64,000 nucleotides of DNA from Bacteroidetes bacterium MedPE-SWsnd-G2 (lineage in GTDB: Bacteria; Bacteroidota; Bacteroidia; Flavobacteriales; Flavobacteriaceae): assembly GCA_001874335.1 (NCBI GenBank), contig MPDE01000011.1, forward strand, positions 62,001 through 126,000, in the 5' to 3' direction. The notes under the pieces were generated by a model. The model worked only from the letters and a program-made list of their open reading frames with translations. It searched no databases and was not told the DNA's origin. Both the position numbers and the translations under genes were made by a program. Below, in pieces: positions 1 through 64,000 of this stretch (the stretch's first letter is position 1; each line of letters opens with the position of its first letter).

Positions 1-637
1 CTTGCCCGGTACTTCCTCCCAAACCATGCACAATATTCAATACACCTTCAGGTAAGCCAGCTTGCGTACAAATTTCACCTAAAAGATAGGCCGTCATTGG
101 TGTGACTTCACTAGGTTTAGCTACGACACAGTTTCCAGCAGCAATTGCAGGAGCAATTTTCCAAGTAAAAAGGTAAAGTGGGAGGTTCCATGGCGAAATA
201 CAACCTACGACTCCAATAGGCTGTCTTAGTGTGAAATTAACGGCATTTAGGCCTGTACTTTCATGACTTTCGCTTGAAAATTGAGTTATTGCATTCCCGA
301 AGAATCTAAAGTTGCTTGCAGCTCTTGGTATATCAACAACTTTCGCTAATGATACCGGCTTACCATTGTCTTTACTTTCTGCTTCAGCAAACTTTTGAAG
401 ATTCTCATCTAAAAGTTCAGCAATTCTCAGCATGATTTTACTGCGCTCTTCTAATGTAGATGTTGACCACTCAGGAAAAGCGGTTTCTGCAGCTTTATAG
501 GCTGCTTGTACATCGCTTGCATCAGAATCAGGAATATCTCCATAAATAGCTCCATCAGATGGATTATAATTTGGGATATATGAATTGGTTAATGGCGCCT
601 GATACTGCCCATTTATGTAGTTAGCAATACGAATCAT
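1..637 (-). CDS. Aldehyde dehydrogenase, probable 2-aminomuconate-6-semialdehyde dehydrogenase (3' part outside window)
   Basis: This frame is open from an ATG at 637 to the window edge, giving about 212 residues of the N-terminal NAD-binding half of an ALDH-superfamily enzyme. It shows the motif ISPWNLPLY, with the Asn that stabilises the thiohemiacetal, followed by KIAPAIAAGNCVVAKPSE, the cofactor-binding segment. The catalytic Cys lies beyond the edge. The start ATG overlaps the TAA of the ridA-like gene by one base (TAATG), so translation is probably coupled. Following kynureninase, KMO and a RidA protein, the natural substrate is 2-aminomuconate semialdehyde, which would be oxidised with NAD to 2-aminomuconate. 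The family is seen directly; the substrate is inferred from neighbours. Confidence 0.85.
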   Translation of the reverse strand, partial: MIRIANYINGQYQAPLTNSYIPNYNPSDGAIYGDIPDSDASDVQAAYKAAETAFPEWSTSTLEERSKIMLRIAELLDENLQKFAEAESKDNGKPVSLAKVVDIPRAASNFRFFGNAITQFSSESHESTGLNAVNFTLRQPIGVVGCISPWNLPLYLFTWKIAPAIAAGNCVVAKPSEVTPMTAYLLGEICTQAGLPEGVLNIVHGLGGSTGQ

Positions 638-1041
638 TATTGTTTTTTATAAGCCGTTACTTTAATCTCTACTACCAAATCGGGGTGAGGTAGTTGATGT
701 ACTGCAACGGTAGTTCTTGTTGGTCCTGTTTCCTTACTAAAAAACTGACCGTAAACTTCATTGTATCCGGCAAAGTCGTTCATATTTACTAAAAAAGTAG
801 AAACGTCAACAACATCTTCTAAGGTAGCACCTACCTTTGCAAGGTTACTTTCAATATTTTCAATTACAGCTTTTGTTTGAGCTCTAATGTCCAGTTCTTT
901 TGTGCCCATTTCATCAATAACTGTCACTCCAATAAGGCTATTATCTGGACGACGTGAACTTGTGCCAGAAACAAAAATAAAATCTCCAACAACTTTAGTG
1001 TGTGGGTAGGCCCCTCTAGGTGTTACAATTTTGTTACTCAT
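637..1041 (-). CDS. RidA/YjgF-family protein, probable 2-aminomuconate deaminase
   Basis: The product has 134 aa, the usual length for a single-domain RidA/YjgF/YER057c protein that forms trimers with active sites between subunits. The N-terminal [17 protein letters not shown] and the C-terminal [13 protein letters not shown], including the conserved Arg that binds the substrate carboxylate, are typical. Generic RidA hydrolyses reactive enamines/imines. Here it lies between a KMO gene (10 bp upstream) and an aldehyde dehydrogenase (1-base overlap), the arrangement expected for 2-aminomuconate deaminase of the kynurenine meta-cleavage route. The family is certain, the specific reaction is inferred, and a general enamine deaminase role is the alternative. 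Confidence 0.85.
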
Positions 1042-1051
1042 AGTTTATGGT

Positions 1052-2455
1052 TTAGTGATTCATGGTTTTGGCTACCCGATCTTCATCTAATAGCTCTTTG
1101 GTTTCTTCTAAAATTTGATTTAGAATAGATTTTAAATCGCTGTTTAAATCTATTTCTTTATCAGCAATCATATTTAATATAGCTTTGTCTTGGGCTCTTC
1201 CAGTAACCATAGCTTCATTATATCCCATGTCTTCATTGAAAGTTACCATAGAATATTTTGATGCATATTGACTTGGGAATTGGTTCTCCAAGGCCATTTC
1301 AATTTTTCTTTTTTCCTGAAACATAGGATTTGCAACGTGATCTCTCATTTCAAAGAAATTATCAATAGCTAAATCGGCTATAGCATCAGTATCAATTTTT
1401 CTACTTTTTTCATAGTTTTTAAAAGTAGTTTCCCAATTGCCATCATGCTTATCTAAGAAATTGTCAAACTCAACAACATCTTCAAAAGAAGCGTTCATCC
1501 CCTGACCATAAAATGGTACAATGGCATGAGCTGCATCACCCATTAAAAGCGTGTTGCCTTTGTAATGCCATGGCGAACATTTAACTGTTCCTAAGGCAGC
1601 TGTTGGGTTGTCAAAGAAATCTTCAATTAAATTTGGCATTAACGCTAAGGCATCAGGGAATTCTTTCGTAAAGAACTCCGTTACAATTTCCGGTGTATTT
1701 AAGTTGTTGAAATTATATGCGCCATCTTCAAAACTTAAAAATAATGTGACCGTAAAACTACCATCTAAATTTGGTAATGCAATTAGCATAAAGTCGCCTC
1801 TTGGCCAAATGTGCAATGCATTTTTATAGGTTTTAAAGCTGCCATCATTTGCAGGAAGAATACAAAGTTCCTTATAGCCATGAGTTAAGTAGTTTTGAGA
1901 AAAACTGAATAAGAACTTACGTTCTAAAAAGTAGCTCTTTCTCAATACAGAACCGGCACCATCTGTTCCAAAAATAATATCGGCAGTTTTGATGGTTTCT
2001 TCTTTGGTTATGGCATTTTTAAATGTTGCTGTTTTATTTTCAAAATCTACATGTGTACATGGTTCATTAAAAACAATAGTAACATTATCAAGAGCTTCGG
2101 CTTCGGTTAATAACAAAGCGTTTAGTCCTCCTCTTGAAATAGAGTTGATATATTCATCTTCTCTTCCGCTATAGGGCGATAAAAATGGTTCTCCCGTAGT
2201 TGGGTGAATCATCCGGCCATTCATAGGGATGCAAAGTTCTTCAACCTTAGATTGCAACCCAACCATATTCATGGCTTTAATACCGCGGTCAGAAAACGCG
2301 AGGTTAATTGAGCGACCAGCGCTTATGTCTGTAGTTCGTAAATCGGGTCTACTTTCAACAAGAGTTACGTTGTATCCTCTTTGCCCTAATCTTAGTCCAA
2401 GTAATGAGCCACAAAGACCAGCGCCTATAATTAATATGTTATCAGAATTAGTCAT
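1052..2455 (-). CDS. kmo: Kynurenine 3-monooxygenase
   Basis: This 467-residue FAD monooxygenase of the PHBH fold would hydroxylate L-kynurenine to 3-hydroxykynurenine with NADPH and O2. The N-terminal dinucleotide-binding motif GAGLCGSLLG is at about residues 11-20. The second FAD motif LLMGDAAHAIVPFYGQGMN and the segment GRSINLAFSDRG are typical of KMO. The C-terminal part resembles the membrane-association/substrate region of bacterial KMO. It starts 8 bases inside the end of the kynureninase gene, so the two are probably translated together. With kynU it converts kynurenine to 3-hydroxyanthranilate. 3-hydroxyanthranilate dioxygenase and ACMS decarboxylase would be expected further downstream, outside the window. 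Confidence 0.93.
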   Translation of the reverse strand: MTNSDNILIIGAGLCGSLLGLRLGQRGYNVTLVESRPDLRTTDISAGRSINLAFSDRGIKAMNMVGLQSKVEELCIPMNGRMIHPTTGEPFLSPYSGREDEYINSISRGGLNALLLTEAEALDNVTIVFNEPCTHVDFENKTATFKNAITKEETIKTADIIFGTDGAGSVLRKSYFLERKFLFSFSQNYLTHGYKELCILPANDGSFKTYKNALHIWPRGDFMLIALPNLDGSFTVTLFLSFEDGAYNFNNLNTPEIVTEFFTKEFPDALALMPNLIEDFFDNPTAALGTVKCSPWHYKGNTLLMGDAAHAIVPFYGQGMNASFEDVVEFDNFLDKHDGNWETTFKNYEKSRKIDTDAIADLAIDNFFEMRDHVANPMFQEKRKIEMALENQFPSQYASKYSMVTFNEDMGYNEAMVTGRAQDKAILNMIADKEIDLNSDLKSILNQILEETKELLDEDRVAKTMNH

Positions 2456-3719
2456 TTAAGCAAACTTTTAATTTTTCAACCATGTTATATACATCTTCAA
2501 ACGAGTTGTAAAGTGGTACAGGAGCACAACGAATTACATCTGGTTCTCTCCAATCACTAATTACACCAGCTTCGGTTAGCTTATTGTGCAAAGTTTTATC
2601 GGCGTTTTTAACTTGAATTGAAAGTTGGCAACCTCTTTGAGAGTCTTCCAACGGTGTTATTATTTTTATGTCTTGGTTGTTTAATGAAGAAATTAAAAAT
2701 TCAAAATAACCAGTTAGTAATCTTGATTTTTTAGTTAAAGCTTCAATTCCAACTTCGTTAAATATGTCTAAAGATGCTTTTATTGCCGCCATAGATAGAA
2801 TAGGAGGGTTGCTCAATTGCCAACCTTCTGCACCAGGAAGTACATCAAACTCGTGACGCATATTAAAGCGCGTTTGCTTGTTATGACTCCACCAACCTGT
2901 AAAACGGTTTAAGGTTTTATCATGAGCATGTTTTTCATGAACAAAACAGCCGCTTAAACTACCAGGTCCAGAATTTAAATATTTATAGGTACACCAAACG
3001 GCAAAATCAGCCCCGCTTTCATGTAAGTTTAATTGGACGTTACCAGCGCCATGTGCACAATCAAATCCGACCATACAGCCATAACTATGTCCTAAATCTG
3101 CAATGCGTTTTAAATCAAAATATTGTCCTGTGTAATAGTTGACACCACCAATCATAACAAGAGCAATCTCATCGCCATGAGCTTTTAAAATTGCTTCTAG
3201 GTCGTCATAATTCGCTAATTCTTCACCTTCTCTGGCTTTCCATAAAATCAAACCTTCTTTATCGTCATAACCATGATGACGTAGTTGTGATTCAACCGCA
3301 TATTTGTCTGAAGGAAAGGCATCTGCCTCAATAAGAATTTTGTATCGTTTTGGTGTTGGCTTGTAAAACGAAACCATCATAAAGTGAAGGTTTGCAGTCA
3401 AGGTATTCATTACAACAACCTCCAAAGGTTTTGCACCTACCAACTTAGCCATACTTTCGGTAAGAAACTCGTGATAAGGTAACCACGGGTTTTTAGCTTC
3501 GGTATGCCCTTCAACACCAAGATTTGCCCAATCTTCTAATTCTTGGTTGATATATTCTTTAGTTGACTTTGGTTGAAGCCCGAGCGAATTTCCACATAAA
3601 TATATGAGGTCTTCACCGGTCTTGTTTTTTGGGATATGAAATTGTTCTCTGTATTTTCTTAGGGGGTCTAATTTGTCTTGTTCTAATGCGAATTCAAGAC
3701 CAGATTTATAGTTAGGCAC
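2448..3719 (-). CDS. kynU: Kynureninase
   Basis: This 423 aa PLP enzyme of aminotransferase fold type I cleaves kynurenine or 3-hydroxykynurenine to (hydroxy)anthranilate and alanine. YLCGNSLGLQP near residues 40-50 is the kynureninase N-terminal signature, and the PLP lysine is in CTYKYLNSGPG (about Lys246). GFDCAHGAGN holds the PLP-contacting Asp, and the C-terminal SDWREPDVIRCAPVPLYN matches the substrate-binding end of the family. It is the first gene of the minus-strand kyn operon and overlaps kmo by 8 bases. A TAnnTTTG-type -7 element and an inverted repeat lie just upstream, so this is the likely regulated entry of the operon. Confidence 0.94.
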   Translation of the reverse strand: MPNYKSGLEFALEQDKLDPLRKYREQFHIPKNKTGEDLIYLCGNSLGLQPKSTKEYINQELEDWANLGVEGHTEAKNPWLPYHEFLTESMAKLVGAKPLEVVVMNTLTANLHFMMVSFYKPTPKRYKILIEADAFPSDKYAVESQLRHHGYDDKEGLILWKAREGEELANYDDLEAILKAHGDEIALVMIGGVNYYTGQYFDLKRIADLGHSYGCMVGFDCAHGAGNVQLNLHESGADFAVWCTYKYLNSGPGSLSGCFVHEKHAHDKTLNRFTGWWSHNKQTRFNMRHEFDVLPGAEGWQLSNPPILSMAAIKASLDIFNEVGIEALTKKSRLLTGYFEFLISSLNNQDIKIITPLEDSQRGCQLSIQVKNADKTLHNKLTEAGVISDWREPDVIRCAPVPLYNSFEDVYNMVEKLKVCLND

Positions 3720-3745
3720 AGGGTTAGTATTTTATTGGATTTTCA

Positions 3746-3753
3746 CAAAAATA
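3746..3753 (-). promoter_or_regulatory. Candidate -7 element of the kyn operon
   Basis: On the minus strand this reads TATTTTTG, an exact match to the Bacteroidota -7 consensus TAnnTTTG, ending 26 bases before the kynU start. A weak TTG lies 23 bases upstream within the inverted repeat at 3758-3783. The position and match support a promoter, but the -33 element is poor, which suggests help or control by a regulator. Confidence 0.45.
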
Positions 3754-3757
3754 GGAA

Positions 3758-3783
3758 TTAATTGCAAAGTTTGAAGCAATTAA
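3758..3783. promoter_or_regulatory. Inverted repeat, candidate operator in the kynU / Fe-S gene intergenic region
   Basis: The arms TTAATTGC (3758-3765) and GCAATTAA (3776-3783) are perfect inverted repeats separated by 10 bases. The repeat covers the -15 to -40 region of the candidate kynU promoter and lies 55 bases before the divergent gene at 3839. Kynurenine operons elsewhere are controlled by an Lrp/AsnC-type regulator (KynR), and such sites are imperfect AT-rich palindromes. Which protein binds here is unknown. Confidence 0.4.
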
Positions 3784-3838
3784 AAGAGAGATAATCTTAA
3801 AGTTTTGATTTTTGTATATTTAACAAAATCGATTCGAG

Positions 3839-4264
3839 ATGGGGACTGTGAAAACATACGAAACAGAGAATGTAAAAGTGATTTGGAAACCTGGAAGCTG
3901 TATTCATTCGGCAAAATGTGTTGAGGGTTTACCTGGAGTATTTAAACCAAAGGAAAAACCTTGGATAAATCTTGAAGATTGTGATGAAAAAATGTTGATG
4001 AAAACCATCGATAAATGCCCCTCAGGAGCATTGACTTATGAACTTAAAACAGAAAATAAAAAGGTTATGGATTCAAATGATAATATAAAAATTAATGTAA
4101 TGGAAAATGGACCAGTATTGGTACATGGTGAAATAAGCTTAACCTTGTCTGACGGGAGTGCTGTTTCAAAATCTAAGGTTACTGCATTTTGTAGATGTGG
4201 CGCATCTAAAAACAAGCCTTTCTGTGATGGGATGCATAAAGATATAAATTTTAAGGCTGAATGA
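3839..4264 (+). CDS. Fused YjdI-type iron-sulfur and CDGSH iron-sulfur protein
   Basis: The protein has 141 aa and two small Fe-S domains. Residues 1-70 match the YjdI/Fer4_19 family (CIHSAKC at 21-27 and CPSGAL at 60-65). Residues about 80-140 form a CDGSH domain with the cluster-binding set CRCGASKNKPFCDGMH (Cys118, Cys120, Cys129, His133), where the usual Ser/Ala before the last His is Met. CDGSH proteins carry a redox-active 2Fe-2S cluster. The role here is unknown, with electron transfer or Fe-S/redox sensing likely. The stop codon overlaps the start of the methyltransferase gene (ATGA), so the two are co-translated. No signal peptide is seen, so it is cytosolic. Confidence 0.85.
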   Translation: MGTVKTYETENVKVIWKPGSCIHSAKCVEGLPGVFKPKEKPWINLEDCDEKMLMKTIDKCPSGALTYELKTENKKVMDSNDNIKINVMENGPVLVHGEISLTLSDGSAVSKSKVTAFCRCGASKNKPFCDGMHKDINFKAE

Positions 4265-5067
4265 AAACATCAAATGAAAGCATGTACTTTCAGACTAATC
4301 GAGATACTTGGAATGCAAAAGTAAATGTACATGTAGAAAGTGACATGTATGATTTACAAGATTTTATCAAGGGAAAATCTTCTTTAAATAAATTTGAATT
4401 AAACGCTTTAGGTGATGTAAATGGTAAATCATTATTGCATTTACAATGTCATTTTGGTCAAGACACTTTAAGTTGGAGTAGGTTGGGAGCTAAATGTACT
4501 GGTGTCGATTTAAGTGATGCCGGAATAGAAAAAGCAAAGGAATTAAACGAGCAATTGAATTTAGATGCCAAGTTTGTGCGTTGCAATGTTTATGATACCT
4601 CTTCTCACGTCAATGATAACTTTGATATTGTATTTACAAGCTATGGGGTTATTGGTTGGCTTCCTGATTTAAAGCCTTGGGCTCAGATGATTTCGGAGCG
4701 ACTAAAACCGGGAGGTGTATTTTATATGGCAGAATTTCATCCTATTGTTTGGATGTTTGACTATACCCAAAATCCTGCTCAAATGAAATACGGTTACAAA
4801 CAAGATGACGTTATTTATGAAGAGTATACTGGAACCTATGCTAATGAAAATTCAGAAATGACAAGCAAAGAGTATTCTTGGAATCATGGATTAAGTGAAG
4901 TTGTTAATGCCTTAATAGAAGTCGGTTTAAGAATTGAATTTTTAAACGAGTACAATGAAAGCCCTTATAATGTATTACCGGATCTAATCCCTAATAATAA
5001 TGGTAATTTCACCCTAAAGTCTGACTTGTACCCGCTCATCTATGACATAAAAGCAACTAAGCTTTAG
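4261..5067 (+). CDS. Class I SAM-dependent methyltransferase
   Basis: This 268-residue protein has a Rossmann methyltransferase core. LLHLQCHFGQDTLSWSRLG is motif I (SAM binding), TGVDLSDAGIEKAKE is motif II with the acidic residue for the SAM ribose, and FDIVFTSYGVIGWLPDL follows as motif IV. The C-terminal half is the variable substrate-binding part. The LHLQCHFGQDT variant is common in a widespread group annotated only as class I methyltransferases, with unknown substrate. It overlaps the upstream Fe-S gene by 4 bases and the convergent msrA by 4 bases at the other end. A small-molecule substrate is likely but unproven. Confidence 0.82.
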   Translation: MKTSNESMYFQTNRDTWNAKVNVHVESDMYDLQDFIKGKSSLNKFELNALGDVNGKSLLHLQCHFGQDTLSWSRLGAKCTGVDLSDAGIEKAKELNEQLNLDAKFVRCNVYDTSSHVNDNFDIVFTSYGVIGWLPDLKPWAQMISERLKPGGVFYMAEFHPIVWMFDYTQNPAQMKYGYKQDDVIYEEYTGTYANENSEMTSKEYSWNHGLSEVVNALIEVGLRIEFLNEYNESPYNVLPDLIPNNNGNFTLKSDLYPLIYDIKATKL

Positions 5068-5735
5068 TGATTGCTTTTTATTAATTCAGGAAACTTTCTC
5101 TTAAACCGATTTAATCTCGGAACAGATATCGCTTTGATGTAAGATTGGTTAGGATGTAACCTTTCATAGTTTTGATGATAGTCTTCGGCTATCCAAAATT
5201 TTTGAAACGGATACACTTCTGCAGCTACAGGTTTTCCTAATTGTTTAGAAAGTTCAGATTTTTTAGATTCTATAATTTTCTTCTCCTCTGCATTTTGAAA
5301 AAATACAATAGATCTGTATTGAGAGCCATTGTCAGGGCCTTGGCCGTTAACTTGTAGCGGATTTTGAGAACCGAAGTACACATCTACTAAAGTGGCGAAA
5401 CTTACTATGTTTGGATCATATATAACCTCAACAGCTTCGGCATGTCCTGTTCGGCCAGTGTTACTTTTTTCGTAAGTTGGTTTTTCTGTAAATCCACCAG
5501 AATATCCGCTTATGGCTTCTGTTACACCGTTTACGCTTTCGTAGATGGCTTCTACACACCAAAAACAACCACTTGCAAAGTAGGCTTTGGCTAATCCGTT
5601 TTCCAATGGAACCTGAATCGGTTCAGCACTAATAACTGACTGTTGTTTGTCGTTGAGATTTTGAGCGTTTTGTTGACAGCTAAAAAGTAAAGCTAAGCTT
5701 AAACTTAGTGCCAGTTGTTTTGTGAGTAAGTTCAT
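5064..5735 (-). CDS. msrA: Peptide-methionine (S)-S-oxide reductase, lipoprotein form
   Basis: The 223 aa product carries an N-terminal lipoprotein signal with the lipobox LLFSC (Cys20), so this MsrA is exported and membrane anchored. The catalytic motif GCFWCVEA has the nucleophile at Cys57, followed by GYSGG and GHAEAVEVIYDP, all typical of MsrA. It reduces the S-epimer of methionine sulfoxide in proteins. The family's more distal resolving Cys is not evident near the C-terminus; Cys60 in the CFWC motif may resolve the intermediate. It faces the methyltransferase gene with a 4-base overlap of the 3' ends. It probably repairs oxidised envelope proteins. Confidence 0.92.
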   Translation of the reverse strand: MNLLTKQLALSLSLALLFSCQQNAQNLNDKQQSVISAEPIQVPLENGLAKAYFASGCFWCVEAIYESVNGVTEAISGYSGGFTEKPTYEKSNTGRTGHAEAVEVIYDPNIVSFATLVDVYFGSQNPLQVNGQGPDNGSQYRSIVFFQNAEEKKIIESKKSELSKQLGKPVAAEVYPFQKFWIAEDYHQNYERLHPNQSYIKAISVPRLNRFKRKFPELIKSNH

Positions 5736-5802
5736 GAAGTGTTGAGTTTTGGCAGTTGGTCGTTGATACCGTCTTATTCATTACAAGTTTTTGCAAAAAA
5801 AA

Positions 5803-5829
5803 AAAGCCTTTGCAATTTGCAAAGGCTTT
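5803..5829 (-). terminator. Intrinsic terminator of the Nif3 / coiled-coil gene pair
   Basis: This is a perfect inverted repeat of 13-base arms (AAAGCCTTTGCAA and its complement) around a single T. On the minus strand it is followed by a run of U encoded by the A tract at 5795-5802. It lies 20 bases after the stop of the gene at 5850-6629. Confidence 0.8.
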
Positions 5830-5849
5830 AGTATGATGTTTTAAAATGA

Positions 5850-6629
5850 TTACAATTTAGCAAACATTTTTTCCATTTTTTCTTTTTGTTCAGTAGCTAA
5901 AGCAGCATCAACTAAAATACGACCAGAATGCTCATCAGTAATAATCTTTTTACGTGAAGCAATTTCTACTTGTACTTGTGGTGGAATAGTGAAGAAAGAC
6001 CCTCCAGATGCACCTCTTTCAATCGGTACAACAGCTAATCCATTCTTTACGCTGGCTCTAATTCTTAAATACGCCTTAACTAAACGCGCATCAATTTCTT
6101 TTTGGTAATCATCAGACTTTTTAATTAAAGCGTTTTCTTCTTTTTCAGTTTCTGCTAAAATTGCATCTAATTCACTTTTCTTGTGTTTTAAATGTGCTTG
6201 TCTGCTTTTTAATTTTTCTTTAGTATCTCCAATTATTTCCTTCTTTTGCTCGATTTGAACTTTGAATTCTTTAATGTGCTTTTCAGCCAATTGGATTTCT
6301 AAATCTTGGAATTCAATTTCTTTTGTTAAAGAATTGTATTCTCTGTTATTTCTAACGTTCTCTTGTTGTTCGGAGTATTTTTTAATTAATGCCTTTGCTT
6401 CTTCAATTAAATTTTTTCTTGATTTAATATCTTCATCGATTAATTCAAGATTAGCATTTAATTTTTCAAGTCTTGTATTTAGACCTTCAACCTCATCTTC
6501 TAAATCTCTTACTTCTAAAGGAAGTTCCCCTCTTATATTTCTAATTTCGTCTACTCTTGAATCGATTAATTGTAAATTATATAGTGCTCTTAATCGTTCC
6601 TCAATAGAAACTTCAACTTTTTTTGCCAT
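5850..6629 (-). CDS. Coiled-coil protein of the C4-type zinc-ribbon family with zinc ligands lost
   Basis: This 259 aa protein is mostly a long charged coiled coil (about residues 20-185), followed by a C-terminal domain with VPIERGASGGSFFTIPPQ and IITDEHSGRILVD. In the family (CT398/C4-type zinc ribbon) these two places normally hold CxxC-type knuckles that bind zinc. Here the four positions read Ser208, Ser211, Asp232 and Ser235, so zinc binding by that site is unlikely. It lies 2 bases after the Nif3-family gene, a pairing common in Bacteroidota, so the two products probably work together. The function is not established; a scaffold or nucleic-acid/metal-handling partner has been suggested for relatives. 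Confidence 0.75.
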   Translation of the reverse strand: MAKKVEVSIEERLRALYNLQLIDSRVDEIRNIRGELPLEVRDLEDEVEGLNTRLEKLNANLELIDEDIKSRKNLIEEAKALIKKYSEQQENVRNNREYNSLTKEIEFQDLEIQLAEKHIKEFKVQIEQKKEIIGDTKEKLKSRQAHLKHKKSELDAILAETEKEENALIKKSDDYQKEIDARLVKAYLRIRASVKNGLAVVPIERGASGGSFFTIPPQVQVEIASRKKIITDEHSGRILVDAALATEQKEKMEKMFAKL

Positions 6630-6631
6630 AA

Positions 6632-7726
6632 TTATAAATACTTTACCGGATTTGTATTTGTCATTGATAAAACGATTGCAAAATTAGTAATTTTTTTCGA
6701 GAGATAGTCTGCTAAATAGTTTTTTGTGTACTGTTCGCTTTCATAATGACCAATGTCTGCTAAAATTATTTTGTTTTCTGCTCTAAAGAAGTCGTGATAT
6801 TTCAAATCGGCTGTAATATAGACATCGGCAGATGCATTAATAGCCGCTTCTATTGCAAAGCTACCTGAGCCTCCTAATAGTGCAACTTTTTTAATGGGTT
6901 TGTCTAATAGCTTAGAATGCCTAATAGCTGGTGTTTTAAATTTTAATTTTAAATCTTGCAGAAATGAAGTACTGTCTGCTGATTCAGGTAATACCCCAAC
7001 AATTCCCATTCCAATATTTTGATTGGTATTTTCTAAGGATACAATCTCATAGGCTACTTCTTCATAACTATGCGCATTAAATAGCGCAGAAAGGACTTTC
7101 GATTTTAAGTGTTTAGGGAATGTGACTGAAATTTTAGATTCTTCTTCTGAATGGCGTTTTCCTTTTTCGCCAATACTTGGATTTGCAGCTTCATTAGCCT
7201 TAAAAGTACCAATGCCATTAGTGGCAAAGCTACAATTGTCATAATTTCCTATCGTTCCAGCTCCTGCATTAAACAGGGCATTCTTGATGCTTTCTGCTTC
7301 ATTAATTGGAGCGTAAGTAGTGAGTTTTAAAATGGTTGATTTTTTAGGCAATAATATATTTTGATTCGTTAAACCCAATTTGTTAGCCATAATTGCACTA
7401 ACACCTATATGAGAATTGTCTAATGCAGTATGCATGCTGTAAATTGCAATGTCATGTTTGATGGCTTTAATAGCTACTCGCTCAACATAATTACTACCAT
7501 TAAGACGTTTTAAACCTTTAAAGATTATGGGGTGAAAACTAACTACCAAATTGCAGTTGTTCTCAATGGCTTCGTCTACAACAGCTTCGGTTGTGTCAAG
7601 AGTAACTAAAACCCCTTTTAGTTTGGTAGACTTGTCACCTACCAATAGTCCTACATTATCAAAATCTTCAGCATAGTTTAAAGGAGCTAAAGTTTCTAAA
7701 TGATTTATGACGTCTTTTACAATCAT
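6632..7726 (-). CDS. Nif3-like dinuclear metal centre hexameric protein
   Basis: The 364 aa product is of the long Nif3/YqfO type. Residues about 1-130 and 260-364 form the two halves of the Nif3 fold, with an inserted PII-like/CutA1-type domain between (about 135-255). Metal-binding histidines are visible in VVSFHPIIFKG and YSMHTALDNSHIG, and near the C-terminus in ADIGHYESEQYTK, where the Glu also serves. Relatives have been described as GTP cyclohydrolase type 2-like or Nif3 proteins, but the cellular reaction is unsettled. The gene is followed within 2 bases by the coiled-coil gene and is divergent from lpxK with a 45-base gap. Confidence 0.88.
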   Translation of the reverse strand: MIVKDVINHLETLAPLNYAEDFDNVGLLVGDKSTKLKGVLVTLDTTEAVVDEAIENNCNLVVSFHPIIFKGLKRLNGSNYVERVAIKAIKHDIAIYSMHTALDNSHIGVSAIMANKLGLTNQNILLPKKSTILKLTTYAPINEAESIKNALFNAGAGTIGNYDNCSFATNGIGTFKANEAANPSIGEKGKRHSEEESKISVTFPKHLKSKVLSALFNAHSYEEVAYEIVSLENTNQNIGMGIVGVLPESADSTSFLQDLKLKFKTPAIRHSKLLDKPIKKVALLGGSGSFAIEAAINASADVYITADLKYHDFFRAENKIILADIGHYESEQYTKNYLADYLSKKITNFAIVLSMTNTNPVKYL

Positions 7727-7736
7727 TCCTATTAAG

Positions 7737-7767
7737 TTTGCTTCAAAGATAAAATATTATACATTCG
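7737..7767 (+). promoter_or_regulatory. Promoter of lpxK, apparently leaderless
   Basis: TTTG at 7737-7740, a 19-base spacer and TACATTCG at 7760-7767 match the Bacteroidota TTTG-N19-TAnnTTTG form with one mismatch. Only 4 bases separate the -7 element from the lpxK ATG, so transcription should begin at or next to the start codon. The same geometry recurs upstream of 57025. Confidence 0.5.
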
Positions 7768-7771
7768 TTAT

Positions 7772-8791
7772 ATGAACTTGCTTCGAAAATTGTTATTCCC
7801 TATTGTTCCAGTTTACTACTTTGTAACTTGGATGAGGAATTACTTTTATGATAAAGGTATTTATAAATCTAAATCATATAATGTACCCATAATTGCGGTT
7901 GGAAATTTGAGTGTAGGAGGTACTGGAAAAACGCCTTTGATCGAGTTGCTTATTAGAACCTTTAAGGACGACTATAAACTTGCTACTTTAAGTAGAGGAT
8001 ATAAACGAAAAACGAGTGGTTTTGTTTTAGCGGGAGAAGCAGATACGGCTTTAACCTTGGGAGATGAGCCTTTTCAATTTCATTCAAAATTTCAGGATAT
8101 AAAGGTAAGTGTTGATGCTAACCGGCAAGAAGGTATTGAGTTGTTGATGCAGCAACCTGATGCTCCAAACTTGATTTTGTTGGATGATGCTTATCAGCAT
8201 AGAAAGGTAACAGCAGGTTATTATGTTTTATTAAGTAGCTATGAGAAGCTATACACTCGTGATATGTTATTACCCACTGGTGATTTACGTGAACCAATAA
8301 GTGGTGCTAAAAGAGCTAAAAGTATTGTAATTACAAAGTGTCCACCATCTCTTACTTTAAAAGATAAGCAGAAAATAATTTCAGAGCTTAAGCCACAACC
8401 AGAGCAGAATGTGTTTTTTAGTTGGATTAGTTATTCTGATGTCATTAAAAATAATCAATCTGAAAAAAACTTAATGGATTTAAAGAGCACCAATTTTAAG
8501 TTGGTTACTGGTATAGCAAATCCAAAACCATTGCTTGAGTTTTTAAATTTAAAAGGATTGAAATTTGAGCACCTTGAATTTAATGATCATCATGATTTCT
8601 CTGAAAAAGAAATAGAGCAATTAAAGACTTTGGATTGTATTTTAACTACAGAAAAAGATTACGTAAGGCTAAGTCCGCATTTCAAGAATTCTGACCAATT
8701 ATTCTATCTACCAATTTCTTTTGAAATTGATAGATTAAATGATTTTAAATCTGATTTGAAATCGTATATAGATAGCGCTAAGCAATCTTAG
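7772..8791 (+). CDS. lpxK: Tetraacyldisaccharide 4'-kinase
   Basis: The product has 339 aa, normal for LpxK, which phosphorylates the 4' position of the lipid A precursor at the inner face of the cytoplasmic membrane. The N-terminal hydrophobic helix (LLFPIVPVYYFVTWM) precedes the P-loop GNLSVGGTGKTP. The segments LSRGYKRKTSG, GDEPF and LLDDAYQHRKV carry the family's nucleotide and catalytic residues. A C-terminal TTEKDYVRL is also typical. The 3' end overlaps the convergent histidine kinase gene by 14 bases. It is a single gene, with no other lipid A genes nearby. Confidence 0.94.
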   Translation: MNLLRKLLFPIVPVYYFVTWMRNYFYDKGIYKSKSYNVPIIAVGNLSVGGTGKTPLIELLIRTFKDDYKLATLSRGYKRKTSGFVLAGEADTALTLGDEPFQFHSKFQDIKVSVDANRQEGIELLMQQPDAPNLILLDDAYQHRKVTAGYYVLLSSYEKLYTRDMLLPTGDLREPISGAKRAKSIVITKCPPSLTLKDKQKIISELKPQPEQNVFFSWISYSDVIKNNQSEKNLMDLKSTNFKLVTGIANPKPLLEFLNLKGLKFEHLEFNDHHDFSEKEIEQLKTLDCILTTEKDYVRLSPHFKNSDQLFYLPISFEIDRLNDFKSDLKSYIDSAKQS

Positions 8792-11012
8792 AAGCTTTAT
8801 CTTTATTGCTCAATAAGGCTTGATAAAGTTTCTTCTCGAAATCGGCCTGCTTAAAGGGCTTAGAAATAATATCGTTAAACCCGGCTTCATCAAATTCATG
8901 CATTTTATCGTCTAAAGTTACAGCCGTAAGTGCAAAAATGGTTAGTTCTTTATTAAAGACTCTAATGCGTTTTGTTGCTTCTAATCCGCTAATACCAGGC
9001 ATATGAATATCCATTAAAACAATGTCGTAGTTATTGTTCTTAACATTTTCGACAGCGGCTTCACCATTGTCAACCACATCACACTTAAGTTTCATTTTGG
9101 TTAAAATCTTCTTAGTAATCATTTGGTTAATCTTATTGTCTTCAACAACCAAAATTCTAATATTGTCTGTATCTAAAGCTTCAATTTCTGGATTGATTTT
9201 AGGCACAACTTTCTTTATTTTCTTATCAGAATATTCTAAAGGAATTTCAAAGAAAAAAGTAGAACCTTTACCCAGTTCACTTTTAAGGTAGATTTTTCCT
9301 TTTAATATTTTAATTAGTCCTTTTACGATGGATAACCCAAGTCCTGTACCACCGTACTTTCTGTTAATTTGGATAGAGCCTTGATTGAAACTTTCAAACA
9401 TACTTTCTTGTTTCTCCTTAGAGATACCAATACCGTTGTCTTCAATCTCAAAACGAACATTAAAGATGCCGTTTTCTTCTGATACCTTATAAACTCTTAC
9501 CCAAATATCGCCATCCTTTGTAAACTTAATAGCGTTACCAATTAGGTTAATTAAAATCTGAGAGATTTTTAGTTGATCAGCAACAAAATTTTCTGGTAGA
9601 TTAGCATCATACTCAAAATGCATAATAATATTGTTGTCTAGTGCCGAGTTGTTTAAAGCAGCAATAACATTTTCAACTTTTTTATGTAAACTGAATAATT
9701 CAGGATCGACTTCTACTTTATTGGCTTCAATTTTATTGACTTGTAAAATATCATTAATAAAGGTAAGCAAGTAATCCCCAGAAAATTTAAGCGATTTTAA
9801 ATGCTTTACTTGATCTGGTTTTGGGCTTTCATCTAATAGCATATTTGTAAGACCTGTTACAGCATAGAGCGGTGTTCTTAGCTCGTGAGTAACTGTAGAT
9901 AAAAAGTTAGCCTTTGTTTGTGATGCTAATTCGGCCTTTTCCTTGGCAACAACCAATTCATCATTCTTTTTATGAAGCATGGTGTTGGTCTTTAACCTAA
10001 TGTTATTGTTCTTGTATAAGGACAAGGTTAGCAATGAAAGAATAGTAATTAATGCAATACTTAAAATGGTAGTAATACGTGTCAAGTTACTATCGGCTTC
10101 TTTTTCGTTTATGGTTGCCTTTAATTCTTCATTTTTGGCCTCTTGATAGTTTTGAATGTACTGTACATTCTTCTCTTCTGTCAGGTGGTCTCGTTTAATG
10201 TCTAAAATTGAATCTGAAAGTTGGACGTGTAATTTTAGATATTCATTTGAAAGTTTATATTCATTTTTTTCTTCGTAAATATCACTTAATGTCACATAGC
10301 TCTCATTAAGCAATGAAGCATTTTTTTGAGTTTTTGCGATTTCTAACCCTTCTAACGATTGATTTAATCCTTGTTCGTGATTTCCTAACTTACTTAACAC
10401 TAAGCCAGATAGTGTTAGTGAAGTACTAAGGAAGTCTTGTTGGTTGTACTTTTTAGAAAGTATGGTGCTTTGCTCTAAAAGAGCTTTGGCATCATTGTAT
10501 TGTTCAAGCGTAATATATACTCTGGCTTCGTTAAGCGAAACTTCTGCAATATGGTCTTCTAGGCCTTGCTCTTCAAGTTTGTTTTTTGAAGAATTATAAT
10601 AATCTAAGGCGTCTTGATACTCGCCGTTGTAAGCATGAAGCATCCCTCTTACATTGTAGGTGTAGGCAAGGTTGGCTTCATCGTTAATTTCTCTTTGAAT
10701 TTCGGCAGCTTTGGTTAGTGATACCAATGCTTTTTCAGGCTCTTTTATAGCGTATCTAAACTTGGCTATTTGAGTGTGAATTATACCCTGTTGTTTTTTA
10801 TTATCAATTTGAATGGCAATTTCTAACGCTCTATCAAGATTTCCTTTGGCTTTGTAGAATTCACCTCTTTGGCTTTCGAAATCGGCCTGAGTAATCATGT
10901 TTTGTACTCGCATTTCTAAAATGTCTACATCCTCATTGTTTGGAGTTTGTGCATTTAAAATGCAAGAAACACTTAAAAATAATGCTAATATATATAGGTT
11001 AAATCGGGGCAT
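8778..11012 (-). CDS. TPR-containing hybrid sensor histidine kinase / response regulator
   Basis: This 744 aa protein has, in order: an N-terminal signal/anchor, tetratricopeptide repeats filling about residues 30-280 (periplasmic sensor side), a coiled-coil region, one membrane segment (ITTILSIALITILSLLTLSLY, about 312-332), a HisKA domain with FLSTVTHELRTP (phospho-His), and a HATPase with NLIGNAIKFTKDG and GTGLGLSIVKGL. It ends in a receiver domain (about 620-735) with VVEDNKIN, the phospho-acceptor in IVLMDIHMPG, and a conserved Lys in SKPF. It has no attached output domain and no neighbouring regulator, so the partner is elsewhere. Paired palindromic repeats stand in front of it (11043-11077). 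Confidence 0.9.
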   Translation of the reverse strand: MPRFNLYILALFLSVSCILNAQTPNNEDVDILEMRVQNMITQADFESQRGEFYKAKGNLDRALEIAIQIDNKKQQGIIHTQIAKFRYAIKEPEKALVSLTKAAEIQREINDEANLAYTYNVRGMLHAYNGEYQDALDYYNSSKNKLEEQGLEDHIAEVSLNEARVYITLEQYNDAKALLEQSTILSKKYNQQDFLSTSLTLSGLVLSKLGNHEQGLNQSLEGLEIAKTQKNASLLNESYVTLSDIYEEKNEYKLSNEYLKLHVQLSDSILDIKRDHLTEEKNVQYIQNYQEAKNEELKATINEKEADSNLTRITTILSIALITILSLLTLSLYKNNNIRLKTNTMLHKKNDELVVAKEKAELASQTKANFLSTVTHELRTPLYAVTGLTNMLLDESPKPDQVKHLKSLKFSGDYLLTFINDILQVNKIEANKVEVDPELFSLHKKVENVIAALNNSALDNNIIMHFEYDANLPENFVADQLKISQILINLIGNAIKFTKDGDIWVRVYKVSEENGIFNVRFEIEDNGIGISKEKQESMFESFNQGSIQINRKYGGTGLGLSIVKGLIKILKGKIYLKSELGKGSTFFFEIPLEYSDKKIKKVVPKINPEIEALDTDNIRILVVEDNKINQMITKKILTKMKLKCDVVDNGEAAVENVKNNNYDIVLMDIHMPGISGLEATKRIRVFNKELTIFALTAVTLDDKMHEFDEAGFNDIISKPFKQADFEKKLYQALLSNKDKASKIA

Positions 11013-11031
11013 TTCACAGTTGTTTAATAGA

Positions 11032-11039
11032 CAAATATA
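11032..11039 (-). promoter_or_regulatory. -7 element of the hybrid histidine kinase gene
   Basis: On the minus strand this reads TATATTTG, an exact TAnnTTTG match 20 bases before the ATG at 11012. No TTTG is found at the -33 position; instead two palindromic repeats occupy it, which suggests activator-dependent or repressed transcription. Confidence 0.5.
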
Positions 11040-11042
11040 GTT

Positions 11043-11077
11043 ATTTATCCGATAAAAGCTATGATTTATCCGATAAA
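11043..11077. promoter_or_regulatory. Two palindromic direct repeats 21 bp apart, candidate operator
   Basis: ATTTATCCGATAAA occurs at 11043-11056 and again at 11064-11077, so the copies are 21 bases apart (two helical turns). Each contains a palindrome, TTTATC-C-GATAAA. They lie directly upstream of the kinase -7 element and run over the last codons and stop of gap. This is the geometry of a tandem dimer-binding site. The binding protein is unknown. Confidence 0.5.
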
Positions 11078-12057
11078 TTACATATCATGTCCACGATTCT
11101 ACTGCTGTATCCTGTTTCATTATCGTACCACCCAACAATCTTTACCATTTGACCAATAACAGATGTCATTTGTGAGTCAAAAATGCAAGAATTACTGTTC
11201 CCAACAATGTCAATGGAAACAATAGGATCTTCGGTATATTCAAGGATACCATTTAAATGCGACTGAGCGGCAGATTTAAAAGCGTTGTTAATGGTTTCAA
11301 TATTAATATCGCCTTCAATGTGAAAAGTGATATCGGTTAAAGATCCATTTGCTACAGGGACTCTTATGCCGCAACCTCCAATTACGTTTGAAAGCTCAGG
11401 GAAGATCTTTGTTAAAGCTTTAGCAGCCCCCGTTGTAGTAGGAACAATTGATTGTCCAGCTGCTCTAGCGCGCCTTAAGTCTTTATGAGGTTGATCATGT
11501 AAACTTTGGTCTGTAGTATATGAATGCACCGTGGTGATATAGGCTTCTTTAATCTTACATAGCGATTTTATTATCGCGATCATTGGTGCTGCATTATTAG
11601 TCGTGCAAGATGCATTAGAAATAATGGTTTCACTGCCATCAATTTCATTGTCATTAATACCTAATACTACAGTTTTTATATCATCGCCAACAGGAGGTAC
11701 GGTTAAAATTACCTTTTTTGCACCATTAGCGATATGAAATTCTAAGGTTTCTTTTTCTTTAAACTGACCACTTGATTCTATTACAAAATCCACATTATAG
11801 GGTGTCCAGTCTATTTTAGAAGGGTGATCTTCGTTTAAAAGTGTGATGCTTTTATTGTTAACAATAATATGTTCAGAATCAAAAGAAACATCCTGATTAA
11901 AAATACCATGAATACTATCGTACTTTAATAAATGACTTAGCGTTTTAGTGTCAGCCAAATCATTTATCACAACAACATTAATGTTGTCTTGAGATTGTAA
12001 TAATCTAAATACGCGTCGACCAATTCGACCAAAGCCATTAATGGCAACATTAATCAT
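11059..12057 (-). CDS. gap: Glyceraldehyde-3-phosphate dehydrogenase, type I
   Basis: This 332 aa enzyme converts glyceraldehyde-3-phosphate, phosphate and NAD to 1,3-bisphosphoglycerate. The N-terminal INGFGRIGRRVFR is the NAD-binding motif, SNASCTTNNAAP holds the catalytic Cys151, and GWYDNETGYSSRIVDM is the C-terminal signature. The NN after CTT replaces the commoner NC, as is usual in several Bacteroidota copies. It follows lipA by a single base, so the two are co-transcribed. The gene's last codons are shared with the palindromic repeats in front of the kinase gene. The direction of use (glycolytic or gluconeogenic) cannot be read from the sequence. Confidence 0.95.
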   Translation of the reverse strand: MINVAINGFGRIGRRVFRLLQSQDNINVVVINDLADTKTLSHLLKYDSIHGIFNQDVSFDSEHIIVNNKSITLLNEDHPSKIDWTPYNVDFVIESSGQFKEKETLEFHIANGAKKVILTVPPVGDDIKTVVLGINDNEIDGSETIISNASCTTNNAAPMIAIIKSLCKIKEAYITTVHSYTTDQSLHDQPHKDLRRARAAGQSIVPTTTGAAKALTKIFPELSNVIGGCGIRVPVANGSLTDITFHIEGDINIETINNAFKSAAQSHLNGILEYTEDPIVSIDIVGNSNSCIFDSQMTSVIGQMVKIVGWYDNETGYSSRIVDMICNLSDKS

Positions 12058-12058
12058 T

Positions 12059-12937
12059 TTAATTAATGTGTTTTTGTGCTTTATAAGATGATCTTACCAA
12101 AGCATTACTCTCAACATGTCTAAAGCCAAGATCTAAACCAATAGTTTCGTATTCTTTAAATTGATCTGGAGTGATAAATTGTTGCACAGGTAAGTGTTTC
12201 TTACTAGGTTGAAGATATTGACCAATGGTAACAACATCAACATGAGCAGCTTTCAAATCGTGCAAAGTTTCAATCACTTCTTCACGGGTTTCTCCTAAGC
12301 CTAACATAATACCAGATTTAGTACGACGTTGTCCTTGGTCTTTTAAATATTTTAAAACCCCTAAACTTCTATCGTATTTTGCTTGAATTCTAACCTCTCT
12401 CGTTAATCGTCTTACTGTTTCCATATTGTGGCTAACGACCTCTGGAGCGACCTCAATTATTCTGTCGATATGCTGTTCTAATCCTTGAAAATCTGGAATT
12501 AGCGTTTCTAAAGTGGTTTCCGGATTCATACGTCTAACCGCTTTAATTGTTTCCGCCCACATGATGCTTCCCATATCTTTTAAATCGTCTCTATCAACGC
12601 TTGTTAGTACGGCATGTTTAATTTTCATGAGTTTAATAGAACGTGCAACTTTTTCTGGTTCGTCCCAATCTACATTTTCAGGTCGTCCAGTTTTTACACC
12701 ACAAAATCCACAAGATCTTGTGCATACGTTACCAAGAATCATAAATGTAGCAGTACCTTCTCCCCAGCATTCTCCCATATTTGGGCAACTACCTGAAGTA
12801 CAAATGGTGTTTAGATTGTATTTGTCTACTAACCCTCTTAGCTCTGTGTATTTTTTACCAGTTGGTAATTTTACTCTTAGCCATTTTGGTTTAGGTTTTC
12901 TTTCAGGTAATATGTTAGAGGTTGTATCTGTGTTCAT
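12059..12937 (-). CDS. lipA: Lipoyl synthase
   Basis: This 292 aa radical SAM enzyme inserts two sulfurs into protein-bound octanoyl groups of 2-oxoacid dehydrogenases and the glycine cleavage H protein. The auxiliary 4Fe-4S cluster ligands are in [12 protein letters not shown], and the radical SAM motif is CTRSCGFC. The C-terminal [17 protein letters not shown] holds the conserved RSSY serine that also ligates the auxiliary cluster. It lies upstream of gap with 1 base between. A TATCTTTG element at 12957-12964 on the minus strand provides a likely start of transcription. Confidence 0.96.
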
Positions 12938-12956
12938 TTGTATAAAATTCAGTTAG

Positions 12957-12964
12957 CAAAGATA
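12957..12964 (-). promoter_or_regulatory. -7 element upstream of lipA
   Basis: On the minus strand this reads TATCTTTG, an exact match to TAnnTTTG, 19 bases before the lipA ATG. A good TTTG at the -33 position was not found. Confidence 0.4.
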
Positions 12965-12987
12965 CAAAGTAAAATCTTAAAATTATC

Positions 12988-14202
12988 CTATAAAGCCATT
13001 GTATACCAAACACTAAAGCCTATCAAAAAAAGAAACCCAGCCCAACTCCAAATATGCATCAATTTTGATGGTTTGTATTGCTCGGAAACCTCATTACCTG
13101 TAATCGCCAAATAGTTGATTAGAGCATAAAAAGGCGCGGTTAGAAAGGAAAGAATAGTTGCTATTTTAATTAATAATCCCATCTCCGCTTGAAAAAATAA
13201 TAGGATAATTATGGTGCCCAGCATGAGGGTAGACATCCAAAATTTGTATCCTAAAGTATTGGTTTTTGAAAATAGAAGTTTACTTGTTTGTGCCAATGCT
13301 CTTGGTGAGGCATCTAAGGTGGTGATAGTTGTGCTAAACATAGTGGTAAAAGCAGCAATTCCTATTATTAGTTTTGCCCAATTTCCTATACCTTCAGTAT
13401 ACATGTTGATAAGTTGAGTTGCAAATACGCTTGCCTTTGAGCTGAAGGCATTACCACTTTCGAATAGTATTAGAGCTCCAATACTAACAAATGCAATTCC
13501 TAATATAATTGTGGTAATATACCCGATGTTAAAATCGAAAATACTTTGTTTGAGCTTAATGTTTGTTGAGGTTTTTTGTTTTTCAATTGCCCAAAGGCTA
13601 TGCCAAACCGAAATGTCTAAAGGAGCTGGCATCCAACCCATAAATGCTATTAGGAAAATTACTTGCTCACTGTTTTTTGGCCAAACTTGAGTTAGATTAA
13701 TGGAGGTAGATTTTGACTTTAATGCTGTGATTACCGCAATAAGTGTAGTGATACTTAGCGTAATAATTATAATTTTCATGAGTTGGTCTAAAACTTTGTA
13801 TTTACCTCTAATTAATATGGTAAAACAAAAGAATAGAATAATCACACTCCAGATGTTATAAGGTAAATTAATACCGAACAAGGTTGTAGCTAAACCGGCT
13901 GTTACCGAAGTTACAGCTGTTTGTATGGTGAACATTGTAGCTATTGTCAATATGAAGTAGGCAATTAGAACGCTTTTGTGAAGCTTTAAGTAACCTTCTA
14001 ATAAACTTGTTTTAGTGGCGTAGGCGTATCTCGGTCCAAATTGAAAAAATGGGTATTTAAAAAAGTTAACAATAAGAATGGCCCAAATTAAACCAAAACC
14101 GAAATCTGCTCCAGCTTTAGTTGATTGTACCAGATGAGAAACACCAATAGCAGCCCCAGCAAATAATAATCCAGGACCGAGCTTGGAAAATTTAAAAGTC
14201 AT
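12988..14202 (-). CDS. Nramp-like transporter with altered metal-binding motifs
   Basis: This 404 aa membrane protein has about 11 hydrophobic helices and the overall Nramp/SLC11 pattern (GPGLLFAGAAIG... at the N-terminus). In canonical Nramp proteins helix 1 holds DPGN and helix 6 holds MPH, which bind Mn2+/Fe2+. Here the matching places read GVSH (residues 20-23) and WMPAPLDISVW (about 190-200), so the usual Asp, Asn and His are missing. It belongs to a divergent Nramp-related group; the substrate is therefore uncertain. The gene overlaps the ECF sigma gene by 11 bases, so it is the last member of a coupled trio. Confidence 0.75.
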   Translation of the reverse strand: MTFKFSKLGPGLLFAGAAIGVSHLVQSTKAGADFGFGLIWAILIVNFFKYPFFQFGPRYAYATKTSLLEGYLKLHKSVLIAYFILTIATMFTIQTAVTSVTAGLATTLFGINLPYNIWSVIILFFCFTILIRGKYKVLDQLMKIIIITLSITTLIAVITALKSKSTSINLTQVWPKNSEQVIFLIAFMGWMPAPLDISVWHSLWAIEKQKTSTNIKLKQSIFDFNIGYITTIILGIAFVSIGALILFESGNAFSSKASVFATQLINMYTEGIGNWAKLIIGIAAFTTMFSTTITTLDASPRALAQTSKLLFSKTNTLGYKFWMSTLMLGTIIILLFFQAEMGLLIKIATILSFLTAPFYALINYLAITGNEVSEQYKPSKLMHIWSWAGFLFLIGFSVWYTMAL

Positions 14203-14746
14203 TGGGCCTTGTGATAATTTCTGCCAATAGTTTTTTTGCTCTAAGTAGTTTGACCTTAATATTGTTTATGGGTTCATTAAGTTCATTAGAAATTTCTTTA
14301 TAGCTCATTTCTTGAAAATAACGCAGCATAATAACTTGTTGGTAATGTGGTTTTAACTGCTTAATATCTCGTAGTAAGTTGGCAAGGTTTTGTTCGGTAA
14401 TTAATTTGTCTTCAACCGTTGGTGCATCATCAGCTATGTTTAAATAGGTGTGATCTGGATTGTTTTGAACTTTAGAGATTGATGATTTTTGTTTCCGTAT
14501 TAAATCAACATGAAGGTTTTTGGAAATGGTAATCAACCAGGTTTTGAATTTATACTGATCGTTGTAGGTGTTTATTTTATCAAAAGCTTTTGAAAATGTT
14601 TGAATTGTAATGTCTTCAGCATCATTTTCATTTTGTGTTCGCTTTAATTGAAATAAGTACACATCATTCCAAAAAGTGTCTAACAAAAAATTGAAGGCCT
14701 TTTGGTCATTCTTTTTTGCCTTTAAAATCGCCTCTGCTATTTCCAA
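14192..14746 (-). CDS. ECF-type RNA polymerase sigma factor
   Basis: The product has 184 aa with sigma region 2 (about residues 20-90: YLFQLKRTQNENDAEDITIQTF and FKTWLITISKNLHVDLIRK) and region 4 (about 120-175: LKPHYQQVIMLRYFQEMSYKEI followed by the helix-turn-helix). There is no region 3 and no C-terminal sensing domain. It overlaps the glycosyltransferase upstream by 10 bases and the Nramp-like gene downstream by 11 bases. No anti-sigma gene is adjacent, unlike the second sigma factor at 17784-18314. The target genes and the signal are unknown. Confidence 0.88.
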   Translation of the reverse strand: MEIAEAILKAKKNDQKAFNFLLDTFWNDVYLFQLKRTQNENDAEDITIQTFSKAFDKINTYNDQYKFKTWLITISKNLHVDLIRKQKSSISKVQNNPDHTYLNIADDAPTVEDKLITEQNLANLLRDIKQLKPHYQQVIMLRYFQEMSYKEISNELNEPINNIKVKLLRAKKLLAEIITRPNDF

Positions 14747-15849
14747 TGATTAGGTTTTGAAACTTTATTAGTTATAAATATAGAGAATTGCGATAAAATT
14801 AAAAATAGTTCAAGAAAAGGAAAAATTAAAATAAGATCTGTTTCTCCAAATTTCTTAGCAGAGCTATACATGCTAATGCCTTGAACTAAAAAGCGAAATA
14901 TAACAAGTGCTAAAACAAAATTTAGCATAAAAGTGTTGGCCAATAATACAATAGCTAAAATCCAGAATAGTAATTGTGAGCAATAAAATAACCCTAATAG
15001 AAACTTATGTTTTTGTTTGTAGAATTTTGATGTGCTAACGTGTCTGCGTTTTTGTCTAAACCAAGAAGTGATTGAGGTTTCTGGTTTTGAAACTGTAAAT
15101 CCTTTTTGAGCATCGCATAAGGCAGTATTGCTTTTTGTTGCCACTTGATTTATAAACAAATCGTCGTCGCCAGATTTTATATCCATATGGTCCATAAACC
15201 CTCTAGCTTTAAAAAACTCTTCTCTTCTGTAAGCTAAGTTTCTGCCAACTCCCATATAAGGCATTCCAATTTTTGCAAATGAAAAATATTGCGTTGCGGC
15301 TAATAAAGTTTCAAATCTAATTAACGCATTTAAAAACGAATATTTCTTTTTCTCATAGCCACCGTAACCCAATACAATGGTTTTTTCTTTTGAAAAATGG
15401 CAAGACATATTGCTTATCCATTGCGATGAAACAGGTTTGCAATCTGCGTCAGTAAAAAGAAGAGTGTTATGTTTTGCTGCTTTTATGCCTAAGGTTAGCG
15501 CATATTTTTTATTACCCCAAAAGGCTTCAATGCTCTTAACGTTAACAATTTTAATGTTATCGTGTTTTGAAGCAAAGCCTTCCATAATTTCTAAAGTGTT
15601 ATCAGTACTGCAATCATTGATAAGTACAACTTCAAAATTTGGATAGTTTTGAGAAAGAATAGAGGGTAAAAAATCTTGTAGGTTTTTACTCTCATTTTTG
15701 CAACAAACAATTACGGATACCGATTTATTAATTGAGGTGCTTTTTGTGGGTTTGCTAAAAACAAAAGACCCAAATACACCCAAGTAATAGATTGCTTGAA
15801 TACAAATTATTGCTACAAAAAAATAGAAGAGGAAGGTTAAGATTGTCAC
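14737..15849 (-). CDS. Membrane-anchored family 2 glycosyltransferase
   Basis: This 370 aa GT2 enzyme has an N-terminal membrane helix (about residues 3-30) and a GT-A domain with VSVIVCCKNESKNLQDFLPS, VLINDCSTDNTLEIM and the metal-binding DADCKPVS. The acceptor-side motif KSGDDDLFINQVA and QKRRHVS (the QxxRW-like place) follow, with two to three C-terminal helices. It transfers a sugar from a nucleotide sugar at the cytoplasmic membrane. The acceptor is unknown; cell-surface polysaccharide or glycolipid is likely. It is the first gene of the overlapping trio with the sigma factor and the Nramp-like transporter. Confidence 0.87.
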   Translation of the reverse strand: MTILTFLFYFFVAIICIQAIYYLGVFGSFVFSKPTKSTSINKSVSVIVCCKNESKNLQDFLPSILSQNYPNFEVVLINDCSTDNTLEIMEGFASKHDNIKIVNVKSIEAFWGNKKYALTLGIKAAKHNTLLFTDADCKPVSSQWISNMSCHFSKEKTIVLGYGGYEKKKYSFLNALIRFETLLAATQYFSFAKIGMPYMGVGRNLAYRREEFFKARGFMDHMDIKSGDDDLFINQVATKSNTALCDAQKGFTVSKPETSITSWFRQKRRHVSTSKFYKQKHKFLLGLFYCSQLLFWILAIVLLANTFMLNFVLALVIFRFLVQGISMYSSAKKFGETDLILIFPFLELFLILSQFSIFITNKVSKPNHWK

Positions 15850-15855
15850 TTATTC

Positions 15856-16059
15856 TTAAGAGTGTTCTGGTTCATTGCAATTTTCAAATTGGTCTGGTGT
15901 TTTTCCACAGAAACCACATGCTTCACCTTCAGTATTTAGCATTGGGTTTTGACTGGCACAAGTACCTGCAAATTTACCGTCTTTTTTAGCCCAAATTTTT
16001 ATTGCTATTCCTGCAATTGCAATAGCTAAAAGTGATAGTGTTAGTATTACAAGTTTCAT
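15856..16059 (-). CDS. Small membrane or secreted protein with a Cys-rich tail
   Basis: This is a 67 aa protein with one N-terminal hydrophobic helix (residues 3-24) and a short outside tail with four cysteines (CASQNP, CGFC, FENC) and a final His. The tail could hold a metal ion or disulfides. Similar short proteins are found across Flavobacteriaceae without a known role. It lies 6 bases upstream of the GT2 gene and is probably the first gene of that transcript; TATCTTTG at 16076-16083 on the minus strand is a likely -7 element. The gene is real on spacing and composition, but the function is not recognised. Confidence 0.7.
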   Translation of the reverse strand: MKLVILTLSLLAIAIAGIAIKIWAKKDGKFAGTCASQNPMLNTEGEACGFCGKTPDQFENCNEPEHS

Positions 16060-16075
16060 ATCATAAGAATTTGTG

Positions 16076-16083
16076 CAAAGATA
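16076..16083 (-). promoter_or_regulatory. -7 element upstream of the small membrane protein
   Basis: On the minus strand this reads TATCTTTG, an exact TAnnTTTG match, 16 bases before the ATG at 16059. It would drive the small membrane protein, GT2, sigma and Nramp-like genes. Confidence 0.4.
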
Positions 16084-16235
16084 CGAGAATTGAGATTAAT
16101 TAACTTAATTATTTTAATCAGATTTCTTTTGAGAAAATAGAATTTCACATTGAATTATTGAATAATAATATTCAGAAAACTCTTATTTAATTATATTTTA
16201 TTAAATTCATATAATTAACTAATTATTAATCTGTT

Positions 16236-16931
16236 ATGAGAAAATTATTTGCTGAGTTTTTCGGCACCTTTTGGTTAGTGTTTGGTGGCTGTGGTAGTGC
16301 AATTTATGCGGCTGGCATTCCAGATGTTGGAATAGGCTATATGGGTGTGGCCTTAGCGTTTGGATTAACTGTTTTAACTATGGCTTACGCTGTTGGACAT
16401 ATTTCTGGAGGTCATTTTAATCCAGCCGTTACTTTAGGGTTGTGGTCTGCGGGGAAATTTGAATCTAAAGGGATATTGGGATATATTGGTGCGCAACTGG
16501 TTGGGGCTATTGCCGCTGCTGCAATGTTGTATATTATTTTTTCAGGCAAATCAGATTTTGAAGCCATTGGTGGTTTTGCCGCTAACGGTTATGGTCATTT
16601 GTCCCCGAGTGGTTATTCGATGTTGTCTGCTTTTATAACAGAGTTTGTTTTAACAGCGTTCTTTTTGCTAATAATTTTAGGAAGCACAAATGAAAAAGCG
16701 CCAAAAGGGTTTGCGCCGATAGCAATAGGGTTGGGATTAACACTTATTCATCTAATAAGTATTCCAATAACAAATACCTCTGTTAATCCTGCAAGGTCTA
16801 TGAGTCAGGCTATATTCGCTCAAGGTGATTATTTGACGCAAACTTGGTTGTTTTGGATTGCTCCCATATTAGGAGCCATAGTTGCTGGTTTTATTCATAA
16901 AACCATGTTCGATAAACCCATTGAAGAATAG
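16236..16931 (+). CDS. aqpZ: Aquaporin Z
   Basis: This 231 aa protein has six membrane helices and two half-helices carrying the NPA motifs: [11 protein letters not shown] near residue 65 and TSVNPARSM near residue 187. The Arg directly after the second NPA is the selectivity-filter residue. The length and the N-terminal [20 protein letters not shown] match AqpZ rather than the longer glycerol facilitators, so it passes water and helps with osmotic shifts. It is a single gene ending in a bidirectional terminator shared with the anti-sigma gene. An imperfect AT-rich leader of about 175 bases precedes it, with a small inverted repeat at 16159-16174. Confidence 0.95.
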
Positions 16932-16940
16932 GAAGAATAA

Positions 16941-16970
16941 AAAAATGCTCAACTTTAGTTGAGCATTTTT
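16941..16970. terminator. Bidirectional intrinsic terminator between aqpZ and the anti-sigma gene
   Basis: This is a perfect inverted repeat of 14-base arms (AAAAATGCTCAACT and its complement) with a 2-base centre. T runs on both strands allow termination of aqpZ and of the convergent anti-sigma gene. Confidence 0.85.
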
Positions 16971-16977
16971 TTATTCT

Positions 16978-17772
16978 TTATTTATTGTGATCTAAAGTTA
17001 CCTCGGCAACTTCATTATCAGAAAATCGACTATTCGGATTTCCTTTGGGTTCAATAGTGATACTTAAACTTAGAGCATCTTCCATGTATGGGATTTGTTT
17101 AAGTCTTCTCTTAGAATTGTCTAAAATACCAAGATTAACCATTTTGTCTTGCAACTCAGCCCAAATGTGATAACATTCTTCATCTGGAAGCTGTGGTAAT
17201 GACACAACATCTATCATCGATGTTTTATCAGCGGCATTTATATAAGCTACCGTTTTTAGATTTTTTGCTCTTTCGTTTCCTCTAATAACGTATTTTTCAG
17301 TTTCTGGGTTGTTAAGTTTAATAAACTGTTTCATTAGGTTATCAAGCTTATCGTTGTTGTTTTTAATGTCTCCTCTTAAATCAAATATCTCATCAACAAC
17401 CAATTGGTTTTCTTGTTGTAATACCATTGATTTTTGATAGAAAAATATAGCAACCATTGCACAAACAACTGCAGCAACGCTAACAGCTGTACTGTACCAA
17501 GAGCCTTTTGATGAGGTTTTTAAAGTAATTACCGAAGGATTATTTTTAGATAATTCTTCAGAAATAGCTTTTAACGTTTTAGCAGGTGCCTTGACACCTT
17601 TTACTTGAGAAATTAATTCCAAACTGTTTTGCAGCTCTAAATACTGCTTTTTAACTTCGGGGTACTTTGAAATCATTTGTTCAATTTCAAAGTTTTCGGT
17701 AAAAGTTGTGTCCCCAATAACATACTTTTCCAATAATCCAGAATTCAAAAATGTAGAAATTTTAGTATCCAT
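16978..17772 (-). CDS. RskA-type anti-sigma factor
   Basis: The product has 264 aa. The N-terminal ~95 residues are a cytosolic sigma-binding region (SGLLEKYVIGDTTFTENFEIEQMI...). One membrane helix (WYSTAVSVAAVVCAMVAIFFY, about 97-117) is followed by a coiled coil and a C-terminal RskA-like periplasmic domain with VSLPQLPDEECYHIWAEL and SITIEPKGN. It should hold the ECF sigma factor encoded 11 bases upstream at the membrane until a signal releases it. No classical HxxxCxxC zinc anti-sigma motif is present. The gene ends next to the aqpZ terminator. The signal is unknown. Confidence 0.85.
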   Translation of the reverse strand: MDTKISTFLNSGLLEKYVIGDTTFTENFEIEQMISKYPEVKKQYLELQNSLELISQVKGVKAPAKTLKAISEELSKNNPSVITLKTSSKGSWYSTAVSVAAVVCAMVAIFFYQKSMVLQQENQLVVDEIFDLRGDIKNNNDKLDNLMKQFIKLNNPETEKYVIRGNERAKNLKTVAYINAADKTSMIDVVSLPQLPDEECYHIWAELQDKMVNLGILDNSKRRLKQIPYMEDALSLSITIEPKGNPNSRFSDNEVAEVTLDHNK

Positions 17773-17783
17773 GATTTTATAGT

Positions 17784-18314
17784 TTAAGGATTGTAAATTT
17801 TTTTTAGTTCTCTCAATCCAATTTTTAGTCTTGATTTAATTGTGCCTAACGGAATATTTAATTCCTCACTTGCTTCTTGTTGGGTCATGCCTTCAAAATA
17901 AAGTGCCTTAAGTACAATTTGATATTTTTGGTCTATGCTGGCTAAGTGTTTTTTTAAATCTATGACATCTTGGTTTAAATTAGATGTCGGTAAAATATAT
18001 ACGTCAGATTTATCGATTTGGACTTCTTTGTCAAATCGCTTCTTATAACTTCTTAATTTATCGATTGCCGTATTTCTTGCAATTCGATATAACCAAGTGA
18101 ATAATTTTGATTTTTTTGAATCGTATGATTTAGCATTTTTCCAGATCTTTACGAAGGTTTCTTGAAGTGCATCTTCTGCAATTTCTTCGTGAATAGTAAT
18201 TTTTAAAATCACACCATAAAGGCTGTCAGCATAGTTTTCGTATAATAAATTTATAGCTGATGAATCTTCCTTTTCAAGAAGTTGAACAATATGTTCTTCT
18301 AAGGGTGTACGCAA
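17784..18314 (-). CDS. ECF sigma factor paired with an anti-sigma factor
   Basis: The 176 aa product carries region 2 (LYENYADSLYGVILKI..., ALQETFVKIWKNA, LFTWLYRIARNTAIDKLR) and region 4 (DQKYQIVLKALYFEGMTQQEAS followed by LGTIKSRLKIGLREL). It resembles the SigK-type ECF group that pairs with RskA anti-sigma proteins, which is exactly its downstream neighbour. Translation of the two is likely linked through the 11-base gap. It probably controls an envelope or oxidative stress response and its own operon; the target promoter cannot be read here. Confidence 0.92.
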   Translation of the reverse strand: MRTPLEEHIVQLLEKEDSSAINLLYENYADSLYGVILKITIHEEIAEDALQETFVKIWKNAKSYDSKKSKLFTWLYRIARNTAIDKLRSYKKRFDKEVQIDKSDVYILPTSNLNQDVIDLKKHLASIDQKYQIVLKALYFEGMTQQEASEELNIPLGTIKSRLKIGLRELKKIYNP

Positions 18315-18437
18315 AAGAAATTATTTAAGGTAGACGATGGTTTATGAGGCTAATGCTGAAAAATCAGAATGTTATAAATTTAGTGAATAATAACTAAACG
18401 GGATTATTTTCAATCTATTACCTCAGTAATTTAATTG

Positions 18438-19448
18438 TTAAATTACATTTACTTCCATATCAATTGTAATGCCAAACAATCTGAATATCGTCTTTTGAAT
18501 GAATTTTGCCAATTCAAAAATGTCTTGCCCGTTTGCATCATCGTAATTCACTAAGACTAGTGCTTGTTTTTTGTGAACACCATAATTGCCTAAGGTTTTT
18601 CCTTTAAATCCCGCATGCTCAATTAGCCAGCCTGCTGGCACTTTAACCTGAGTTTGAGATACCTTATAGCATGGCATGTTGGGAAAGTTGATTAATAATT
18701 GCTCGTATTGCTCTTTGTTAATTACAGGGTTTTTGAAAAAACTTCCGCTATTTCCTATTTTTTTAGGGTCAGGTAATTTGCTTTCTCGAATGGCAATAAC
18801 TGCATCAGAAATTGAAGATATAGTAGGTGTACTAATCTTCATAGCTTCTAATTGATCGGTAATGGCCCCGTATGATGTTTTTAATTGATGAGAATTAGAA
18901 GTTAAGCAAAGAGTGACCTCAGTAATGATGTATTGCCCTTTTAGGTCTTGTTTAAAAACAGACTCCCTATAACCAAATTTGCAATCTTCTTTGGTGAAGG
19001 TTTTTAAAGATTTACTTTCAATATGAATGGCTTGACAAGAATGGAACACATCTTTAAGTTCAACGCCATATGCTCCGATATTTTGAATAGGAGCGGTGCC
19101 TATATTTCCTGGGATTAGGGATAGATTTTCAATCCCTCCAAAATTTTGATTTAAACACCACAACACAAATTCATGCCAGTTTTCACCTGCCTGAGCAGTA
19201 ACTAATACGTGTTTATCATCGTGGTGTTTAAATGTAATTCCTTTGGTGTTGATATGTAATACTAAGGCGTCTATATCTTGAGTTAAAAGCATGTTGCTGC
19301 CTCCTCCTAAAACAAACGGTTTTTCATTGCAGTTATTTAAGATGCTAAGCAATTGAGCAGTAGAACTAACTGAAGCAAATTGCTTGGCTATAACCTCGAT
19401 TCCGAAGGTGTTATAAGGTTTTAAAGATATATTTTCCTGTATTTGCAT
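18438..19448 (-). CDS. murB: UDP-N-acetylenolpyruvoylglucosamine reductase
   Basis: This 336 aa FAD enzyme of peptidoglycan precursor synthesis reduces UDP-GlcNAc-enolpyruvate to UDP-MurNAc with NADPH. The N-terminal LKPYNTFGIEV, the FAD motif FVLGGGSNML, LSLIPGNIGTAPIQNIGAYG, and FGYRESVFK are signatures. NSGSFFKNPVI holds the catalytic Ser, and the C-terminal half contains the type I MurB extra segment (GWLIEHAGFKGK). It starts one base after the end of the aminotransferase gene, so both are on one minus-strand transcript. Confidence 0.96.
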   Translation of the reverse strand: MQIQENISLKPYNTFGIEVIAKQFASVSSTAQLLSILNNCNEKPFVLGGGSNMLLTQDIDALVLHINTKGITFKHHDDKHVLVTAQAGENWHEFVLWCLNQNFGGIENLSLIPGNIGTAPIQNIGAYGVELKDVFHSCQAIHIESKSLKTFTKEDCKFGYRESVFKQDLKGQYIITEVTLCLTSNSHQLKTSYGAITDQLEAMKISTPTISSISDAVIAIRESKLPDPKKIGNSGSFFKNPVINKEQYEQLLINFPNMPCYKVSQTQVKVPAGWLIEHAGFKGKTLGNYGVHKKQALVLVNYDDANGQDIFELAKFIQKTIFRLFGITIDMEVNVI

Positions 19449-19449
19449 A

Positions 19450-20640
19450 TTAATCTTGATACACTTTTAATGCCTCTTTTAGAATATTAACAGCCTTCTT
19501 AAGGCTATCGTTGTTTAAAACATAGGCAATTCTAATTTGATTTAAGCCAACTCCTGGTGTTGAATAAAATCCTGCAGCCGGAGCCACCATGACAGTTTCT
19601 CCATCTACATCGAAATGCTCCAAAAGCCATCTTGCAAAATCATCGGCGTTTTTCACTGGTAATTCTGCTATGCAATAAAATGCACCATTAGGGTTTGCAA
19701 CTTTTACATTGTCAATTTTTTCTAACTCCGTTATAAGTGTGTTTCTTCTTAAAACGTATTCTTCAATAACTTCAGTGAAATAAGACTGCGGAGTGTCTAA
19801 GGCGGCTTCACCTGCAATTTGAGCTAAGGTTGGCGGGCTCAATCTTGCTTGGGCAAATTTTAAAGCCGTTTGAATAAATGTTTTATTTCTTGATACCAGG
19901 TAACCAATTCTTGCACCACACATGCTGTAACGTTTAGAAACAGAATCAATCATTATAGCATGATCTTCTAATCCTGCTTCTTGCATGATGGAGTAGAATG
20001 TGTTGTTGTCATAAACAAACTCTCTATATACTTCGTCTGCGATTAAATATAAGTCATGTTTTTTGACAATAGCAGCAAGCTTTTTAATCTCTTCTTTAGA
20101 ATATAAGTATCCTGTCGGATTTCCAGGGTTACAGATTAAAATGGCCTTAGTTTTAGGAGTAATTAAGGCTTCAAAAGCATCAATTGGAGGTAAGGCAAAA
20201 TTATCTTCAATTTTAGAAATTACTGGAACAATGTTTATGCCAGAAGCTTTTGAGAATCCATTGTAATTGGCATAAAATGGTTCTGGTATAATAATTTCGT
20301 CATCGCTATCCATAATACTTCCAAAGGCAAAAAGAAGTGCTTCACTACCTCCAGTGGTTACTATTATGTCGTTATGAGATACATTAATATTGTTCTTCTT
20401 GTAGTAATCAGCTATTTTCAATCGGTAGGTTTCAGAACCTTCAGATCTACTATAAGCTAAGGTTTCAATATCAGCGTTTTTTATAGCTTCAATTGCAACT
20501 TCAGGAGTTTTAATATCTGGTTGACCAATGTTTAAATGGTATACTTTTTTACCAGCCTTGTAAGCCAGTTCAGAATAAGGAACTAATTTTCTTATCGGTG
20601 ATTCAGGCATTGATTGCCCCTTAGATGATATATGCGGCAT
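19450..20640 (-). CDS. PLP-dependent class I aminotransferase
   Basis: This 396 aa fold-type I aminotransferase of the aspartate aminotransferase Ib kind has the N-terminal LNIGQPDIKTPE, the PLP-phosphate site GGSEAL, NPGNPTGYLYSKEE with the Asn that contacts the PLP ring oxygen, IADEVYREFVYD, and the PLP Lys in SVSKRYSMCGARIGY. The C-terminal NQIRIAYVLN holds the Arg that binds the substrate carboxylate. Aspartate or another amino acid with 2-oxoglutarate is likely, but the exact substrate cannot be read. It precedes murB with a 1-base gap. Confidence 0.9.
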   Translation of the reverse strand: MPHISSKGQSMPESPIRKLVPYSELAYKAGKKVYHLNIGQPDIKTPEVAIEAIKNADIETLAYSRSEGSETYRLKIADYYKKNNINVSHNDIIVTTGGSEALLFAFGSIMDSDDEIIIPEPFYANYNGFSKASGINIVPVISKIEDNFALPPIDAFEALITPKTKAILICNPGNPTGYLYSKEEIKKLAAIVKKHDLYLIADEVYREFVYDNNTFYSIMQEAGLEDHAIMIDSVSKRYSMCGARIGYLVSRNKTFIQTALKFAQARLSPPTLAQIAGEAALDTPQSYFTEVIEEYVLRRNTLITELEKIDNVKVANPNGAFYCIAELPVKNADDFARWLLEHFDVDGETVMVAPAAGFYSTPGVGLNQIRIAYVLNNDSLKKAVNILKEALKVYQD

Positions 20641-20763
20641 TTTTTGATAAATTTAAAAGGCAAAGTTCTGAAATTTATCTTAAAGTTTTTTTAAAAAAAG
20701 CGACTAATTAAATGAGTTCATTTAAAGATTTGTAACTTGTTAGTAGTCGGTTGGTTATGTGCT

Positions 20764-22113
20764 ATGAGAAAGATTCTATTTTATACCGTTTTGTGGTGTG
20801 TTTGTGCAACAAGTTTTGCACAGGGTAACTTCACTATGAGGCACCATAGTAGCGATAAAATAAAATTTGAGCTGATAAACAATTTGATAATTATTCCTGT
20901 TGAAGTTAACGGATTAAAGTTGTCATTTTTATTAGATTCAGGTGTAAGCAAGCCTATACTTTTTAATATTAACGGCGTATCAGATACTCTTAAAATGGAT
21001 AACGTAGAGGTTTTTACGCTACGAGGGTTAGGCGCTGATGGATCTATTGAAGCTTTAAAATCTAAAAACAATTTTGTTAGGGTAGGAGATGCTATAAATG
21101 TTCATCAAGATATTTATGTTGTTCAAGATGAATCTATAAATTTCGCTCCTCGATTGGGCGTCCCTATACATGGTATAATCGGCTATGATCTCTTAAAAGA
21201 TTTTGTGGTCGAAATTAATTATTCTTCTAAGTATTTAAGGTTCAGTAATCCTAAAACATACAAGTATAAAAATTGTAAACGTTGCAAGGCTTTTGATTTG
21301 ACCCTATATAAAAACAAACCTTACATTGATGCTATTGTTGGTGTTCATGGTAAAGATGTACCGGTAAAGTTATTAATAGATTCGGGAGGGTCTGATGCCT
21401 TATGGTTATTTAATGATAAAGAACAAGGGTTGTTTCCTCATGAGGAAATGTTTTTTGCAGATTATTTAGGGAAAGGGTTAAGTGGTGATTTGCATGGCAA
21501 ACGCTCGAAGGTAAATACGTTTTCCTTAAATGATTTTAAACTAAAGAATGTTAATGTGGCTTATCCAGACTCGTCCTCTATTAGTTTAGCTAGGCGATTT
21601 AAAGCAAGAAGCGGGAGTATGTCAGGTGAATTGTTAAAACGATTTAATGTCATATTTGATTACCCGAGCAAAAAAATCACACTGAAGCCCAATGGCAATT
21701 TTAGAGATCCGTTTTATTATAATAAAAGCGGTATCGTACTTGAACAAGAAGGACTAAGGGTGGTAAAAATGAAAGAGAAGCCTGTTATGGTTGAGAATTT
21801 TGGGACTTCCACTAATACAGGTAACAATCTTACAGTTTATAATACTGCAGGCTATAGTTTTCACATAAAACCAGCTTTTAGAATTGTTGAATTAAGACTA
21901 GATTCACCAGCAGACAAAGCAGGTTTGTTAAAAGATGATGTGATATTGGCAATAAACAATAAAGATACACACGACTTAAAGCTTCAAGAAGTGAATCAAA
22001 TGTTTAGGGCAGAAGACGGCAAATTAATTAAGCTTAAAGTAGATAGAGAAGGTCGGATTATGGATTTTCAATTCAAATTAGAAAATGTATTTAAACAAAA
22101 AAGCTCTCAATAA
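20764..22113 (+). CDS. Retropepsin-like aspartyl protease with two protease domains and a PDZ domain
   Basis: The ATG at 20764 gives 449 aa starting with a signal peptide (MRKILFYTVLWCVCATSFAQ). A codon-longer frame from a TTG at 20737 is less likely because it spoils the signal. Two retropepsin-type lobes follow: FLLDSGVSKPIL with downstream IHGIIGYDLL, and KLLIDSGGSDALWLF. A PDZ domain closes the protein (LRLDSPADKAGLLKDDVILAINN). Such two-lobed secreted aspartyl proteases are widespread in Bacteroidota, with unknown substrates in the periplasm. The gene stands alone and its stop codon lies inside its own terminator hairpin. Confidence 0.85.
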   Translation: MRKILFYTVLWCVCATSFAQGNFTMRHHSSDKIKFELINNLIIIPVEVNGLKLSFLLDSGVSKPILFNINGVSDTLKMDNVEVFTLRGLGADGSIEALKSKNNFVRVGDAINVHQDIYVVQDESINFAPRLGVPIHGIIGYDLLKDFVVEINYSSKYLRFSNPKTYKYKNCKRCKAFDLTLYKNKPYIDAIVGVHGKDVPVKLLIDSGGSDALWLFNDKEQGLFPHEEMFFADYLGKGLSGDLHGKRSKVNTFSLNDFKLKNVNVAYPDSSSISLARRFKARSGSMSGELLKRFNVIFDYPSKKITLKPNGNFRDPFYYNKSGIVLEQEGLRVVKMKEKPVMVENFGTSTNTGNNLTVYNTAGYSFHIKPAFRIVELRLDSPADKAGLLKDDVILAINNKDTHDLKLQEVNQMFRAEDGKLIKLKVDREGRIMDFQFKLENVFKQKSSQ

Positions 22114-22127
22114 TTGAGAGCTTTTTT
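22097..22127. terminator. Intrinsic terminator overlapping the aspartyl protease stop codon
   Basis: The arms AAAAAAGCTCTCAAT (22097-22111) and its complement (22113-22127) form a perfect stem around one base. T runs on both strands make it usable for the plus gene and for the convergent DUF1573 gene. The TAA stop (22111-22113) sits at the loop. Confidence 0.85.
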
Positions 22128-22147
22128 GTTTTATTAAAGAATAAAAT

Positions 22148-22573
22148 CTATTGTTCCATTACGCTTTTGTTTTTCTTTTCAAGTACATTCTTTTTACTTG
22201 AATCGACAACCAAACCTTTAATTTTTAAAGCTACAGTTGGAGTTTCTGCGTTAGAAATAACAGTTATTGTTTTTCTAATAGGGTTAACTCTATTGGTGTC
22301 GTATTTCACCTCAATTTCTCCTGTTTGTCCAGGTAAAATAGGTTCTTTTGGCTTTTTAGGAACCGTACAACCACAAGATGATTTTACTTTTGAAATTATT
22401 AACGGCGCATCTCCCGTGTTTGTGAATTTAAACACACGAACACCATCTGCTCCTTTTTCTATTGTTCCGTAATCAATTGTTTTTTCTTCAAATTCTATTT
22501 TTGCCACCTTATCTTGAGCAAAGGCTCCAAGGCTAATAAAAGCAACAACTAATAATAATGTAAACTTTTTCAT
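22148..22573 (-). CDS. DUF1573 domain protein, exported
   Basis: The 141 aa product starts with a clear signal peptide (KKFTLLLVVAFISLGAFAQ) followed by one DUF1573 domain, an immunoglobulin-like fold (IEFEEKTIDYGTIEKGADGV, FKFTNTGDAPLII, SSCGCTVPKKPKEPILPG). The CGCTVP motif is the hallmark of the family. These small periplasmic proteins are numerous in Bacteroidota and have no settled role. The gene is convergent with the aspartyl protease and divergent from valS. The C-terminal tail is Lys-rich. Confidence 0.88.
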   Translation of the reverse strand: MKKFTLLLVVAFISLGAFAQDKVAKIEFEEKTIDYGTIEKGADGVRVFKFTNTGDAPLIISKVKSSCGCTVPKKPKEPILPGQTGEIEVKYDTNRVNPIRKTITVISNAETPTVALKIKGLVVDSSKKNVLEKKNKSVMEQ

Positions 22574-22723
22574 GTCATTTATTTTTAAAAGATACCTCCA
22601 AAACTAATTACTTTTAATATCACTGCAAAATAAATTAGCTGTATTGCTATAGTATTTTAACATAAATCAAAAAAAATAGCTCAGTTAATCTTATGATTTA
22701 TTCCTCAAAAAAAGAAATATAAG

Positions 22724-22731
22724 TACTTTTG
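22724..22731 (+). promoter_or_regulatory. -7 element upstream of valS
   Basis: TACTTTTG is an exact TAnnTTTG match 28 bases before the valS ATG. The -33 region is AT-rich without a clear TTTG. Confidence 0.4.
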
Positions 22732-22759
22732 CTTGTTATTATACAAAAACAATTCCAAA

Positions 22760-25396
22760 ATGGAGATTCCAAATATATATTCAGCATTAGACGTAGAACA
22801 AAAGTGGTATGACTACTGGATGAAACATGATTATTTTCATTCAGAGCCAGATGAAAGAGAGCCTTATACTATTGTAATTCCTCCTCCAAACGTGACGGGA
22901 GTCTTACATATGGGACATATGCTAAATAACACGATTCAAGATGTTTTGATTCGTCGTGCGAGATTACAAGGTAAAAACGCATGTTGGGTACCAGGAACAG
23001 ATCATGCTTCTATTGCAACCGAAGCTAAAGTTGTAGCACGATTAAAGGAGCAAGGAATTGATAAAAACGACCTGACAAGAGCTGAGTTTTTAGAGCATGC
23101 TTGGGAATGGACAGATGAGTACGGTGGAGTAATCTTAGAACAATTAAAGAAATTAGGTTGTTCTTGTGATTGGGATCGTACAAAATTCACCATGGATGAC
23201 GATATGAGTGAAGCTGTAATCAAAGTATTTGTTGATTTGTATAACAAAGGTTTGATTTATAGAGGATACCGAATGGTAAATTGGGATCCAGAAGCGAAAA
23301 CAACCTTATCTGATGAAGAAGTTATCCATGAAGAGCGTCAAGGCTTATTGTATTATATCAATTACAAAGTTGAAGGTTCTGATGAAACATTAACTATAGC
23401 AACTACAAGACCTGAAACTATTTTCGGAGATACTGCCATTTGTATTAATCCTAATGATGAAAGGTTTACCCACCTAAAAGGAAAGAAGGCCATTGTACCT
23501 ATATGCCATAGAGTGATTCCAATTATAGAAGATGAATATGTAGATGTTGAGTTTGGTACTGGATGTTTAAAAGTAACACCGGCACACGACGAAAACGATA
23601 AAAATTTAGGAGATAAACACAAGTTAGAAGTTGTTGATATTTTTAATGAGGATGCAACTTTAAATTCATTTGGATTACAATTTGAAGGTCAAGATAGATT
23701 TGTTGCGCGAAAAGCGGTTGCTAAAGCTTTAGAAGCCGAACATATATTAGTAAAAACAGAAACTCACCTTAATAAAGTAGGAACATCTGAGCGTACCAAA
23801 GCAGTGATTGAACCGAGATTGAGTGATCAGTGGTTTTTGAAAATGGAAGAGCTGGTTAAGCCTGCCATTGAAGCTGTGCTGGGAGAAGAAGCTGAAATTA
23901 AATTGTTCCCTAAAAAGTTTGAAAACACCTATAGACACTGGATGGAGAATATTAGAGATTGGAACATCTCTCGACAGTTGCTATGGGGACAACAAATTCC
24001 GGCTTTCTTTTATGGAGACGGAAAGGAAGATTTTGTGGTAGCAGAAACTATTGCAGAAGCTTTAGAGTTGGCTAAAACAAAAACAGGAAATAACAAACTA
24101 ACAGCTAAAGATTTAACTCAAGATACAGATGCATTAGACACTTGGTTTTCATCTTGGTTATGGCCAATGAGCGTTTTTGATGGCATTAGAAATCCTGAAA
24201 ACGAAGAAATTAATTATTACTATCCTACAAACGATTTGGTTACTGGACCAGATATTTTATTCTTCTGGGTTGCAAGAATGATCATTGCCGGATATGAGTA
24301 TAAAGATCAAAAACCATTTAACAATGTGTATTTAACAGGATTGGTTAGAGATAAGCAACGTCGTAAGATGAGTAAATCTTTAGGTAATTCTCCTGATGCA
24401 TTAAAGTTAATAGAAGAGTACTCTGCAGATGGTGTTCGTGTAGGGCTACTATTAAGTAGTGCAGCAGGAAACGATTTAATGTTTGATGAGGCGTTATGCC
24501 AACAAGGAAAAGGTTTTGGGAATAAAATCTGGAATGCCTTTAGACTGGTAAGCGGTTGGGAAGTTGATAAAACAATCACGCAGCCAGAATCAAGTGCGAT
24601 CGCTGTAAAATGGTTTGAGTCTAAATTTCAAAAAGCGCTTTTAGAAATAGAAGATCACTTTAGTAAATACAGATTAAGTGATGCGCTAATGTGTATCTAT
24701 AAACTTATTTACGATGATTTTTGTGGTTGGATGTTAGAAATGGTAAAACCAGGATACCAACAACCAATTGATGAGAAAACGCTAAACAGTGTGTTAGCTA
24801 TTTTTGAGGACAACTTAAAAATTGTTCATCCATTTATGCCTTTCTTGACAGAAGAAATTTGGCATTATATCGCTGATAGATCTTCAGATGAAGCATTAAT
24901 TATTTCAGAATGGCCAAAAGCTAAGCCTATTGATGAAACTATAATTACTGAATTTGAATTTGCATCAGAAGTTATTTCAGGGATTAGAAATCTAAGAAAG
25001 CAAAAGAATATAGCGTTTAAAGATGCTATTCCGTTTTTGGCAATTAATAACGAAAAGACTTCAAATGCATTTGATTCTATAATTCAGAAGTTAGGTAATT
25101 TGGAAGCTATTGAGTATGTAGATGCTGCAGTAGAAGGCGCCTTGACCTTTAGAGTAAAGTCTAATGAGTATTTTGTGCCAATGCAAGGCAGTATTGATGT
25201 AGAAGCTGAAATGAAGAAGTTAACAGAAGAGTTAAACTACACTGAAGGCTTTTTAAAATCTGTACAAAAGAAACTGTCTAACGAACGATTTGTGGCAGGA
25301 GCCCCTGAGCAAGTTGTTGCCAGTGAAAAGAAAAAGGAAGTTGATGCTTTGGCTAAAATAGAAACTATTAAAGCAAGTTTAAACAGTTTGAAATAG
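22760..25396 (+). CDS. valS: Valine--tRNA ligase
   Basis: The ATG at 22760 gives 878 aa; a TTG 27 bases upstream adds a non-conserved extension and is rejected. It charges tRNA-Val. The HIGH motif reads HMGHMLN, preceded by PPPNVTGVL, and the KMSKS motif is [10 protein letters not shown]. The CP1 editing domain, which removes misacylated Thr, shows [17 protein letters not shown] and [16 protein letters not shown]. The C-terminal anticodon-binding domain is followed by a coiled-coil arm (from about residue 815). It ends in a strong hairpin terminator shared with the M20 peptidase gene. Confidence 0.97.
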
Positions 25397-25413
25397 TGTA
25401 GAAATACAATCAT

Positions 25414-25447
25414 AAAAAAAGCCTTCAGGAAACTGAAGGCTTTTTTT
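25414..25447. terminator. Bidirectional intrinsic terminator with a GAAA loop, valS / M20 peptidase
   Basis: The stem GCCTTCAG / CTGAAGGC (25421-25440) closes a GAAA tetraloop and is flanked by seven A and seven to eight T, extending pairing and giving U tails on both strands. The peptidase stop codon touches its edge. Confidence 0.88.
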
Positions 25448-26874
25448 TATTTCACTCCTTGTTTAAAGCAGTACTCAATAAAATCGGTGTAGGTTTGTTT
25501 ACCTCTTAATAGCACTTTAATTTCCAAACGTTCATTTTGACTATGGATGCGCTCAATATATTTGCGCTCCATAATAATTGGTACTGTAGAATAAGCATTA
25601 ACACCTTTGGCTCTAAATGCACCAACATCATTGTAGTTTGGTAACATGGCAATAACCACTTTGCCTTCAGGGTAATTCTCTTCAATAGATTTTTGAAAAC
25701 CGTTATAAAAAATATTGTTTTCATCAGAGAATCCGGTGTCATGGGATTGTCCAACAATAGTTATTTTGATATCATCGTTTTTAAGTCTCTTTTTTAAATC
25801 AGCAATAAAGTCTTCGCTTGATTCACCCGGTAACAAACGACAATCTAAAGTAGCAGTCACCTTTTCCGGAATTGTATTAATAGCATTGGTGTTGCAGCTA
25901 ATACCAGTAAGTGTTATGGTATTTGAGAAAATTGAAAATAATTCTGGTTCTTTTTTCAGTTCTTTTTTAATGAGGCCCTTAAAGGTTTTAGGATGTTTTA
26001 ATGCTAATTTTGTTGCTCCTGATTCTAAACGACCTAAGGCTTTAAGCATTTTTGTATTTACATCATTAAAGATGAGTTTTGGTTTTCGCTTTAAAACATT
26101 GTTTAATGCCATAACCATTTCTTTGTTGGAATAGGATTCAGGTGTTACTGATGCGTGACCAAACGATTTTATTGAAAGCTCTAACTCCAGCCATAAAAAC
26201 TTTTTGTGAGCTGTTGAAATACCAAATACAGGTGTTTCAGGAGTTTTTGATAGTATTTCTCGAATCCCAAACGGGCCTTCTCCAAAAACAACTATCGGAT
26301 TTAAATCATCTAAATAATTATTGACAACATGTTGTACACCGTTTTCACCACATTCACCTTCTTCACATGAAACCGAAAGTAAGGTGACATTATACGGCAT
26401 GTCTTTATCCCCATAAGATTTTAAAAGATCAATCATACTATAGAGTTGCATCACTGCAACGCCTTTGTTGTCATAAGAGCCTCTGCCCCAAATTTCGGTA
26501 TCTGTTACCGCACCCGAAAATGGAGGGTAGGTCCAATTTTCTAAATTTTCTGCAGGAACCACATCTATATGATGAAGGAAAATAATATTAGGTAATTGCT
26601 TTGAAAGTGGATAAAGTGAAGCCGAAAAATTAAAATTGCCTTCGCCTGTTCCCATTTGTTGGGTGTAAAACCCTTGAGATTCACACAGTTCTTTTAGCCA
26701 AAGACCGGCTTCTGTTTCTTCACCTGTAACCGACTCAAATTGAATATACTTACTTAGGGTTTCAACCATTTCAGATTCTTCAGGGCTTTGAGGTTTATAA
26801 TCCTCTGAAATTTGACCAAAAGAGCTAACAAATGCTAAAATAAATAGGCATAGAGAAAGATGTAATTTTTGCAT
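25447..26874 (-). CDS. Exported M20-family metallopeptidase (dipeptidase type)
   Basis: The product has 475 aa with a signal peptide (LHLSLCLFILAFVSSFGQ). The M20 di-zinc site is visible: IIFLHHIDVVPAE (first His and Asp), WGRGSYDNKGVAVMQL (bridging Asp), SCEEGECGE (catalytic Glu and ligand), and a C-terminal HSQNERL (last His). An inserted dimerisation domain lies in the middle (about 215-330). It trims peptides in the periplasm, releasing amino acids or dipeptides. It is a single gene and faces valS. The exact specificity is unknown. Confidence 0.9.
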   Translation of the reverse strand: MQKLHLSLCLFILAFVSSFGQISEDYKPQSPEESEMVETLSKYIQFESVTGEETEAGLWLKELCESQGFYTQQMGTGEGNFNFSASLYPLSKQLPNIIFLHHIDVVPAENLENWTYPPFSGAVTDTEIWGRGSYDNKGVAVMQLYSMIDLLKSYGDKDMPYNVTLLSVSCEEGECGENGVQHVVNNYLDDLNPIVVFGEGPFGIREILSKTPETPVFGISTAHKKFLWLELELSIKSFGHASVTPESYSNKEMVMALNNVLKRKPKLIFNDVNTKMLKALGRLESGATKLALKHPKTFKGLIKKELKKEPELFSIFSNTITLTGISCNTNAINTIPEKVTATLDCRLLPGESSEDFIADLKKRLKNDDIKITIVGQSHDTGFSDENNIFYNGFQKSIEENYPEGKVVIAMLPNYNDVGAFRAKGVNAYSTVPIIMERKYIERIHSQNERLEIKVLLRGKQTYTDFIEYCFKQGVK

Positions 26875-27022
26875 TAATACAGTATTTAATTAATTATTGG
26901 GGTGCCTCATTTCAACTGAAAAAAAACTTCATTTGGTGATTCCCTAATAATGTAACCAAATTGTAATCCAAAAGGCGAACAAATATACTAAATACTATCG
27001 GTAGAAAATAGGTATGAGAAAA

Positions 27023-28303
27023 TTACCATTCATTAATTTTATTCGAATCTAACTTCACAAAAATGAATAATAAAATGGTGAAGCCCCAAAGGCCTGAGCC
27101 ACCGTAACTAAAAAACGGAAAAGGGATTCCAATCGTTGGTATAAGTCCCATGACCATACCAGTATTAATCAAGAAATGAATGAAAAATATAGAGGCCACA
27201 CAGTAGCCGTAGACTCGGCTAAATTGATTTTTTTGGGATTCTGCCAAATACAATATTCGGGTAAGTAAAATTACAAATAGAATCACAACCATACTGCTAC
27301 CTAAAAAACCCCATTCTTCTGCAACGGTACTAAAAATGTAATCGGTATGTTGTTCTGGAACAAATTTACCTTTAGTACGTGTGCCTTCTAAAAAGCCTTT
27401 TCCAAATAAGCCTCCAGAACTTATAGCTTTTTCAGATTGGTTGAGGTTGTAAAGAATGGTTTGTTTCATTTGCCTCAGCTTTTCAGGATCTTTTTCTAAT
27501 CGAAGCCATAAACTGATTCTGTTTTGTTGATGCGGTTTTAAAATGCTGCTATAGAAATATTTTACTCCAAATGAAAACCCAATGCAAATTGTAAGAATGG
27601 CCAAAGGTTGTAAAATAGATGGTTTTTTCTTTTTCTTAAAAATATAGAGTCCAGCTAAAACTACGGCAGCAACAATTGTGGTAATAAGTACGCCAAATTT
27701 TAAAGTAATAATTGCTAAGGCAATAATAATAACGGCAAAAATTAAATAGACTTGCTGAATCCCCTCACGATAAAAAACGAAGAAAAAGGAAGCGTAAACT
27801 AGGGATGATCCTGCGTCATTTTGAAGTAAAATTAACATAGCAGGAATGGCAATTATTAAAACCGACCGCAATTGATCTCTTAGTGTTTTTAAGTTTGTTT
27901 GTATGTCGCTGAGGTACTTAGCGACAGCAAGAGATGTGGCTAATTTTGCAAACTCACTTGGTTGTATGGTCATTCCGCCAATGGCATACCAAGAGGTGGC
28001 CCCATTTACATTTTTTCCAAATAGAAACAGGCCAATGAGAGAAGCTATTGAAACCATGTATATCACACTGGAAAACCGTTCATAAAACTTAGCTTCTATT
28101 GAGAGAATTAAAACTATGAGAACAAAAGTTAGTAGTATAAAAACAAGTTGTTTGCCGTAAGGCTGGGACAAATCAAAATAATCGGTAACCACACCTTCTT
28201 GGGAAGCTGATAATATATTAACCCAGCCAAAACCCACCAGTAATAAAAATATTACAATGGTAATCCAATCAAATTTATGGCCTTTTCTGTGGTCGTTGTA
28301 CAT
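27023..28303 (-). CDS. rodA: Rod shape-determining protein RodA (SEDS glycosyltransferase)
   Basis: This 426 aa polytopic membrane protein of the FtsW/RodA/SpoVE family polymerises lipid II glycan strands for lateral wall growth. Signatures are IGGMTIQPSEFAKL, LLQNDAGSSLVYA with the catalytic Asp, a large outside loop with GGLFGKGFLEGTRTKGKFVPEQHTD, and GIPFPFFSYGGSGL near the C-terminus. It lies 13 bases after mrdA, its partner PBP2, as the last gene of the mre operon. The 147-base gap after it shows no clear terminator. Confidence 0.96.
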   Translation of the reverse strand: MYNDHRKGHKFDWITIVIFLLLVGFGWVNILSASQEGVVTDYFDLSQPYGKQLVFILLTFVLIVLILSIEAKFYERFSSVIYMVSIASLIGLFLFGKNVNGATSWYAIGGMTIQPSEFAKLATSLAVAKYLSDIQTNLKTLRDQLRSVLIIAIPAMLILLQNDAGSSLVYASFFFVFYREGIQQVYLIFAVIIIALAIITLKFGVLITTIVAAVVLAGLYIFKKKKKPSILQPLAILTICIGFSFGVKYFYSSILKPHQQNRISLWLRLEKDPEKLRQMKQTILYNLNQSEKAISSGGLFGKGFLEGTRTKGKFVPEQHTDYIFSTVAEEWGFLGSSMVVILFVILLTRILYLAESQKNQFSRVYGYCVASIFFIHFLINTGMVMGLIPTIGIPFPFFSYGGSGLWGFTILLFIFVKLDSNKINEW

Positions 28304-28316
28304 TAGTCGTGATAGG

Positions 28317-30230
28317 TTAATTTAAAATTGAATTGTGTTGTTTGTCATAGTCTGATTTTAGCATGATTTGGGCATCACCATTAATATCAAATGGTTGTCC
28401 TGATAAAGGTTTGTCGTATTCGTGCTCCAGAGTGTGATTTAATATCCACGTTTCTAAATCGGTTCTTGTAATATCTCCTTTAATGTATTTTTCAATCATT
28501 AAACTCGCTATTTTTCCTGCGAATCTACTTCCCCAATACCCATTTTCAACAAAAACAGCAATGGCTATTTTCGGGTTATCCATTGGAGCAAATGCAACAA
28601 AAATGGAGTGGTCTGTTAATTGCGTTCTCTTGCCATTAATTTTGGTATAGTTCTCTGCAGTACCCGTTTTTCCGCATATTTCTATTCCAGGAATTTGAAC
28701 ATACTTTGCGGTACCTTTGGTATAAACATCCCTCATGCCTTGAACTACAGGTTCAAAATGCGTTTTATCTATAGTTGTATGTTTGGCTGTTGTGAAATTA
28801 GATGGTAAAGTGTCGTTTTCGATATGCTTAATAATATGAGGGGTAAAGTAATGTCCTCTGTTAGCAATAGCCGCACTCAAGTTTGCAAGTTGAATTGGTG
28901 TTGCTAATATTTCGCCTTGTCCAATAGCATTTGATAGGGTGTAGGTAGTGCTCCATCTACTTTTTCCATAAGCGGCATTGTATGTTCTTGATGAAGGGAC
29001 TTTACCAGGTTGACCTACAGATAAATCGTTGTTTAAATAATTACCCAATCCAAAACTTTTAACATGCTCTGACCAGGCATCCATTCCAACGCCTGGAGTT
29101 TCGAAATTGTCAATGACTCTTCGATAAACGTTGGCGAAATAAGCATTGCAAGATTCGTATATCCCAAGGTTCATGTTTGCAGGACTACGATGTGCATGGC
29201 ATCCCATTTTTCGGTTTCCATACCTGTACCCCATAGAGCAACTAAATTTTTCATTGGGATTAACTACACCTTCCTGAAGGCCAATTAAAGCATTTAAAGT
29301 TTTGAAAGGGGAGCCTGGAGGGTACATGGCTTGAAGACCTCTGTCGTATAATGGTCTTGCAATTGTATCATTGTATAATACTGTAAAGTTTTTAGATCGT
29401 TCTCGTCCTACTAATAAATTAGGATTATAAGTTGGAGCAGAAATCATTGCCAATATTTCTCCCGTACTTGGTTCTATCGCAACGATTCCGCCTCGTTTGT
29501 TTTGCATTAGAAGCTCCCCATACTCTTGTAGCTTACTGTCAATTGTAATCGTAATGTCTTTTCCAGGAACTGGTAGCGTGTCATTTAAGCCTTCTTTGTA
29601 AGGGCCAATGTCCCTGTTCAGGTAATCTTTTTGAATAAATTTAATTCCCTTTTGGCCGCGTAATGTTTTTTCATAAGATATCTCAATACCTTGCTTCCCT
29701 ATCAGATCTCCCATTTGGTAGTAGGAATCCTTGTTGATGTTAAACTCGTTTACCTCTCCAATATCTCCTAAAACATTAGCGCCAATAGTTGTTTGATAGG
29801 ATCTGATTGCTCTTTTCTGAATATAAAACCCTTCAAATTTTCTCATTTTTTCTTGAAGAGCAGCATAATCTTCCTTTGCCAAATGCTTTAATAGTGGAGA
29901 AGGTAGCCATGGAGAATATACTCTTGCCTTTCTAAGTTTCTTTTTAAATTCAGAGGTGTCAATTTTTAAGAGATTACAAAATTCTAAGGTGTCTAAGGGT
30001 TTAACCTTTGAAGGAATTACCATTACGTCATAAGACGATTGGTTGGCTACTAGTAAATCACCATTTCTGTCATAAACATAGCCACGCTTTGGGTAAACAA
30101 ACACCTTTTTTATGGCGTTATCTTTATGAATGTTGTATCGGTCTTTATTGTAAACTTGTAGGTAAAACAAACGAGCAATAAATATGATACCAACAATAAT
30201 TATGGTACTAAAAAGTAATAGTTTTCTCAT
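28317..30230 (-). CDS. mrdA: Penicillin-binding protein 2 (peptidoglycan transpeptidase)
   Basis: This 637 aa monofunctional class B PBP is anchored by an N-terminal membrane helix (about residues 4-24). A dimerisation/pedestal domain follows, with RGYVYDRNGDLLVANQSSYDV. The transpeptidase domain has its motifs in order: PGSPFKTL (SxxK, nucleophile Ser), YESCNAYF (SxN) and CGKTGTAENY (KTG). It crosslinks new wall during elongation together with RodA. Its start overlaps the mreD stop by 4 bases (ATGA). The C-terminus extends about 70 residues beyond the KTG motif, as in other Flavobacteriia. Confidence 0.96.
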   Translation of the reverse strand: MRKLLLFSTIIIVGIIFIARLFYLQVYNKDRYNIHKDNAIKKVFVYPKRGYVYDRNGDLLVANQSSYDVMVIPSKVKPLDTLEFCNLLKIDTSEFKKKLRKARVYSPWLPSPLLKHLAKEDYAALQEKMRKFEGFYIQKRAIRSYQTTIGANVLGDIGEVNEFNINKDSYYQMGDLIGKQGIEISYEKTLRGQKGIKFIQKDYLNRDIGPYKEGLNDTLPVPGKDITITIDSKLQEYGELLMQNKRGGIVAIEPSTGEILAMISAPTYNPNLLVGRERSKNFTVLYNDTIARPLYDRGLQAMYPPGSPFKTLNALIGLQEGVVNPNEKFSCSMGYRYGNRKMGCHAHRSPANMNLGIYESCNAYFANVYRRVIDNFETPGVGMDAWSEHVKSFGLGNYLNNDLSVGQPGKVPSSRTYNAAYGKSRWSTTYTLSNAIGQGEILATPIQLANLSAAIANRGHYFTPHIIKHIENDTLPSNFTTAKHTTIDKTHFEPVVQGMRDVYTKGTAKYVQIPGIEICGKTGTAENYTKINGKRTQLTDHSIFVAFAPMDNPKIAIAVFVENGYWGSRFAGKIASLMIEKYIKGDITRTDLETWILNHTLEHEYDKPLSGQPFDINGDAQIMLKSDYDKQHNSILN

Positions 30231-30730
30231 TTGGTTTTCTTGCTAAATAGAACAGTAAATAGTAAACAGATGAAAATTGTAAATAGACTAGAAAATAACG
30301 TTTTTTTGAGTACTAATAGTATTTCTGAAAACTTAAATACTTCTAATGAGAAAAGAATGAGATGGTGTAAGACTACGAGAAGAGTAAAATAACCTATTCT
30401 ACTGCCAATTTCGGTGTTGCTAAATTTTATGGTTTGGTAGTCATACATTGCCCCAAACGAAAACTTTAAAACTGGAGGTCTAAAATACGCCAATGCAACT
30501 GTAGCTGCTGCGTGAACTCCCCCGGAGTCGGAGAAAATATCAACGCACAGTCCCAATAAAAAACTTAGAAACAGAAATAATTGACGGTTAACATTAATCG
30601 GGAAAACCAATACAAACAATACGTATACGTAAGGGTTAATATAGCCTAAAAAGTTGATGTTATTACAGATGGTGACTTGTAATAATAGTAACCCCAAGAA
30701 TCGTAATATTTGCGTTGAGGTGTTATTCAT
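30227..30730 (-). CDS. mreD: Rod shape-determining protein MreD
   Basis: The ATG at 30730 gives 167 aa that overlap the end of mreC by 8 bases. A longer frame from 30799 would run through 70 bases of mreC and adds a non-hydrophobic start, so it is rejected. The protein is almost entirely hydrophobic, with five predicted helices, and shows PYVYVLFVLVFPINVNRQ and GLCVDIFSDSGGVHAAA, typical of Bacteroidota MreD. It forms the membrane part of the elongasome with MreC and RodA/PBP2. The stop overlaps the mrdA start. Confidence 0.9.
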   Translation of the reverse strand: MNNTSTQILRFLGLLLLQVTICNNINFLGYINPYVYVLFVLVFPINVNRQLFLFLSFLLGLCVDIFSDSGGVHAAATVALAYFRPPVLKFSFGAMYDYQTIKFSNTEIGSRIGYFTLLVVLHHLILFSLEVFKFSEILLVLKKTLFSSLFTIFICLLFTVLFSKKTK

Positions 30731-31535
30731 TAGGCAAGTTGTTTTGTAATGCTTTAATTTCTTGTTTGTCTTTATTTGTAACAATATAAACATGGCCAAT
30801 GTTTGTCATATCATTAAATAGAGTTACGTTAATATTATAGGTGTCACCGCCTTGATCATCTTTGAAATCTAAAATTGTACCTATAGGAATACCTTCAGGG
30901 AAAATTGAAGATTGGCCTCCTGTTTCGATGGTATCTCCTATTTTGATATTGGCAAATTTTGAAACATCTACAAGTTGCACCGTATTTGGTGCTTTGGTGT
31001 TCCAAATAAGAGAACCTATATGGTAACTTGATTTTAATTTTGCGTTTACTCGACTTTGAGAGTTTAATATGGACAATACTCTTGAGTAGTTGTTTGATGT
31101 TTTATCAATGATACCAACAATCCCTTTTGAGGTAATGACTCCTAAATCTTCTGTAATACTATCTTTTGTACCTGCTTTTATGGTTAGGTAGTTGTCTTGA
31201 GCCGAATAACTATTTTTAACCACCTTGGCACCAATAACGGAGTATTGTAAGTGTTGAGGGTCAATTATTGAATCATTAATATCTAAATTGAACAGTAATG
31301 ATTTTAAGGCTTTGTTATCCTCTAACAGTAATTCGTTTTCTGTTTTAAGGTGAAAATATTGATCGATTGAATTTACCGAATTATACACACCGCCCGAAAC
31401 ACTATTAGCAGAATTTATAAACTTGCTTTTGTGATAAGAATGCGATTGAATGGTCAATCCTAAGCCAATAGAAAACAGCAACAAAAACAAAAGAAAGGAT
31501 TTGTTTCTTAAAACAAAATTAATGATTTGTTGCAT
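30723..31535 (-). CDS. mreC: Rod shape-determining protein MreC
   Basis: The product has 270 aa: a short cytosolic start, one membrane helix (SFLLFLLLFSIGLGLTIQS), a coiled coil (about residues 55-85) and the periplasmic beta-domain. The segments SAQDNYLTIKAGTKDSI, GVITSKGIVGIIDKTSNNYSRVLSILN and IGDTIETGGQSSIFPEGIPIG are the family pattern. It links the MreB filament to wall enzymes by activating PBP2. It lies 9 bases after mreB and overlaps mreD. Confidence 0.94.
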   Translation of the reverse strand: MQQIINFVLRNKSFLLFLLLFSIGLGLTIQSHSYHKSKFINSANSVSGGVYNSVNSIDQYFHLKTENELLLEDNKALKSLLFNLDINDSIIDPQHLQYSVIGAKVVKNSYSAQDNYLTIKAGTKDSITEDLGVITSKGIVGIIDKTSNNYSRVLSILNSQSRVNAKLKSSYHIGSLIWNTKAPNTVQLVDVSKFANIKIGDTIETGGQSSIFPEGIPIGTILDFKDDQGGDTYNINVTLFNDMTNIGHVYIVTNKDKQEIKALQNNLPNE

Positions 31536-31544
31536 CTGGGCTTA

Positions 31545-32573
31545 TTATTTTATCAATACACTTTTAAATTTTGGAAGGTTTTTAAGTACTATACCGGTAC
31601 CTCTAACTACAGCTCTAAGCGGGTCTTCAGCAATATAAACCGGTAAGTCTGTTTTTTGAGACAGACGTTTGTCTAATCCTCTAAGCATAGACCCACCACC
31701 TGCTAAATAAATACCTGTGTTGTAAATGTCTGCTGCCAATTCTGGTGGCGTTTGAGAAAGGGTTTCCATTACAGAATCTTCAATTCTTAAAATTGATTTA
31801 TCTAAAGCCTTAGCAATTTCTCTATACGATATTTGTACCTGCTTAGGTTTACCAGTTAATAAATCACGTCCTTGAACGCTCATCTCTTCTGGAGGTAACT
31901 CTAAATCTTCAGTAGCGGCACCTATTTGAATTTTAATTTTTTCAGCTGTACGATCACCAACATAAAGGTTGTGTTGTGTGCGCATGTAATATATAATATC
32001 ATTTGTGAAAACATCACCGGCTACCTTAACCGATTTGTCACAAACAATACCGCCTAAAGCAATAACAGCAATTTCAGTAGTACCACCACCAATATCAACA
32101 ATCATATTTCCTTTAGGTTGCATAATGTCTATCCCAATACCAATGGCCGCGGCCATTGGTTCATGGATTAGATATACTTCTTTACCATTTACACGCTCAC
32201 AAGACTCCTTAACTGCTCGCATTTCTACTTCTGTAATACCAGACGGAATACAAACCACCATGCGAAGTGCAGGTGTAAACAATTTTTTACGTAAGGCAGG
32301 AATGTTTTTGATGAATAGATTAATCATCTTTTCTGACGCATCAAAATCTGCAATTACACCATCTTTCAACGGTCTAATAGTTTTAATGTTTTCATGCGTT
32401 TTTCCTTGCATCATATTGGCCTCTTGACCTACAGCAATAATTTTACCCGATATACGATCTCTAGCAACTATGGATGGACTATCAACAACTACCTTGTCAT
32501 TATGAATAATAAGTGTGTTTGCTGTCCCTAAATCGATGGCTATTTCCTCTGTAAGGAAGTCAAAAAATCCCAT
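31545..32573 (-). CDS. mreB: Rod shape-determining protein MreB
   Basis: This 342 aa bacterial actin starts with an amphipathic membrane-binding segment (MGFFDFLTEEIAIDLGTANT), which also holds the phosphate-1 loop. MIVDIGGGTTEIAVIALGG is phosphate-2, and IYLAGGGSMLRGLD is the adenosine loop. It forms filaments under the membrane and steers lateral wall synthesis. It is the first gene of the mre operon. On the minus strand a TACATTTA element (one mismatch to the -7 consensus) lies upstream, in the 63-base gap after purH, so it may have its own promoter. Confidence 0.97.
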   Translation of the reverse strand: MGFFDFLTEEIAIDLGTANTLIIHNDKVVVDSPSIVARDRISGKIIAVGQEANMMQGKTHENIKTIRPLKDGVIADFDASEKMINLFIKNIPALRKKLFTPALRMVVCIPSGITEVEMRAVKESCERVNGKEVYLIHEPMAAAIGIGIDIMQPKGNMIVDIGGGTTEIAVIALGGIVCDKSVKVAGDVFTNDIIYYMRTQHNLYVGDRTAEKIKIQIGAATEDLELPPEEMSVQGRDLLTGKPKQVQISYREIAKALDKSILRIEDSVMETLSQTPPELAADIYNTGIYLAGGGSMLRGLDKRLSQKTDLPVYIAEDPLRAVVRGTGIVLKNLPKFKSVLIK

Positions 32574-32636
32574 AGGCTATTAAAAATTGTTTAAGTTCTG
32601 AATTGTTTTTGGTGTCTTTGGTAAATGTAATAAAAA

Positions 32637-34169
32637 TTAATGTTTAAAATGACGGGTTCCAGTAAATACCATTGCAATATTATTTTCATTACAATAATCA
32701 ATACTTAACTGATCTTTGATTGATCCTCCTGGTTGAATTACAGCAGAAATACCTGCGTTATCTGCAATCTCAACACAGTCTGGGAAAGGGAAAAAGGCAT
32801 CACTTGCCATTACCGCTCCCTTTAAATCAAAATTAAATGTGCCTGCTTTATGGATGGCTTGATTCAAGGCATCAACACGACTTGTTTGTCCTGTTCCGCT
32901 TGCACATAACTGTTTGTTTTTAGCTAAAACAATAGTGTTAGATTTTGTGTGCTTACAAATTTTTGATGCAAAAATAAGATCTTCTAACTCGTCTGCATTA
33001 GGTACCCCATTTGTTGCGTTTGATAAACCTTCAACACTATCTGTAATATTGTCTTTATCTTGAACTAAGATTCCGTTTAAACAAGTTCTAACATTTGTCT
33101 TAGGAAGTTCAATGTCTTTTAGAATTAATAAAATTCTATTCTTTTTTCCTTTTAAAATTTCAAGAGCCTCATCTGAGAATGATGGTGCAATAACGACTTC
33201 ACAAAATAAAGTGTGAATTTGTTCTGCAGTAGCAGCATCAATTTCTGTATTCGAGATTAGAATTCCACCAAAAGCAGAAACAGGGTCACCTTGTAGGGCA
33301 TCTGCATATGCTAGGCTAATAGTTGGTCTTGTTGCTATACCACACGCATTGTTGTGTTTTAAGATTGCAAAGGTTGGTAGGTCCTCTTTAAATTCATTCA
33401 TTAAGTTCACTGCAGCATCAACATCTAAAAGGTTGTTATAGCTCAGTTCTTTACCGTGAAGTTTAGTGAAGATGTCATCAAAGTTGCCAAAGAAAGTTCC
33501 TTTTTGATGCGGGTTTTCTCCATATCTCAAAGCCTTTCCGTTTGTTTCACTAATCTTTAAAACAGTTTCTTGTTGATCTGAATTAAAATAGTTAAAAATT
33601 GCACTGTCATAATGTGAAGACACGTTGAACGATTTTGCAGCAAATGCTTTTCTATCGGCTTCAGAAGTTTCTCCGTTTTTAGTTTCTAATAATTCTAAAA
33701 CCGATGCATAATCGTTTACAGATGACACGCAAAGTACATCGGCATAGTTTTTAGCCGCAGCTCTAATTAATGAAATTCCACCGATATCAATTTTCTCAAT
33801 AATATCTGCATTACTTGCTCCAGAAGCAACTGTCTTTTCAAAAGGATATAAATCCACAATAACTAAATCAATTTGAGGGATCTCAAACTCTTCTAATTCT
33901 GCAACATCGCTATCGTTATGTTGACGGTTTAAAATACCTCCAAATACTTTTGGGTGTAATGTTTTTACTCTTCCGCCTAAAATTGATGGGTAAGATGTAA
34001 CATCTTCTACAGGGATTACATTTATACCTAAATCTTTAATAAATTTTTCGGTACCACCAGTAGAGTAAATCACTACTCCTAACTGGTCTAATTGTTTTAC
34101 AATTGGTTCTAATCCGTCTTTGCTAAATACTGAGATTAAAGCCGATTTGATAGTCTTGTTGTTGTTCAT
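32637..34169 (-). CDS. purH: Bifunctional AICAR formyltransferase / IMP cyclohydrolase
   Basis: The ATG at 34169 gives 510 aa; an upstream in-frame extension to 34295 has no family match. It carries out the last two steps of purine synthesis. The N-terminal IMP cyclohydrolase domain shows SALISVFSKDGLEPIV, YSTGGTEKFI and GGRVKTLHPKVFGGIL. The C-terminal transformylase shows LRYGENPHQKG, AILKHNNACGIA with the catalytic Lys-His, QTSRVDAL, and SDAFFPFPDCVEIA. A TACTTTTG element lies 26 bases upstream on the minus strand. It precedes mreB by 63 bases. Confidence 0.97.
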   Translation of the reverse strand: MNNNKTIKSALISVFSKDGLEPIVKQLDQLGVVIYSTGGTEKFIKDLGINVIPVEDVTSYPSILGGRVKTLHPKVFGGILNRQHNDSDVAELEEFEIPQIDLVIVDLYPFEKTVASGASNADIIEKIDIGGISLIRAAAKNYADVLCVSSVNDYASVLELLETKNGETSEADRKAFAAKSFNVSSHYDSAIFNYFNSDQQETVLKISETNGKALRYGENPHQKGTFFGNFDDIFTKLHGKELSYNNLLDVDAAVNLMNEFKEDLPTFAILKHNNACGIATRPTISLAYADALQGDPVSAFGGILISNTEIDAATAEQIHTLFCEVVIAPSFSDEALEILKGKKNRILLILKDIELPKTNVRTCLNGILVQDKDNITDSVEGLSNATNGVPNADELEDLIFASKICKHTKSNTIVLAKNKQLCASGTGQTSRVDALNQAIHKAGTFNFDLKGAVMASDAFFPFPDCVEIADNAGISAVIQPGGSIKDQLSIDYCNENNIAMVFTGTRHFKH

Positions 34170-34194
34170 TGTGTTGTTGTGTGATTTTAAGCTG

Positions 34195-34202
34195 CAAAAG
34201 TA
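34195..34202 (-). promoter_or_regulatory. -7 element upstream of purH
   Basis: On the minus strand this reads TACTTTTG, an exact TAnnTTTG match 25 bases before the purH ATG at 34169. The nearest TTTG is 24 bases further upstream, slightly longer than usual. Its position also supports the ATG at 34169 over the longer frame. Confidence 0.45.
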
Positions 34203-34313
34203 ATCATTAATGAAAAATAGTGAAGCCAAAACAGTCTTAATTTTTAATAATTTGTAACAAAGTTTTGTTAGAAACGACCTATCTTTAATCAGCATAAAAA
34301 CTGCTTTAATTTC

Positions 34314-35564
34314 ATGATAGTTTACATTCGATTATTTAAAGAGGGATTCGCATTTGCTTTAAACGCTTTACGCAATAATAAATTGCGTACTTTTTTATCG
34401 CTTTTAGGAGTTACAATTGGTATTTTTTCTATCATAGCTGTACTTGCAGCAGTTGATTCTTTAGATAGAAATATTAAGGACAGTTTATCAGGTTTAGATA
34501 AAAACACCATGTATTTGACCAAGTATTCATTTGGTCCAACTTCAGTACCAAGATGGAAGCGCGATAACTTTCCTCAGACCGAGTATAGTGACTACGAGTT
34601 TATAAAACGAAACGTGCCTGGTATTGAAAATGTAGCCTATGTGATTTTTGGAGGTTCTGAGATCGTGAAGTACGAAGGAGAATCTATTGAAGGCGTTGAG
34701 GTTACACCAGTATCAAGCGAAATTTATGAAATTGAAGATTTTAAGGTGGAATTTGGGCGTTTCTATACCGAGTCTGAATCTGCTTCAGGTGCACCTGTAA
34801 TTGTTTTGGGATACGAAATAGCAGAAAATCTTTTTGGAAATTTAAATCCAATCAATAAGCAAATAAGAGTTTACGGAAGAAAATTAACCGTAATTGGAGT
34901 GCTCAAGAAATTTGGAGCTACACTATTTGATTCCCCTGATAATAAGGCTTATGTACCAGCAAATTTTGTGAGACGTTTTAACAATGGTGGAGTAAATGGT
35001 TTACCTGGGGCTATTATTCTTGATCCTGAAGATGATCAAGATATTGACGCTTTTGAAGGTATTATGATTCAGAAATTCAGAAACTATAGAGGGTTAAAGG
35101 CAGGAGATGATAACGATTTTTTTGTGAATAAAATGTCAGGAATGGCAGATGCTATTAATGGTATAATCTCCATGCTTAATTCTATTGGTTGGGTGATTAG
35201 TGGATTTTCATTATTAGTTGGTGGATTTGGAATCGCGAATATTATGTTTGTTAGTGTAAAGGAGCGCACAAACTTAATTGGTATTCAAAAATCACTAGGA
35301 GCAAAAAACAAGTTTATCCTATTACAATTCTTATCTGAAGCCGTAATATTAGCCGTAATAGGAGGTGTAATTGGATTAATTCTGGTCTGGCTATGCACAC
35401 TCATAGGCTCCCAATTTTCTGGAGATTTTGAATTTGTGCTTTCCTTTGAAAATATGCTATTAGGCTTTTCTTTATCTTCTGTTATCGGATTGATTTCTGG
35501 TGTAATTCCAGCAATTTCAGCTTCAAAATTAGATCCAGTAGAAGCTATTAGAACGGGGATGTAA
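34314..35564 (+). CDS. MacB-type ABC transporter permease, orphan
   Basis: This 416 aa protein has the type VII ABC layout: one N-terminal helix (LRTFLSLLGVTIGIFSIIAVLAA), a large periplasmic MacB_PCD domain (about residues 50-270), and a FtsX domain with three helices (SLLVGGFGIANIMFVSVKERTNLIGIQKSLGAK is the mechanotransmission region). No ATPase or membrane-fusion gene is next to it, so the partner ATPase is encoded elsewhere. The substrate is unknown; such systems move lipoproteins, peptides or drugs, or drive periplasmic enzymes. It is divergent from purH and ends 6 bases before the convergent GAF gene. Confidence 0.87.
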   Translation: MIVYIRLFKEGFAFALNALRNNKLRTFLSLLGVTIGIFSIIAVLAAVDSLDRNIKDSLSGLDKNTMYLTKYSFGPTSVPRWKRDNFPQTEYSDYEFIKRNVPGIENVAYVIFGGSEIVKYEGESIEGVEVTPVSSEIYEIEDFKVEFGRFYTESESASGAPVIVLGYEIAENLFGNLNPINKQIRVYGRKLTVIGVLKKFGATLFDSPDNKAYVPANFVRRFNNGGVNGLPGAIILDPEDDQDIDAFEGIMIQKFRNYRGLKAGDDNDFFVNKMSGMADAINGIISMLNSIGWVISGFSLLVGGFGIANIMFVSVKERTNLIGIQKSLGAKNKFILLQFLSEAVILAVIGGVIGLILVWLCTLIGSQFSGDFEFVLSFENMLLGFSLSSVIGLISGVIPAISASKLDPVEAIRTGM

Positions 35565-35570
35565 TTGTGA

Positions 35571-36023
35571 TTACAGAATTGAAGCCACTTGAGAACATAC
35601 AAATTCTAAAAAGCGCTCGTCTTCTTCACTGAATGGGTCTGGAGTATTAGAGTCAATGTCTATTTGTCCAATGTTTTCACCATTTACAAAAATTGGTATT
35701 ACAATTTCTGCTTTAACCGTAATGCTACAAGCAATATAATTGTCTTGAGCTGCAACATCTGGGACAACAAAATTTTCATTGCTCACCGCTACTTGTCCGC
35801 ATATGCCTTTACCAAAAGGGATTATAGTGTGGTCTGTAGGCTCTCCAACATATGGACCCAATTTCAATTCGTTTTTATCTCCATTTTTAAAATAGAATCC
35901 AACCCAGTTGTAATACGAAATGTTAGACTCTAAGACCTCACAAATTTCTAATAACTTTTCATTTTTAGAGTTGTTATTTGTGATAATTGCCTGAACCTGT
36001 GGTTGTAATTCTTGAAATGTCAT
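35571..36023 (-). CDS. GAF-domain protein, probable free methionine-(R)-sulfoxide reductase
   Basis: This single GAF domain of 150 aa, the length of fRMsr (YebR/YtsP family), shows NWVGFYFKNGDKNELKLGPYVG, PFGKGICGQVAV and YIACSITVKAEIVIPIF. Two cysteines match the fRMsr pair around the pocket. The third family cysteine, ten residues before GICG, is His here. It would reduce the free amino acid methionine-R-sulfoxide, complementing the lipoprotein MsrA at 5064-5735. It is a single gene on the minus strand, divergent from xrtF. Assigning the activity needs a test because of the changed Cys. Confidence 0.75.
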   Translation of the reverse strand: MTFQELQPQVQAIITNNNSKNEKLLEICEVLESNISYYNWVGFYFKNGDKNELKLGPYVGEPTDHTIIPFGKGICGQVAVSNENFVVPDVAAQDNYIACSITVKAEIVIPIFVNGENIGQIDIDSNTPDPFSEEDERFLEFVCSQVASIL

Positions 36024-36107
36024 AACCCAATTTTTTTTGCAAAAGTATTTAAAAAAGGACTAATTAACTTATAACAAAATGTATATTTTTACAAGTGCTA
36101 TAAATTG

Positions 36108-36674
36108 ATGCCAAGTTTGAAACAATTACTTTCTAAATACAAATCTGTTGTAAAGTTTATCTTGACATTTTTTATCGTATACGGAGTTTTGACTTTGGCT
36201 TATAAGGGGTACTTATCTTATAGTAATGGCAAAGAACCATTTCCAGATTTTTTCACCAATACGGTAGCGCATCAAAGTGTATCAGTTTTAAATGCACTGG
36301 GTTTTCATTCTGAAGCTATTGTTCATACCGAGGAGCCTTCGCTTAAATTGTTAGTTGATGGCAATTATGTGGCCCGCGTGGTTGAAGGCTGTAACTCTAT
36401 TAGTGTCATAATTTTGTTTGTGGCTTTTATAGTGGCTTTTTCAGGACGGTTTAAATCTACTTTTCTTTATATCTGTTTTGGGATAATAATTATTTATATT
36501 TCTAATATTTTACGGATTTCATTATTGACCATTAGTATTTATAAATACCCAGGGTATATATATTTTGTTCATGACATCGTTTTTCCCTTGGTTATTTATG
36601 GAGTTGTCTTTTTGTTGTGGGTGTATTGGGTAAACAAATTGGGTAATCAAGAATTGACTGATGACAAAAAATAA
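36108..36674 (+). CDS. xrtF: Exosortase XrtF
   Basis: The ATG at 36108 (directly after a possible TTG) gives 188 aa with several membrane helices. The exosortase triad is visible: Cys95 in VVEGCNSISV, Arg136 in SNILRISLL and His155 in YFVHDIVFP. It belongs to the XrtF type of Bacteroidota, a membrane transpeptidase-like protease thought to process C-terminal sorting signals of exported proteins. The next gene overlaps by 14 bases and encodes the matching associated protein, so they form a unit. No target protein with a matching C-terminal signal was seen in this window. Confidence 0.9.
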   Translation: MPSLKQLLSKYKSVVKFILTFFIVYGVLTLAYKGYLSYSNGKEPFPDFFTNTVAHQSVSVLNALGFHSEAIVHTEEPSLKLLVDGNYVARVVEGCNSISVIILFVAFIVAFSGRFKSTFLYICFGIIIIYISNILRISLLTISIYKYPGYIYFVHDIVFPLVIYGVVFLLWVYWVNKLGNQELTDDKK

Positions 36675-37095
36675 GCTATACAGGGTTTTAGGAATCGGTG
36701 TTTTTGTGCTCCTCCTAATTTTAATCAGGTTTTTTGAAGACCAATTATTTTACGATCCCTATTTACAGTTTTTTGAAAATGACTATTTGTATATCGATAA
36801 CCCAAGAAGAGAAGTGTTCAAGCTTACTTTTTTTACCAGTTTGAGATTTGTCCTCAATTCTGTAATTTCTGTTTTTATAATTTATCTGTGTTTTTTGGAT
36901 AAGCAAATCGTTAAATTCTCATGTTTTGTTTATGCGGTAGGATATGTGCTTTTAATTATTCCATTCCTGTATTTTGTAATAAAACCTGATAAAGCAGATT
37001 ATTATTTGTTCTTTAATATTAGAAGATTTTTTATTCAGCCCATAATGTTACTGGTATTACTCCCAGCTTTTTATTATCAAAAAATTAAAAGTTAA
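36661..37095 (+). CDS. Exosortase F system-associated membrane protein
   Basis: This 144 aa protein with four predicted helices contains RFFEDQLFYDPYLQFFENDYLY, a pattern kept in the small proteins that always follow XrtF in Flavobacteriia, and RRFFIQPIMLLVLLPAFYYQ at the end. It overlaps xrtF by 14 bases, so it is translated with it and probably forms a complex in the membrane. The molecular role is unknown. Confidence 0.85.
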   Translation: MTKNKLYRVLGIGVFVLLLILIRFFEDQLFYDPYLQFFENDYLYIDNPRREVFKLTFFTSLRFVLNSVISVFIIYLCFLDKQIVKFSCFVYAVGYVLLIIPFLYFVIKPDKADYYLFFNIRRFFIQPIMLLVLLPAFYYQKIKS

Positions 37096-37139
37096 ATGTT
37101 AATTACGTTCTAAAAATTATGGCAATTTGGCTTTTTTGT

Positions 37140-37147
37140 TAATTTTG
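37140..37147 (+). promoter_or_regulatory. -7 element of the HYC_CC_PP gene, leaderless geometry
   Basis: TAATTTTG is an exact TAnnTTTG match and ends 4 bases before the ATG at 37152, the same distance as at lpxK and 57025. The -33 site (around 37117-37120) reads TTAT, so the match there is poor. Confidence 0.4.
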
Positions 37148-37151
37148 TGCT

Positions 37152-37571
37152 ATGCTTAAGAAAGTGTTTTATAAACTTAGTGCGATGATGTTGGCCATTG
37201 TCGTGTTGTTTTCATCGGTGTCTTTTACTGTTGATAAGCATTTCTGTGCGGGTAACTTAATAGATGTTTCAATTTTATCTTCTGTAGAACGTTGTGGCGG
37301 TGATGCAATGAAGAGCTATGAAAGTGAGCATCAAAGTTTAACCAAAGGCTGCTGTAAGGATGTACGAGAAATAGTTGAAGGCGTTGATGTTTTAAATATA
37401 AAACCGTCTTTAAAATATGTGTTTTCCGTTTGTGATTTGCCGCAAGACTTAAATTTTGAATTCAATAGTTTTGTCGCGCCTCAATCTAAAAAGCAATTTG
37501 TTTTAGGACTCTATAATGGTCCTCCAAAAGCACCAAATCTTCAGGTGCTCTACCAATCATTTCTTATTTGA
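37152..37571 (+). CDS. HYC_CC_PP family protein (metal-uptake associated)
   Basis: The product has 139 aa with an N-terminal signal/anchor (AMMLAIVVLFSSVSFTVDKHFC). The three motifs that name the family are present: HFC (in place of HYC) at residues 30-32, CC at 67-68 in KGCCKD, and PP at 124-125 in NGPPKAPN. The spacing of His and Cys suggests metal binding outside the inner membrane. It is first in a set with a TonB receptor and an HMA-domain protein, a conserved trio in Flavobacteriia, so a role in copper or other soft-metal uptake is likely. This function is inferred from context. Confidence 0.85.
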   Translation: MLKKVFYKLSAMMLAIVVLFSSVSFTVDKHFCAGNLIDVSILSSVERCGGDAMKSYESEHQSLTKGCCKDVREIVEGVDVLNIKPSLKYVFSVCDLPQDLNFEFNSFVAPQSKKQFVLGLYNGPPKAPNLQVLYQSFLI

Positions 37572-37621
37572 TATTGTTTCTCTTCTTAATTAGGGGATAA
37601 ATTTAGTATGTGTTTAGGTGA

Positions 37622-37690
37622 TTGAGAATTTGATTCTCAAATATTCGCTTAACAATCAATTCAACTTATTAATACGTTCTGTTTAAGCGA
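37622..37690 (+). promoter_or_regulatory. Nested inverted repeats in the leader of the TonB receptor gene
   Basis: TTGAGAAT-TTG-ATTCTCAA at 37622-37640 is a perfect 8-base-pair hairpin. Just after it, TCGCTTAA (37645-37652) and TTAAGCGA (37683-37690) form a second inverted repeat with a 30-base interior. Both lie in the 153-base gap between the HYC_CC_PP and receptor genes. They could be protein sites or RNA structure controlling the receptor. There is no T run, so simple termination is unlikely. Confidence 0.35.
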
Positions 37691-37724
37691 TTATGCGCAT
37701 TCAGAATGATGAAAATATTAAATA

Positions 37725-39965
37725 ATGAAATTTTTAAAATATGCATTGTTTATAATACTGCCAGTTTGTGCTTGGTCACAAGAAAAGCTAACGGGTATTA
37801 TTTATGATGGAAGTGCAGTAGAAAATAACATACCACTCGGTGGTGCCAATGTATATTGGTTAAATACAAGTATAGGTGCTGTCACCGATTTTGATGGAAA
37901 ATTTACCATCAACTATACTAAAGATTACAAGCAATTAGTAGTGAGTTACGTGGGGTATAAAACAGATACCATTCAAGTGAATTCTGTGGCTTCTATTACT
38001 CATAGACTGGCTCCAACAAGTGAGTTAGATGAGGTTGCAGTAGTAGCAAGAAAACAAGCTACTTCTAAATCTTATTTACAAGCTAAGAATATTATTAACG
38101 TGAGTAGTGAAGAGCTCTTAAAGGCGGCTTGTTGTAATCTTTCAGAGAGTTTTGAAACTAACCCGTCTATTGATGTAAATTTCGCTGACGCCATTACAGG
38201 GACAAGGCAAATAAAAATGTTGGGACTATCGAGTCCTTATATATTGATTACAACAGAAAATGTACCTTCTATACGTGGGGCTTCTCAAGCATATGGGATG
38301 AGCTTTATTCCTGGAACATGGGTGGAGAGTATTCAAATTACTAAGGGAGCAGGAAGTGTAGTCAATGGATTTGAAAGTATTTCAGGTCAAATTAATGCGG
38401 AGTTGGTTAAGCCAACGACCGATAATAAATTCTTTGTAAATGCTTACGGAAATGCCAATGGTAGAATGGAGCTAAACACTCATTTTAATATTAAAATCGA
38501 CGATTCATGGAGTACAGGGATTTATGCGCATGGAAATTTGAGAAATGAGAAGTTTGATAATAATGATGATACTTTTCTTGATATGCCATTAGCAAATCAA
38601 ATAAATGTTATGAATCGTTGGCAATACACAGATACCAAACATGGGTTTGTGAGTTTTTTTAATTTAAGATTCTTAAACGACGAAAAGCAAACGGGACAAA
38701 CCTTTTTTGATCCAAACACAGATAGAGGAACAACTAATGCTTGGGGTAGTGAAATAGATACACAACGCATGGAGTTTTCAGGTAAGTTAGGATATGTTAA
38801 TCCAGACATGCCTTGGCAGAGTGTTGGGCTTCAACTTGCAGCAAGTACTCATGATCAGGATTCTTATTTTGGGTTAAACACCTATAACATCGTGCATGAT
38901 AGTTTTTATGCAAATGCCGTTTATAACTCCATCATCGGGGATTCACGTCATAAAATTAAAACCGGATTAAATTATAGTTTTGATGATTATGATGAAATGG
39001 TAAATAACTTAGATTACGGACGAAAAGAGAGCTCTTTAGGAGGGTTTTTTGAGTATGCTTATGACGATTTAGATAAACTTAACCTAACCGCAGGAGTGAG
39101 GGTAGATGCCAGTAATATTTTAGGCGTGTTTGTATCTCCAAGATTACATATGCGCTATACGCCATGGGGGCGTTCGGCATTAAAATTGTCTGCCGGTAGA
39201 GGAAAACGTAGTGCTAATATTTTTGCTGAAAATCAAAACATGTTTTCTACGTCAAGACAAATAATTATTAATGACGTAGGAGGCGAAGTTTACGGTTTAG
39301 ATCCTGAAATTGCATGGAATTATGGTGTGTCCTTTTTACAAGGCTTTAACCTGTTTGGACATTCAGCAGATATTACCGTTGATTTTTATAGAACAGATTT
39401 TACAAACCAAATTGTTGTAGATTATGAAACGCCAACCGAGGTTAGTTTTTATAATTTAGAAGGAAATAGTTATGCAAATAGCTTTCAATTTGAATTCAGT
39501 GCCTCACTATTTCATGGGTTTGATGCCCGATTGGCATACAAGTATTATGATGTAAAAACAACCTACGCTTCAGGAGAGCTTGAAAAACCAATGACACCAC
39601 AACATCGTTTTTTTGCAAATGCATCTTACGAAACAGAAGTGAAACCTAATGGTGCCAATTGGAAATTTGATGCGACTTTTAATTATTTAGGTAAACAACG
39701 TTATGCTTCAACAGCATTAAACCCTATCGAATTTCAATTGGATGACTATACGCCAACATTAGGAACCTTAAATGCGCAAGTTACCCGCGTGTTTTCCCCT
39801 CAATTTGAAGTATATTTAGGCGCAGAGAATATTACTAACCAAAAACAAGATAACCCGATTCTAAGTAGTGAGAACCCATTCGGACCTAATTTTGACACAA
39901 CTTTTGTGTACGGCCCAATTTTTGGAGCTTCTTATTATGCTGGATTAAGATTAAAATTAAATTAA
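37725..39965 (+). CDS. TonB-dependent outer membrane receptor, probable copper/metal uptake
   Basis: This 746 aa protein has a signal peptide (FLKYALFIILPVCAWSQ), a carboxypeptidase-regulatory-like domain (about residues 20-95, ending VVSYVGYKTDTIQV), a plug (about 105-225; GTRQIKMLGLSSPYIL, ITKGAGSVVNGFESISGQIN), and a 22-strand barrel ending in the aromatic C-terminus YYAGLRLKLN. The plug carries an unusual KAACCNLSESF, a Cys-Cys pair at 136-137. CC pairs occur also in the genes before and after. It imports a ligand across the outer membrane using the proton motive force through TonB; copper or a metal chelate is suggested by neighbours. It is not paired with a SusD gene. Confidence 0.9.
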   Translation: MKFLKYALFIILPVCAWSQEKLTGIIYDGSAVENNIPLGGANVYWLNTSIGAVTDFDGKFTINYTKDYKQLVVSYVGYKTDTIQVNSVASITHRLAPTSELDEVAVVARKQATSKSYLQAKNIINVSSEELLKAACCNLSESFETNPSIDVNFADAITGTRQIKMLGLSSPYILITTENVPSIRGASQAYGMSFIPGTWVESIQITKGAGSVVNGFESISGQINAELVKPTTDNKFFVNAYGNANGRMELNTHFNIKIDDSWSTGIYAHGNLRNEKFDNNDDTFLDMPLANQINVMNRWQYTDTKHGFVSFFNLRFLNDEKQTGQTFFDPNTDRGTTNAWGSEIDTQRMEFSGKLGYVNPDMPWQSVGLQLAASTHDQDSYFGLNTYNIVHDSFYANAVYNSIIGDSRHKIKTGLNYSFDDYDEMVNNLDYGRKESSLGGFFEYAYDDLDKLNLTAGVRVDASNILGVFVSPRLHMRYTPWGRSALKLSAGRGKRSANIFAENQNMFSTSRQIIINDVGGEVYGLDPEIAWNYGVSFLQGFNLFGHSADITVDFYRTDFTNQIVVDYETPTEVSFYNLEGNSYANSFQFEFSASLFHGFDARLAYKYYDVKTTYASGELEKPMTPQHRFFANASYETEVKPNGANWKFDATFNYLGKQRYASTALNPIEFQLDDYTPTLGTLNAQVTRVFSPQFEVYLGAENITNQKQDNPILSSENPFGPNFDTTFVYGPIFGASYYAGLRLKLN

Positions 39966-39967
39966 AG

Positions 39968-40327
39968 ATGAAAAACCTAATTGTAATAGCAATGTTATTG
40001 CTTGGAGTAACTACAGTTGCTCAAAACAAAAGTGAAAAAGCGACATTAGAAGTTGATGGCGTATGTATGATGTGTAAATCACGTATCGAAAAAGCGGCGA
40101 TTAAAACCAAAGGTGTGAAATCTGCTGTTTGGAATTTAGAAACTCATGAGTTAAGTCTGATTTATGATGCTCGAAAAACGACCTTAGATAGTATTCAAAA
40201 CAATATTTTAGCTGTTGGTCATGATGTAAAAGATCTTAAAGCTTCAGATGAAGCCTATGCTTCTGTTCATCCGTGTTGTAAATATAGAGATGATGAAGTG
40301 GTTGGTGACCACGATAAGGGTAACTAA
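39968..40327 (+). CDS. Exported heavy-metal-associated (HMA) domain protein
   Basis: The 119 aa product carries a signal peptide (MKNLIVIAMLLLGVTTVAQN) and an HMA domain with the metal site CMMC (Cys33, Cys36; normally CxxC) followed by KSRIEKAAIKTKGVKSA. The tail adds HPCCKY and ends in DHDKGN, giving extra Cys and His ligands. As a periplasmic metal-binding protein it could take metal from the TonB receptor that starts the same transcript 2 bases upstream. It resembles copper chaperones but is exported. It ends with a hairpin terminator at 40346. Confidence 0.88.
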   Translation: MKNLIVIAMLLLGVTTVAQNKSEKATLEVDGVCMMCKSRIEKAAIKTKGVKSAVWNLETHELSLIYDARKTTLDSIQNNILAVGHDVKDLKASDEAYASVHPCCKYRDDEVVGDHDKGN

Positions 40328-40345
40328 TTATTCTTTATAAAAATT

Positions 40346-40376
40346 AAAAAAGCCTCAATACAATTGAGGCTTTTTT
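40346..40376. terminator. Intrinsic terminator after the HMA gene
   Basis: The arms AAAAAAGCCTCAAT and its complement surround the loop ACA, with T runs. The core is the exact reverse complement of the hairpin at 41371-41403 on the other side of the lipoprotein gene. Confidence 0.85.
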
Positions 40377-40463
40377 CTTGGTATTAAATAAGGAAATAAC
40401 CTACATTTTTGGCATGATAATTGTGATGTTGAGTGAGTTAACACTAAAGCAATAATCAACATT

Positions 40464-41360
40464 ATGAAAAACTCTATCAAGCTTATCTGTTCTATTTTTA
40501 TGCTAATCAATTTAGTCTCCTGTGAAAATGAATCAATCAATGTTCCTGTTGAAGATCAATCTGCGGCAGATTTGATTGAAATTATAGAGATTGGAACAGT
40601 TGAAGGCTCTCCCTTCATATCGACTCAATATACAATTGAAGAAGGAGAAAATACGGAAATTATTCAGGAGTCTGGATATAATATTAATCAGGTATTCTCA
40701 GACGGTAAAATGGTTTTAGCCGAACATACATACCTTGGGGAGCTATCAAAAAATGTGACTTATAAGTACGATGAAGAAGATAGACTTCTAACTGTTGAAA
40801 CAACAGATTTCTATCAAAATAGAATTGTATTAGCAGAATATAACTATTTGGCTAATAGTATTGAAGGGACCGAGAAAATGACTGATTTTGATAACAATGT
40901 AATATATCTCAAAACATTTAATTTTTTGTTAGATAGTAGTAATCGTATAATTCGTTATCAAAATGAAGATAATACGGAGGCTTGGGAGGCAGTTTATAAC
41001 GGTGGAAACCTCCTGTCTTGTACAAATATTGGTTATGGACAAGAAGATGGCACCGTTACCTTCGAGTATACGTCGGAGTTGGCAACTGCTCCTTATCAAA
41101 AAGATAAGTTTAGGTTTGGTAGTGAATGGCGTAATAATTTAATGCTTGGTAAAAGAGGGCATTATGCTTTTAAAACTTTAGCCGACTTGGGGGAAAACTA
41201 CCTGCAGAGTTATGTGTTTGTTAGAGATTTAGATGGTGCTGAAATAACAATGTCTATGGATTATGAATTTGACAATGAAAATAGGTTAATAAAACATACT
41301 GCTAATAAAATTTATTATTCGACTTCAATAATAGGAGAGTATAACTATGTGTATCAATAG
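40464..41360 (+). CDS. Lipoprotein with YD/RHS-like repeats, function unknown
   Basis: The 298 aa product starts with a lipoprotein signal (SIFMLINLVSC, Cys20). The rest is beta-rich and built of repeated short units such as TYKYDEEDRLLTVE, EYNYLANSIEG and DYEFDNENRLIKHT, a pattern seen in secreted DUF4595/YD-repeat-like Bacteroidota proteins. Many Tyr, Asn and Glu residues suggest a surface or periplasmic location. It stands alone between two mirrored terminator hairpins, so it may be a self-contained later insertion. The function is not recognised. Confidence 0.75.
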   Translation: MKNSIKLICSIFMLINLVSCENESINVPVEDQSAADLIEIIEIGTVEGSPFISTQYTIEEGENTEIIQESGYNINQVFSDGKMVLAEHTYLGELSKNVTYKYDEEDRLLTVETTDFYQNRIVLAEYNYLANSIEGTEKMTDFDNNVIYLKTFNFLLDSSNRIIRYQNEDNTEAWEAVYNGGNLLSCTNIGYGQEDGTVTFEYTSELATAPYQKDKFRFGSEWRNNLMLGKRGHYAFKTLADLGENYLQSYVFVRDLDGAEITMSMDYEFDNENRLIKHTANKIYYSTSIIGEYNYVYQ

Positions 41361-41370
41361 TCTTTAAAAC

Positions 41371-41403
41371 AAGAAAAGCCTCAATTGTATTGAGGCTTTT
41401 CTT
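41371..41403. terminator. Bidirectional intrinsic terminator, lipoprotein gene / groEL
   Basis: The arms AAGAAAAGCCTCAAT and its complement surround the loop TGT. They serve the lipoprotein gene on the plus strand and groEL on the minus strand. The core is the reverse complement of the hairpin at 40346-40376. Confidence 0.85.
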
Positions 41404-41426
41404 ATATAGAAGTTCATGTATTTTAA

Positions 41427-43085
<1,659 letters not shown>

Positions 43086-43361
43086 TTAAACAATTGCAAG
43101 AATGTCACTTTCTCGCATAATTAAGTAATCTTTACCTTCAAATTTAAGTTCTGTTCCTGCGTATTTTCCGTATAATACAGAATCCCCAACACTAACGGTT
43201 AAAGGCTCATCTTTTGTTCCGTTACCAACAGCAACAACAGTACCTTTTTGAGGTTTTTCTTTTGCGTTATCAGGAATAATAATCCCAGAAGCTGTAGTTG
43301 TTTCAGCCTGTACAGGTTCTATAAGAACACGATCTGCTAAAGGTTTAATGTTTAAGCTCAT
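43086..43361 (-). CDS. groES: Co-chaperonin GroES
   Basis: The product has 91 aa, the usual GroES length. It starts with [15 protein letters not shown], the mobile loop that touches GroEL is around residues 17-32 ([19 protein letters not shown]), and it ends [13 protein letters not shown]. It caps the GroEL ring. It is first in the groESL operon, with a TTTG-N20-TAATTTTC promoter upstream and no CIRCE-type repeat visible. Confidence 0.97.
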
Positions 43362-43411
43362 TGTTTATGTATTTAGTATTTAAAATTGTGATTTTCTGTT
43401 TTCTCTATTTC

Positions 43412-43443
43412 GAAAATTATGCCAACCAAATTAGACTGACAAA
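43412..43443 (-). promoter_or_regulatory. Candidate groESL promoter
   Basis: On the minus strand TTTG (43443-43440), a 20-base spacer and TAATTTTC (43419-43412) resemble the housekeeping Bacteroidota promoter with one mismatch. The -7 element lies 50 bases before the groES ATG. No CIRCE operator or other long inverted repeat is seen. Confidence 0.4.
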
Positions 43444-43464
43444 GTTTCAGTTTTCAAGATACAA

Positions 43465-43492
43465 AAAAGCCAACCTTTTAAGGTTGGCTTTT
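43465..43492 (-). terminator. Intrinsic terminator after secG
   Basis: The arms AAAAGCCAACCTT and its complement surround two bases; the A run at 43463-43468 provides the U tail on the minus strand. It separates the miaB-secG operon from groESL. Confidence 0.85.
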
Positions 43493-43514
43493 ACTGTTGT
43501 ATATGTTGTACTAA

Positions 43515-43832
43515 TTAGTTAGCACCATCTTCTGAACTTGGAACAGTTGTGCTCGTCTCAGTTTGATCTAAAGCTTTAGACTCTGTACTCGCTTGACCAC
43601 TATCGATGGCAACATTAGATAATAATATTAATACCAATAATAATGTTGCTAAAGCCCAAGTACTTTTGTCTAAAAAGTCTGTTGTTTTCTTTACACCACC
43701 TAATTGTTGAGTGCCTCCACCGCCAAAAGAAGAAGATAATCCTCCACCTTTAGGATTTTGTACCATAATTACGGTAATTAATAAAAAGGCAACTACCACG
43801 ATAAGGATTAAAAATATTGTAAACGTACTCAT
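43515..43832 (-). CDS. secG: Preprotein translocase subunit SecG
   Basis: This 105 aa protein has two membrane helices (FTIFLILIVVVAFLLITVIMV and WALATLLLVLILLSNVAI) and between them the family loop VQNPKGGGLSSSFGGGGTQQLGG. SecG assists SecYEG during protein export. The acidic Ser/Thr-rich C-terminal tail (about 20 residues) is usual in Flavobacteriia. Its ATG overlaps the stop of the TPR-protein gene by 4 bases, and a strong terminator follows. Confidence 0.95.
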   Translation of the reverse strand: MSTFTIFLILIVVVAFLLITVIMVQNPKGGGLSSSFGGGGTQQLGGVKKTTDFLDKSTWALATLLLVLILLSNVAIDSGQASTESKALDQTETSTTVPSSEDGAN

Positions 43833-44809
43833 TTTGATTTAGTATTATTGTCTTGTAATTGTTTTACTGCTTTAATTTGGTCTGCAAAGAAACCACTTTT
43901 TTCTGGATATTTCAAACTTAATATTTTATATGACTGAATTGCCTTATCAAAGTTTTTTTGTTCCAGATAAATACGCGCCAAAGTTTCTGTCATAAGTTCG
44001 TCTTGTGGCGCAGTATTACTACTGCTCAAGTCTATGGATCCGGTATAATCTTTTACAGGTTTAATTTTTTGTGAGCTACTTAAAAATTTATCAATTAAAT
44101 CTAATTTTCGCTCCTTTTTAGTTGTTGGTACTTCTTTTGTTTCAATAGTAGGTTCTTCTTCTATTTTTACCTCGTTAGAGGTTGAAGAGTCATCACGCTC
44201 AATAGGTTTAAAACTGGTTATTTTTAGCCATTCAGAAAACGAATGCGTCTCCGATTTGTCGAAATTTAATGGTTTTCCCAGCTCTAATTGATCTTCAGGT
44301 TGAGGTTCAATTTCAGAAGCTTCAACTTCAAACTGAATGTCTGGGGGGATTTCTTGGTCTGAAGTTGAGGATTCGGGTTTAATCGAATCTTCTTCAGATA
44401 TTTTTTCAAATAATTTTGGGTCTAAAACACCTTGAGTGTCTTCAATTTGTTGTTTAAGTGTGTCATCAATTTCAACTTTATGATGAATTGAAATATCACT
44501 TTCATCTTCTACTTCAATCTCCTTTAAATAAGCAGAATTCTTTTTGATTTGAGTAGAAATTTCGTTTTGATTAAATCCTTCAGAAGTAATAAAGTCAAAG
44601 AGAATACTACGGTCTGCAGTATAAGCTGCGGTTACTTTTAGCTCATTATTATACTTAAAGCTTTCTTTGTTTTTTAGGCCTTTTAAATAAATGGCTCGAG
44701 CTGCTTGGAAATAGGGGTAACGGTCAACAATGGTTGAAACATCCAACGTTTGGGTTGCATTAATTTGCCCAGGTTGTTGTAATAATTCTATAAATTGATG
44801 TTTGTCCAT
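43829..44809 (-). CDS. Cytosolic protein with a C-terminal TPR motif, LptE-SecG operon
   Basis: This 326 aa protein has an N-terminal helical part (KHQFIELLQQPGQINATQTLDVS... YPYFQAARAIYLKGLKN) and a long acidic, low-complexity middle (about residues 120-250). The C-terminal TPR-like pair reads LARIYLEQKNFDKAIQSYKILSLKYPEKSGFFA. No signal peptide is visible. It is found between lptE and secG in many Flavobacteriia but has no known role. It lies 4 bases after lptE and overlaps secG. A scaffold at the envelope machinery is a possible reading. Confidence 0.78.
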   Translation of the reverse strand: MDKHQFIELLQQPGQINATQTLDVSTIVDRYPYFQAARAIYLKGLKNKESFKYNNELKVTAAYTADRSILFDFITSEGFNQNEISTQIKKNSAYLKEIEVEDESDISIHHKVEIDDTLKQQIEDTQGVLDPKLFEKISEEDSIKPESSTSDQEIPPDIQFEVEASEIEPQPEDQLELGKPLNFDKSETHSFSEWLKITSFKPIERDDSSTSNEVKIEEEPTIETKEVPTTKKERKLDLIDKFLSSSQKIKPVKDYTGSIDLSSSNTAPQDELMTETLARIYLEQKNFDKAIQSYKILSLKYPEKSGFFADQIKAVKQLQDNNTKSK

Positions 44810-44813
44810 AGGT

Positions 44814-45320
44814 TTACCAGTCCGCCAAAGAAGCGTTAAAAATGTCTTGTGTTATACGTTCAAAAATTTCTTCATGCGCTGTGTCTTTTTGCCCACCAAC
44901 TAATTGCGCACTGCCATCAAAATCATAAAAGAACGAAAATCTGTTTTCAAAGTCTTTTTCTTCATTTTTGGTATCATAATACCTCACATTTACTGTTATG
45001 GTTAATCGGTTTTGTGCGGCAGTATTTTGTGCAGTAGCTGTAGTAGGTGAGATTCGATATTCTGTAATTTCACCTTCATAAATCAAGTCTCCGCCAGATT
45101 TCACCAAATCTAAACTTGTTTGGTTTAAAATTAAATCTTGAAGAGCAAGTGTAAAATCTCTATCTAAACCGGGTTCTACTAAGTTAGCGGTATTCTGAAA
45201 GAAATTAACCTGATAAGTTTTTGTGCCTTCAGGAATTGAAGCTCCGGTAAACGAGTACGAGCCACAGCCAAAAAGCACTACAAATAAACCAAGAGTTAAA
45301 ATTCTAAAAATGTATTTCAT
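44814..45320 (-). CDS. lptE: LptE-family LPS assembly lipoprotein
   Basis: The product has 168 aa with the lipobox VVLFGCGSYSF (Cys19) followed by TGASIPEGTKTYQVNFFQN, the start pattern of Bacteroidota LptE. In the family the lipoprotein plugs LptD and helps place LPS in the outer leaflet. The rest is alpha/beta with LTITVNVRYYDTKNEEKDF. It lies 5 bases after a 65-codon gene. LptD is not in the window. Confidence 0.88.
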   Translation of the reverse strand: MKYIFRILTLGLFVVLFGCGSYSFTGASIPEGTKTYQVNFFQNTANLVEPGLDRDFTLALQDLILNQTSLDLVKSGGDLIYEGEITEYRISPTTATAQNTAAQNRLTITVNVRYYDTKNEEKDFENRFSFFYDFDGSAQLVGGQKDTAHEEIFERITQDIFNASLADW

Positions 45321-45325
45321 AGTAT

Positions 45326-45523
45326 TTAATACGTGTTAGGGCGTTTCATTGTAATAAACGCATAAATGTAACCAGCATTGTCTGCAACTTCAAACGAGGC
45401 CGAAATCAACCTGTAGCCTTTATAATGTTTGTCATTAATAAAATCTTCAGCTTCTTTTCTAAGGGCTTCAGAGCTTTCTCTGCCAAACGTACGTCTTAAT
45501 CTAAAAATTTCTACTGCTTTCAT
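45326..45523 (-). CDS. Conserved small protein of unknown function (65 aa)
   Basis: This 65 aa, basic and soluble product starts KAVEIFRLRRTFGRESSEAL and ends YIYAFITMKRPNTY, with a likely beta-alpha-beta pattern and no signal peptide. It is tightly packed between the sigma-54 activator gene (16 bases) and lptE (5 bases), which supports it as a real gene in this operon. I do not recognise a family. The alternating charged N-terminal helix could bind nucleic acid or a partner protein. Confidence 0.65.
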   Translation of the reverse strand: MKAVEIFRLRRTFGRESSEALRKEAEDFINDKHYKGYRLISASFEVADNAGYIYAFITMKRPNTY

Positions 45524-45539
45524 TAAGCCAATATATAAA

Positions 45540-46820
45540 TTATAGATTGTATTGTTTTATCTTTCTGTATAAAGTACGCTCACTAATACCCAATTCGGCA
45601 GCTGCAAGTTTACGTTTGCCTTTATGACGTTCTAAAGATTTTTTAATTAATTCTAATTCTTTATCATGAAGAGATAAAGGTTCTTCCTCCTCAATTTCTT
45701 CGGCAAAGTGATATTTGTCTTCTGTAATTGAAGGTTGCTGAACGGTTTCGATTGGAGTGACAGAAGCGACAGAAGTCTCTGGGATAGAAAGCACCTCTAA
45801 ATTGGTGTTTGTATCTTCCGACTTTGCATCATCTTCTCCGTATATTTTTTGAATTAATCCCTCATTGTCTTTTTGAACTTCTGAGGCGTTTCCACTTTTC
45901 ATCAGTTCTAAGGTTAATTTTTTAAGATCGTTTAGATCCCCTTTCATATCAAACAAGACTTTGTATAATATCTCTCGTTCACTACTAAAATCAGATTCGC
46001 TTTTAGTTGAATTGATAACGGCAGGAAGATTTTGACCAGAATCAGGAAGATAATTTCTCAGGCCAACAGTATCGATACTTCTGTTATGCTCTAAAACCGA
46101 AATTTGTTCTGCCACATTACGCAATTGTCTAATGTTACCATTCCATCTGTACTTGATAAGCATTTGTACCGCATCATCAGTAAGTTTGATCGTTGGCATT
46201 TTATATTTTAAGGCAAAATCACTGGCAAATTTTCGAAACAAAAGGTGAATATCGTCTTTGCGCTCACGCAGTGCCGGAAGGTTTATTTCTATGGTACTTA
46301 ATCTATAATATAAATCTTCTCTAAACTTCTCCTTTTTAATGGCCTCAAACATATTGACATTTGTAGCGGCAACAATTCTAACGTCTGTTTTCTGAACCTT
46401 ACTTGAACCTACTTTAATAAACTCACCATTTTCTAATACACGTAGCAATCTAACTTGTGTAGTTAACGGGAGTTCGCCAACTTCATCCAAAAAAATGGTT
46501 CCGCCATCGGCAACTTCAAAATATCCTGATCGCGTTTGTGTTGCTCCCGTAAATGCACCTTTTTCGTGACCAAAAAGTTCACTGTCAATAGTGCCTTCAG
46601 GAATCGCACCACAGTTAACGGCAATGTATTTTCCGTGTTTTCTGTGTGATAATTGGTGAATGATTTTTGGAATACTTTCTTTACCAACACCACTTTCTCC
46701 AGTAACCAGAACAGATATATCTGTAGCGGCCACTTGCATAGCTTTTTCAATGGCTCTATTTAATTTGGGATCGTTTCCAATGATACCAAAGCGTTGTTTT
46801 ATTGCTTGAATTGATTCCAT
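45540..46820 (-). CDS. Sigma-54-dependent transcriptional activator lacking a sensor domain
   Basis: The 426 aa product starts almost at once with the AAA+ domain: Walker A GESGVGKESIPKI, the sigma-54 contact loop GAFTGATQTRSG, Walker B GGTIFLDEVGEL, and the Arg finger region EDLYYRLSTIEINLP. A linker of about 130 residues with acidic stretches follows, then a Fis-type helix-turn-helix at the C-terminus (KRKLAAAELGISERTLYRKIKQYNL region). There is no receiver, GAF or PAS domain, so activity must be set by another protein or level. It is in one operon with miaB and lptE. Targets are unknown. Confidence 0.93.
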   Translation of the reverse strand: MESIQAIKQRFGIIGNDPKLNRAIEKAMQVAATDISVLVTGESGVGKESIPKIIHQLSHRKHGKYIAVNCGAIPEGTIDSELFGHEKGAFTGATQTRSGYFEVADGGTIFLDEVGELPLTTQVRLLRVLENGEFIKVGSSKVQKTDVRIVAATNVNMFEAIKKEKFREDLYYRLSTIEINLPALRERKDDIHLLFRKFASDFALKYKMPTIKLTDDAVQMLIKYRWNGNIRQLRNVAEQISVLEHNRSIDTVGLRNYLPDSGQNLPAVINSTKSESDFSSEREILYKVLFDMKGDLNDLKKLTLELMKSGNASEVQKDNEGLIQKIYGEDDAKSEDTNTNLEVLSIPETSVASVTPIETVQQPSITEDKYHFAEEIEEEEPLSLHDKELELIKKSLERHKGKRKLAAAELGISERTLYRKIKQYNL

Positions 46821-46828
46821 AGTGTTAA

Positions 46829-48271
46829 TTAGTTTTGTGAATACCCAACAGCGGTTCCAATGAGCGTTGCTTTGGTGCAGTCTGATATTTTTACATTTAC
46901 CAAATCACCAACTTTGTAATTTTCCTTTGGAAAAACAGCTACTAAGTTTTGAGGTGTACGGCCAGACCACTGATCTTTAGATTTTTTTGATTCGCGCTCA
47001 ATCAAAATCTCAACTGTTTGCCCTAATCGCTCACGAGTTCTTAAATGGCTATGCTCTTGTTGTACTTCAATTATTTCTGCCAAGCGTCTTTTTTTAGTAG
47101 CTTCGGGAATATCGTCATCCAATTTTCTTTCTGCCATCGTCCCTGGACGTTCTGAATACGTAAACATATACCCAAAGTTGTATTTTACGTAATGCATAAG
47201 GCTAATGGTATCTTGGTGATCTTCTTCGGTTTCGGTAGGGAATCCCGCGATCATGTCTTGACTGATAGCGCAATCAGGGATTATCCTTTTAATATTATCG
47301 ATAAGCTCAAAATATTCTTCTCTTGTATGAAGTCTATTCATGGCTTTTAAAATTCTATTACTTCCACTTTGTACCGGTAAGTGAATATGATTACATATAT
47401 TATGGTGTTTGGCCATGCTTTCAACAACATCTAAGGTTAAATCCTGTGGGTTAGATGTTGAAAATCTAATTCTCATTTTTGGCTGAGCAATGGCACATAA
47501 ATCTAAAAGCTGAGCAAAATTTACCGCTGTAGCCTTTTGTAATTCTGATGCTTTTTCAAAATTTTTCTTAAGGCCTCCACCATACCAAAGGTAGCTGTCC
47601 ACATTTTGACCAAGAAGTGTAATTTCTTTAAAACCTTTAGCCCATAAATCGTTGATTTCTTCTAAAATACTCTGCGGATCTCTACTGCGTTCTCGTCCTC
47701 TTGTAAAGGGAACAACACAAAATGTACACATGTTATCGCATCCTCTTGTAATAGAAACAAAAGCTGTTACCCCATTACTATTTAATCTCACTGGCGAAAT
47801 ATCACCATAGGTTTCATCCTTTGATAAGATGACGTTAACAGCGTTTCTGCCATCTTCTACTTCGGCAATAAGGTTAGGCAAATCTTTATAAGCATCGGGG
47901 CCTACAACCAGGTCTACAATTTTCTCTTCCTCTAAAAACTTACTTTTTAAGCGTTCTGCCATGCAGCCCAAAACCCCAACCTTCATTTTAGGATTGGTAC
48001 GTTTAACAGCATTGTATTTTTCTAAACGTTTTCTAACCGTTTGTTCGGCTTTGTCTCGAATTGAGCATGTATTTACCAGAACCAAATCGGCATCTTCTAA
48101 TTGGGTTGTGGTATTAAACCCCTGTTCCGATAAAATAGAAGCTACAATTTCACTATCGCTAAAATTCATTGAGCAACCGTAGCTTTCGATAAAAAGTTTT
48201 TTCGAATTCTCTTCTTTATGTTCTAATACAAGGTTATTTCCTTGTTTGCTTTCGTCTATTGTTTTTTCCAT
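46829..48271 (-). CDS. miaB: tRNA-2-methylthio-N6-dimethylallyladenosine synthase
   Basis: This 480 aa radical SAM methylthiotransferase modifies A37 of tRNAs reading UNN codons. The N-terminal UPF0004 domain has [15 protein letters not shown] and Cys residues in NTCSIRDKA and GCMAERLK, which bind the auxiliary cluster. The radical SAM motif is [12 protein letters not shown], and the C-terminal TRAM domain holds [21 protein letters not shown]. It is the first gene of the operon running to secG. TATCTTTG on the minus strand at 48306-48313 is a likely -7 element. Confidence 0.96.
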
Positions 48272-48305
48272 AAGTATACAGCATCGTCTAACGACAATAA
48301 GTGTG

Positions 48306-48313
48306 CAAAGATA
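48306..48313 (-). promoter_or_regulatory. -7 element of the miaB-secG operon
   Basis: On the minus strand this reads TATCTTTG, an exact TAnnTTTG match 34 bases before the miaB ATG, with a TTG 21 bases further upstream. It is divergent from the topA element at 48467. Confidence 0.5.
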
Positions 48314-48466
48314 CGATTATTTTAAAGTTTATGACAATTTGACATATTATAATTGTGCCCGTTTTTAGTGCGGTTTTTAATCGTTTTACGTCTGAATGTC
48401 CTATGAAATAAGGGCTGAATTTAAACCAGATCAATTAATTATTAGGATGATTTCTTTTTTTTCGAT

Positions 48467-48474
48467 TACATTTG
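48467..48474 (+). promoter_or_regulatory. -7 element of topA
   Basis: TACATTTG is an exact TAnnTTTG match, 19 bases before the topA ATG. No clear TTTG is seen at -33. The rest of the 222-base divergent region (48272-48493) shows nothing else clear. Confidence 0.45.
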
Positions 48475-48493
48475 TAGCCTTAAAAAATGAAAA

Positions 48494-50983
48494 ATGGCGA
48501 AGAATTTAGTAATTGTTGAGTCACCTGCAAAAGCGAAAACTATTGAGAAATTTTTGGGAAAAGATTTTAAAGTAGAATCGAGCTTTGGTCATATTGCCGA
48601 CCTTCCTTCTAAAGAATTAGGAGTTGATGTTGATGGCGATTTTAAACCAAAGTATGAGGTGTCGAAAGACAAAAAAGCGGTGGTTAAAAAACTTAAGGAT
48701 TTAGCTAAAAAATCTGAAATGGTTTGGTTAGCGAGTGATGAGGATCGTGAAGGAGAGGCTATTGCTTGGCATTTGGCAGAAACCCTAAAGTTAGACAAAG
48801 ACAGAACTAAAAGAATTGTTTTTCATGAGATTACTAAGTCGGCTATAAAAAAAGCTGTTGACAATCCTAGAGGAATAGATTACGATTTGGTCGATGCACA
48901 ACAAGCAAGACGTGTATTAGATAGAATTGTAGGTTATGAGCTATCTCCAGTATTATGGAGAAAAGTAAAAGGAGGTTTATCTGCTGGTCGTGTGCAATCT
49001 GTTTCTGTGAGATTAATTGTGGAACGTGAGCGTGAGATTCAAAAGTTTCAACCAGTGGCTTCTTATAAAATAGATGCCGAGTTCTCAAATGAATCTGGAC
49101 AGACTTTTAAGGCAAAATTACCTAAACCATTTGCGTCTAAGGAAGAGGCAATGGCATTTTTGAAAGCCAATTTGTCGGCAGATTTTAAGGTTAATAACCT
49201 TGAGAAGAAGCCTGCAAAGAAATCGCCTGCGGCTCCGTTTACAACCTCTACCTTACAGCAAGAGGCTTCTCGTAAATTGTACTTTTCAGTGAGTAAAACA
49301 ATGACAATGGCGCAACGTTTGTATGAAGCCGGTCTTATTACTTATATGAGAACGGATAGTGTAAACTTATCTCAAGATGCTCGTGATGCGGCTAAGATTG
49401 AAATTGCTCAAGCTTACGGTGAAAATTATAGCACGCCAAGAAATTATAAAGGTAAAGCTAAAGGCGCACAAGAAGCGCATGAGGCTATTAGACCAACCGA
49501 TTTTTCAAAACACTCGGTTGATATTGATAGAGATCAAGCAAGATTGTATGAGCTAATTTGGAAACGTGCAATCGCTTCTCAAATGAGTGATGCAAAATTA
49601 GAACGCACCAATGTTAAGATTGGAGCAAATACACATAAACAAATATTTACAGCCAACGGTGAGGTCATTACTTTCGATGGATTTTTAAAGGTGTACTTAG
49701 AAGGTACAGATGATGAAGATTTATCAGAACAAGAAGGAATGTTACCTGCGCTTAAAGTTGATGAGACGTTGTTAAATTCGTTTATATCTGCAACCGAGAG
49801 ATACACAAGACCTCCATATAGATATTCTGAAGCTTCTTTAGTTAAGAAATTAGAAGAGTTAGGTATTGGTAGACCGTCTACTTACGCCCCAACAATTTCT
49901 ACGATCCAAAATAGAAATTATGTTGAAAAAGGAGCTGTTGAAGGTGTTGAGCGTAACTATTCGCAATTAAAATTACAAGCGGGAGCAATTACCGATACAG
50001 AATTAACTGAGAAGGTAGGTTCTGATAAAGGTAAATTGGTGCCTACAGATATAGGAATGATTGTTACTGACTTTTTGGTAAATCATTTTGAAACCATTTT
50101 AGATTACAATTTTACGGCCAAAGTAGAAGAGGATTTTGATAATATTGCGGCAGGTAAAGAAGATTGGACTAAGATGATGAAAGACTTCTATAAAGATTTT
50201 CATCCGCATGTAGAAGATGTTCAAGCTAATGCCGAACGCGAATCTGGAGAACGTATTTTAGGTAAGGATCCTAAAACGGGAAAACAGGTAAGTGTAAGGT
50301 TAGGTCGTTTTGGACCAATGGTTCAAATTGGTACTGTTGATGATGAAGAGAAACCTCAGTTTGCGAGTTTATCTCCAGATCAACAATTGACGACTATAAC
50401 GTTTGAAGAAGCCATGGATTTGTTCCAACTTCCAAAAAATTTAGGGGTTTATTTATCTGAAGATGTGGAGGTTAACAACGGGCGTTTTGGTCCCTATGTG
50501 AAATATGGAAAAAAATATGTATCCTTGCCATCCGGAACCGATCCTTTAAGTGTTGATTTAGACTTTGCGATAGAGTTAATTAAGGAAAAAGAAAAGGCTG
50601 ATGCGCCTATTTATGAGTACCAAGATTTACCTGTTCAAAAAGGAAAAGGCCGTTTTGGTCCATTTATAAAATGGAACAATATGTTTATTAACGTAAACAA
50701 AAAATACGATTGGGATAATTTATCAGATTCAGATATTGTCACTCTTATAGAAGATAAAATTCAAAAGGAGAAAGATAAACTGATTCATAGTTGGGAAAGC
50801 GAAGGAATTCGTGTTGAAAAAGCCAGATGGGGTAGACATAATGTTATAAAAGGTAAAATAAAAGTAGAATTACCTAAAACAGTTGATGTCTCTGAGATGA
50901 CTTTAGAAGAAGCTCAAAAAATTATAGCCGATAAAACGCCAAAGAAAAAGGCGACAAAAAGAAAAACGACTAAAAAGAAATAA
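48494..50983 (+). CDS. topA: DNA topoisomerase I
   Basis: This 829 aa type IA topoisomerase relaxes negative supercoils. The Toprim domain starts NLVIVESPAKAKTIEKFLG with DEDREGEAIAWHLAE as the acidic Mg site. The active-site Tyr is in GLITYMRTDSVNLS. In place of zinc fingers the C-terminal part carries several repeats of the form GRFGPxVxxG (GRFGPMVQIG, GRFGPYVKYG, GRFGPFIKWN) and ends in a Lys-rich tail. It is followed within 3 bases by the arginase-fold gene, so these two are co-transcribed. Confidence 0.97.
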   Translation: MAKNLVIVESPAKAKTIEKFLGKDFKVESSFGHIADLPSKELGVDVDGDFKPKYEVSKDKKAVVKKLKDLAKKSEMVWLASDEDREGEAIAWHLAETLKLDKDRTKRIVFHEITKSAIKKAVDNPRGIDYDLVDAQQARRVLDRIVGYELSPVLWRKVKGGLSAGRVQSVSVRLIVEREREIQKFQPVASYKIDAEFSNESGQTFKAKLPKPFASKEEAMAFLKANLSADFKVNNLEKKPAKKSPAAPFTTSTLQQEASRKLYFSVSKTMTMAQRLYEAGLITYMRTDSVNLSQDARDAAKIEIAQAYGENYSTPRNYKGKAKGAQEAHEAIRPTDFSKHSVDIDRDQARLYELIWKRAIASQMSDAKLERTNVKIGANTHKQIFTANGEVITFDGFLKVYLEGTDDEDLSEQEGMLPALKVDETLLNSFISATERYTRPPYRYSEASLVKKLEELGIGRPSTYAPTISTIQNRNYVEKGAVEGVERNYSQLKLQAGAITDTELTEKVGSDKGKLVPTDIGMIVTDFLVNHFETILDYNFTAKVEEDFDNIAAGKEDWTKMMKDFYKDFHPHVEDVQANAERESGERILGKDPKTGKQVSVRLGRFGPMVQIGTVDDEEKPQFASLSPDQQLTTITFEEAMDLFQLPKNLGVYLSEDVEVNNGRFGPYVKYGKKYVSLPSGTDPLSVDLDFAIELIKEKEKADAPIYEYQDLPVQKGKGRFGPFIKWNNMFINVNKKYDWDNLSDSDIVTLIEDKIQKEKDKLIHSWESEGIRVEKARWGRHNVIKGKIKVELPKTVDVSEMTLEEAQKIIADKTPKKKATKRKTTKKK

Positions 50984-50986
50984 TTC

Positions 50987-52153
50987 ATGAACTTTAATTT
51001 CCTTGAGCCTGTATCGGATGTTGTGTTAGCTCACAACGAGTTACTTTCCCAGCAGGCGCTTGGGCCAAAAATTAGAGTTCATTCTAAGCAAAACGGTATA
51101 CCAGATTTAGAAGGTGTTCGTGTTGCAATATTAGGGGTTTGTGAAAACAGAAACGACATCAATTATATCGGAGACGATTTAAATTTTGATGAAGTAAGAA
51201 AATGTTTTTATAGCCTCTTCCCAGGAAATTGGTTTACCGAAATAGCAGACTTGGGTGATATTGTCCAAGGCAACAGTATTCAAGATACGTATTTCGCACT
51301 TCGTACTTCGGTAGAATCTTTATTACAACAAAAAATCATTCCTATTATATTGGGAGGTGGACAAGATCTAACCTTTTCTATATATAGGGCGTATGACAAT
51401 GTTCAGCCTATGGTGAATATGGTTAACGTTGATAGTAATTTTGATTTAGGTGATGCTAATCAACCGATAAAAAATAATAGCTTTTTTAGTAAAATTATAC
51501 TGGAACAACCATTCAACCTATTTAATTACTCAGCGGTAGGGTATCAAACCTATTTCAACTCTCAAGAAGAAATAGACTTGATGGATCGCTTGTTTTTTGA
51601 AGCTTATAGGTTAGGAGAGGTTTCAAACGATATTCATCTAGTAGAGCCGGTTATGAGAGATGCTCATATAGTGAGTATTGATTTAAAATCGATAAAAGGT
51701 TCCGAAGTAGGGGCGAAGCAACACTATTCTCCAAATGGATTAGATGGCAAAGAAATTTGTGCCATAGCGAGATATGCAGGCATAAGTAATAAGGTGTCTT
51801 CTTTTGGGATATTTGAGTACAAACCAAATTCTGATGACGCTCTAACACCTATGTTAATGGGGCAAATGATGTGGTACTTTGTTGAAGGGGTTAACTGTAG
51901 AGTGAGTGACGACCAGTTTAACGATGAAAATAGTTATTTAAAGTATAATGTAATGATAGAGAATGAGGAGCTCATTTTCTTTAAGAGTACAAAAACAGGA
52001 CGCTGGTGGATAGAAATACCATTTTTGCCAAATGTTAATAATAAATTAAAAAAACACACGTTATTACCTTGCACTTACGATGATTACGTGCAGGCTAGTA
52101 ATGGTAAAATACCTGAGAGATGGTATAAGGCCTATAAAAAGAACAGTTTCTAA
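50987..52153 (+). CDS. Arginase/formimidoylglutamase-fold protein with an incomplete metal site
   Basis: The 388 aa product matches the ureohydrolase fold and would be labelled formimidoylglutamase by automatic annotation. The three Mn-binding signatures are changed: the GGxH motif reads GGGQD (Gln126 for His), DAHxD reads DSNFD (149-153, Asn for His), and SxDxD reads SIDLK (231-233, Lys for the second Asp). So at least three of six ligands are lost and hydrolase activity is unlikely. No other histidine-degradation genes are near. It lies 3 bases after topA and just before gldK, so a structural or regulatory role linked to the type IX system is possible. Confidence 0.8.
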   Translation: MNFNFLEPVSDVVLAHNELLSQQALGPKIRVHSKQNGIPDLEGVRVAILGVCENRNDINYIGDDLNFDEVRKCFYSLFPGNWFTEIADLGDIVQGNSIQDTYFALRTSVESLLQQKIIPIILGGGQDLTFSIYRAYDNVQPMVNMVNVDSNFDLGDANQPIKNNSFFSKIILEQPFNLFNYSAVGYQTYFNSQEEIDLMDRLFFEAYRLGEVSNDIHLVEPVMRDAHIVSIDLKSIKGSEVGAKQHYSPNGLDGKEICAIARYAGISNKVSSFGIFEYKPNSDDALTPMLMGQMMWYFVEGVNCRVSDDQFNDENSYLKYNVMIENEELIFFKSTKTGRWWIEIPFLPNVNNKLKKHTLLPCTYDDYVQASNGKIPERWYKAYKKNSF

Positions 52154-52238
52154 ATGTTTAGCAATTTTAATTTTAACATTCAAATATCGATAAAGTGTCA
52201 TTTTTTCGGGTTGAAATGCAAAAAAAATTAAAAAAAAA

Positions 52239-52269
52239 TTGTTTTTGTCAAAATATATGGATATGTTTA
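52239..52269 (+). promoter_or_regulatory. Candidate promoter of the gldKLMN operon
   Basis: TTG at 52239-52241, a 20-base spacer and TATGTTTA at 52262-52269 resemble the Bacteroidota promoter with one mismatch, 43 bases before the gldK ATG. The 159-base gap after the arginase-fold gene has no terminator hairpin, so readthrough from topA is also possible. Confidence 0.35.
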
Positions 52270-52312
52270 CGGCCTTAAATTTTTAGGATAAAATAATTAA
52301 CCTCGAGTTTCT

Positions 52313-53683
52313 ATGAATATGAAGAAGTTTGCTTTATTAACCGCAGTTTTAGCTTTACTTGCCAGTTGTAGTTCTGGTGATAAAGGAGAATTGGTTGGAG
52401 TTAAAGGAAAGAAATGGCACCCAGAAAAGCCATATGGTATGACCTTAGTCCCTGGTGGCGCATTTATTATGGGTAAGTCTGATGATGATTTAGCAGGCGT
52501 TAACGATGCACCTACTAAGACTGTTACTGTAAGATCCTTTTATATGGATGAGACAGAAATTACCAATAGCGAATACAGACAATTCGTTGAGTGGGTAAGA
52601 GATTCTACAATCCGTACGAAGTTAGCAATACTTGCTGATGAAATTGGAGAGGTTCCTGGAACAGGTGGAATCGGAGAATTTGCATTTAAAGATTCAGATC
52701 CAGATAACATGACAGTATACGAAAAGTATATGTATGATAACTACAGTGGATTAGGACCTACAGGTTACGAAGGTCGTAAACTGAATAAAGATGTAGAACT
52801 TATTTTTGATACGGCTGAATACCCAGATGAGTATTATTCTGAAATCATGGATACGATGTACTTACCAATAGAGGAGTCTTATAACGGACAACGTACTTGG
52901 GATGTAAATAAATTCAAGTTTCAATACACTTATATGGATATTGAAAAAGCAGCTAAAAACAGAAATCTTAGTCGTAAGGATGTAATTATTACTGAAGAAG
53001 TAAAAGTATATCCAGATACTACAGCTTGGATTAGAGATTTCGCTTATTCTTATAATGAGCCAATGCATAATGATTATTTCTGGCATGATGCTTATGGAGA
53101 ATATCCTGTAGTTGGTGTGTCTTGGGAACAAGCTAAAGCATTTTGTGAGTGGAGAACACTATACAAAAACGCTTACCAAAAAGAAAGAAAAGGTCAGTTT
53201 GTAAATAAATTTAGATTACCATCTGAAGCGGAGTGGGAGTATGCTGCTCGTGGAGGTCTGCAAGGAGCAACTTACCCTTGGGGTGGTCCTTATGCTAAAA
53301 ACGACAGAGGTTGTTTCTTAGCTAACTTTAAGCCTTTACGTGGTGATTACGCAGCAGATCAAGCATTATATACTGTAGAAGCAGACTCTTATGAGCCAAA
53401 CGACTTTAACTTATATAATATGGCTGGTAATGTATCTGAATGGGTACACGCATCTTACGATCCATCTTCATACGAATATGTATCCACAATTAACCCAAGT
53501 GTTAATGACGTGAAAAACCAACGTAAAGTGGTACGTGGTGGATCATGGAAAGATGTTGCTTACTTCTTACAAGTAAGTTCAAGAGATTACGAATATGCTG
53601 ATTCGGCAAGAAGTTACATCGGGTTTAGAACTATCCAAGATTACATGGGTACAGAAGTAACAGCAAACGCAGCAACTAACTAA
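52313..53683 (+). CDS. gldK: Type IX secretion / gliding motility lipoprotein GldK
   Basis: This 456 aa lipoprotein (lipobox LALLASCSSG; the second ATG six bases on is equally possible as start) has an FGE-sulfatase-like domain over most of its length: GMTLVPGGAFIMGKSDDD near the start, FRLPSEAEWEYAARGG, YNMAGNVSEWVHAS and KVVRGGSWKDVAYF near the end. The formylglycine-enzyme cysteines are absent, as in other GldK/PorK. With GldN it forms the periplasmic ring of the T9SS next to the outer membrane. Confidence 0.96.
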   Translation: MNMKKFALLTAVLALLASCSSGDKGELVGVKGKKWHPEKPYGMTLVPGGAFIMGKSDDDLAGVNDAPTKTVTVRSFYMDETEITNSEYRQFVEWVRDSTIRTKLAILADEIGEVPGTGGIGEFAFKDSDPDNMTVYEKYMYDNYSGLGPTGYEGRKLNKDVELIFDTAEYPDEYYSEIMDTMYLPIEESYNGQRTWDVNKFKFQYTYMDIEKAAKNRNLSRKDVIITEEVKVYPDTTAWIRDFAYSYNEPMHNDYFWHDAYGEYPVVGVSWEQAKAFCEWRTLYKNAYQKERKGQFVNKFRLPSEAEWEYAARGGLQGATYPWGGPYAKNDRGCFLANFKPLRGDYAADQALYTVEADSYEPNDFNLYNMAGNVSEWVHASYDPSSYEYVSTINPSVNDVKNQRKVVRGGSWKDVAYFLQVSSRDYEYADSARSYIGFRTIQDYMGTEVTANAATN

Positions 53684-53712
53684 AATTCAATTAAAACTAA
53701 CATAACGAATTT

Positions 53713-53730
53713 ATTATCAGTAGTGATAAT
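53713..53730 (+). other. Small stem-loop between gldK and gldL
   Basis: ATTATCA-GTAG-TGATAAT forms a 7-base-pair stem with no T run after it, in the 73-base gap between the two genes. It could protect or process the mRNA rather than terminate it. Confidence 0.3.
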
Positions 53731-53756
53731 TTAACTAAAACTAAAAAACTCAAATT

Positions 53757-54392
53757 ATGGCAAAAAAAGGAAAAATCACGGTAACTAACATGGTCTATGG
53801 AATGGGAGCAGCAATTGTAATTGTTGGAGCCTTATTTAAAATTCAACACTGGCCTTTCGGATCTGAAATCCTAACATTAGGAATGGTAGTAGAAGCATTA
53901 GTATTTATGTATTCTGCATTCGAAAGACAAGCTGGAGATTTAGATTGGTCATTAGTTTACCCTGAGTTAGAAGGAGCTGAAACAACTTCTAAGAAAAACA
54001 CTAAAGAAGAGCCAAAAGACGCAGAAGGACAATTATCTAAAAAATTAGATAACTTATTAAAAGAAGCTAAGATTGATGGTGAATTAATGTCAAGCTTAGG
54101 AAATAGCATTAAAAACTTTGAAGGTGCAGCAAAAAACATGGGTCCTACAGTAGATTCTATGTCTGCAACTAAAAAATACAGTGAAGAATTATCTTTAGCT
54201 GCTGCTCAAATGGAGTCTTTAAACAGCCTTTATAAAGTACAATTAGATAGCGTTAACCGTCAAGCTTCAATCAACGAAGAAGCAGTAGAAAATGCTACTA
54301 AATTAAAAGAGCAAATGCAATCATTAGCATCTAACCTATCATCTTTAAATGGTGTTTACGGTGGAATGTTATCTGCAATGAACAAAAACTAA
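53757..54392 (+). CDS. gldL: Type IX secretion inner-membrane motor protein GldL
   Basis: The 211 aa product has two N-terminal membrane helices joined by a short loop (NMVYGMGAAIVIVGALFKI, then QHWPFGSEILTLGMVVEALVFM). The helices carry the Lys and Glu residues that take part in proton-driven rotation with GldM (the conserved Glu is in VVEALVFMYS). The remaining ~150 residues are cytosolic and helical. It follows gldK and precedes gldM, forming the motor that drives T9SS export and gliding. Confidence 0.96.
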   Translation: MAKKGKITVTNMVYGMGAAIVIVGALFKIQHWPFGSEILTLGMVVEALVFMYSAFERQAGDLDWSLVYPELEGAETTSKKNTKEEPKDAEGQLSKKLDNLLKEAKIDGELMSSLGNSIKNFEGAAKNMGPTVDSMSATKKYSEELSLAAAQMESLNSLYKVQLDSVNRQASINEEAVENATKLKEQMQSLASNLSSLNGVYGGMLSAMNKN

Positions 54393-54444
54393 TTAGTTGT
54401 TATATAACTAATATTAATTATTAATAATAAAAACTAATTAGAAC

Positions 54445-55986
54445 ATGGCAGGAGGAAAAGCATCTGCAAGGCAGAAAATGATTAACCTGATGTACTTAGT
54501 ATTTATTGCAATGATGGCAATGAATATGTCTAAAGAAGTACTATCCGCATTCGGTTTGATGAATGAAAAATTCACAGTAGCTAATGAAGCTACCGATGCA
54601 AGAAATGAGAGTTTTATGGCAGGTTTAGCTGAGAAGGTTTCAGAACAACCAGCAAAATACCAACCATTAAAAGGTCAAGCTGATCAAATTGAGACCTTAT
54701 CTAATGAATTAGATACTTATATCGAAGATCTTAAAGGTAAAATGTTAAAAGGAATAGAAGATCGTAGTAATTACGAAGCTATGGATAACACAGCCTTTTT
54801 AGATGAGTACTTCTTTACAGGAGATGCGTTGAATAGGAATGGAAAGGCTTTTGTTGCAGCTTACGAAAAATATAGAGATGGTGTAGTAGAGGTATTATCT
54901 GGTAACCCTGATATGGCAGATATTTCTGCAAGTGTAACTAAGGCCTTCAATACAGAAGAGGTTACTAATAAAGATGGGAAGAAAATTAAATGGTTAGATT
55001 ACCACTATAAAGGATATCCTTTAGTAGCATCTTTAACTAAGTTAACTTCTATTCAATCTGATATTAAAACAACTCAGTCTGAAGTATTGAGTAGTATGTT
55101 AGGGTCTAAGTTACAGTCAGAAGTGTCTTTAAGTAACTTCGAAGCTATTGTAGTACCTGCAAAAACGGCTTTCTTCTCAGGAGAGAATTTCCAAGGAACA
55201 ATTATCTTAGGTAAAAAAGATAATACATTAAGTGCTCATAAAGTAGTTATTAATGGTACAGAATTGGCTGCAGAAGCTATGCAAGCTGGTAAAACGATTT
55301 TAGACTTCCCTGCTGGTGCAGTAGGAGAACGTGAAATTACTGGTGAATTCCAATTTAAAGAAGGAGATTCAATCGTAAAAATTGCTGTTAATAGTTCTTA
55401 TGCTGTTGTACCTAAACCAAACTCGGCTACTATTTCAGCTGATAAAATGAATGTAGTTTACCGTGGTGTTGATAACCCAATGACTATTTCTTTTGCTGGT
55501 ATTTCTGATAACAATGTTACAGCAAGTGCTCCTGGATTGAAAAAGGCTGGTAAAGGTTATGTAATGCGTCCTACTTCTGGTAGAGAGGTTACAATTAACG
55601 TTAAAGGTATATTAGCAGATGGTAAGGCAGCGAATGATCAAGCAACATTTAGAATTAAAGATATTCCTGCACCAACAGGAGCTATTAGAGGAGAAATGGG
55701 ACTTGTAAAAATGCAACGTAATAGTTTAGAGATTTCTACTATTTCTGCTGAATTACCTGGATTCGATTTCGACTTAAAATTAAATGTTTCTGGATTCAAA
55801 TTTAAAGTTCCTGGTCAACCAACTATCAACGTAAGTGGTAAGAAATTGGATTCAAGAGCTAAAGCTGCTTTACGTAAAGCTAAGCGTGGTGATGCAGTGC
55901 AAGTATTCGATATTCAAGCGAAGATTGCTAACAACCCAACTAAATTAAAGAAAGTTGCTCCGGTATTTATCGAGTTAACTAACTAA
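54445..55986 (+). CDS. gldM: Type IX secretion inner-membrane motor protein GldM
   Basis: The 513 aa product starts with AGGKASARQKMINLMYLVFI, whose single membrane helix contacts GldL. The long periplasmic part is made of four domains (D1-D4); D1 is helical (about residues 35-220), the rest are beta-rich (FFSGENFQGTIILGKKDN, YRGVDNPMTISFAGI, ...). The dimer transmits rotation from GldL to the GldK/GldN ring. The length is the usual one for the family. Confidence 0.97.
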   Translation: MAGGKASARQKMINLMYLVFIAMMAMNMSKEVLSAFGLMNEKFTVANEATDARNESFMAGLAEKVSEQPAKYQPLKGQADQIETLSNELDTYIEDLKGKMLKGIEDRSNYEAMDNTAFLDEYFFTGDALNRNGKAFVAAYEKYRDGVVEVLSGNPDMADISASVTKAFNTEEVTNKDGKKIKWLDYHYKGYPLVASLTKLTSIQSDIKTTQSEVLSSMLGSKLQSEVSLSNFEAIVVPAKTAFFSGENFQGTIILGKKDNTLSAHKVVINGTELAAEAMQAGKTILDFPAGAVGEREITGEFQFKEGDSIVKIAVNSSYAVVPKPNSATISADKMNVVYRGVDNPMTISFAGISDNNVTASAPGLKKAGKGYVMRPTSGREVTINVKGILADGKAANDQATFRIKDIPAPTGAIRGEMGLVKMQRNSLEISTISAELPGFDFDLKLNVSGFKFKVPGQPTINVSGKKLDSRAKAALRKAKRGDAVQVFDIQAKIANNPTKLKKVAPVFIELTN

Positions 55987-56038
55987 GAAACTATAATCGA
56001 ATACGCTTAATAGCGTTGAGGCATGGTCCCAAATAATT

Positions 56039-56938
56039 ATGAAAATGATGAAGAATAGAAATTTATTATTAACTGTTTTAGCTGTATTTGCAGTAACTGT
56101 TTCTTTCGGGCAAGCAAATATTCTAAATGCTAAGCAAACTGAAGAGATCGGAATTAAATCTGAAGCTCACCAGTTGATGGATAATGACAAGCCATTAGAA
56201 TATGGATACGTGGATGATAGAGACATTTTATTTTCTAAAATGACTTGGGAAAAGGTTGTACTTGATGAAAGAGCAAACTTCCCTTATTACTACCCTGTAG
56301 ATACTAATAATATTGGTAAAGAAAGACGTTCGTTATACGATGTTTTAATGCGCGGTATTAAAGATGGGGAGTTAGAGAACTTATATGATGATTCATATTT
56401 TTCATCTAAACGTACACTTAAGGATATTGAAGCGGCCTTAATTAAAGTTGATACTACAGATTTAGGTATTGAGCAATTTAATGCTGAAGGTATTGTAGAT
56501 CCTCAATATATTAGACGTAGAGAAATTTCTGCATATGATATTAAAGAATACCGTATTAAAGGTCTTTGGTATTTTGACAAGCGTCAAGGTGAATTAAAGT
56601 ACAGATTATTAGGTATTGCACCTGTATCTCCGGATGTTAACTTTATTGATTCTGAAGATGGTGATTTAGTTGAATTGTTTTGGGTATTCTTCCCAGAGGC
56701 AAGAGACATTTTACACCATGCAAATTCATTCAATAATAAGAATAGTGCAATTCCAGTATCTTTTGATCACTTGTTAAACTCAAGACGTTTTAACGGTTAC
56801 ATGTACAAAGAAGAAAATGTATATGGAGACAGAGAGATTAAAGAGTACGTTGCAGAAAATGCCTTAATGCAATTAATAGAATCTGATCGTATTAAAGAAA
56901 AGATTCGTAGTTTCGAACAAGATATGTGGGCTTACTAA
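56039..56938 (+). CDS. gldN: Type IX secretion / gliding motility protein GldN
   Basis: The 299 aa product carries a signal peptide (NRNLLLTVLAVFAVTVSFGQ) followed by the GldN/PorN domain with GYVDDRDILFSKMTWEKVVLDERANFP (about residues 57-83), LWYFDKRQGELKYRLLGIAP and FWVFFPEARDILHHANSFN. It binds GldK to form the periplasmic ring. Two ATGs nine bases apart allow either start. A strong terminator follows at 56962-56992, so this is the end of the operon; gldO is not present here. Confidence 0.96.
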   Translation: MKMMKNRNLLLTVLAVFAVTVSFGQANILNAKQTEEIGIKSEAHQLMDNDKPLEYGYVDDRDILFSKMTWEKVVLDERANFPYYYPVDTNNIGKERRSLYDVLMRGIKDGELENLYDDSYFSSKRTLKDIEAALIKVDTTDLGIEQFNAEGIVDPQYIRRREISAYDIKEYRIKGLWYFDKRQGELKYRLLGIAPVSPDVNFIDSEDGDLVELFWVFFPEARDILHHANSFNNKNSAIPVSFDHLLNSRRFNGYMYKEENVYGDREIKEYVAENALMQLIESDRIKEKIRSFEQDMWAY

Positions 56939-56961
56939 ACCGTAAGTACATAATTTAAGAG

Positions 56962-56992
56962 AACGTTCACCTTTTTGGTGAACGTTTTTTTT
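56962..56992 (+). terminator. Intrinsic terminator of the gld operon
   Basis: The arms AACGTTCACC (56962-56971) and its complement (56977-56986) surround a T5 loop and are followed by T6. The last T bases also form the -33 box of the next promoter. Confidence 0.88.
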
Positions 56993-57020
56993 GTGCTCAT
57001 TTGTGATGGTCGTACCTTTG
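56990..57020 (+). promoter_or_regulatory. Promoter of the DAO oxidoreductase gene, leaderless
   Basis: TTTG (56990-56993), 19 bases, TACCTTTG (57013-57020) is a full consensus Bacteroidota promoter. The ATG at 57025 starts 4 bases after the -7 element, so the mRNA should begin at the start codon. The -33 box lies within the T tail of the gld terminator. Confidence 0.6.
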
Positions 57021-57024
57021 TAAT

Positions 57025-58065
57025 ATGAAAGTTGATTATATAATTGTAGGTTGTGGTCTCGCGGGTATTTCTATCTGTGAACAGTTACGTAGAAATGGAC
57101 GTTCGTTCGTGGTATTTGATAATGATTCTCAACACGCCTCTACTGTTGCCGCTGGTATGTATAATCCCGTTATTTTAAAACGATTTACGGAGGTTTGGGA
57201 TGCGCAGTTACAATTGGATATAGCCATGCCGTTTTATGCCGAATTAGAACAGTTATTACAGTCAACGTTGATTTACCCTTATCCAATTTATCGACGCTTC
57301 TCATCGGTCAAGGAACAGAATACTTGGTTTGAGGCTTGTGATAAGCCTGCTTTAGAAAACTTTTTAGCAACGCAGTTAATCAATAATTCTTTTGAGTGTA
57401 TTGACGCACCTTTTTCTTTTGGAGAAGTTAAACAAGCAGGGCGTGTTGATACTAATGCACTAATAGAGGGTTATAAAGCCTATTTAAAATCTAATAATAG
57501 TCTAATTACCACTGGCTTTGATTTTGAGAACTTGCAGCATTCAAAAGGCGGTGTAATTGTAAATGATATACAAGCTAATAAAATTGTATTTGCCGAGGGT
57601 TATGGTGTTAAGAGTAACCCCTTTTTTGGTGATTTACCATTAAAGGAGGCTAAAGGAGAGTTAATGCTAATTCATGCTCCCGATTTGAAAATTGATGTCA
57701 TTGTAAAATCATCGGTTTTTATTATTCCCGAAGGAAATGACCATTATAGTGTTGGAGCTACGTATAACTGGTCGGATAAAAGTGTACAGACCACAGATGC
57801 TGCCAAAGAAGAATTACAGACCAAATTAGAAAAGTTTTTAAAATGTGATTATACGGTTGTAGAGCAATATGCGGGGATAAGGCCTACAGTGGTTGATAGA
57901 AGACCATTATTAGGGAGGCATAACTCACATAGTAATTTATACGTATTAAATGGCCTAGGTACAAGAGGCGTGATGTTAGGACCGCTTATGGGGCAACATC
58001 TTTACAATTTTATGGAAAAGCATATCGATTTACCTGAAGCGATAAATATTAGGCGGTTTTCTTAA
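57025..58065 (+). CDS. DAO-family FAD-dependent oxidoreductase
   Basis: The 346 aa product starts with the dinucleotide-binding motif YIIVGCGLAGISICEQL (about residues 5-21) and FVVFDND, the beta-alpha-beta that binds FAD. The middle holds the substrate domain, and the C-terminal QYAGIRPTVVDRRPLLG and LYVLNGLGTRGVMLGP are typical of the D-amino-acid oxidase/ThiO/MnmC-like superfamily. It oxidises an amine or amino acid; the substrate is unknown. It stands alone and its 3' end overlaps the convergent DUF983 gene by 17 bases. Confidence 0.85.
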   Translation: MKVDYIIVGCGLAGISICEQLRRNGRSFVVFDNDSQHASTVAAGMYNPVILKRFTEVWDAQLQLDIAMPFYAELEQLLQSTLIYPYPIYRRFSSVKEQNTWFEACDKPALENFLATQLINNSFECIDAPFSFGEVKQAGRVDTNALIEGYKAYLKSNNSLITTGFDFENLQHSKGGVIVNDIQANKIVFAEGYGVKSNPFFGDLPLKEAKGELMLIHAPDLKIDVIVKSSVFIIPEGNDHYSVGATYNWSDKSVQTTDAAKEELQTKLEKFLKCDYTVVEQYAGIRPTVVDRRPLLGRHNSHSNLYVLNGLGTRGVMLGPLMGQHLYNFMEKHIDLPEAINIRRFS

Positions 58066-58438
58066 CCTTTGATTTGTCATAATGGATAAACATGTTTATC
58101 CAAATATTTCTTGAAATGCGCATGATAATGGGCATAAAGGCAACTAAGGTTCCTATAATTGCTATAAAAGCAGTATGGATGCTACTATTTAAGAAAATAT
58201 AACTAATTACAAAAGCTGCTACAGCAAACGCGATACCAACAGCATAACTCACATACATTGAGCCGTAAAAAAAGGAAGGTTCTAATCTGTATTTAGAATG
58301 ACAGGTAGAACACTCATCATTTATTTTTAAGGTGTCTTTAAGGTAATACGGATTTTTACGGGTATACATGGATTCTTGATGGCACGTCGGACAGCTTCCA
58401 GTGAAAATACTATATAATTTAGACCCCTTATTTATCAT
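58049..58438 (-). CDS. DUF983 membrane protein
   Basis: The 129 aa product has an N-terminal zinc-ribbon-like part with CPTCHQ (about residue 15) and CSTCHSKYR (about residue 41), then two membrane helices (MYVSYAVGIAFAVAAFVISYIF and TAFIAIIGTLVAFMPIIM). This is the DUF983 pattern, a short membrane protein family common in Bacteroidota and Alphaproteobacteria with no settled function. It is divergent from the ABC-F gene (84 bases) and overlaps the oxidoreductase gene at its end. Confidence 0.86.
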   Translation of the reverse strand: MINKGSKLYSIFTGSCPTCHQESMYTRKNPYYLKDTLKINDECSTCHSKYRLEPSFFYGSMYVSYAVGIAFAVAAFVISYIFLNSSIHTAFIAIIGTLVAFMPIIMRISRNIWINMFIHYDKSKVKKTA

Positions 58439-58448
58439 AGTAATTGTT

Positions 58449-58456
58449 TATTTTTG
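58449..58456 (+). promoter_or_regulatory. -7 element upstream of the ABC-F gene
   Basis: TATTTTTG is an exact TAnnTTTG match, 66 bases before the ABC-F ATG at 58523. No TTTG is seen at -33. If used, it leaves a leader of about 60 bases. Confidence 0.35.
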
Positions 58457-58522
58457 CGGTTTTAGTAACACCAACAAAATTAGGATTTTCTTCATTAAGG
58501 TTGGTAACATTAGTCACAAAAT

Positions 58523-60436
58523 ATGCTTAATATTCATAATCTTTCTGTTTCATTTCAAGGCGAATATCTTTTTGAAGATATCTCATTTAGATTGGGTAAT
58601 GGAGACCGTATAGGTCTCATAGGTAAAAATGGAGCAGGGAAATCTACCATGCTTAAAATATTATCTCGCGATATGGAACCAGATACGGGACAAATCGCTA
58701 CAGACAAATCTTTAACTATTGGTTTTTTAAGACAGGATATAGACTTTGTGATTGGCCGTACAGTTTTAGAAGAAGCCTATGAAGCCTTTTCAGAGATTAA
58801 AGCCTTAGAGCTGAAAATGGATGAAATTAACTTTCAACTAGCAGAACGTACCGATTATGAAAGTGAAGGTTATCATCAGATTATGGTGGATTTAAATGAC
58901 GTACAGCACCAATACGAAATATTAGGGGGGTACAATTATCAAGGGACAACAGAACGTATTCTTCAAGGTTTAGGATTTAAAAGAGAAGATTTTAATAAGC
59001 AAACCGATACGTTTTCTGGTGGATGGCGAATGCGTATAGAATTGGCAAAACTTTTACTTCAAGATAACGATGTGCTTCTTTTGGATGAGCCAACCAACCA
59101 CTTAGATATCGAATCTATTATTTGGTTAGAAGGCTTTTTAAAAGGCTATTCGGGAGCTGTGGTAATTGTATCTCACGATAAGATGTTTTTGGATAATGTT
59201 ACCAATAGAACTATTGAAATTTCTTTAGGTCGGATTTATGATTATAACAAACCGTACTCTCAGTATTTGGTATTAAGAAAAGAAATACAAACACAGCAAT
59301 TAGCGACTCAAAAAAACCAAGAAAAACAGATTCAGCAAACTGAAAAGCTGATTGAGAAATTTAGAGCCAAAGCCTCAAAAGCATCAATGGCACAGTCCCT
59401 TATTAAGAAGTTAGACCGAATAGATCGAGTTGAAGTAGATGAGGATGATAATAGCGTAATGACACTAAATTTTCCAGTATCAGTAGTACCAGGAAAGGTG
59501 GTAGTTGAAGGACATAAAGTGTCTAAAAGCTACGACGATTTAACGGTGCTTAGTGCTGTAGATTTAATGATCGAACGAGATACTAAAACGGCATTTGTTG
59601 GACAGAATGGTCAAGGGAAATCTACATTAGCAAAAATAATAGTTGGTGAGTTGAGTTTTGATGGTGATTTGAAATTAGGACACAATGTTCAAATAGGGTA
59701 TTTTGCTCAAAATCAAGCGGAGTATTTAGACGGATCTAAAACCGTTTTAGATACTATGATTGATGCCGCAAATGAGTCTAATAGAAGCAAAGTAAGAGAT
59801 ATTCTAGGGGCATTTTTGTTTAGAGGCGATGAAGTAGAAAAGTATGTTCGCGTATTGTCAGGAGGTGAACGTAACAGGTTGGCTTTGGCAAAATTGATGT
59901 TACAACCGTTTAATGTATTGGTGATGGATGAGCCTACCAATCACCTAGATATTAAATCAAAAACCGTACTAAAGGAAGCTTTAAAACGATTTGCAGGAAC
60001 ACTTATTTTGGTGTCTCACGATAGAGATTTTCTACAAGGTTTAACCACAACGGTATTAGAGTTTAAAGATAGAAAGCTAAAAGAATATTTAGGGGATATC
60101 GATTTTTATTTGGAAGAACGTAATGTCGAAAATCTTAGGGAAGTAGAGAAACGTGAAGTGGTAAAGGCAACACCGAAGCAAACCAATAAGCAATCTTATG
60201 AAGATCAGAAAAAGCTAAAATCTTTAAAGAATAAACTAAGTAATATTGAATCTAAAATAAATCAGTTTGAAAAAGAAATAAAAGCAGACGATTTAAAGTT
60301 AGCAACCAACTATGATGAAACTGCGGCTGATCCTAAATTTTTTGATGCCTATCAGGGAAAAAAGGACAAATTGGAGCAATTAATGATTGATTGGGAAGCC
60401 GTTCAGGAGGAATTAGATACAATTGAGGCATTATAA
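58523..60436 (+). CDS. ABC-F family ATPase
   Basis: The 637 aa soluble protein has two ABC domains in one chain. The first has Walker A GKNGAGKST, signature FSGGWRMRIELAK and Walker B LLLDEPTNHLDIES. The second has GQNGQGKST, LSGGERNRLALAK and VMDEPTNHLDIKS. Between them lies the P-site tRNA interaction linker, with a charged helical segment (EKFRAKASKASMAQSLIKKL). The C-terminal ~100 residues form a coiled coil, as in Uup/EttA-like proteins. ABC-F proteins act on ribosomes, relieving stalls or protecting from antibiotics; the subtype here is not certain. Confidence 0.93.
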   Translation: MLNIHNLSVSFQGEYLFEDISFRLGNGDRIGLIGKNGAGKSTMLKILSRDMEPDTGQIATDKSLTIGFLRQDIDFVIGRTVLEEAYEAFSEIKALELKMDEINFQLAERTDYESEGYHQIMVDLNDVQHQYEILGGYNYQGTTERILQGLGFKREDFNKQTDTFSGGWRMRIELAKLLLQDNDVLLLDEPTNHLDIESIIWLEGFLKGYSGAVVIVSHDKMFLDNVTNRTIEISLGRIYDYNKPYSQYLVLRKEIQTQQLATQKNQEKQIQQTEKLIEKFRAKASKASMAQSLIKKLDRIDRVEVDEDDNSVMTLNFPVSVVPGKVVVEGHKVSKSYDDLTVLSAVDLMIERDTKTAFVGQNGQGKSTLAKIIVGELSFDGDLKLGHNVQIGYFAQNQAEYLDGSKTVLDTMIDAANESNRSKVRDILGAFLFRGDEVEKYVRVLSGGERNRLALAKLMLQPFNVLVMDEPTNHLDIKSKTVLKEALKRFAGTLILVSHDRDFLQGLTTTVLEFKDRKLKEYLGDIDFYLEERNVENLREVEKREVVKATPKQTNKQSYEDQKKLKSLKNKLSNIESKINQFEKEIKADDLKLATNYDETAADPKFFDAYQGKKDKLEQLMIDWEAVQEELDTIEAL

Positions 60437-60642
60437 TCTTGCTGTTAAAGTGTTGAAAATGGGGTAGCTATCATAAGTTTGGTTGATGCAAATTATGTGG
60501 TTTTGAACGAGTTTTACCTCCAATTATGTTAAAAATGCAGATTTTTCGAAACAAATAATGTAGTTCATCGATTAAATTAGGTCGTTAAACGACTTTTGAT
60601 TAGTTTGGTATTCAATTTTGAACCCAATCAAAAATCTATCTA

Positions 60643-61548
60643 ATGAAATCTGCAAAATTAAGTCTGATATGCTTTTTAGTTACTCTATATAGTTTTGCTG
60701 GAGTTTCTACTACAGAACGACAAGCTCTTTTAGACTTTTACAATTCAACATCTGGAAATAATTGGAATACCAATTGGGACGTGAATGAACCGGTTTCTAA
60801 TTGGTACGGCGTAGTGGTAAAAAATGATCATGTTGTTGAGTTGAATCTGGCATTTAATAATCTAAACGGAGTAATACCAGAGAGCATAGGCAATTTAAAA
60901 CACCTCGTACAGTTAAATCTTTTTAAAAATGAGTTAAGTGGAAATTTGCCAAAATCAATCGGGCAATTGCAAAACTTAGAAGGCTTAAATATATCGTTTA
61001 ATAAGTTAGACGGTGCATTACCACAGGAAATAACAACGCTTAAGTCGCTTAAGGAAATGCAGTTGTTTATGAATAGAATAAGTGGTACCATTCCTGAGTC
61101 TATTGGTGATTTACAGCAATTAAAAGTTCTGGAGTTGTATAGTAATGATCTTGAAGGCGAATTACCTGCAAGTATTGGTGAACTTTCTGAGCTAAATATA
61201 TTATTGATTAGTAGTAATAATATTTCAGGTCGTTTACCACATAATCTTGGTCAGCTTACAAAACTGAAAGTTTTAAGTGTATTTGATAATAATTTATTTG
61301 GCACTATACCTTCAACGATAGGAGGCTTGAGCAACTTGGAAGAATTAGTATTATCAAATAATGCGTTTTATGGTAATTTACCAAATGAATTAGCGGCATT
61401 AACAAATTTGAAGATATTAATGTTGGGAAATAACGCTTTCAAAGGTGATTTGGTAAGTTTACAGAAAAAATTCCCAAATATTATTGAGTTCAATATTGAC
61501 AATAATGATAATAAAGGCACTATAGTAACCTTAGATACAGAGGATTAA
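60643..61548 (+). CDS. Secreted plant-type leucine-rich repeat protein
   Basis: The 301 aa product has a signal peptide (LSLICFLVTLYSFAG) and an N-terminal cap (ERQALLDFYNSTSGNNWNTN..., WYGV) like the LRRNT domain of plant receptor kinases. Nine full 24-residue repeats follow, of the form LxxLxLxxNxLxGxIPxxIGxL (about residues 65-280). It ends shortly after with no type IX C-terminal sorting domain and no kinase or anchor, so it should be released to the periplasm or exported by another route. A binding role is likely; the partner is unknown. It stands alone between a 206-base gap without visible features and a terminator. Confidence 0.88.
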   Translation: MKSAKLSLICFLVTLYSFAGVSTTERQALLDFYNSTSGNNWNTNWDVNEPVSNWYGVVVKNDHVVELNLAFNNLNGVIPESIGNLKHLVQLNLFKNELSGNLPKSIGQLQNLEGLNISFNKLDGALPQEITTLKSLKEMQLFMNRISGTIPESIGDLQQLKVLELYSNDLEGELPASIGELSELNILLISSNNISGRLPHNLGQLTKLKVLSVFDNNLFGTIPSTIGGLSNLEELVLSNNAFYGNLPNELAALTNLKILMLGNNAFKGDLVSLQKKFPNIIEFNIDNNDNKGTIVTLDTED

Positions 61549-61570
61549 ATTTTGCTAAAAATATACATTA

Positions 61571-61602
61571 AAAAGCGTATCAAAATTTGATGCGTTTTTT
61601 TT
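61571..61602 (+). terminator. Intrinsic terminator after the LRR gene
   Basis: GCGTATCAAA and TTTGATGCGT form a stem with two G-U pairs, with an A run before and eight T after. It lies 23 bases past the LRR stop codon. Confidence 0.75.
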
Positions 61603-61613
61603 GTTAATAGTGC

Positions 61614-61643
61614 TTTGTAATCTCAAAAAAGGTATTATATTTG
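61614..61643 (+). promoter_or_regulatory. Promoter of the initiator tRNA gene
   Basis: TTTG (61614-61617), 18 bases, TATATTTG (61636-61643) matches the Bacteroidota consensus in both boxes. The tRNA begins 12 bases after the -7 element. Confidence 0.65.
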
Positions 61644-61654
61644 CAGTCCAATAT

Positions 61655-61727
<73 letters not shown>

Positions 61728-61750
61728 CTAAGTTTTATACTATAGAAATC

Positions 61751-61780
61751 AACGGATTGTGTCTCACAATCCGTTTTTTT
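61751..61780 (+). terminator. Intrinsic terminator after tRNA-fMet
   Basis: ACGGATTGTG (61752-61761) and its complement (61765-61774) surround TCT and are followed by seven T in total. It would end the tRNA transcript before the integrase. Confidence 0.8.
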
Positions 61781-61808
61781 ATGCAAAGTGTTTCGCAATT
61801 TTTATTAG

Positions 61809-61832
61809 CAGTACACGATTCAGTACACGATT
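61809..61832. repeat. Tandem 12-bp direct repeat before the integrase gene
   Basis: CAGTACACGATT occurs twice in direct contact (61809-61820, 61821-61832), ending six bases before the integrase ATG. It lies between the tRNA attachment region and the recombinase gene, where arm-type binding sites are often found. It is read as VHDSVHDF if the integrase start were further upstream. Confidence 0.55.
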
Positions 61833-61837
61833 TTAAC

Positions 61838-63154
61838 ATGAAATTAAATTACTCAGAGCCGAAAATTTTTACTGGTGGCGTTGATGTTAGTCGATGGTCT
61901 AAGCTTTCAAAAAAGGAGCAATCTGATGCTCTTAAGAAAGATTGGTATGTATATTTTTCCTTTAGAAATCCCAAAACAGGGAAATTAGAACGTCAAACCA
62001 ATTTAAAGGGTAACGCAAATAGTTATACCAAAAGAGCTAATAGGTTAAAAGTTCTTAAACCAATTCAGAAAAGATTGATTCATATTCTGGAAGCAGGATA
62101 CAATCCTTATTCTGAAGATAATTCACTTGTAGTGCATAAGCTTAGAGGGACACAACCTGAAGCTAAATTGTCCAAGCCGATAATTGAGCAGCCCACTCCT
62201 TTAAAAGTTGTTAATTCAGAAAATAAAGTAGAGGAAAAGCCAAAACTTGTTTTGAGTATTAAAGATGCTTTGGAATTGGTGTTAAGTACCAAGCAAAAAG
62301 TATTAAATGAAACATCTTATCCCAAGTTTAAAAGTAAAATTGGTCAGTTTGAAAGATGGTTGTACAATAATAATTTTAAGGCTGAAGAATGTATATCCTT
62401 GGTAACTAAAAAGGATGTTATTGAGTTTTTGAATGATGTACTTCAAAGAACAAGTGCAAGAACAAGGAATAATTCGAGAATAGATATCAGTTCCTTTTTT
62501 CAAACGCTTGTGGATAATGAAATTTTACAAGATAACTTTGTAAAGAAAATTAATGTTCTAAAATCTAAACCTACTCGAAACAAAACGTATACAAAAACCA
62601 ATTTAGATGAAGTTCATGTGTTTATGAATGAAAACTATCCAACGTTATCACTTTTTGTAAAATTTATGTCTTACAGTGTAATACGTCCAATAGAAGTTTG
62701 TAGGTTAAAGGTTGGGGATATTAATATTGAGCAAAGAGAAATTTATGTAAAAGCTAAAAATAAGCCTCTTCAAACTAAACGTCTTACACAAATATTACTT
62801 GATGAATTGCCAGATTTATCAAAATTAGACAAGGATTTATATTTATTTACGCCCGAAGGAATAGGGGGAGAGTGGGATATTAAATCATATAATAAGAGAG
62901 GTTATTTTTCCAATCAATTTAAGAAAGTTAAGGATCAATTTGGGTTGGGGAAAGAGTATGGTTTGTATAGCTTTAGACACACTTACATAACAATGATGTT
63001 TAGGAAGTTGAAAACTAAATTGGGAAGCTCTTATCAAGCAAAAATTGAATTAATGCCAATAACAGGTCATAGTACTATGGCGGCTTTAGAGAAGTATCTT
63101 AGAGAGATTGATGCAGAACTACCTGATGACTATACTTATTTGTTGAAGAATTAG
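61838..63154 (+). CDS. Tyrosine recombinase (site-specific integrase)
   Basis: The ATG at 61838 gives 438 aa; in-frame starts at 61757 and 61781 lie in the tRNA terminator and the direct repeat and are less likely. The N-terminal ~150 residues form an arm-binding-like domain (KLNYSEPKIFTGGVDVSRW). A SAM-like core-binding domain follows (about 165-260). The catalytic domain has its first Arg in SVIRPIEVCRL, YSFRHTYITMM with the second Arg (Tyr where the HxxR His usually stands), MPITGHSTM and the nucleophile Tyr in LEKYLREI. Lying next to tRNA-fMet, it is the integrase of a mobile island that continues to the right. Confidence 0.92.
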   Translation: MKLNYSEPKIFTGGVDVSRWSKLSKKEQSDALKKDWYVYFSFRNPKTGKLERQTNLKGNANSYTKRANRLKVLKPIQKRLIHILEAGYNPYSEDNSLVVHKLRGTQPEAKLSKPIIEQPTPLKVVNSENKVEEKPKLVLSIKDALELVLSTKQKVLNETSYPKFKSKIGQFERWLYNNNFKAEECISLVTKKDVIEFLNDVLQRTSARTRNNSRIDISSFFQTLVDNEILQDNFVKKINVLKSKPTRNKTYTKTNLDEVHVFMNENYPTLSLFVKFMSYSVIRPIEVCRLKVGDINIEQREIYVKAKNKPLQTKRLTQILLDELPDLSKLDKDLYLFTPEGIGGEWDIKSYNKRGYFSNQFKKVKDQFGLGKEYGLYSFRHTYITMMFRKLKTKLGSSYQAKIELMPITGHSTMAALEKYLREIDAELPDDYTYLLKN

Positions 63155-63155
63155 G

Positions 63156-63194
63156 TAGATGTATTACAATTGTATTACAATTGTAATACATCTA
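63156..63194. repeat. Perfect 39-bp palindrome after the integrase gene
   Basis: Two 19-base arms, TAGATGTATTACAATTGTA and its exact complement, surround a single T. The repeat starts one base after the integrase stop. It contains two direct copies of GTATTACAATT (63161-63171, 63172-63182). There is no T run, so a simple terminator is not the best reading; a protein-binding or recombination site is possible. Confidence 0.7.
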
Positions 63195-63325
63195 TTTAAA
63201 AGCCCCAGTTATTAGAATTTTTCAACTCAATTATGGTGTATAAGTTGTTAAAAAGCTCTTTAGTGGTTTTTATTATTGATAATCCCTTTTAGTCTACATT
63301 CGCATTTGTTTAAAATACATTTAGA

Positions 63326-64000
63326 ATGAAATATTTCGCAAAAATAGATAGAGAGAAATTTGAAACAGAGGATTTTGAGTATCAAAATGAAATCCTTGTA
63401 GTCTTAGAGCTTTATGAGTATTTAACTTCTACAGGTGGCATTCCTATAGACAGTACTCTTTTGCAGGGAGTGAAAGTAGAGCCTAAAAGAATTTGCTTGC
63501 CTGTGAAAGATGTGGTTGATGATTTTTATGAGTTTTTACTATTAACATATCAACCTCAAATTAAAGGACTGTTGACTTCATTTTTTGTGAATTTTAATAA
63601 TAAGATTTATGGGTTGTCTAAGAAAAAACAAAAGAAAAAGGCATTAGATCGATTTAATAAATTTTATAAGGACTTAAAAGGAACAGAAAAATTGTCAGTG
63701 GCTGAACCCTATGAGTCTGAAATGGGGATTTTAAATTACGCAGATGAAAACCGTCTTAAATTTGCGTTTTACAGGAGAAAAGCGATTAAAAAGGAGGTTG
63801 CGCAAAGGGAGTTTGTATTGGAGTATCTTTATGGAAATGCCAAATACTTCGATGGTGAGCTAATGAATGAGAATCAATTTATAAATGATTTTATATTTTT
63901 TGAATACCAGCTCAAAGTTTGTTTAGCTCTAAATGATAAGTTTAAATTCGAAGAAGACTTATATTTTTCCAAATTGGCTAAAACCAAAATTCAGTATGAT
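63326..64000 (+). CDS. Hypothetical protein of the integrated element (3' end outside window)
   Basis: The frame is open from the ATG at 63326 to the window edge, giving 225 codons with no stop. The product starts KYFAKIDREKFETEDFEYQN. It is hydrophilic and helical, with a Lys-rich stretch (YGLSKKKQKKKALDRFNKFY, about residue 95-114). No signal peptide or membrane helix is visible. I do not recognise a family. Its codon use and AT content resemble the integrase before it, and it lies 171 bases downstream, so it is probably carried by the same element. The start has no strong alternative, as no earlier in-frame ATG is near. Confidence 0.7.
   Translation, partial: MKYFAKIDREKFETEDFEYQNEILVVLELYEYLTSTGGIPIDSTLLQGVKVEPKRICLPVKDVVDDFYEFLLLTYQPQIKGLLTSFFVNFNNKIYGLSKKKQKKKALDRFNKFYKDLKGTEKLSVAEPYESEMGILNYADENRLKFAFYRRKAIKKEVAQREFVLEYLYGNAKYFDGELMNENQFINDFIFFEYQLKVCLALNDKFKFEEDLYFSKLAKTKIQYD

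Follow-up and report, generated by a model that had tools for sequence, protein, structure and literature searches.

The open reading frame at positions 50987 to 52153 (+ strand) of the window, the 64,000-nucleotide stretch of DNA analysed here, appears to encode a ureohydrolase that has lost its chemistry and been put to another use. It starts with ATG and specifies a protein of 388 amino acids whose sole Pfam match is PF00491 (Arginase, E 8.8e-16). A predicted loss of ureohydrolase catalysis is well supported by the residues at the metal-binding positions. The explanation that we prefer, and that as a whole we place a little under an even chance, is that the product, a cytosolic pseudo-ureohydrolase, acts by binding or regulation, the T9SS being the probable partner process.

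The gene follows topA (48494-50983, + strand; NCBIfam TIGR01051 above cut-off) and is followed on the same strand by gldK/porK (52313-53683; TIGR03525), gldL/porL (53757-54392; TIGR03513), gldM/porM (54445-55986; TIGR03517) and gldN/porN (56039-56938; TIGR03523), all four above cut-off. Three bases separate the topA stop from the ATG and 159 bases separate the stop of the pseudo-ureohydrolase gene from the gldK start; the ORF coordinates and the NCBIfam matches thus bear out the location that the sequence-only reading had described, right before gldKLMN and 3 bases from topA. The Bacteroidota-type promoter motif TAnnTTTG has one copy at 48467, before topA, which is uninformative in a window that holds 98 matches against 102 expected. 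A separate gldK promoter was considered and rejected, TAnnTTTG not being enriched before gldK (5 of 79 gaps, versus 10.5 in shuffles). Further along the window, an ORF at 61757-63154 that by eye resembles a tyrosine recombinase lies downstream of a leucine-rich-repeat-like ORF (60643-61548). Two loci from other genomes, L095 (about 10760-11766) and L096 (about 10790-11887), contain between their gldM and gldN matches roughly 1 kb that is absent from the window and may represent an additional gene or an altered gldM or gldN end.

An AlphaFold model, computed from the window protein together with 54 related loci, reached a pLDDT of 89.9 and a pTM of 0.91. Its best structural matches are to T. 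cruzi formiminoglutamase (VIA Z 33.8, rmsd 2.2-2.3 over 276-278 residues) and cover residues 20-306. Together with the Pfam match, this places the protein in the ureohydrolase superfamily, and we are confident that the predicted fold is that of a ureohydrolase. Beyond it, residues 308-388 (51908-52150, + strand) form an extra small C-terminal domain of about 80 residues. A Pfam search with the fragment 51914-52150 gave no match. Folded alone, the domain reached a pLDDT of 84.8; assignment to a known fold was tried and abandoned, neither the best Foldseek match (E 0.94) nor the best VIA match (Z 3.6) being convincing, which does not amount to evidence for a new fold. Used as a search profile, the domain recovered the pseudo-ureohydrolase in 26 of 31 genomes, with a single weak match elsewhere (E 0.01), and nothing in the other five, one of which (G152) has a diverged copy by the full profile. 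The protein shows no transmembrane-like stretch (the highest 19-residue Kyte-Doolittle mean is 0.93), and no hydrophobic, signal-like start was seen by eye at its N-terminus.

Human arginase I binds its metals through H101, H126, D124, D128, D232 and D234, according to the available part of PMC6213053. The six corresponding positions of the window protein, counted from Met1, are Gln126 (in place of His; motif GGGQD; codon 51362-51364), Asp149 (51431-51433), Asn151 (in place of His; motif DSNFD; 51437-51439), Asp153 (51443-51445), Asp232 (51680-51682) and Lys234 (in place of Asp; motif SIDLKS; 51686-51688), all codons on the + strand. Instead of the two His and four Asp of a catalytic ureohydrolase, the protein therefore has three replacements, as had been noticed from the sequence, except that the lysine, then numbered 233, is residue 234. 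Orthologues were collected as 213 rows (a 208-row set was also used), with repeats included and 200 distinct; loci L001 and L002 are excluded, and one row (L074) contains X letters. Not a single one of the 213 rows, nor of the 80 named rows taken alone, has the complete six-ligand set: one ligand is kept in 10 rows, two in 18, three in 175 and four in 10. Because no orthologue row keeps all six, the loss is not a strain-level change, the finding that would have undone the earlier interpretation. Its claim of an arginase-fold pseudoenzyme thus stands family-wide by sequence; taken as a whole, with its suggestion of a job in secretion or gliding, that interpretation is only partly supported.

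The losses follow a pattern. Among 97 representatives (a greedy pick at 80% identity), positions 151 and 234 are among the least conserved, ranking 340 and 317 of 386, and the His and Asp pair of site B is kept in none. Asp is retained at position 149 in 90 of the 97, at position 153 in 85 and at position 232 in 90. Thirteen formimidoylglutamase-type controls all keep the second His and the last Asp; three of them carry one change each, at another ligand site. Substitution of metal B by a single Lys or Arg at 151 or 234 was considered and rejected: the pattern gives a Fisher p of 4e-7 on all 213 redundant rows and is lost on the representatives (p 0.25), 33 of the 97 having neither.

Several observations suggest that the new state is old and maintained. 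In a tree of 69 chosen rows, the 44 pseudoenzyme rows form a single clade, set apart from the 25 others, which include the intact ureohydrolases, with branch support 100/100. Seven pairs gave dN/dS values of 0.02-0.07, at dS values of 0.9-2.5 that are near saturation. Glu220, Pro221, Arg224 and Trp296 do not vary in any of the 213 rows and are unconserved in the 13 controls. The gene is, by these comparisons, under strong purifying selection, and its product has acquired new constraints rather than being a decaying enzyme. The ligand loss holds family-wide and generalises across the class; on the most economical account, it preceded the divergence of the class lineages sampled.

The protein probably descends from a formimidoylglutamase-like ancestor. 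It shares with HutG (T. cruzi 4mxr, B. subtilis 3m1r) the fold over residues 20-306 and a profile match, but differs in lacking two His ligands and one Asp ligand, in carrying the extra C-terminal domain and in falling below the NCBIfam cut-off. Its score against hutG (TIGR01227) is 55.4 bits, compared with an equivalog cut-off of 229.15, so that NCBIfam gives no ground for a formimidoylglutamase label. The comparison that the sequence-only reading had proposed, of gldK-adjacent orthologues with true HutG copies, gave the expected contrast: the former lack the ligand set, while the source genome has a second arginase-family copy, on contig C16, with the intact-looking motifs GGGHNNS, DAHTDF and VDCDS. 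At locus L001 the third motif aligned as VEVDCDS.

The gene is widespread. Among genomes of the window's own family, searching with the window protein recovered it from 146 of 149, including all 124 that are at least 90% complete. It occurs in 153 of 196 genomes of an order-level sample (weakly in G160), absences there being counted as the complement of the genomes among the matches listed. Two alignments, A1 and A2, comprise 42 and 55 chosen rows; the A1 profile matched 232 of 247 genomes of a class-level sample (G397, G431 and G433 weakly). The three weak class matches (E 1e-16 to 1e-18) and the weak order match (3e-17) may be ordinary ureohydrolases. The names Flavobacteriaceae and Bacteroidia, as applied to the samples, rest on 80 named loci and inference. 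Beyond the class, the best match had an E value of 1.4e-44, compared with 1e-85 or lower for nearly all carriers among the matches listed, two f77 genomes (1e-37) being the exception. The two f77 loci, L239 and L240, are strongly diverged, with the ligand region largely gone; close to one of them, on the opposite strand, is a match resembling gldK. None of the matches beyond the class extends past profile position 320, and the C-terminal part is missing from them. In the six that were examined, the motifs are intact or nearly so (one has Asn in place of the first His, another has Asn in place of an Asp), and neither gldK nor topA was found nearby.

In the preferred explanation, the protein would have no ureohydrolase activity and would work by binding other molecules, through the invariant new residues (such as Glu220, Pro221, Arg224 and Trp296) and the C-terminal domain, while the old active-site pocket would serve at most as a ligand or single-metal site. 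With lower confidence, the process served may be the T9SS, for example assembly or control of a PorP-GldKLMN complex from the cytoplasmic side. This link to the T9SS is the most economical functional guess, tentative as it is; a role in secretion seems more plausible than one in gliding. The main rival is a binding role independent of the T9SS: the protein would be a housekeeping binding protein or sensor, for example of an amino acid or guanidino metabolite, and its adjacency to gldK an inherited gene order. We regard this as unlikely.

Gene neighbourhood bears on both readings. Of the 80 named Flavobacteriaceae-type loci, 79 have topA upstream and 79 have gldK downstream. The median distance to gldK is 157 bases, a spacing in line with the housekeeping role. 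A set of 40 diverse loci of the order includes 38 with topA upstream (three of them at 1.5-3.6 kb) and 32 with gldK downstream; 12 of these 32 have a gap to gldK of 1.07-1.23 kb, which in the four loci examined contains a PorP/SprF-like protein, confirmed by Pfam in two. The 24 top-scoring class loci outside the order, viewed with 1.5 kb flanks, show topA in 22 and gldK in 15. Genes of the porP/gldKLMN set thus adjoin the pseudo-ureohydrolase gene, with exceptions. Family f5 has gldK near the gene in only one of seven loci, the other six keeping the gene regardless, and five loci of f64, f30, f55 and f50 (L242, L248, L249, L250 and L252) have neither topA nor gldK within the 14-16 kb read; both groups favour a function without ties to secretion. 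Neither neighbour was found near L086, a locus of the window's own family.

Co-occurrence with GldM leads to a similar balance. GldM was detected in 237 of the 247 class genomes and 158 of the 196 order genomes. The class sample divides into 227 genomes with the gene and GldM, 10 with GldM alone, five with the gene alone and five with neither; the corresponding numbers for the order are 151, 7, 2 and 36. Carriers almost always have a T9SS, but the converse fails, as the genomes with GldM alone show (10 of the 247 and 7 of the 196). So many genomes of the class have GldM that finding it in carriers counts for little. Near-universality of the gene in the class sample is what a housekeeping role would predict. 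Against such a role, carriers without GldM are few (5 of 232 and 2 of 153), and six of these seven are only 60-86% complete (81, 86, 60 and 70% in the class, 86 and 68% in the order); the seventh is 95% complete and its match ends about 470 bases from a contig end, on the gldK side. Adjoining genes also vanish together from incomplete assemblies. Among the class genomes with GldM alone, four of the 10 are 56-82% complete. A further argument against the housekeeping role is that the gene is missing from all 30 sampled genomes of f16 and from several T9SS-positive lineages, and is therefore not strictly essential. The f16 genomes, of 0.3-0.6 Mb, make up 30 of the 36 double absences in the order, so that these losses are far from independent; 29 of the 30 (L264 and L269 are examples) keep one strong arginase-family match and G163 has none. 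Seven GldM-positive genomes of 1.1-1.9 Mb without the gene, from f9, f10, f12 and f15 (genus g180), offer natural comparisons, as cases of a T9SS that would function in its absence. A tie to gliding, with GldJ as the marker, was considered and rejected, the strength of the GldJ match not tracking the gene: f17, f30, f54, f58, f63 and f64, among others, have the gene with weak GldJ, and f33 and f66 have strong GldJ with the gene absent or doubtful.

A more specific version of the T9SS link, in which the protein is a class-wide cytosolic cofactor derived from a disarmed formimidoylglutamase, whose half-kept site A senses a metal or small metabolite and whose invariant new surface and C-terminal domain relay the signal to the motor, for example to the cytoplasmic part of GldL, strikes us as improbable. 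If true, secretion and gliding would be receiving a metabolic or metal signal that was missed because the protein resembles an enzyme. There is a precedent for a soluble protein that acts on the motor of the T9SS: PorX is a cytoplasmic T9SS regulator that binds PorL, as described in the accessible part of PMC5005315. PorX is a response regulator, however, a different kind of protein from the pseudo-ureohydrolase, for which an interaction with the T9SS is putative.

The closest positional link of the gene is to topA, not to gldK. The gap to topA does not exceed 10 bases in 57 of the 79 named loci that have it, and in family f5 topA adjoins the gene in four of seven loci, three of which have no gldK nearby. 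These arrangements would suit a protein that is translated together with TopA, partners with it or with topA expression, and takes part in DNA topology or in controlling it. TopA is, to our knowledge, near universal, yet the gene is missing from some lineages; topA is not seen in the 14-16 kb read at the five f30, f50, f55 and f64 loci, and the fold match gives no hint of DNA binding. We consider a TopA partnership quite improbable.

Whether the protein might be an active enzyme of altered chemistry, using one metal at site A (Gln126, Asp149, Asp153 and Asp232) or none, depends on the retained residues. We take site A of arginase to be H101, D124, D128 and D232, and site B to be D124, H126, D232 and D234. 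The three Asp of site A, together with Gln, Asn or His at the first position, are kept in 83 of the 97 representatives, and these positions rank among the better conserved of the 386 (Asp232 38, Asp149 39, Asp153 57, Gln126 86); the four commonest residues at position 126 are Gln (77), His (9), Asn (8) and Lys (1). T. cruzi formiminoglutamase itself appears to have Asn at the first ligand position, since 4myn is its N114H variant, going by the entry titles. Speaking against retained chemistry, in six of the seven f5 loci none of the three site A Asp remains although the gene is still there, which disfavours any metal-based role, and Glu277, invariant in the 13 controls, is replaced in 47 of the 213 rows. 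Histone deacetylases share the superfamily fold and have a single metal site, their zinc site corresponding to arginase site B in the portion of PMC5454378 that was available. They keep site B, whereas the pseudo-ureohydrolase family mostly keeps site A and loses B, a mirror image, and the total absence of the site B pair from the representatives is at odds with an HDAC-like one-metal deacetylase. We consider an altered enzyme improbable.

Least probable is a helper role like that of MetCb, which lacks catalysis itself and activates the ureohydrolase MetCa. Such a role has a precedent in the same superfamily (PMC11271267, as far as its available text goes) and a conceivable partner in the single second copy of the source genome, which lies on another contig, but it is unlikely in general, because 23 of 24 chosen carriers show no other arginase-family match. 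These 24 were hand-chosen as at least 90% complete (one with 6% contamination) and as having at most one arginase-family match, and that weak: at the selection cut-off 22 had one weak match and two had none. The pseudo-ureohydrolase gene is the sole PF00491 match in 23, and one shows none; further arginase-family genes do occur in other carriers. MetCb, the non-catalytic subunit of metformin hydrolase, is also a ureohydrolase-fold pseudoenzyme, and its clade has three to five of the six ligands changed (available part of PMC11271267). It differs from the present protein in having a catalytic partner, which in our case is neither beside the gene in the window nor detected in those 23 carriers.

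We know of no class-wide bacterial conservation or secretion-gene neighbourhood for pseudo-arginases such as that of T. brucei. The T. brucei arginase-like protein and other pseudo-arginases have in common with the pseudo-ureohydrolase an arginase fold without the metal cluster (PMC10820115, in the part available); the T. brucei protein is eukaryotic, unlike the present one. A literature search, with preprints and most subscription journals outside its range, returned, among the papers listed, no account tying an arginase-family gene to gldK or the T9SS, though one may exist. In the available parts of the papers retrieved, the co-mention in PMC9169529 concerns a biochemical test and a reference rather than a gene link, PMC4755523 is unrelated to the question and PMC11885536 does not contain the word arginase.

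Few pseudo-ureohydrolases are known, and the accessible text of PMC11271267 describes their functions as elusive. The family described here adds one that is under strong selection, occurs in 232 of 247 class genomes and often adjoins the operon at the core of a major apparatus for secretion and motility. As a T9SS factor it would add a soluble component that genetics may have overlooked; otherwise it would be a class-wide conserved protein with the looks of an enzyme.
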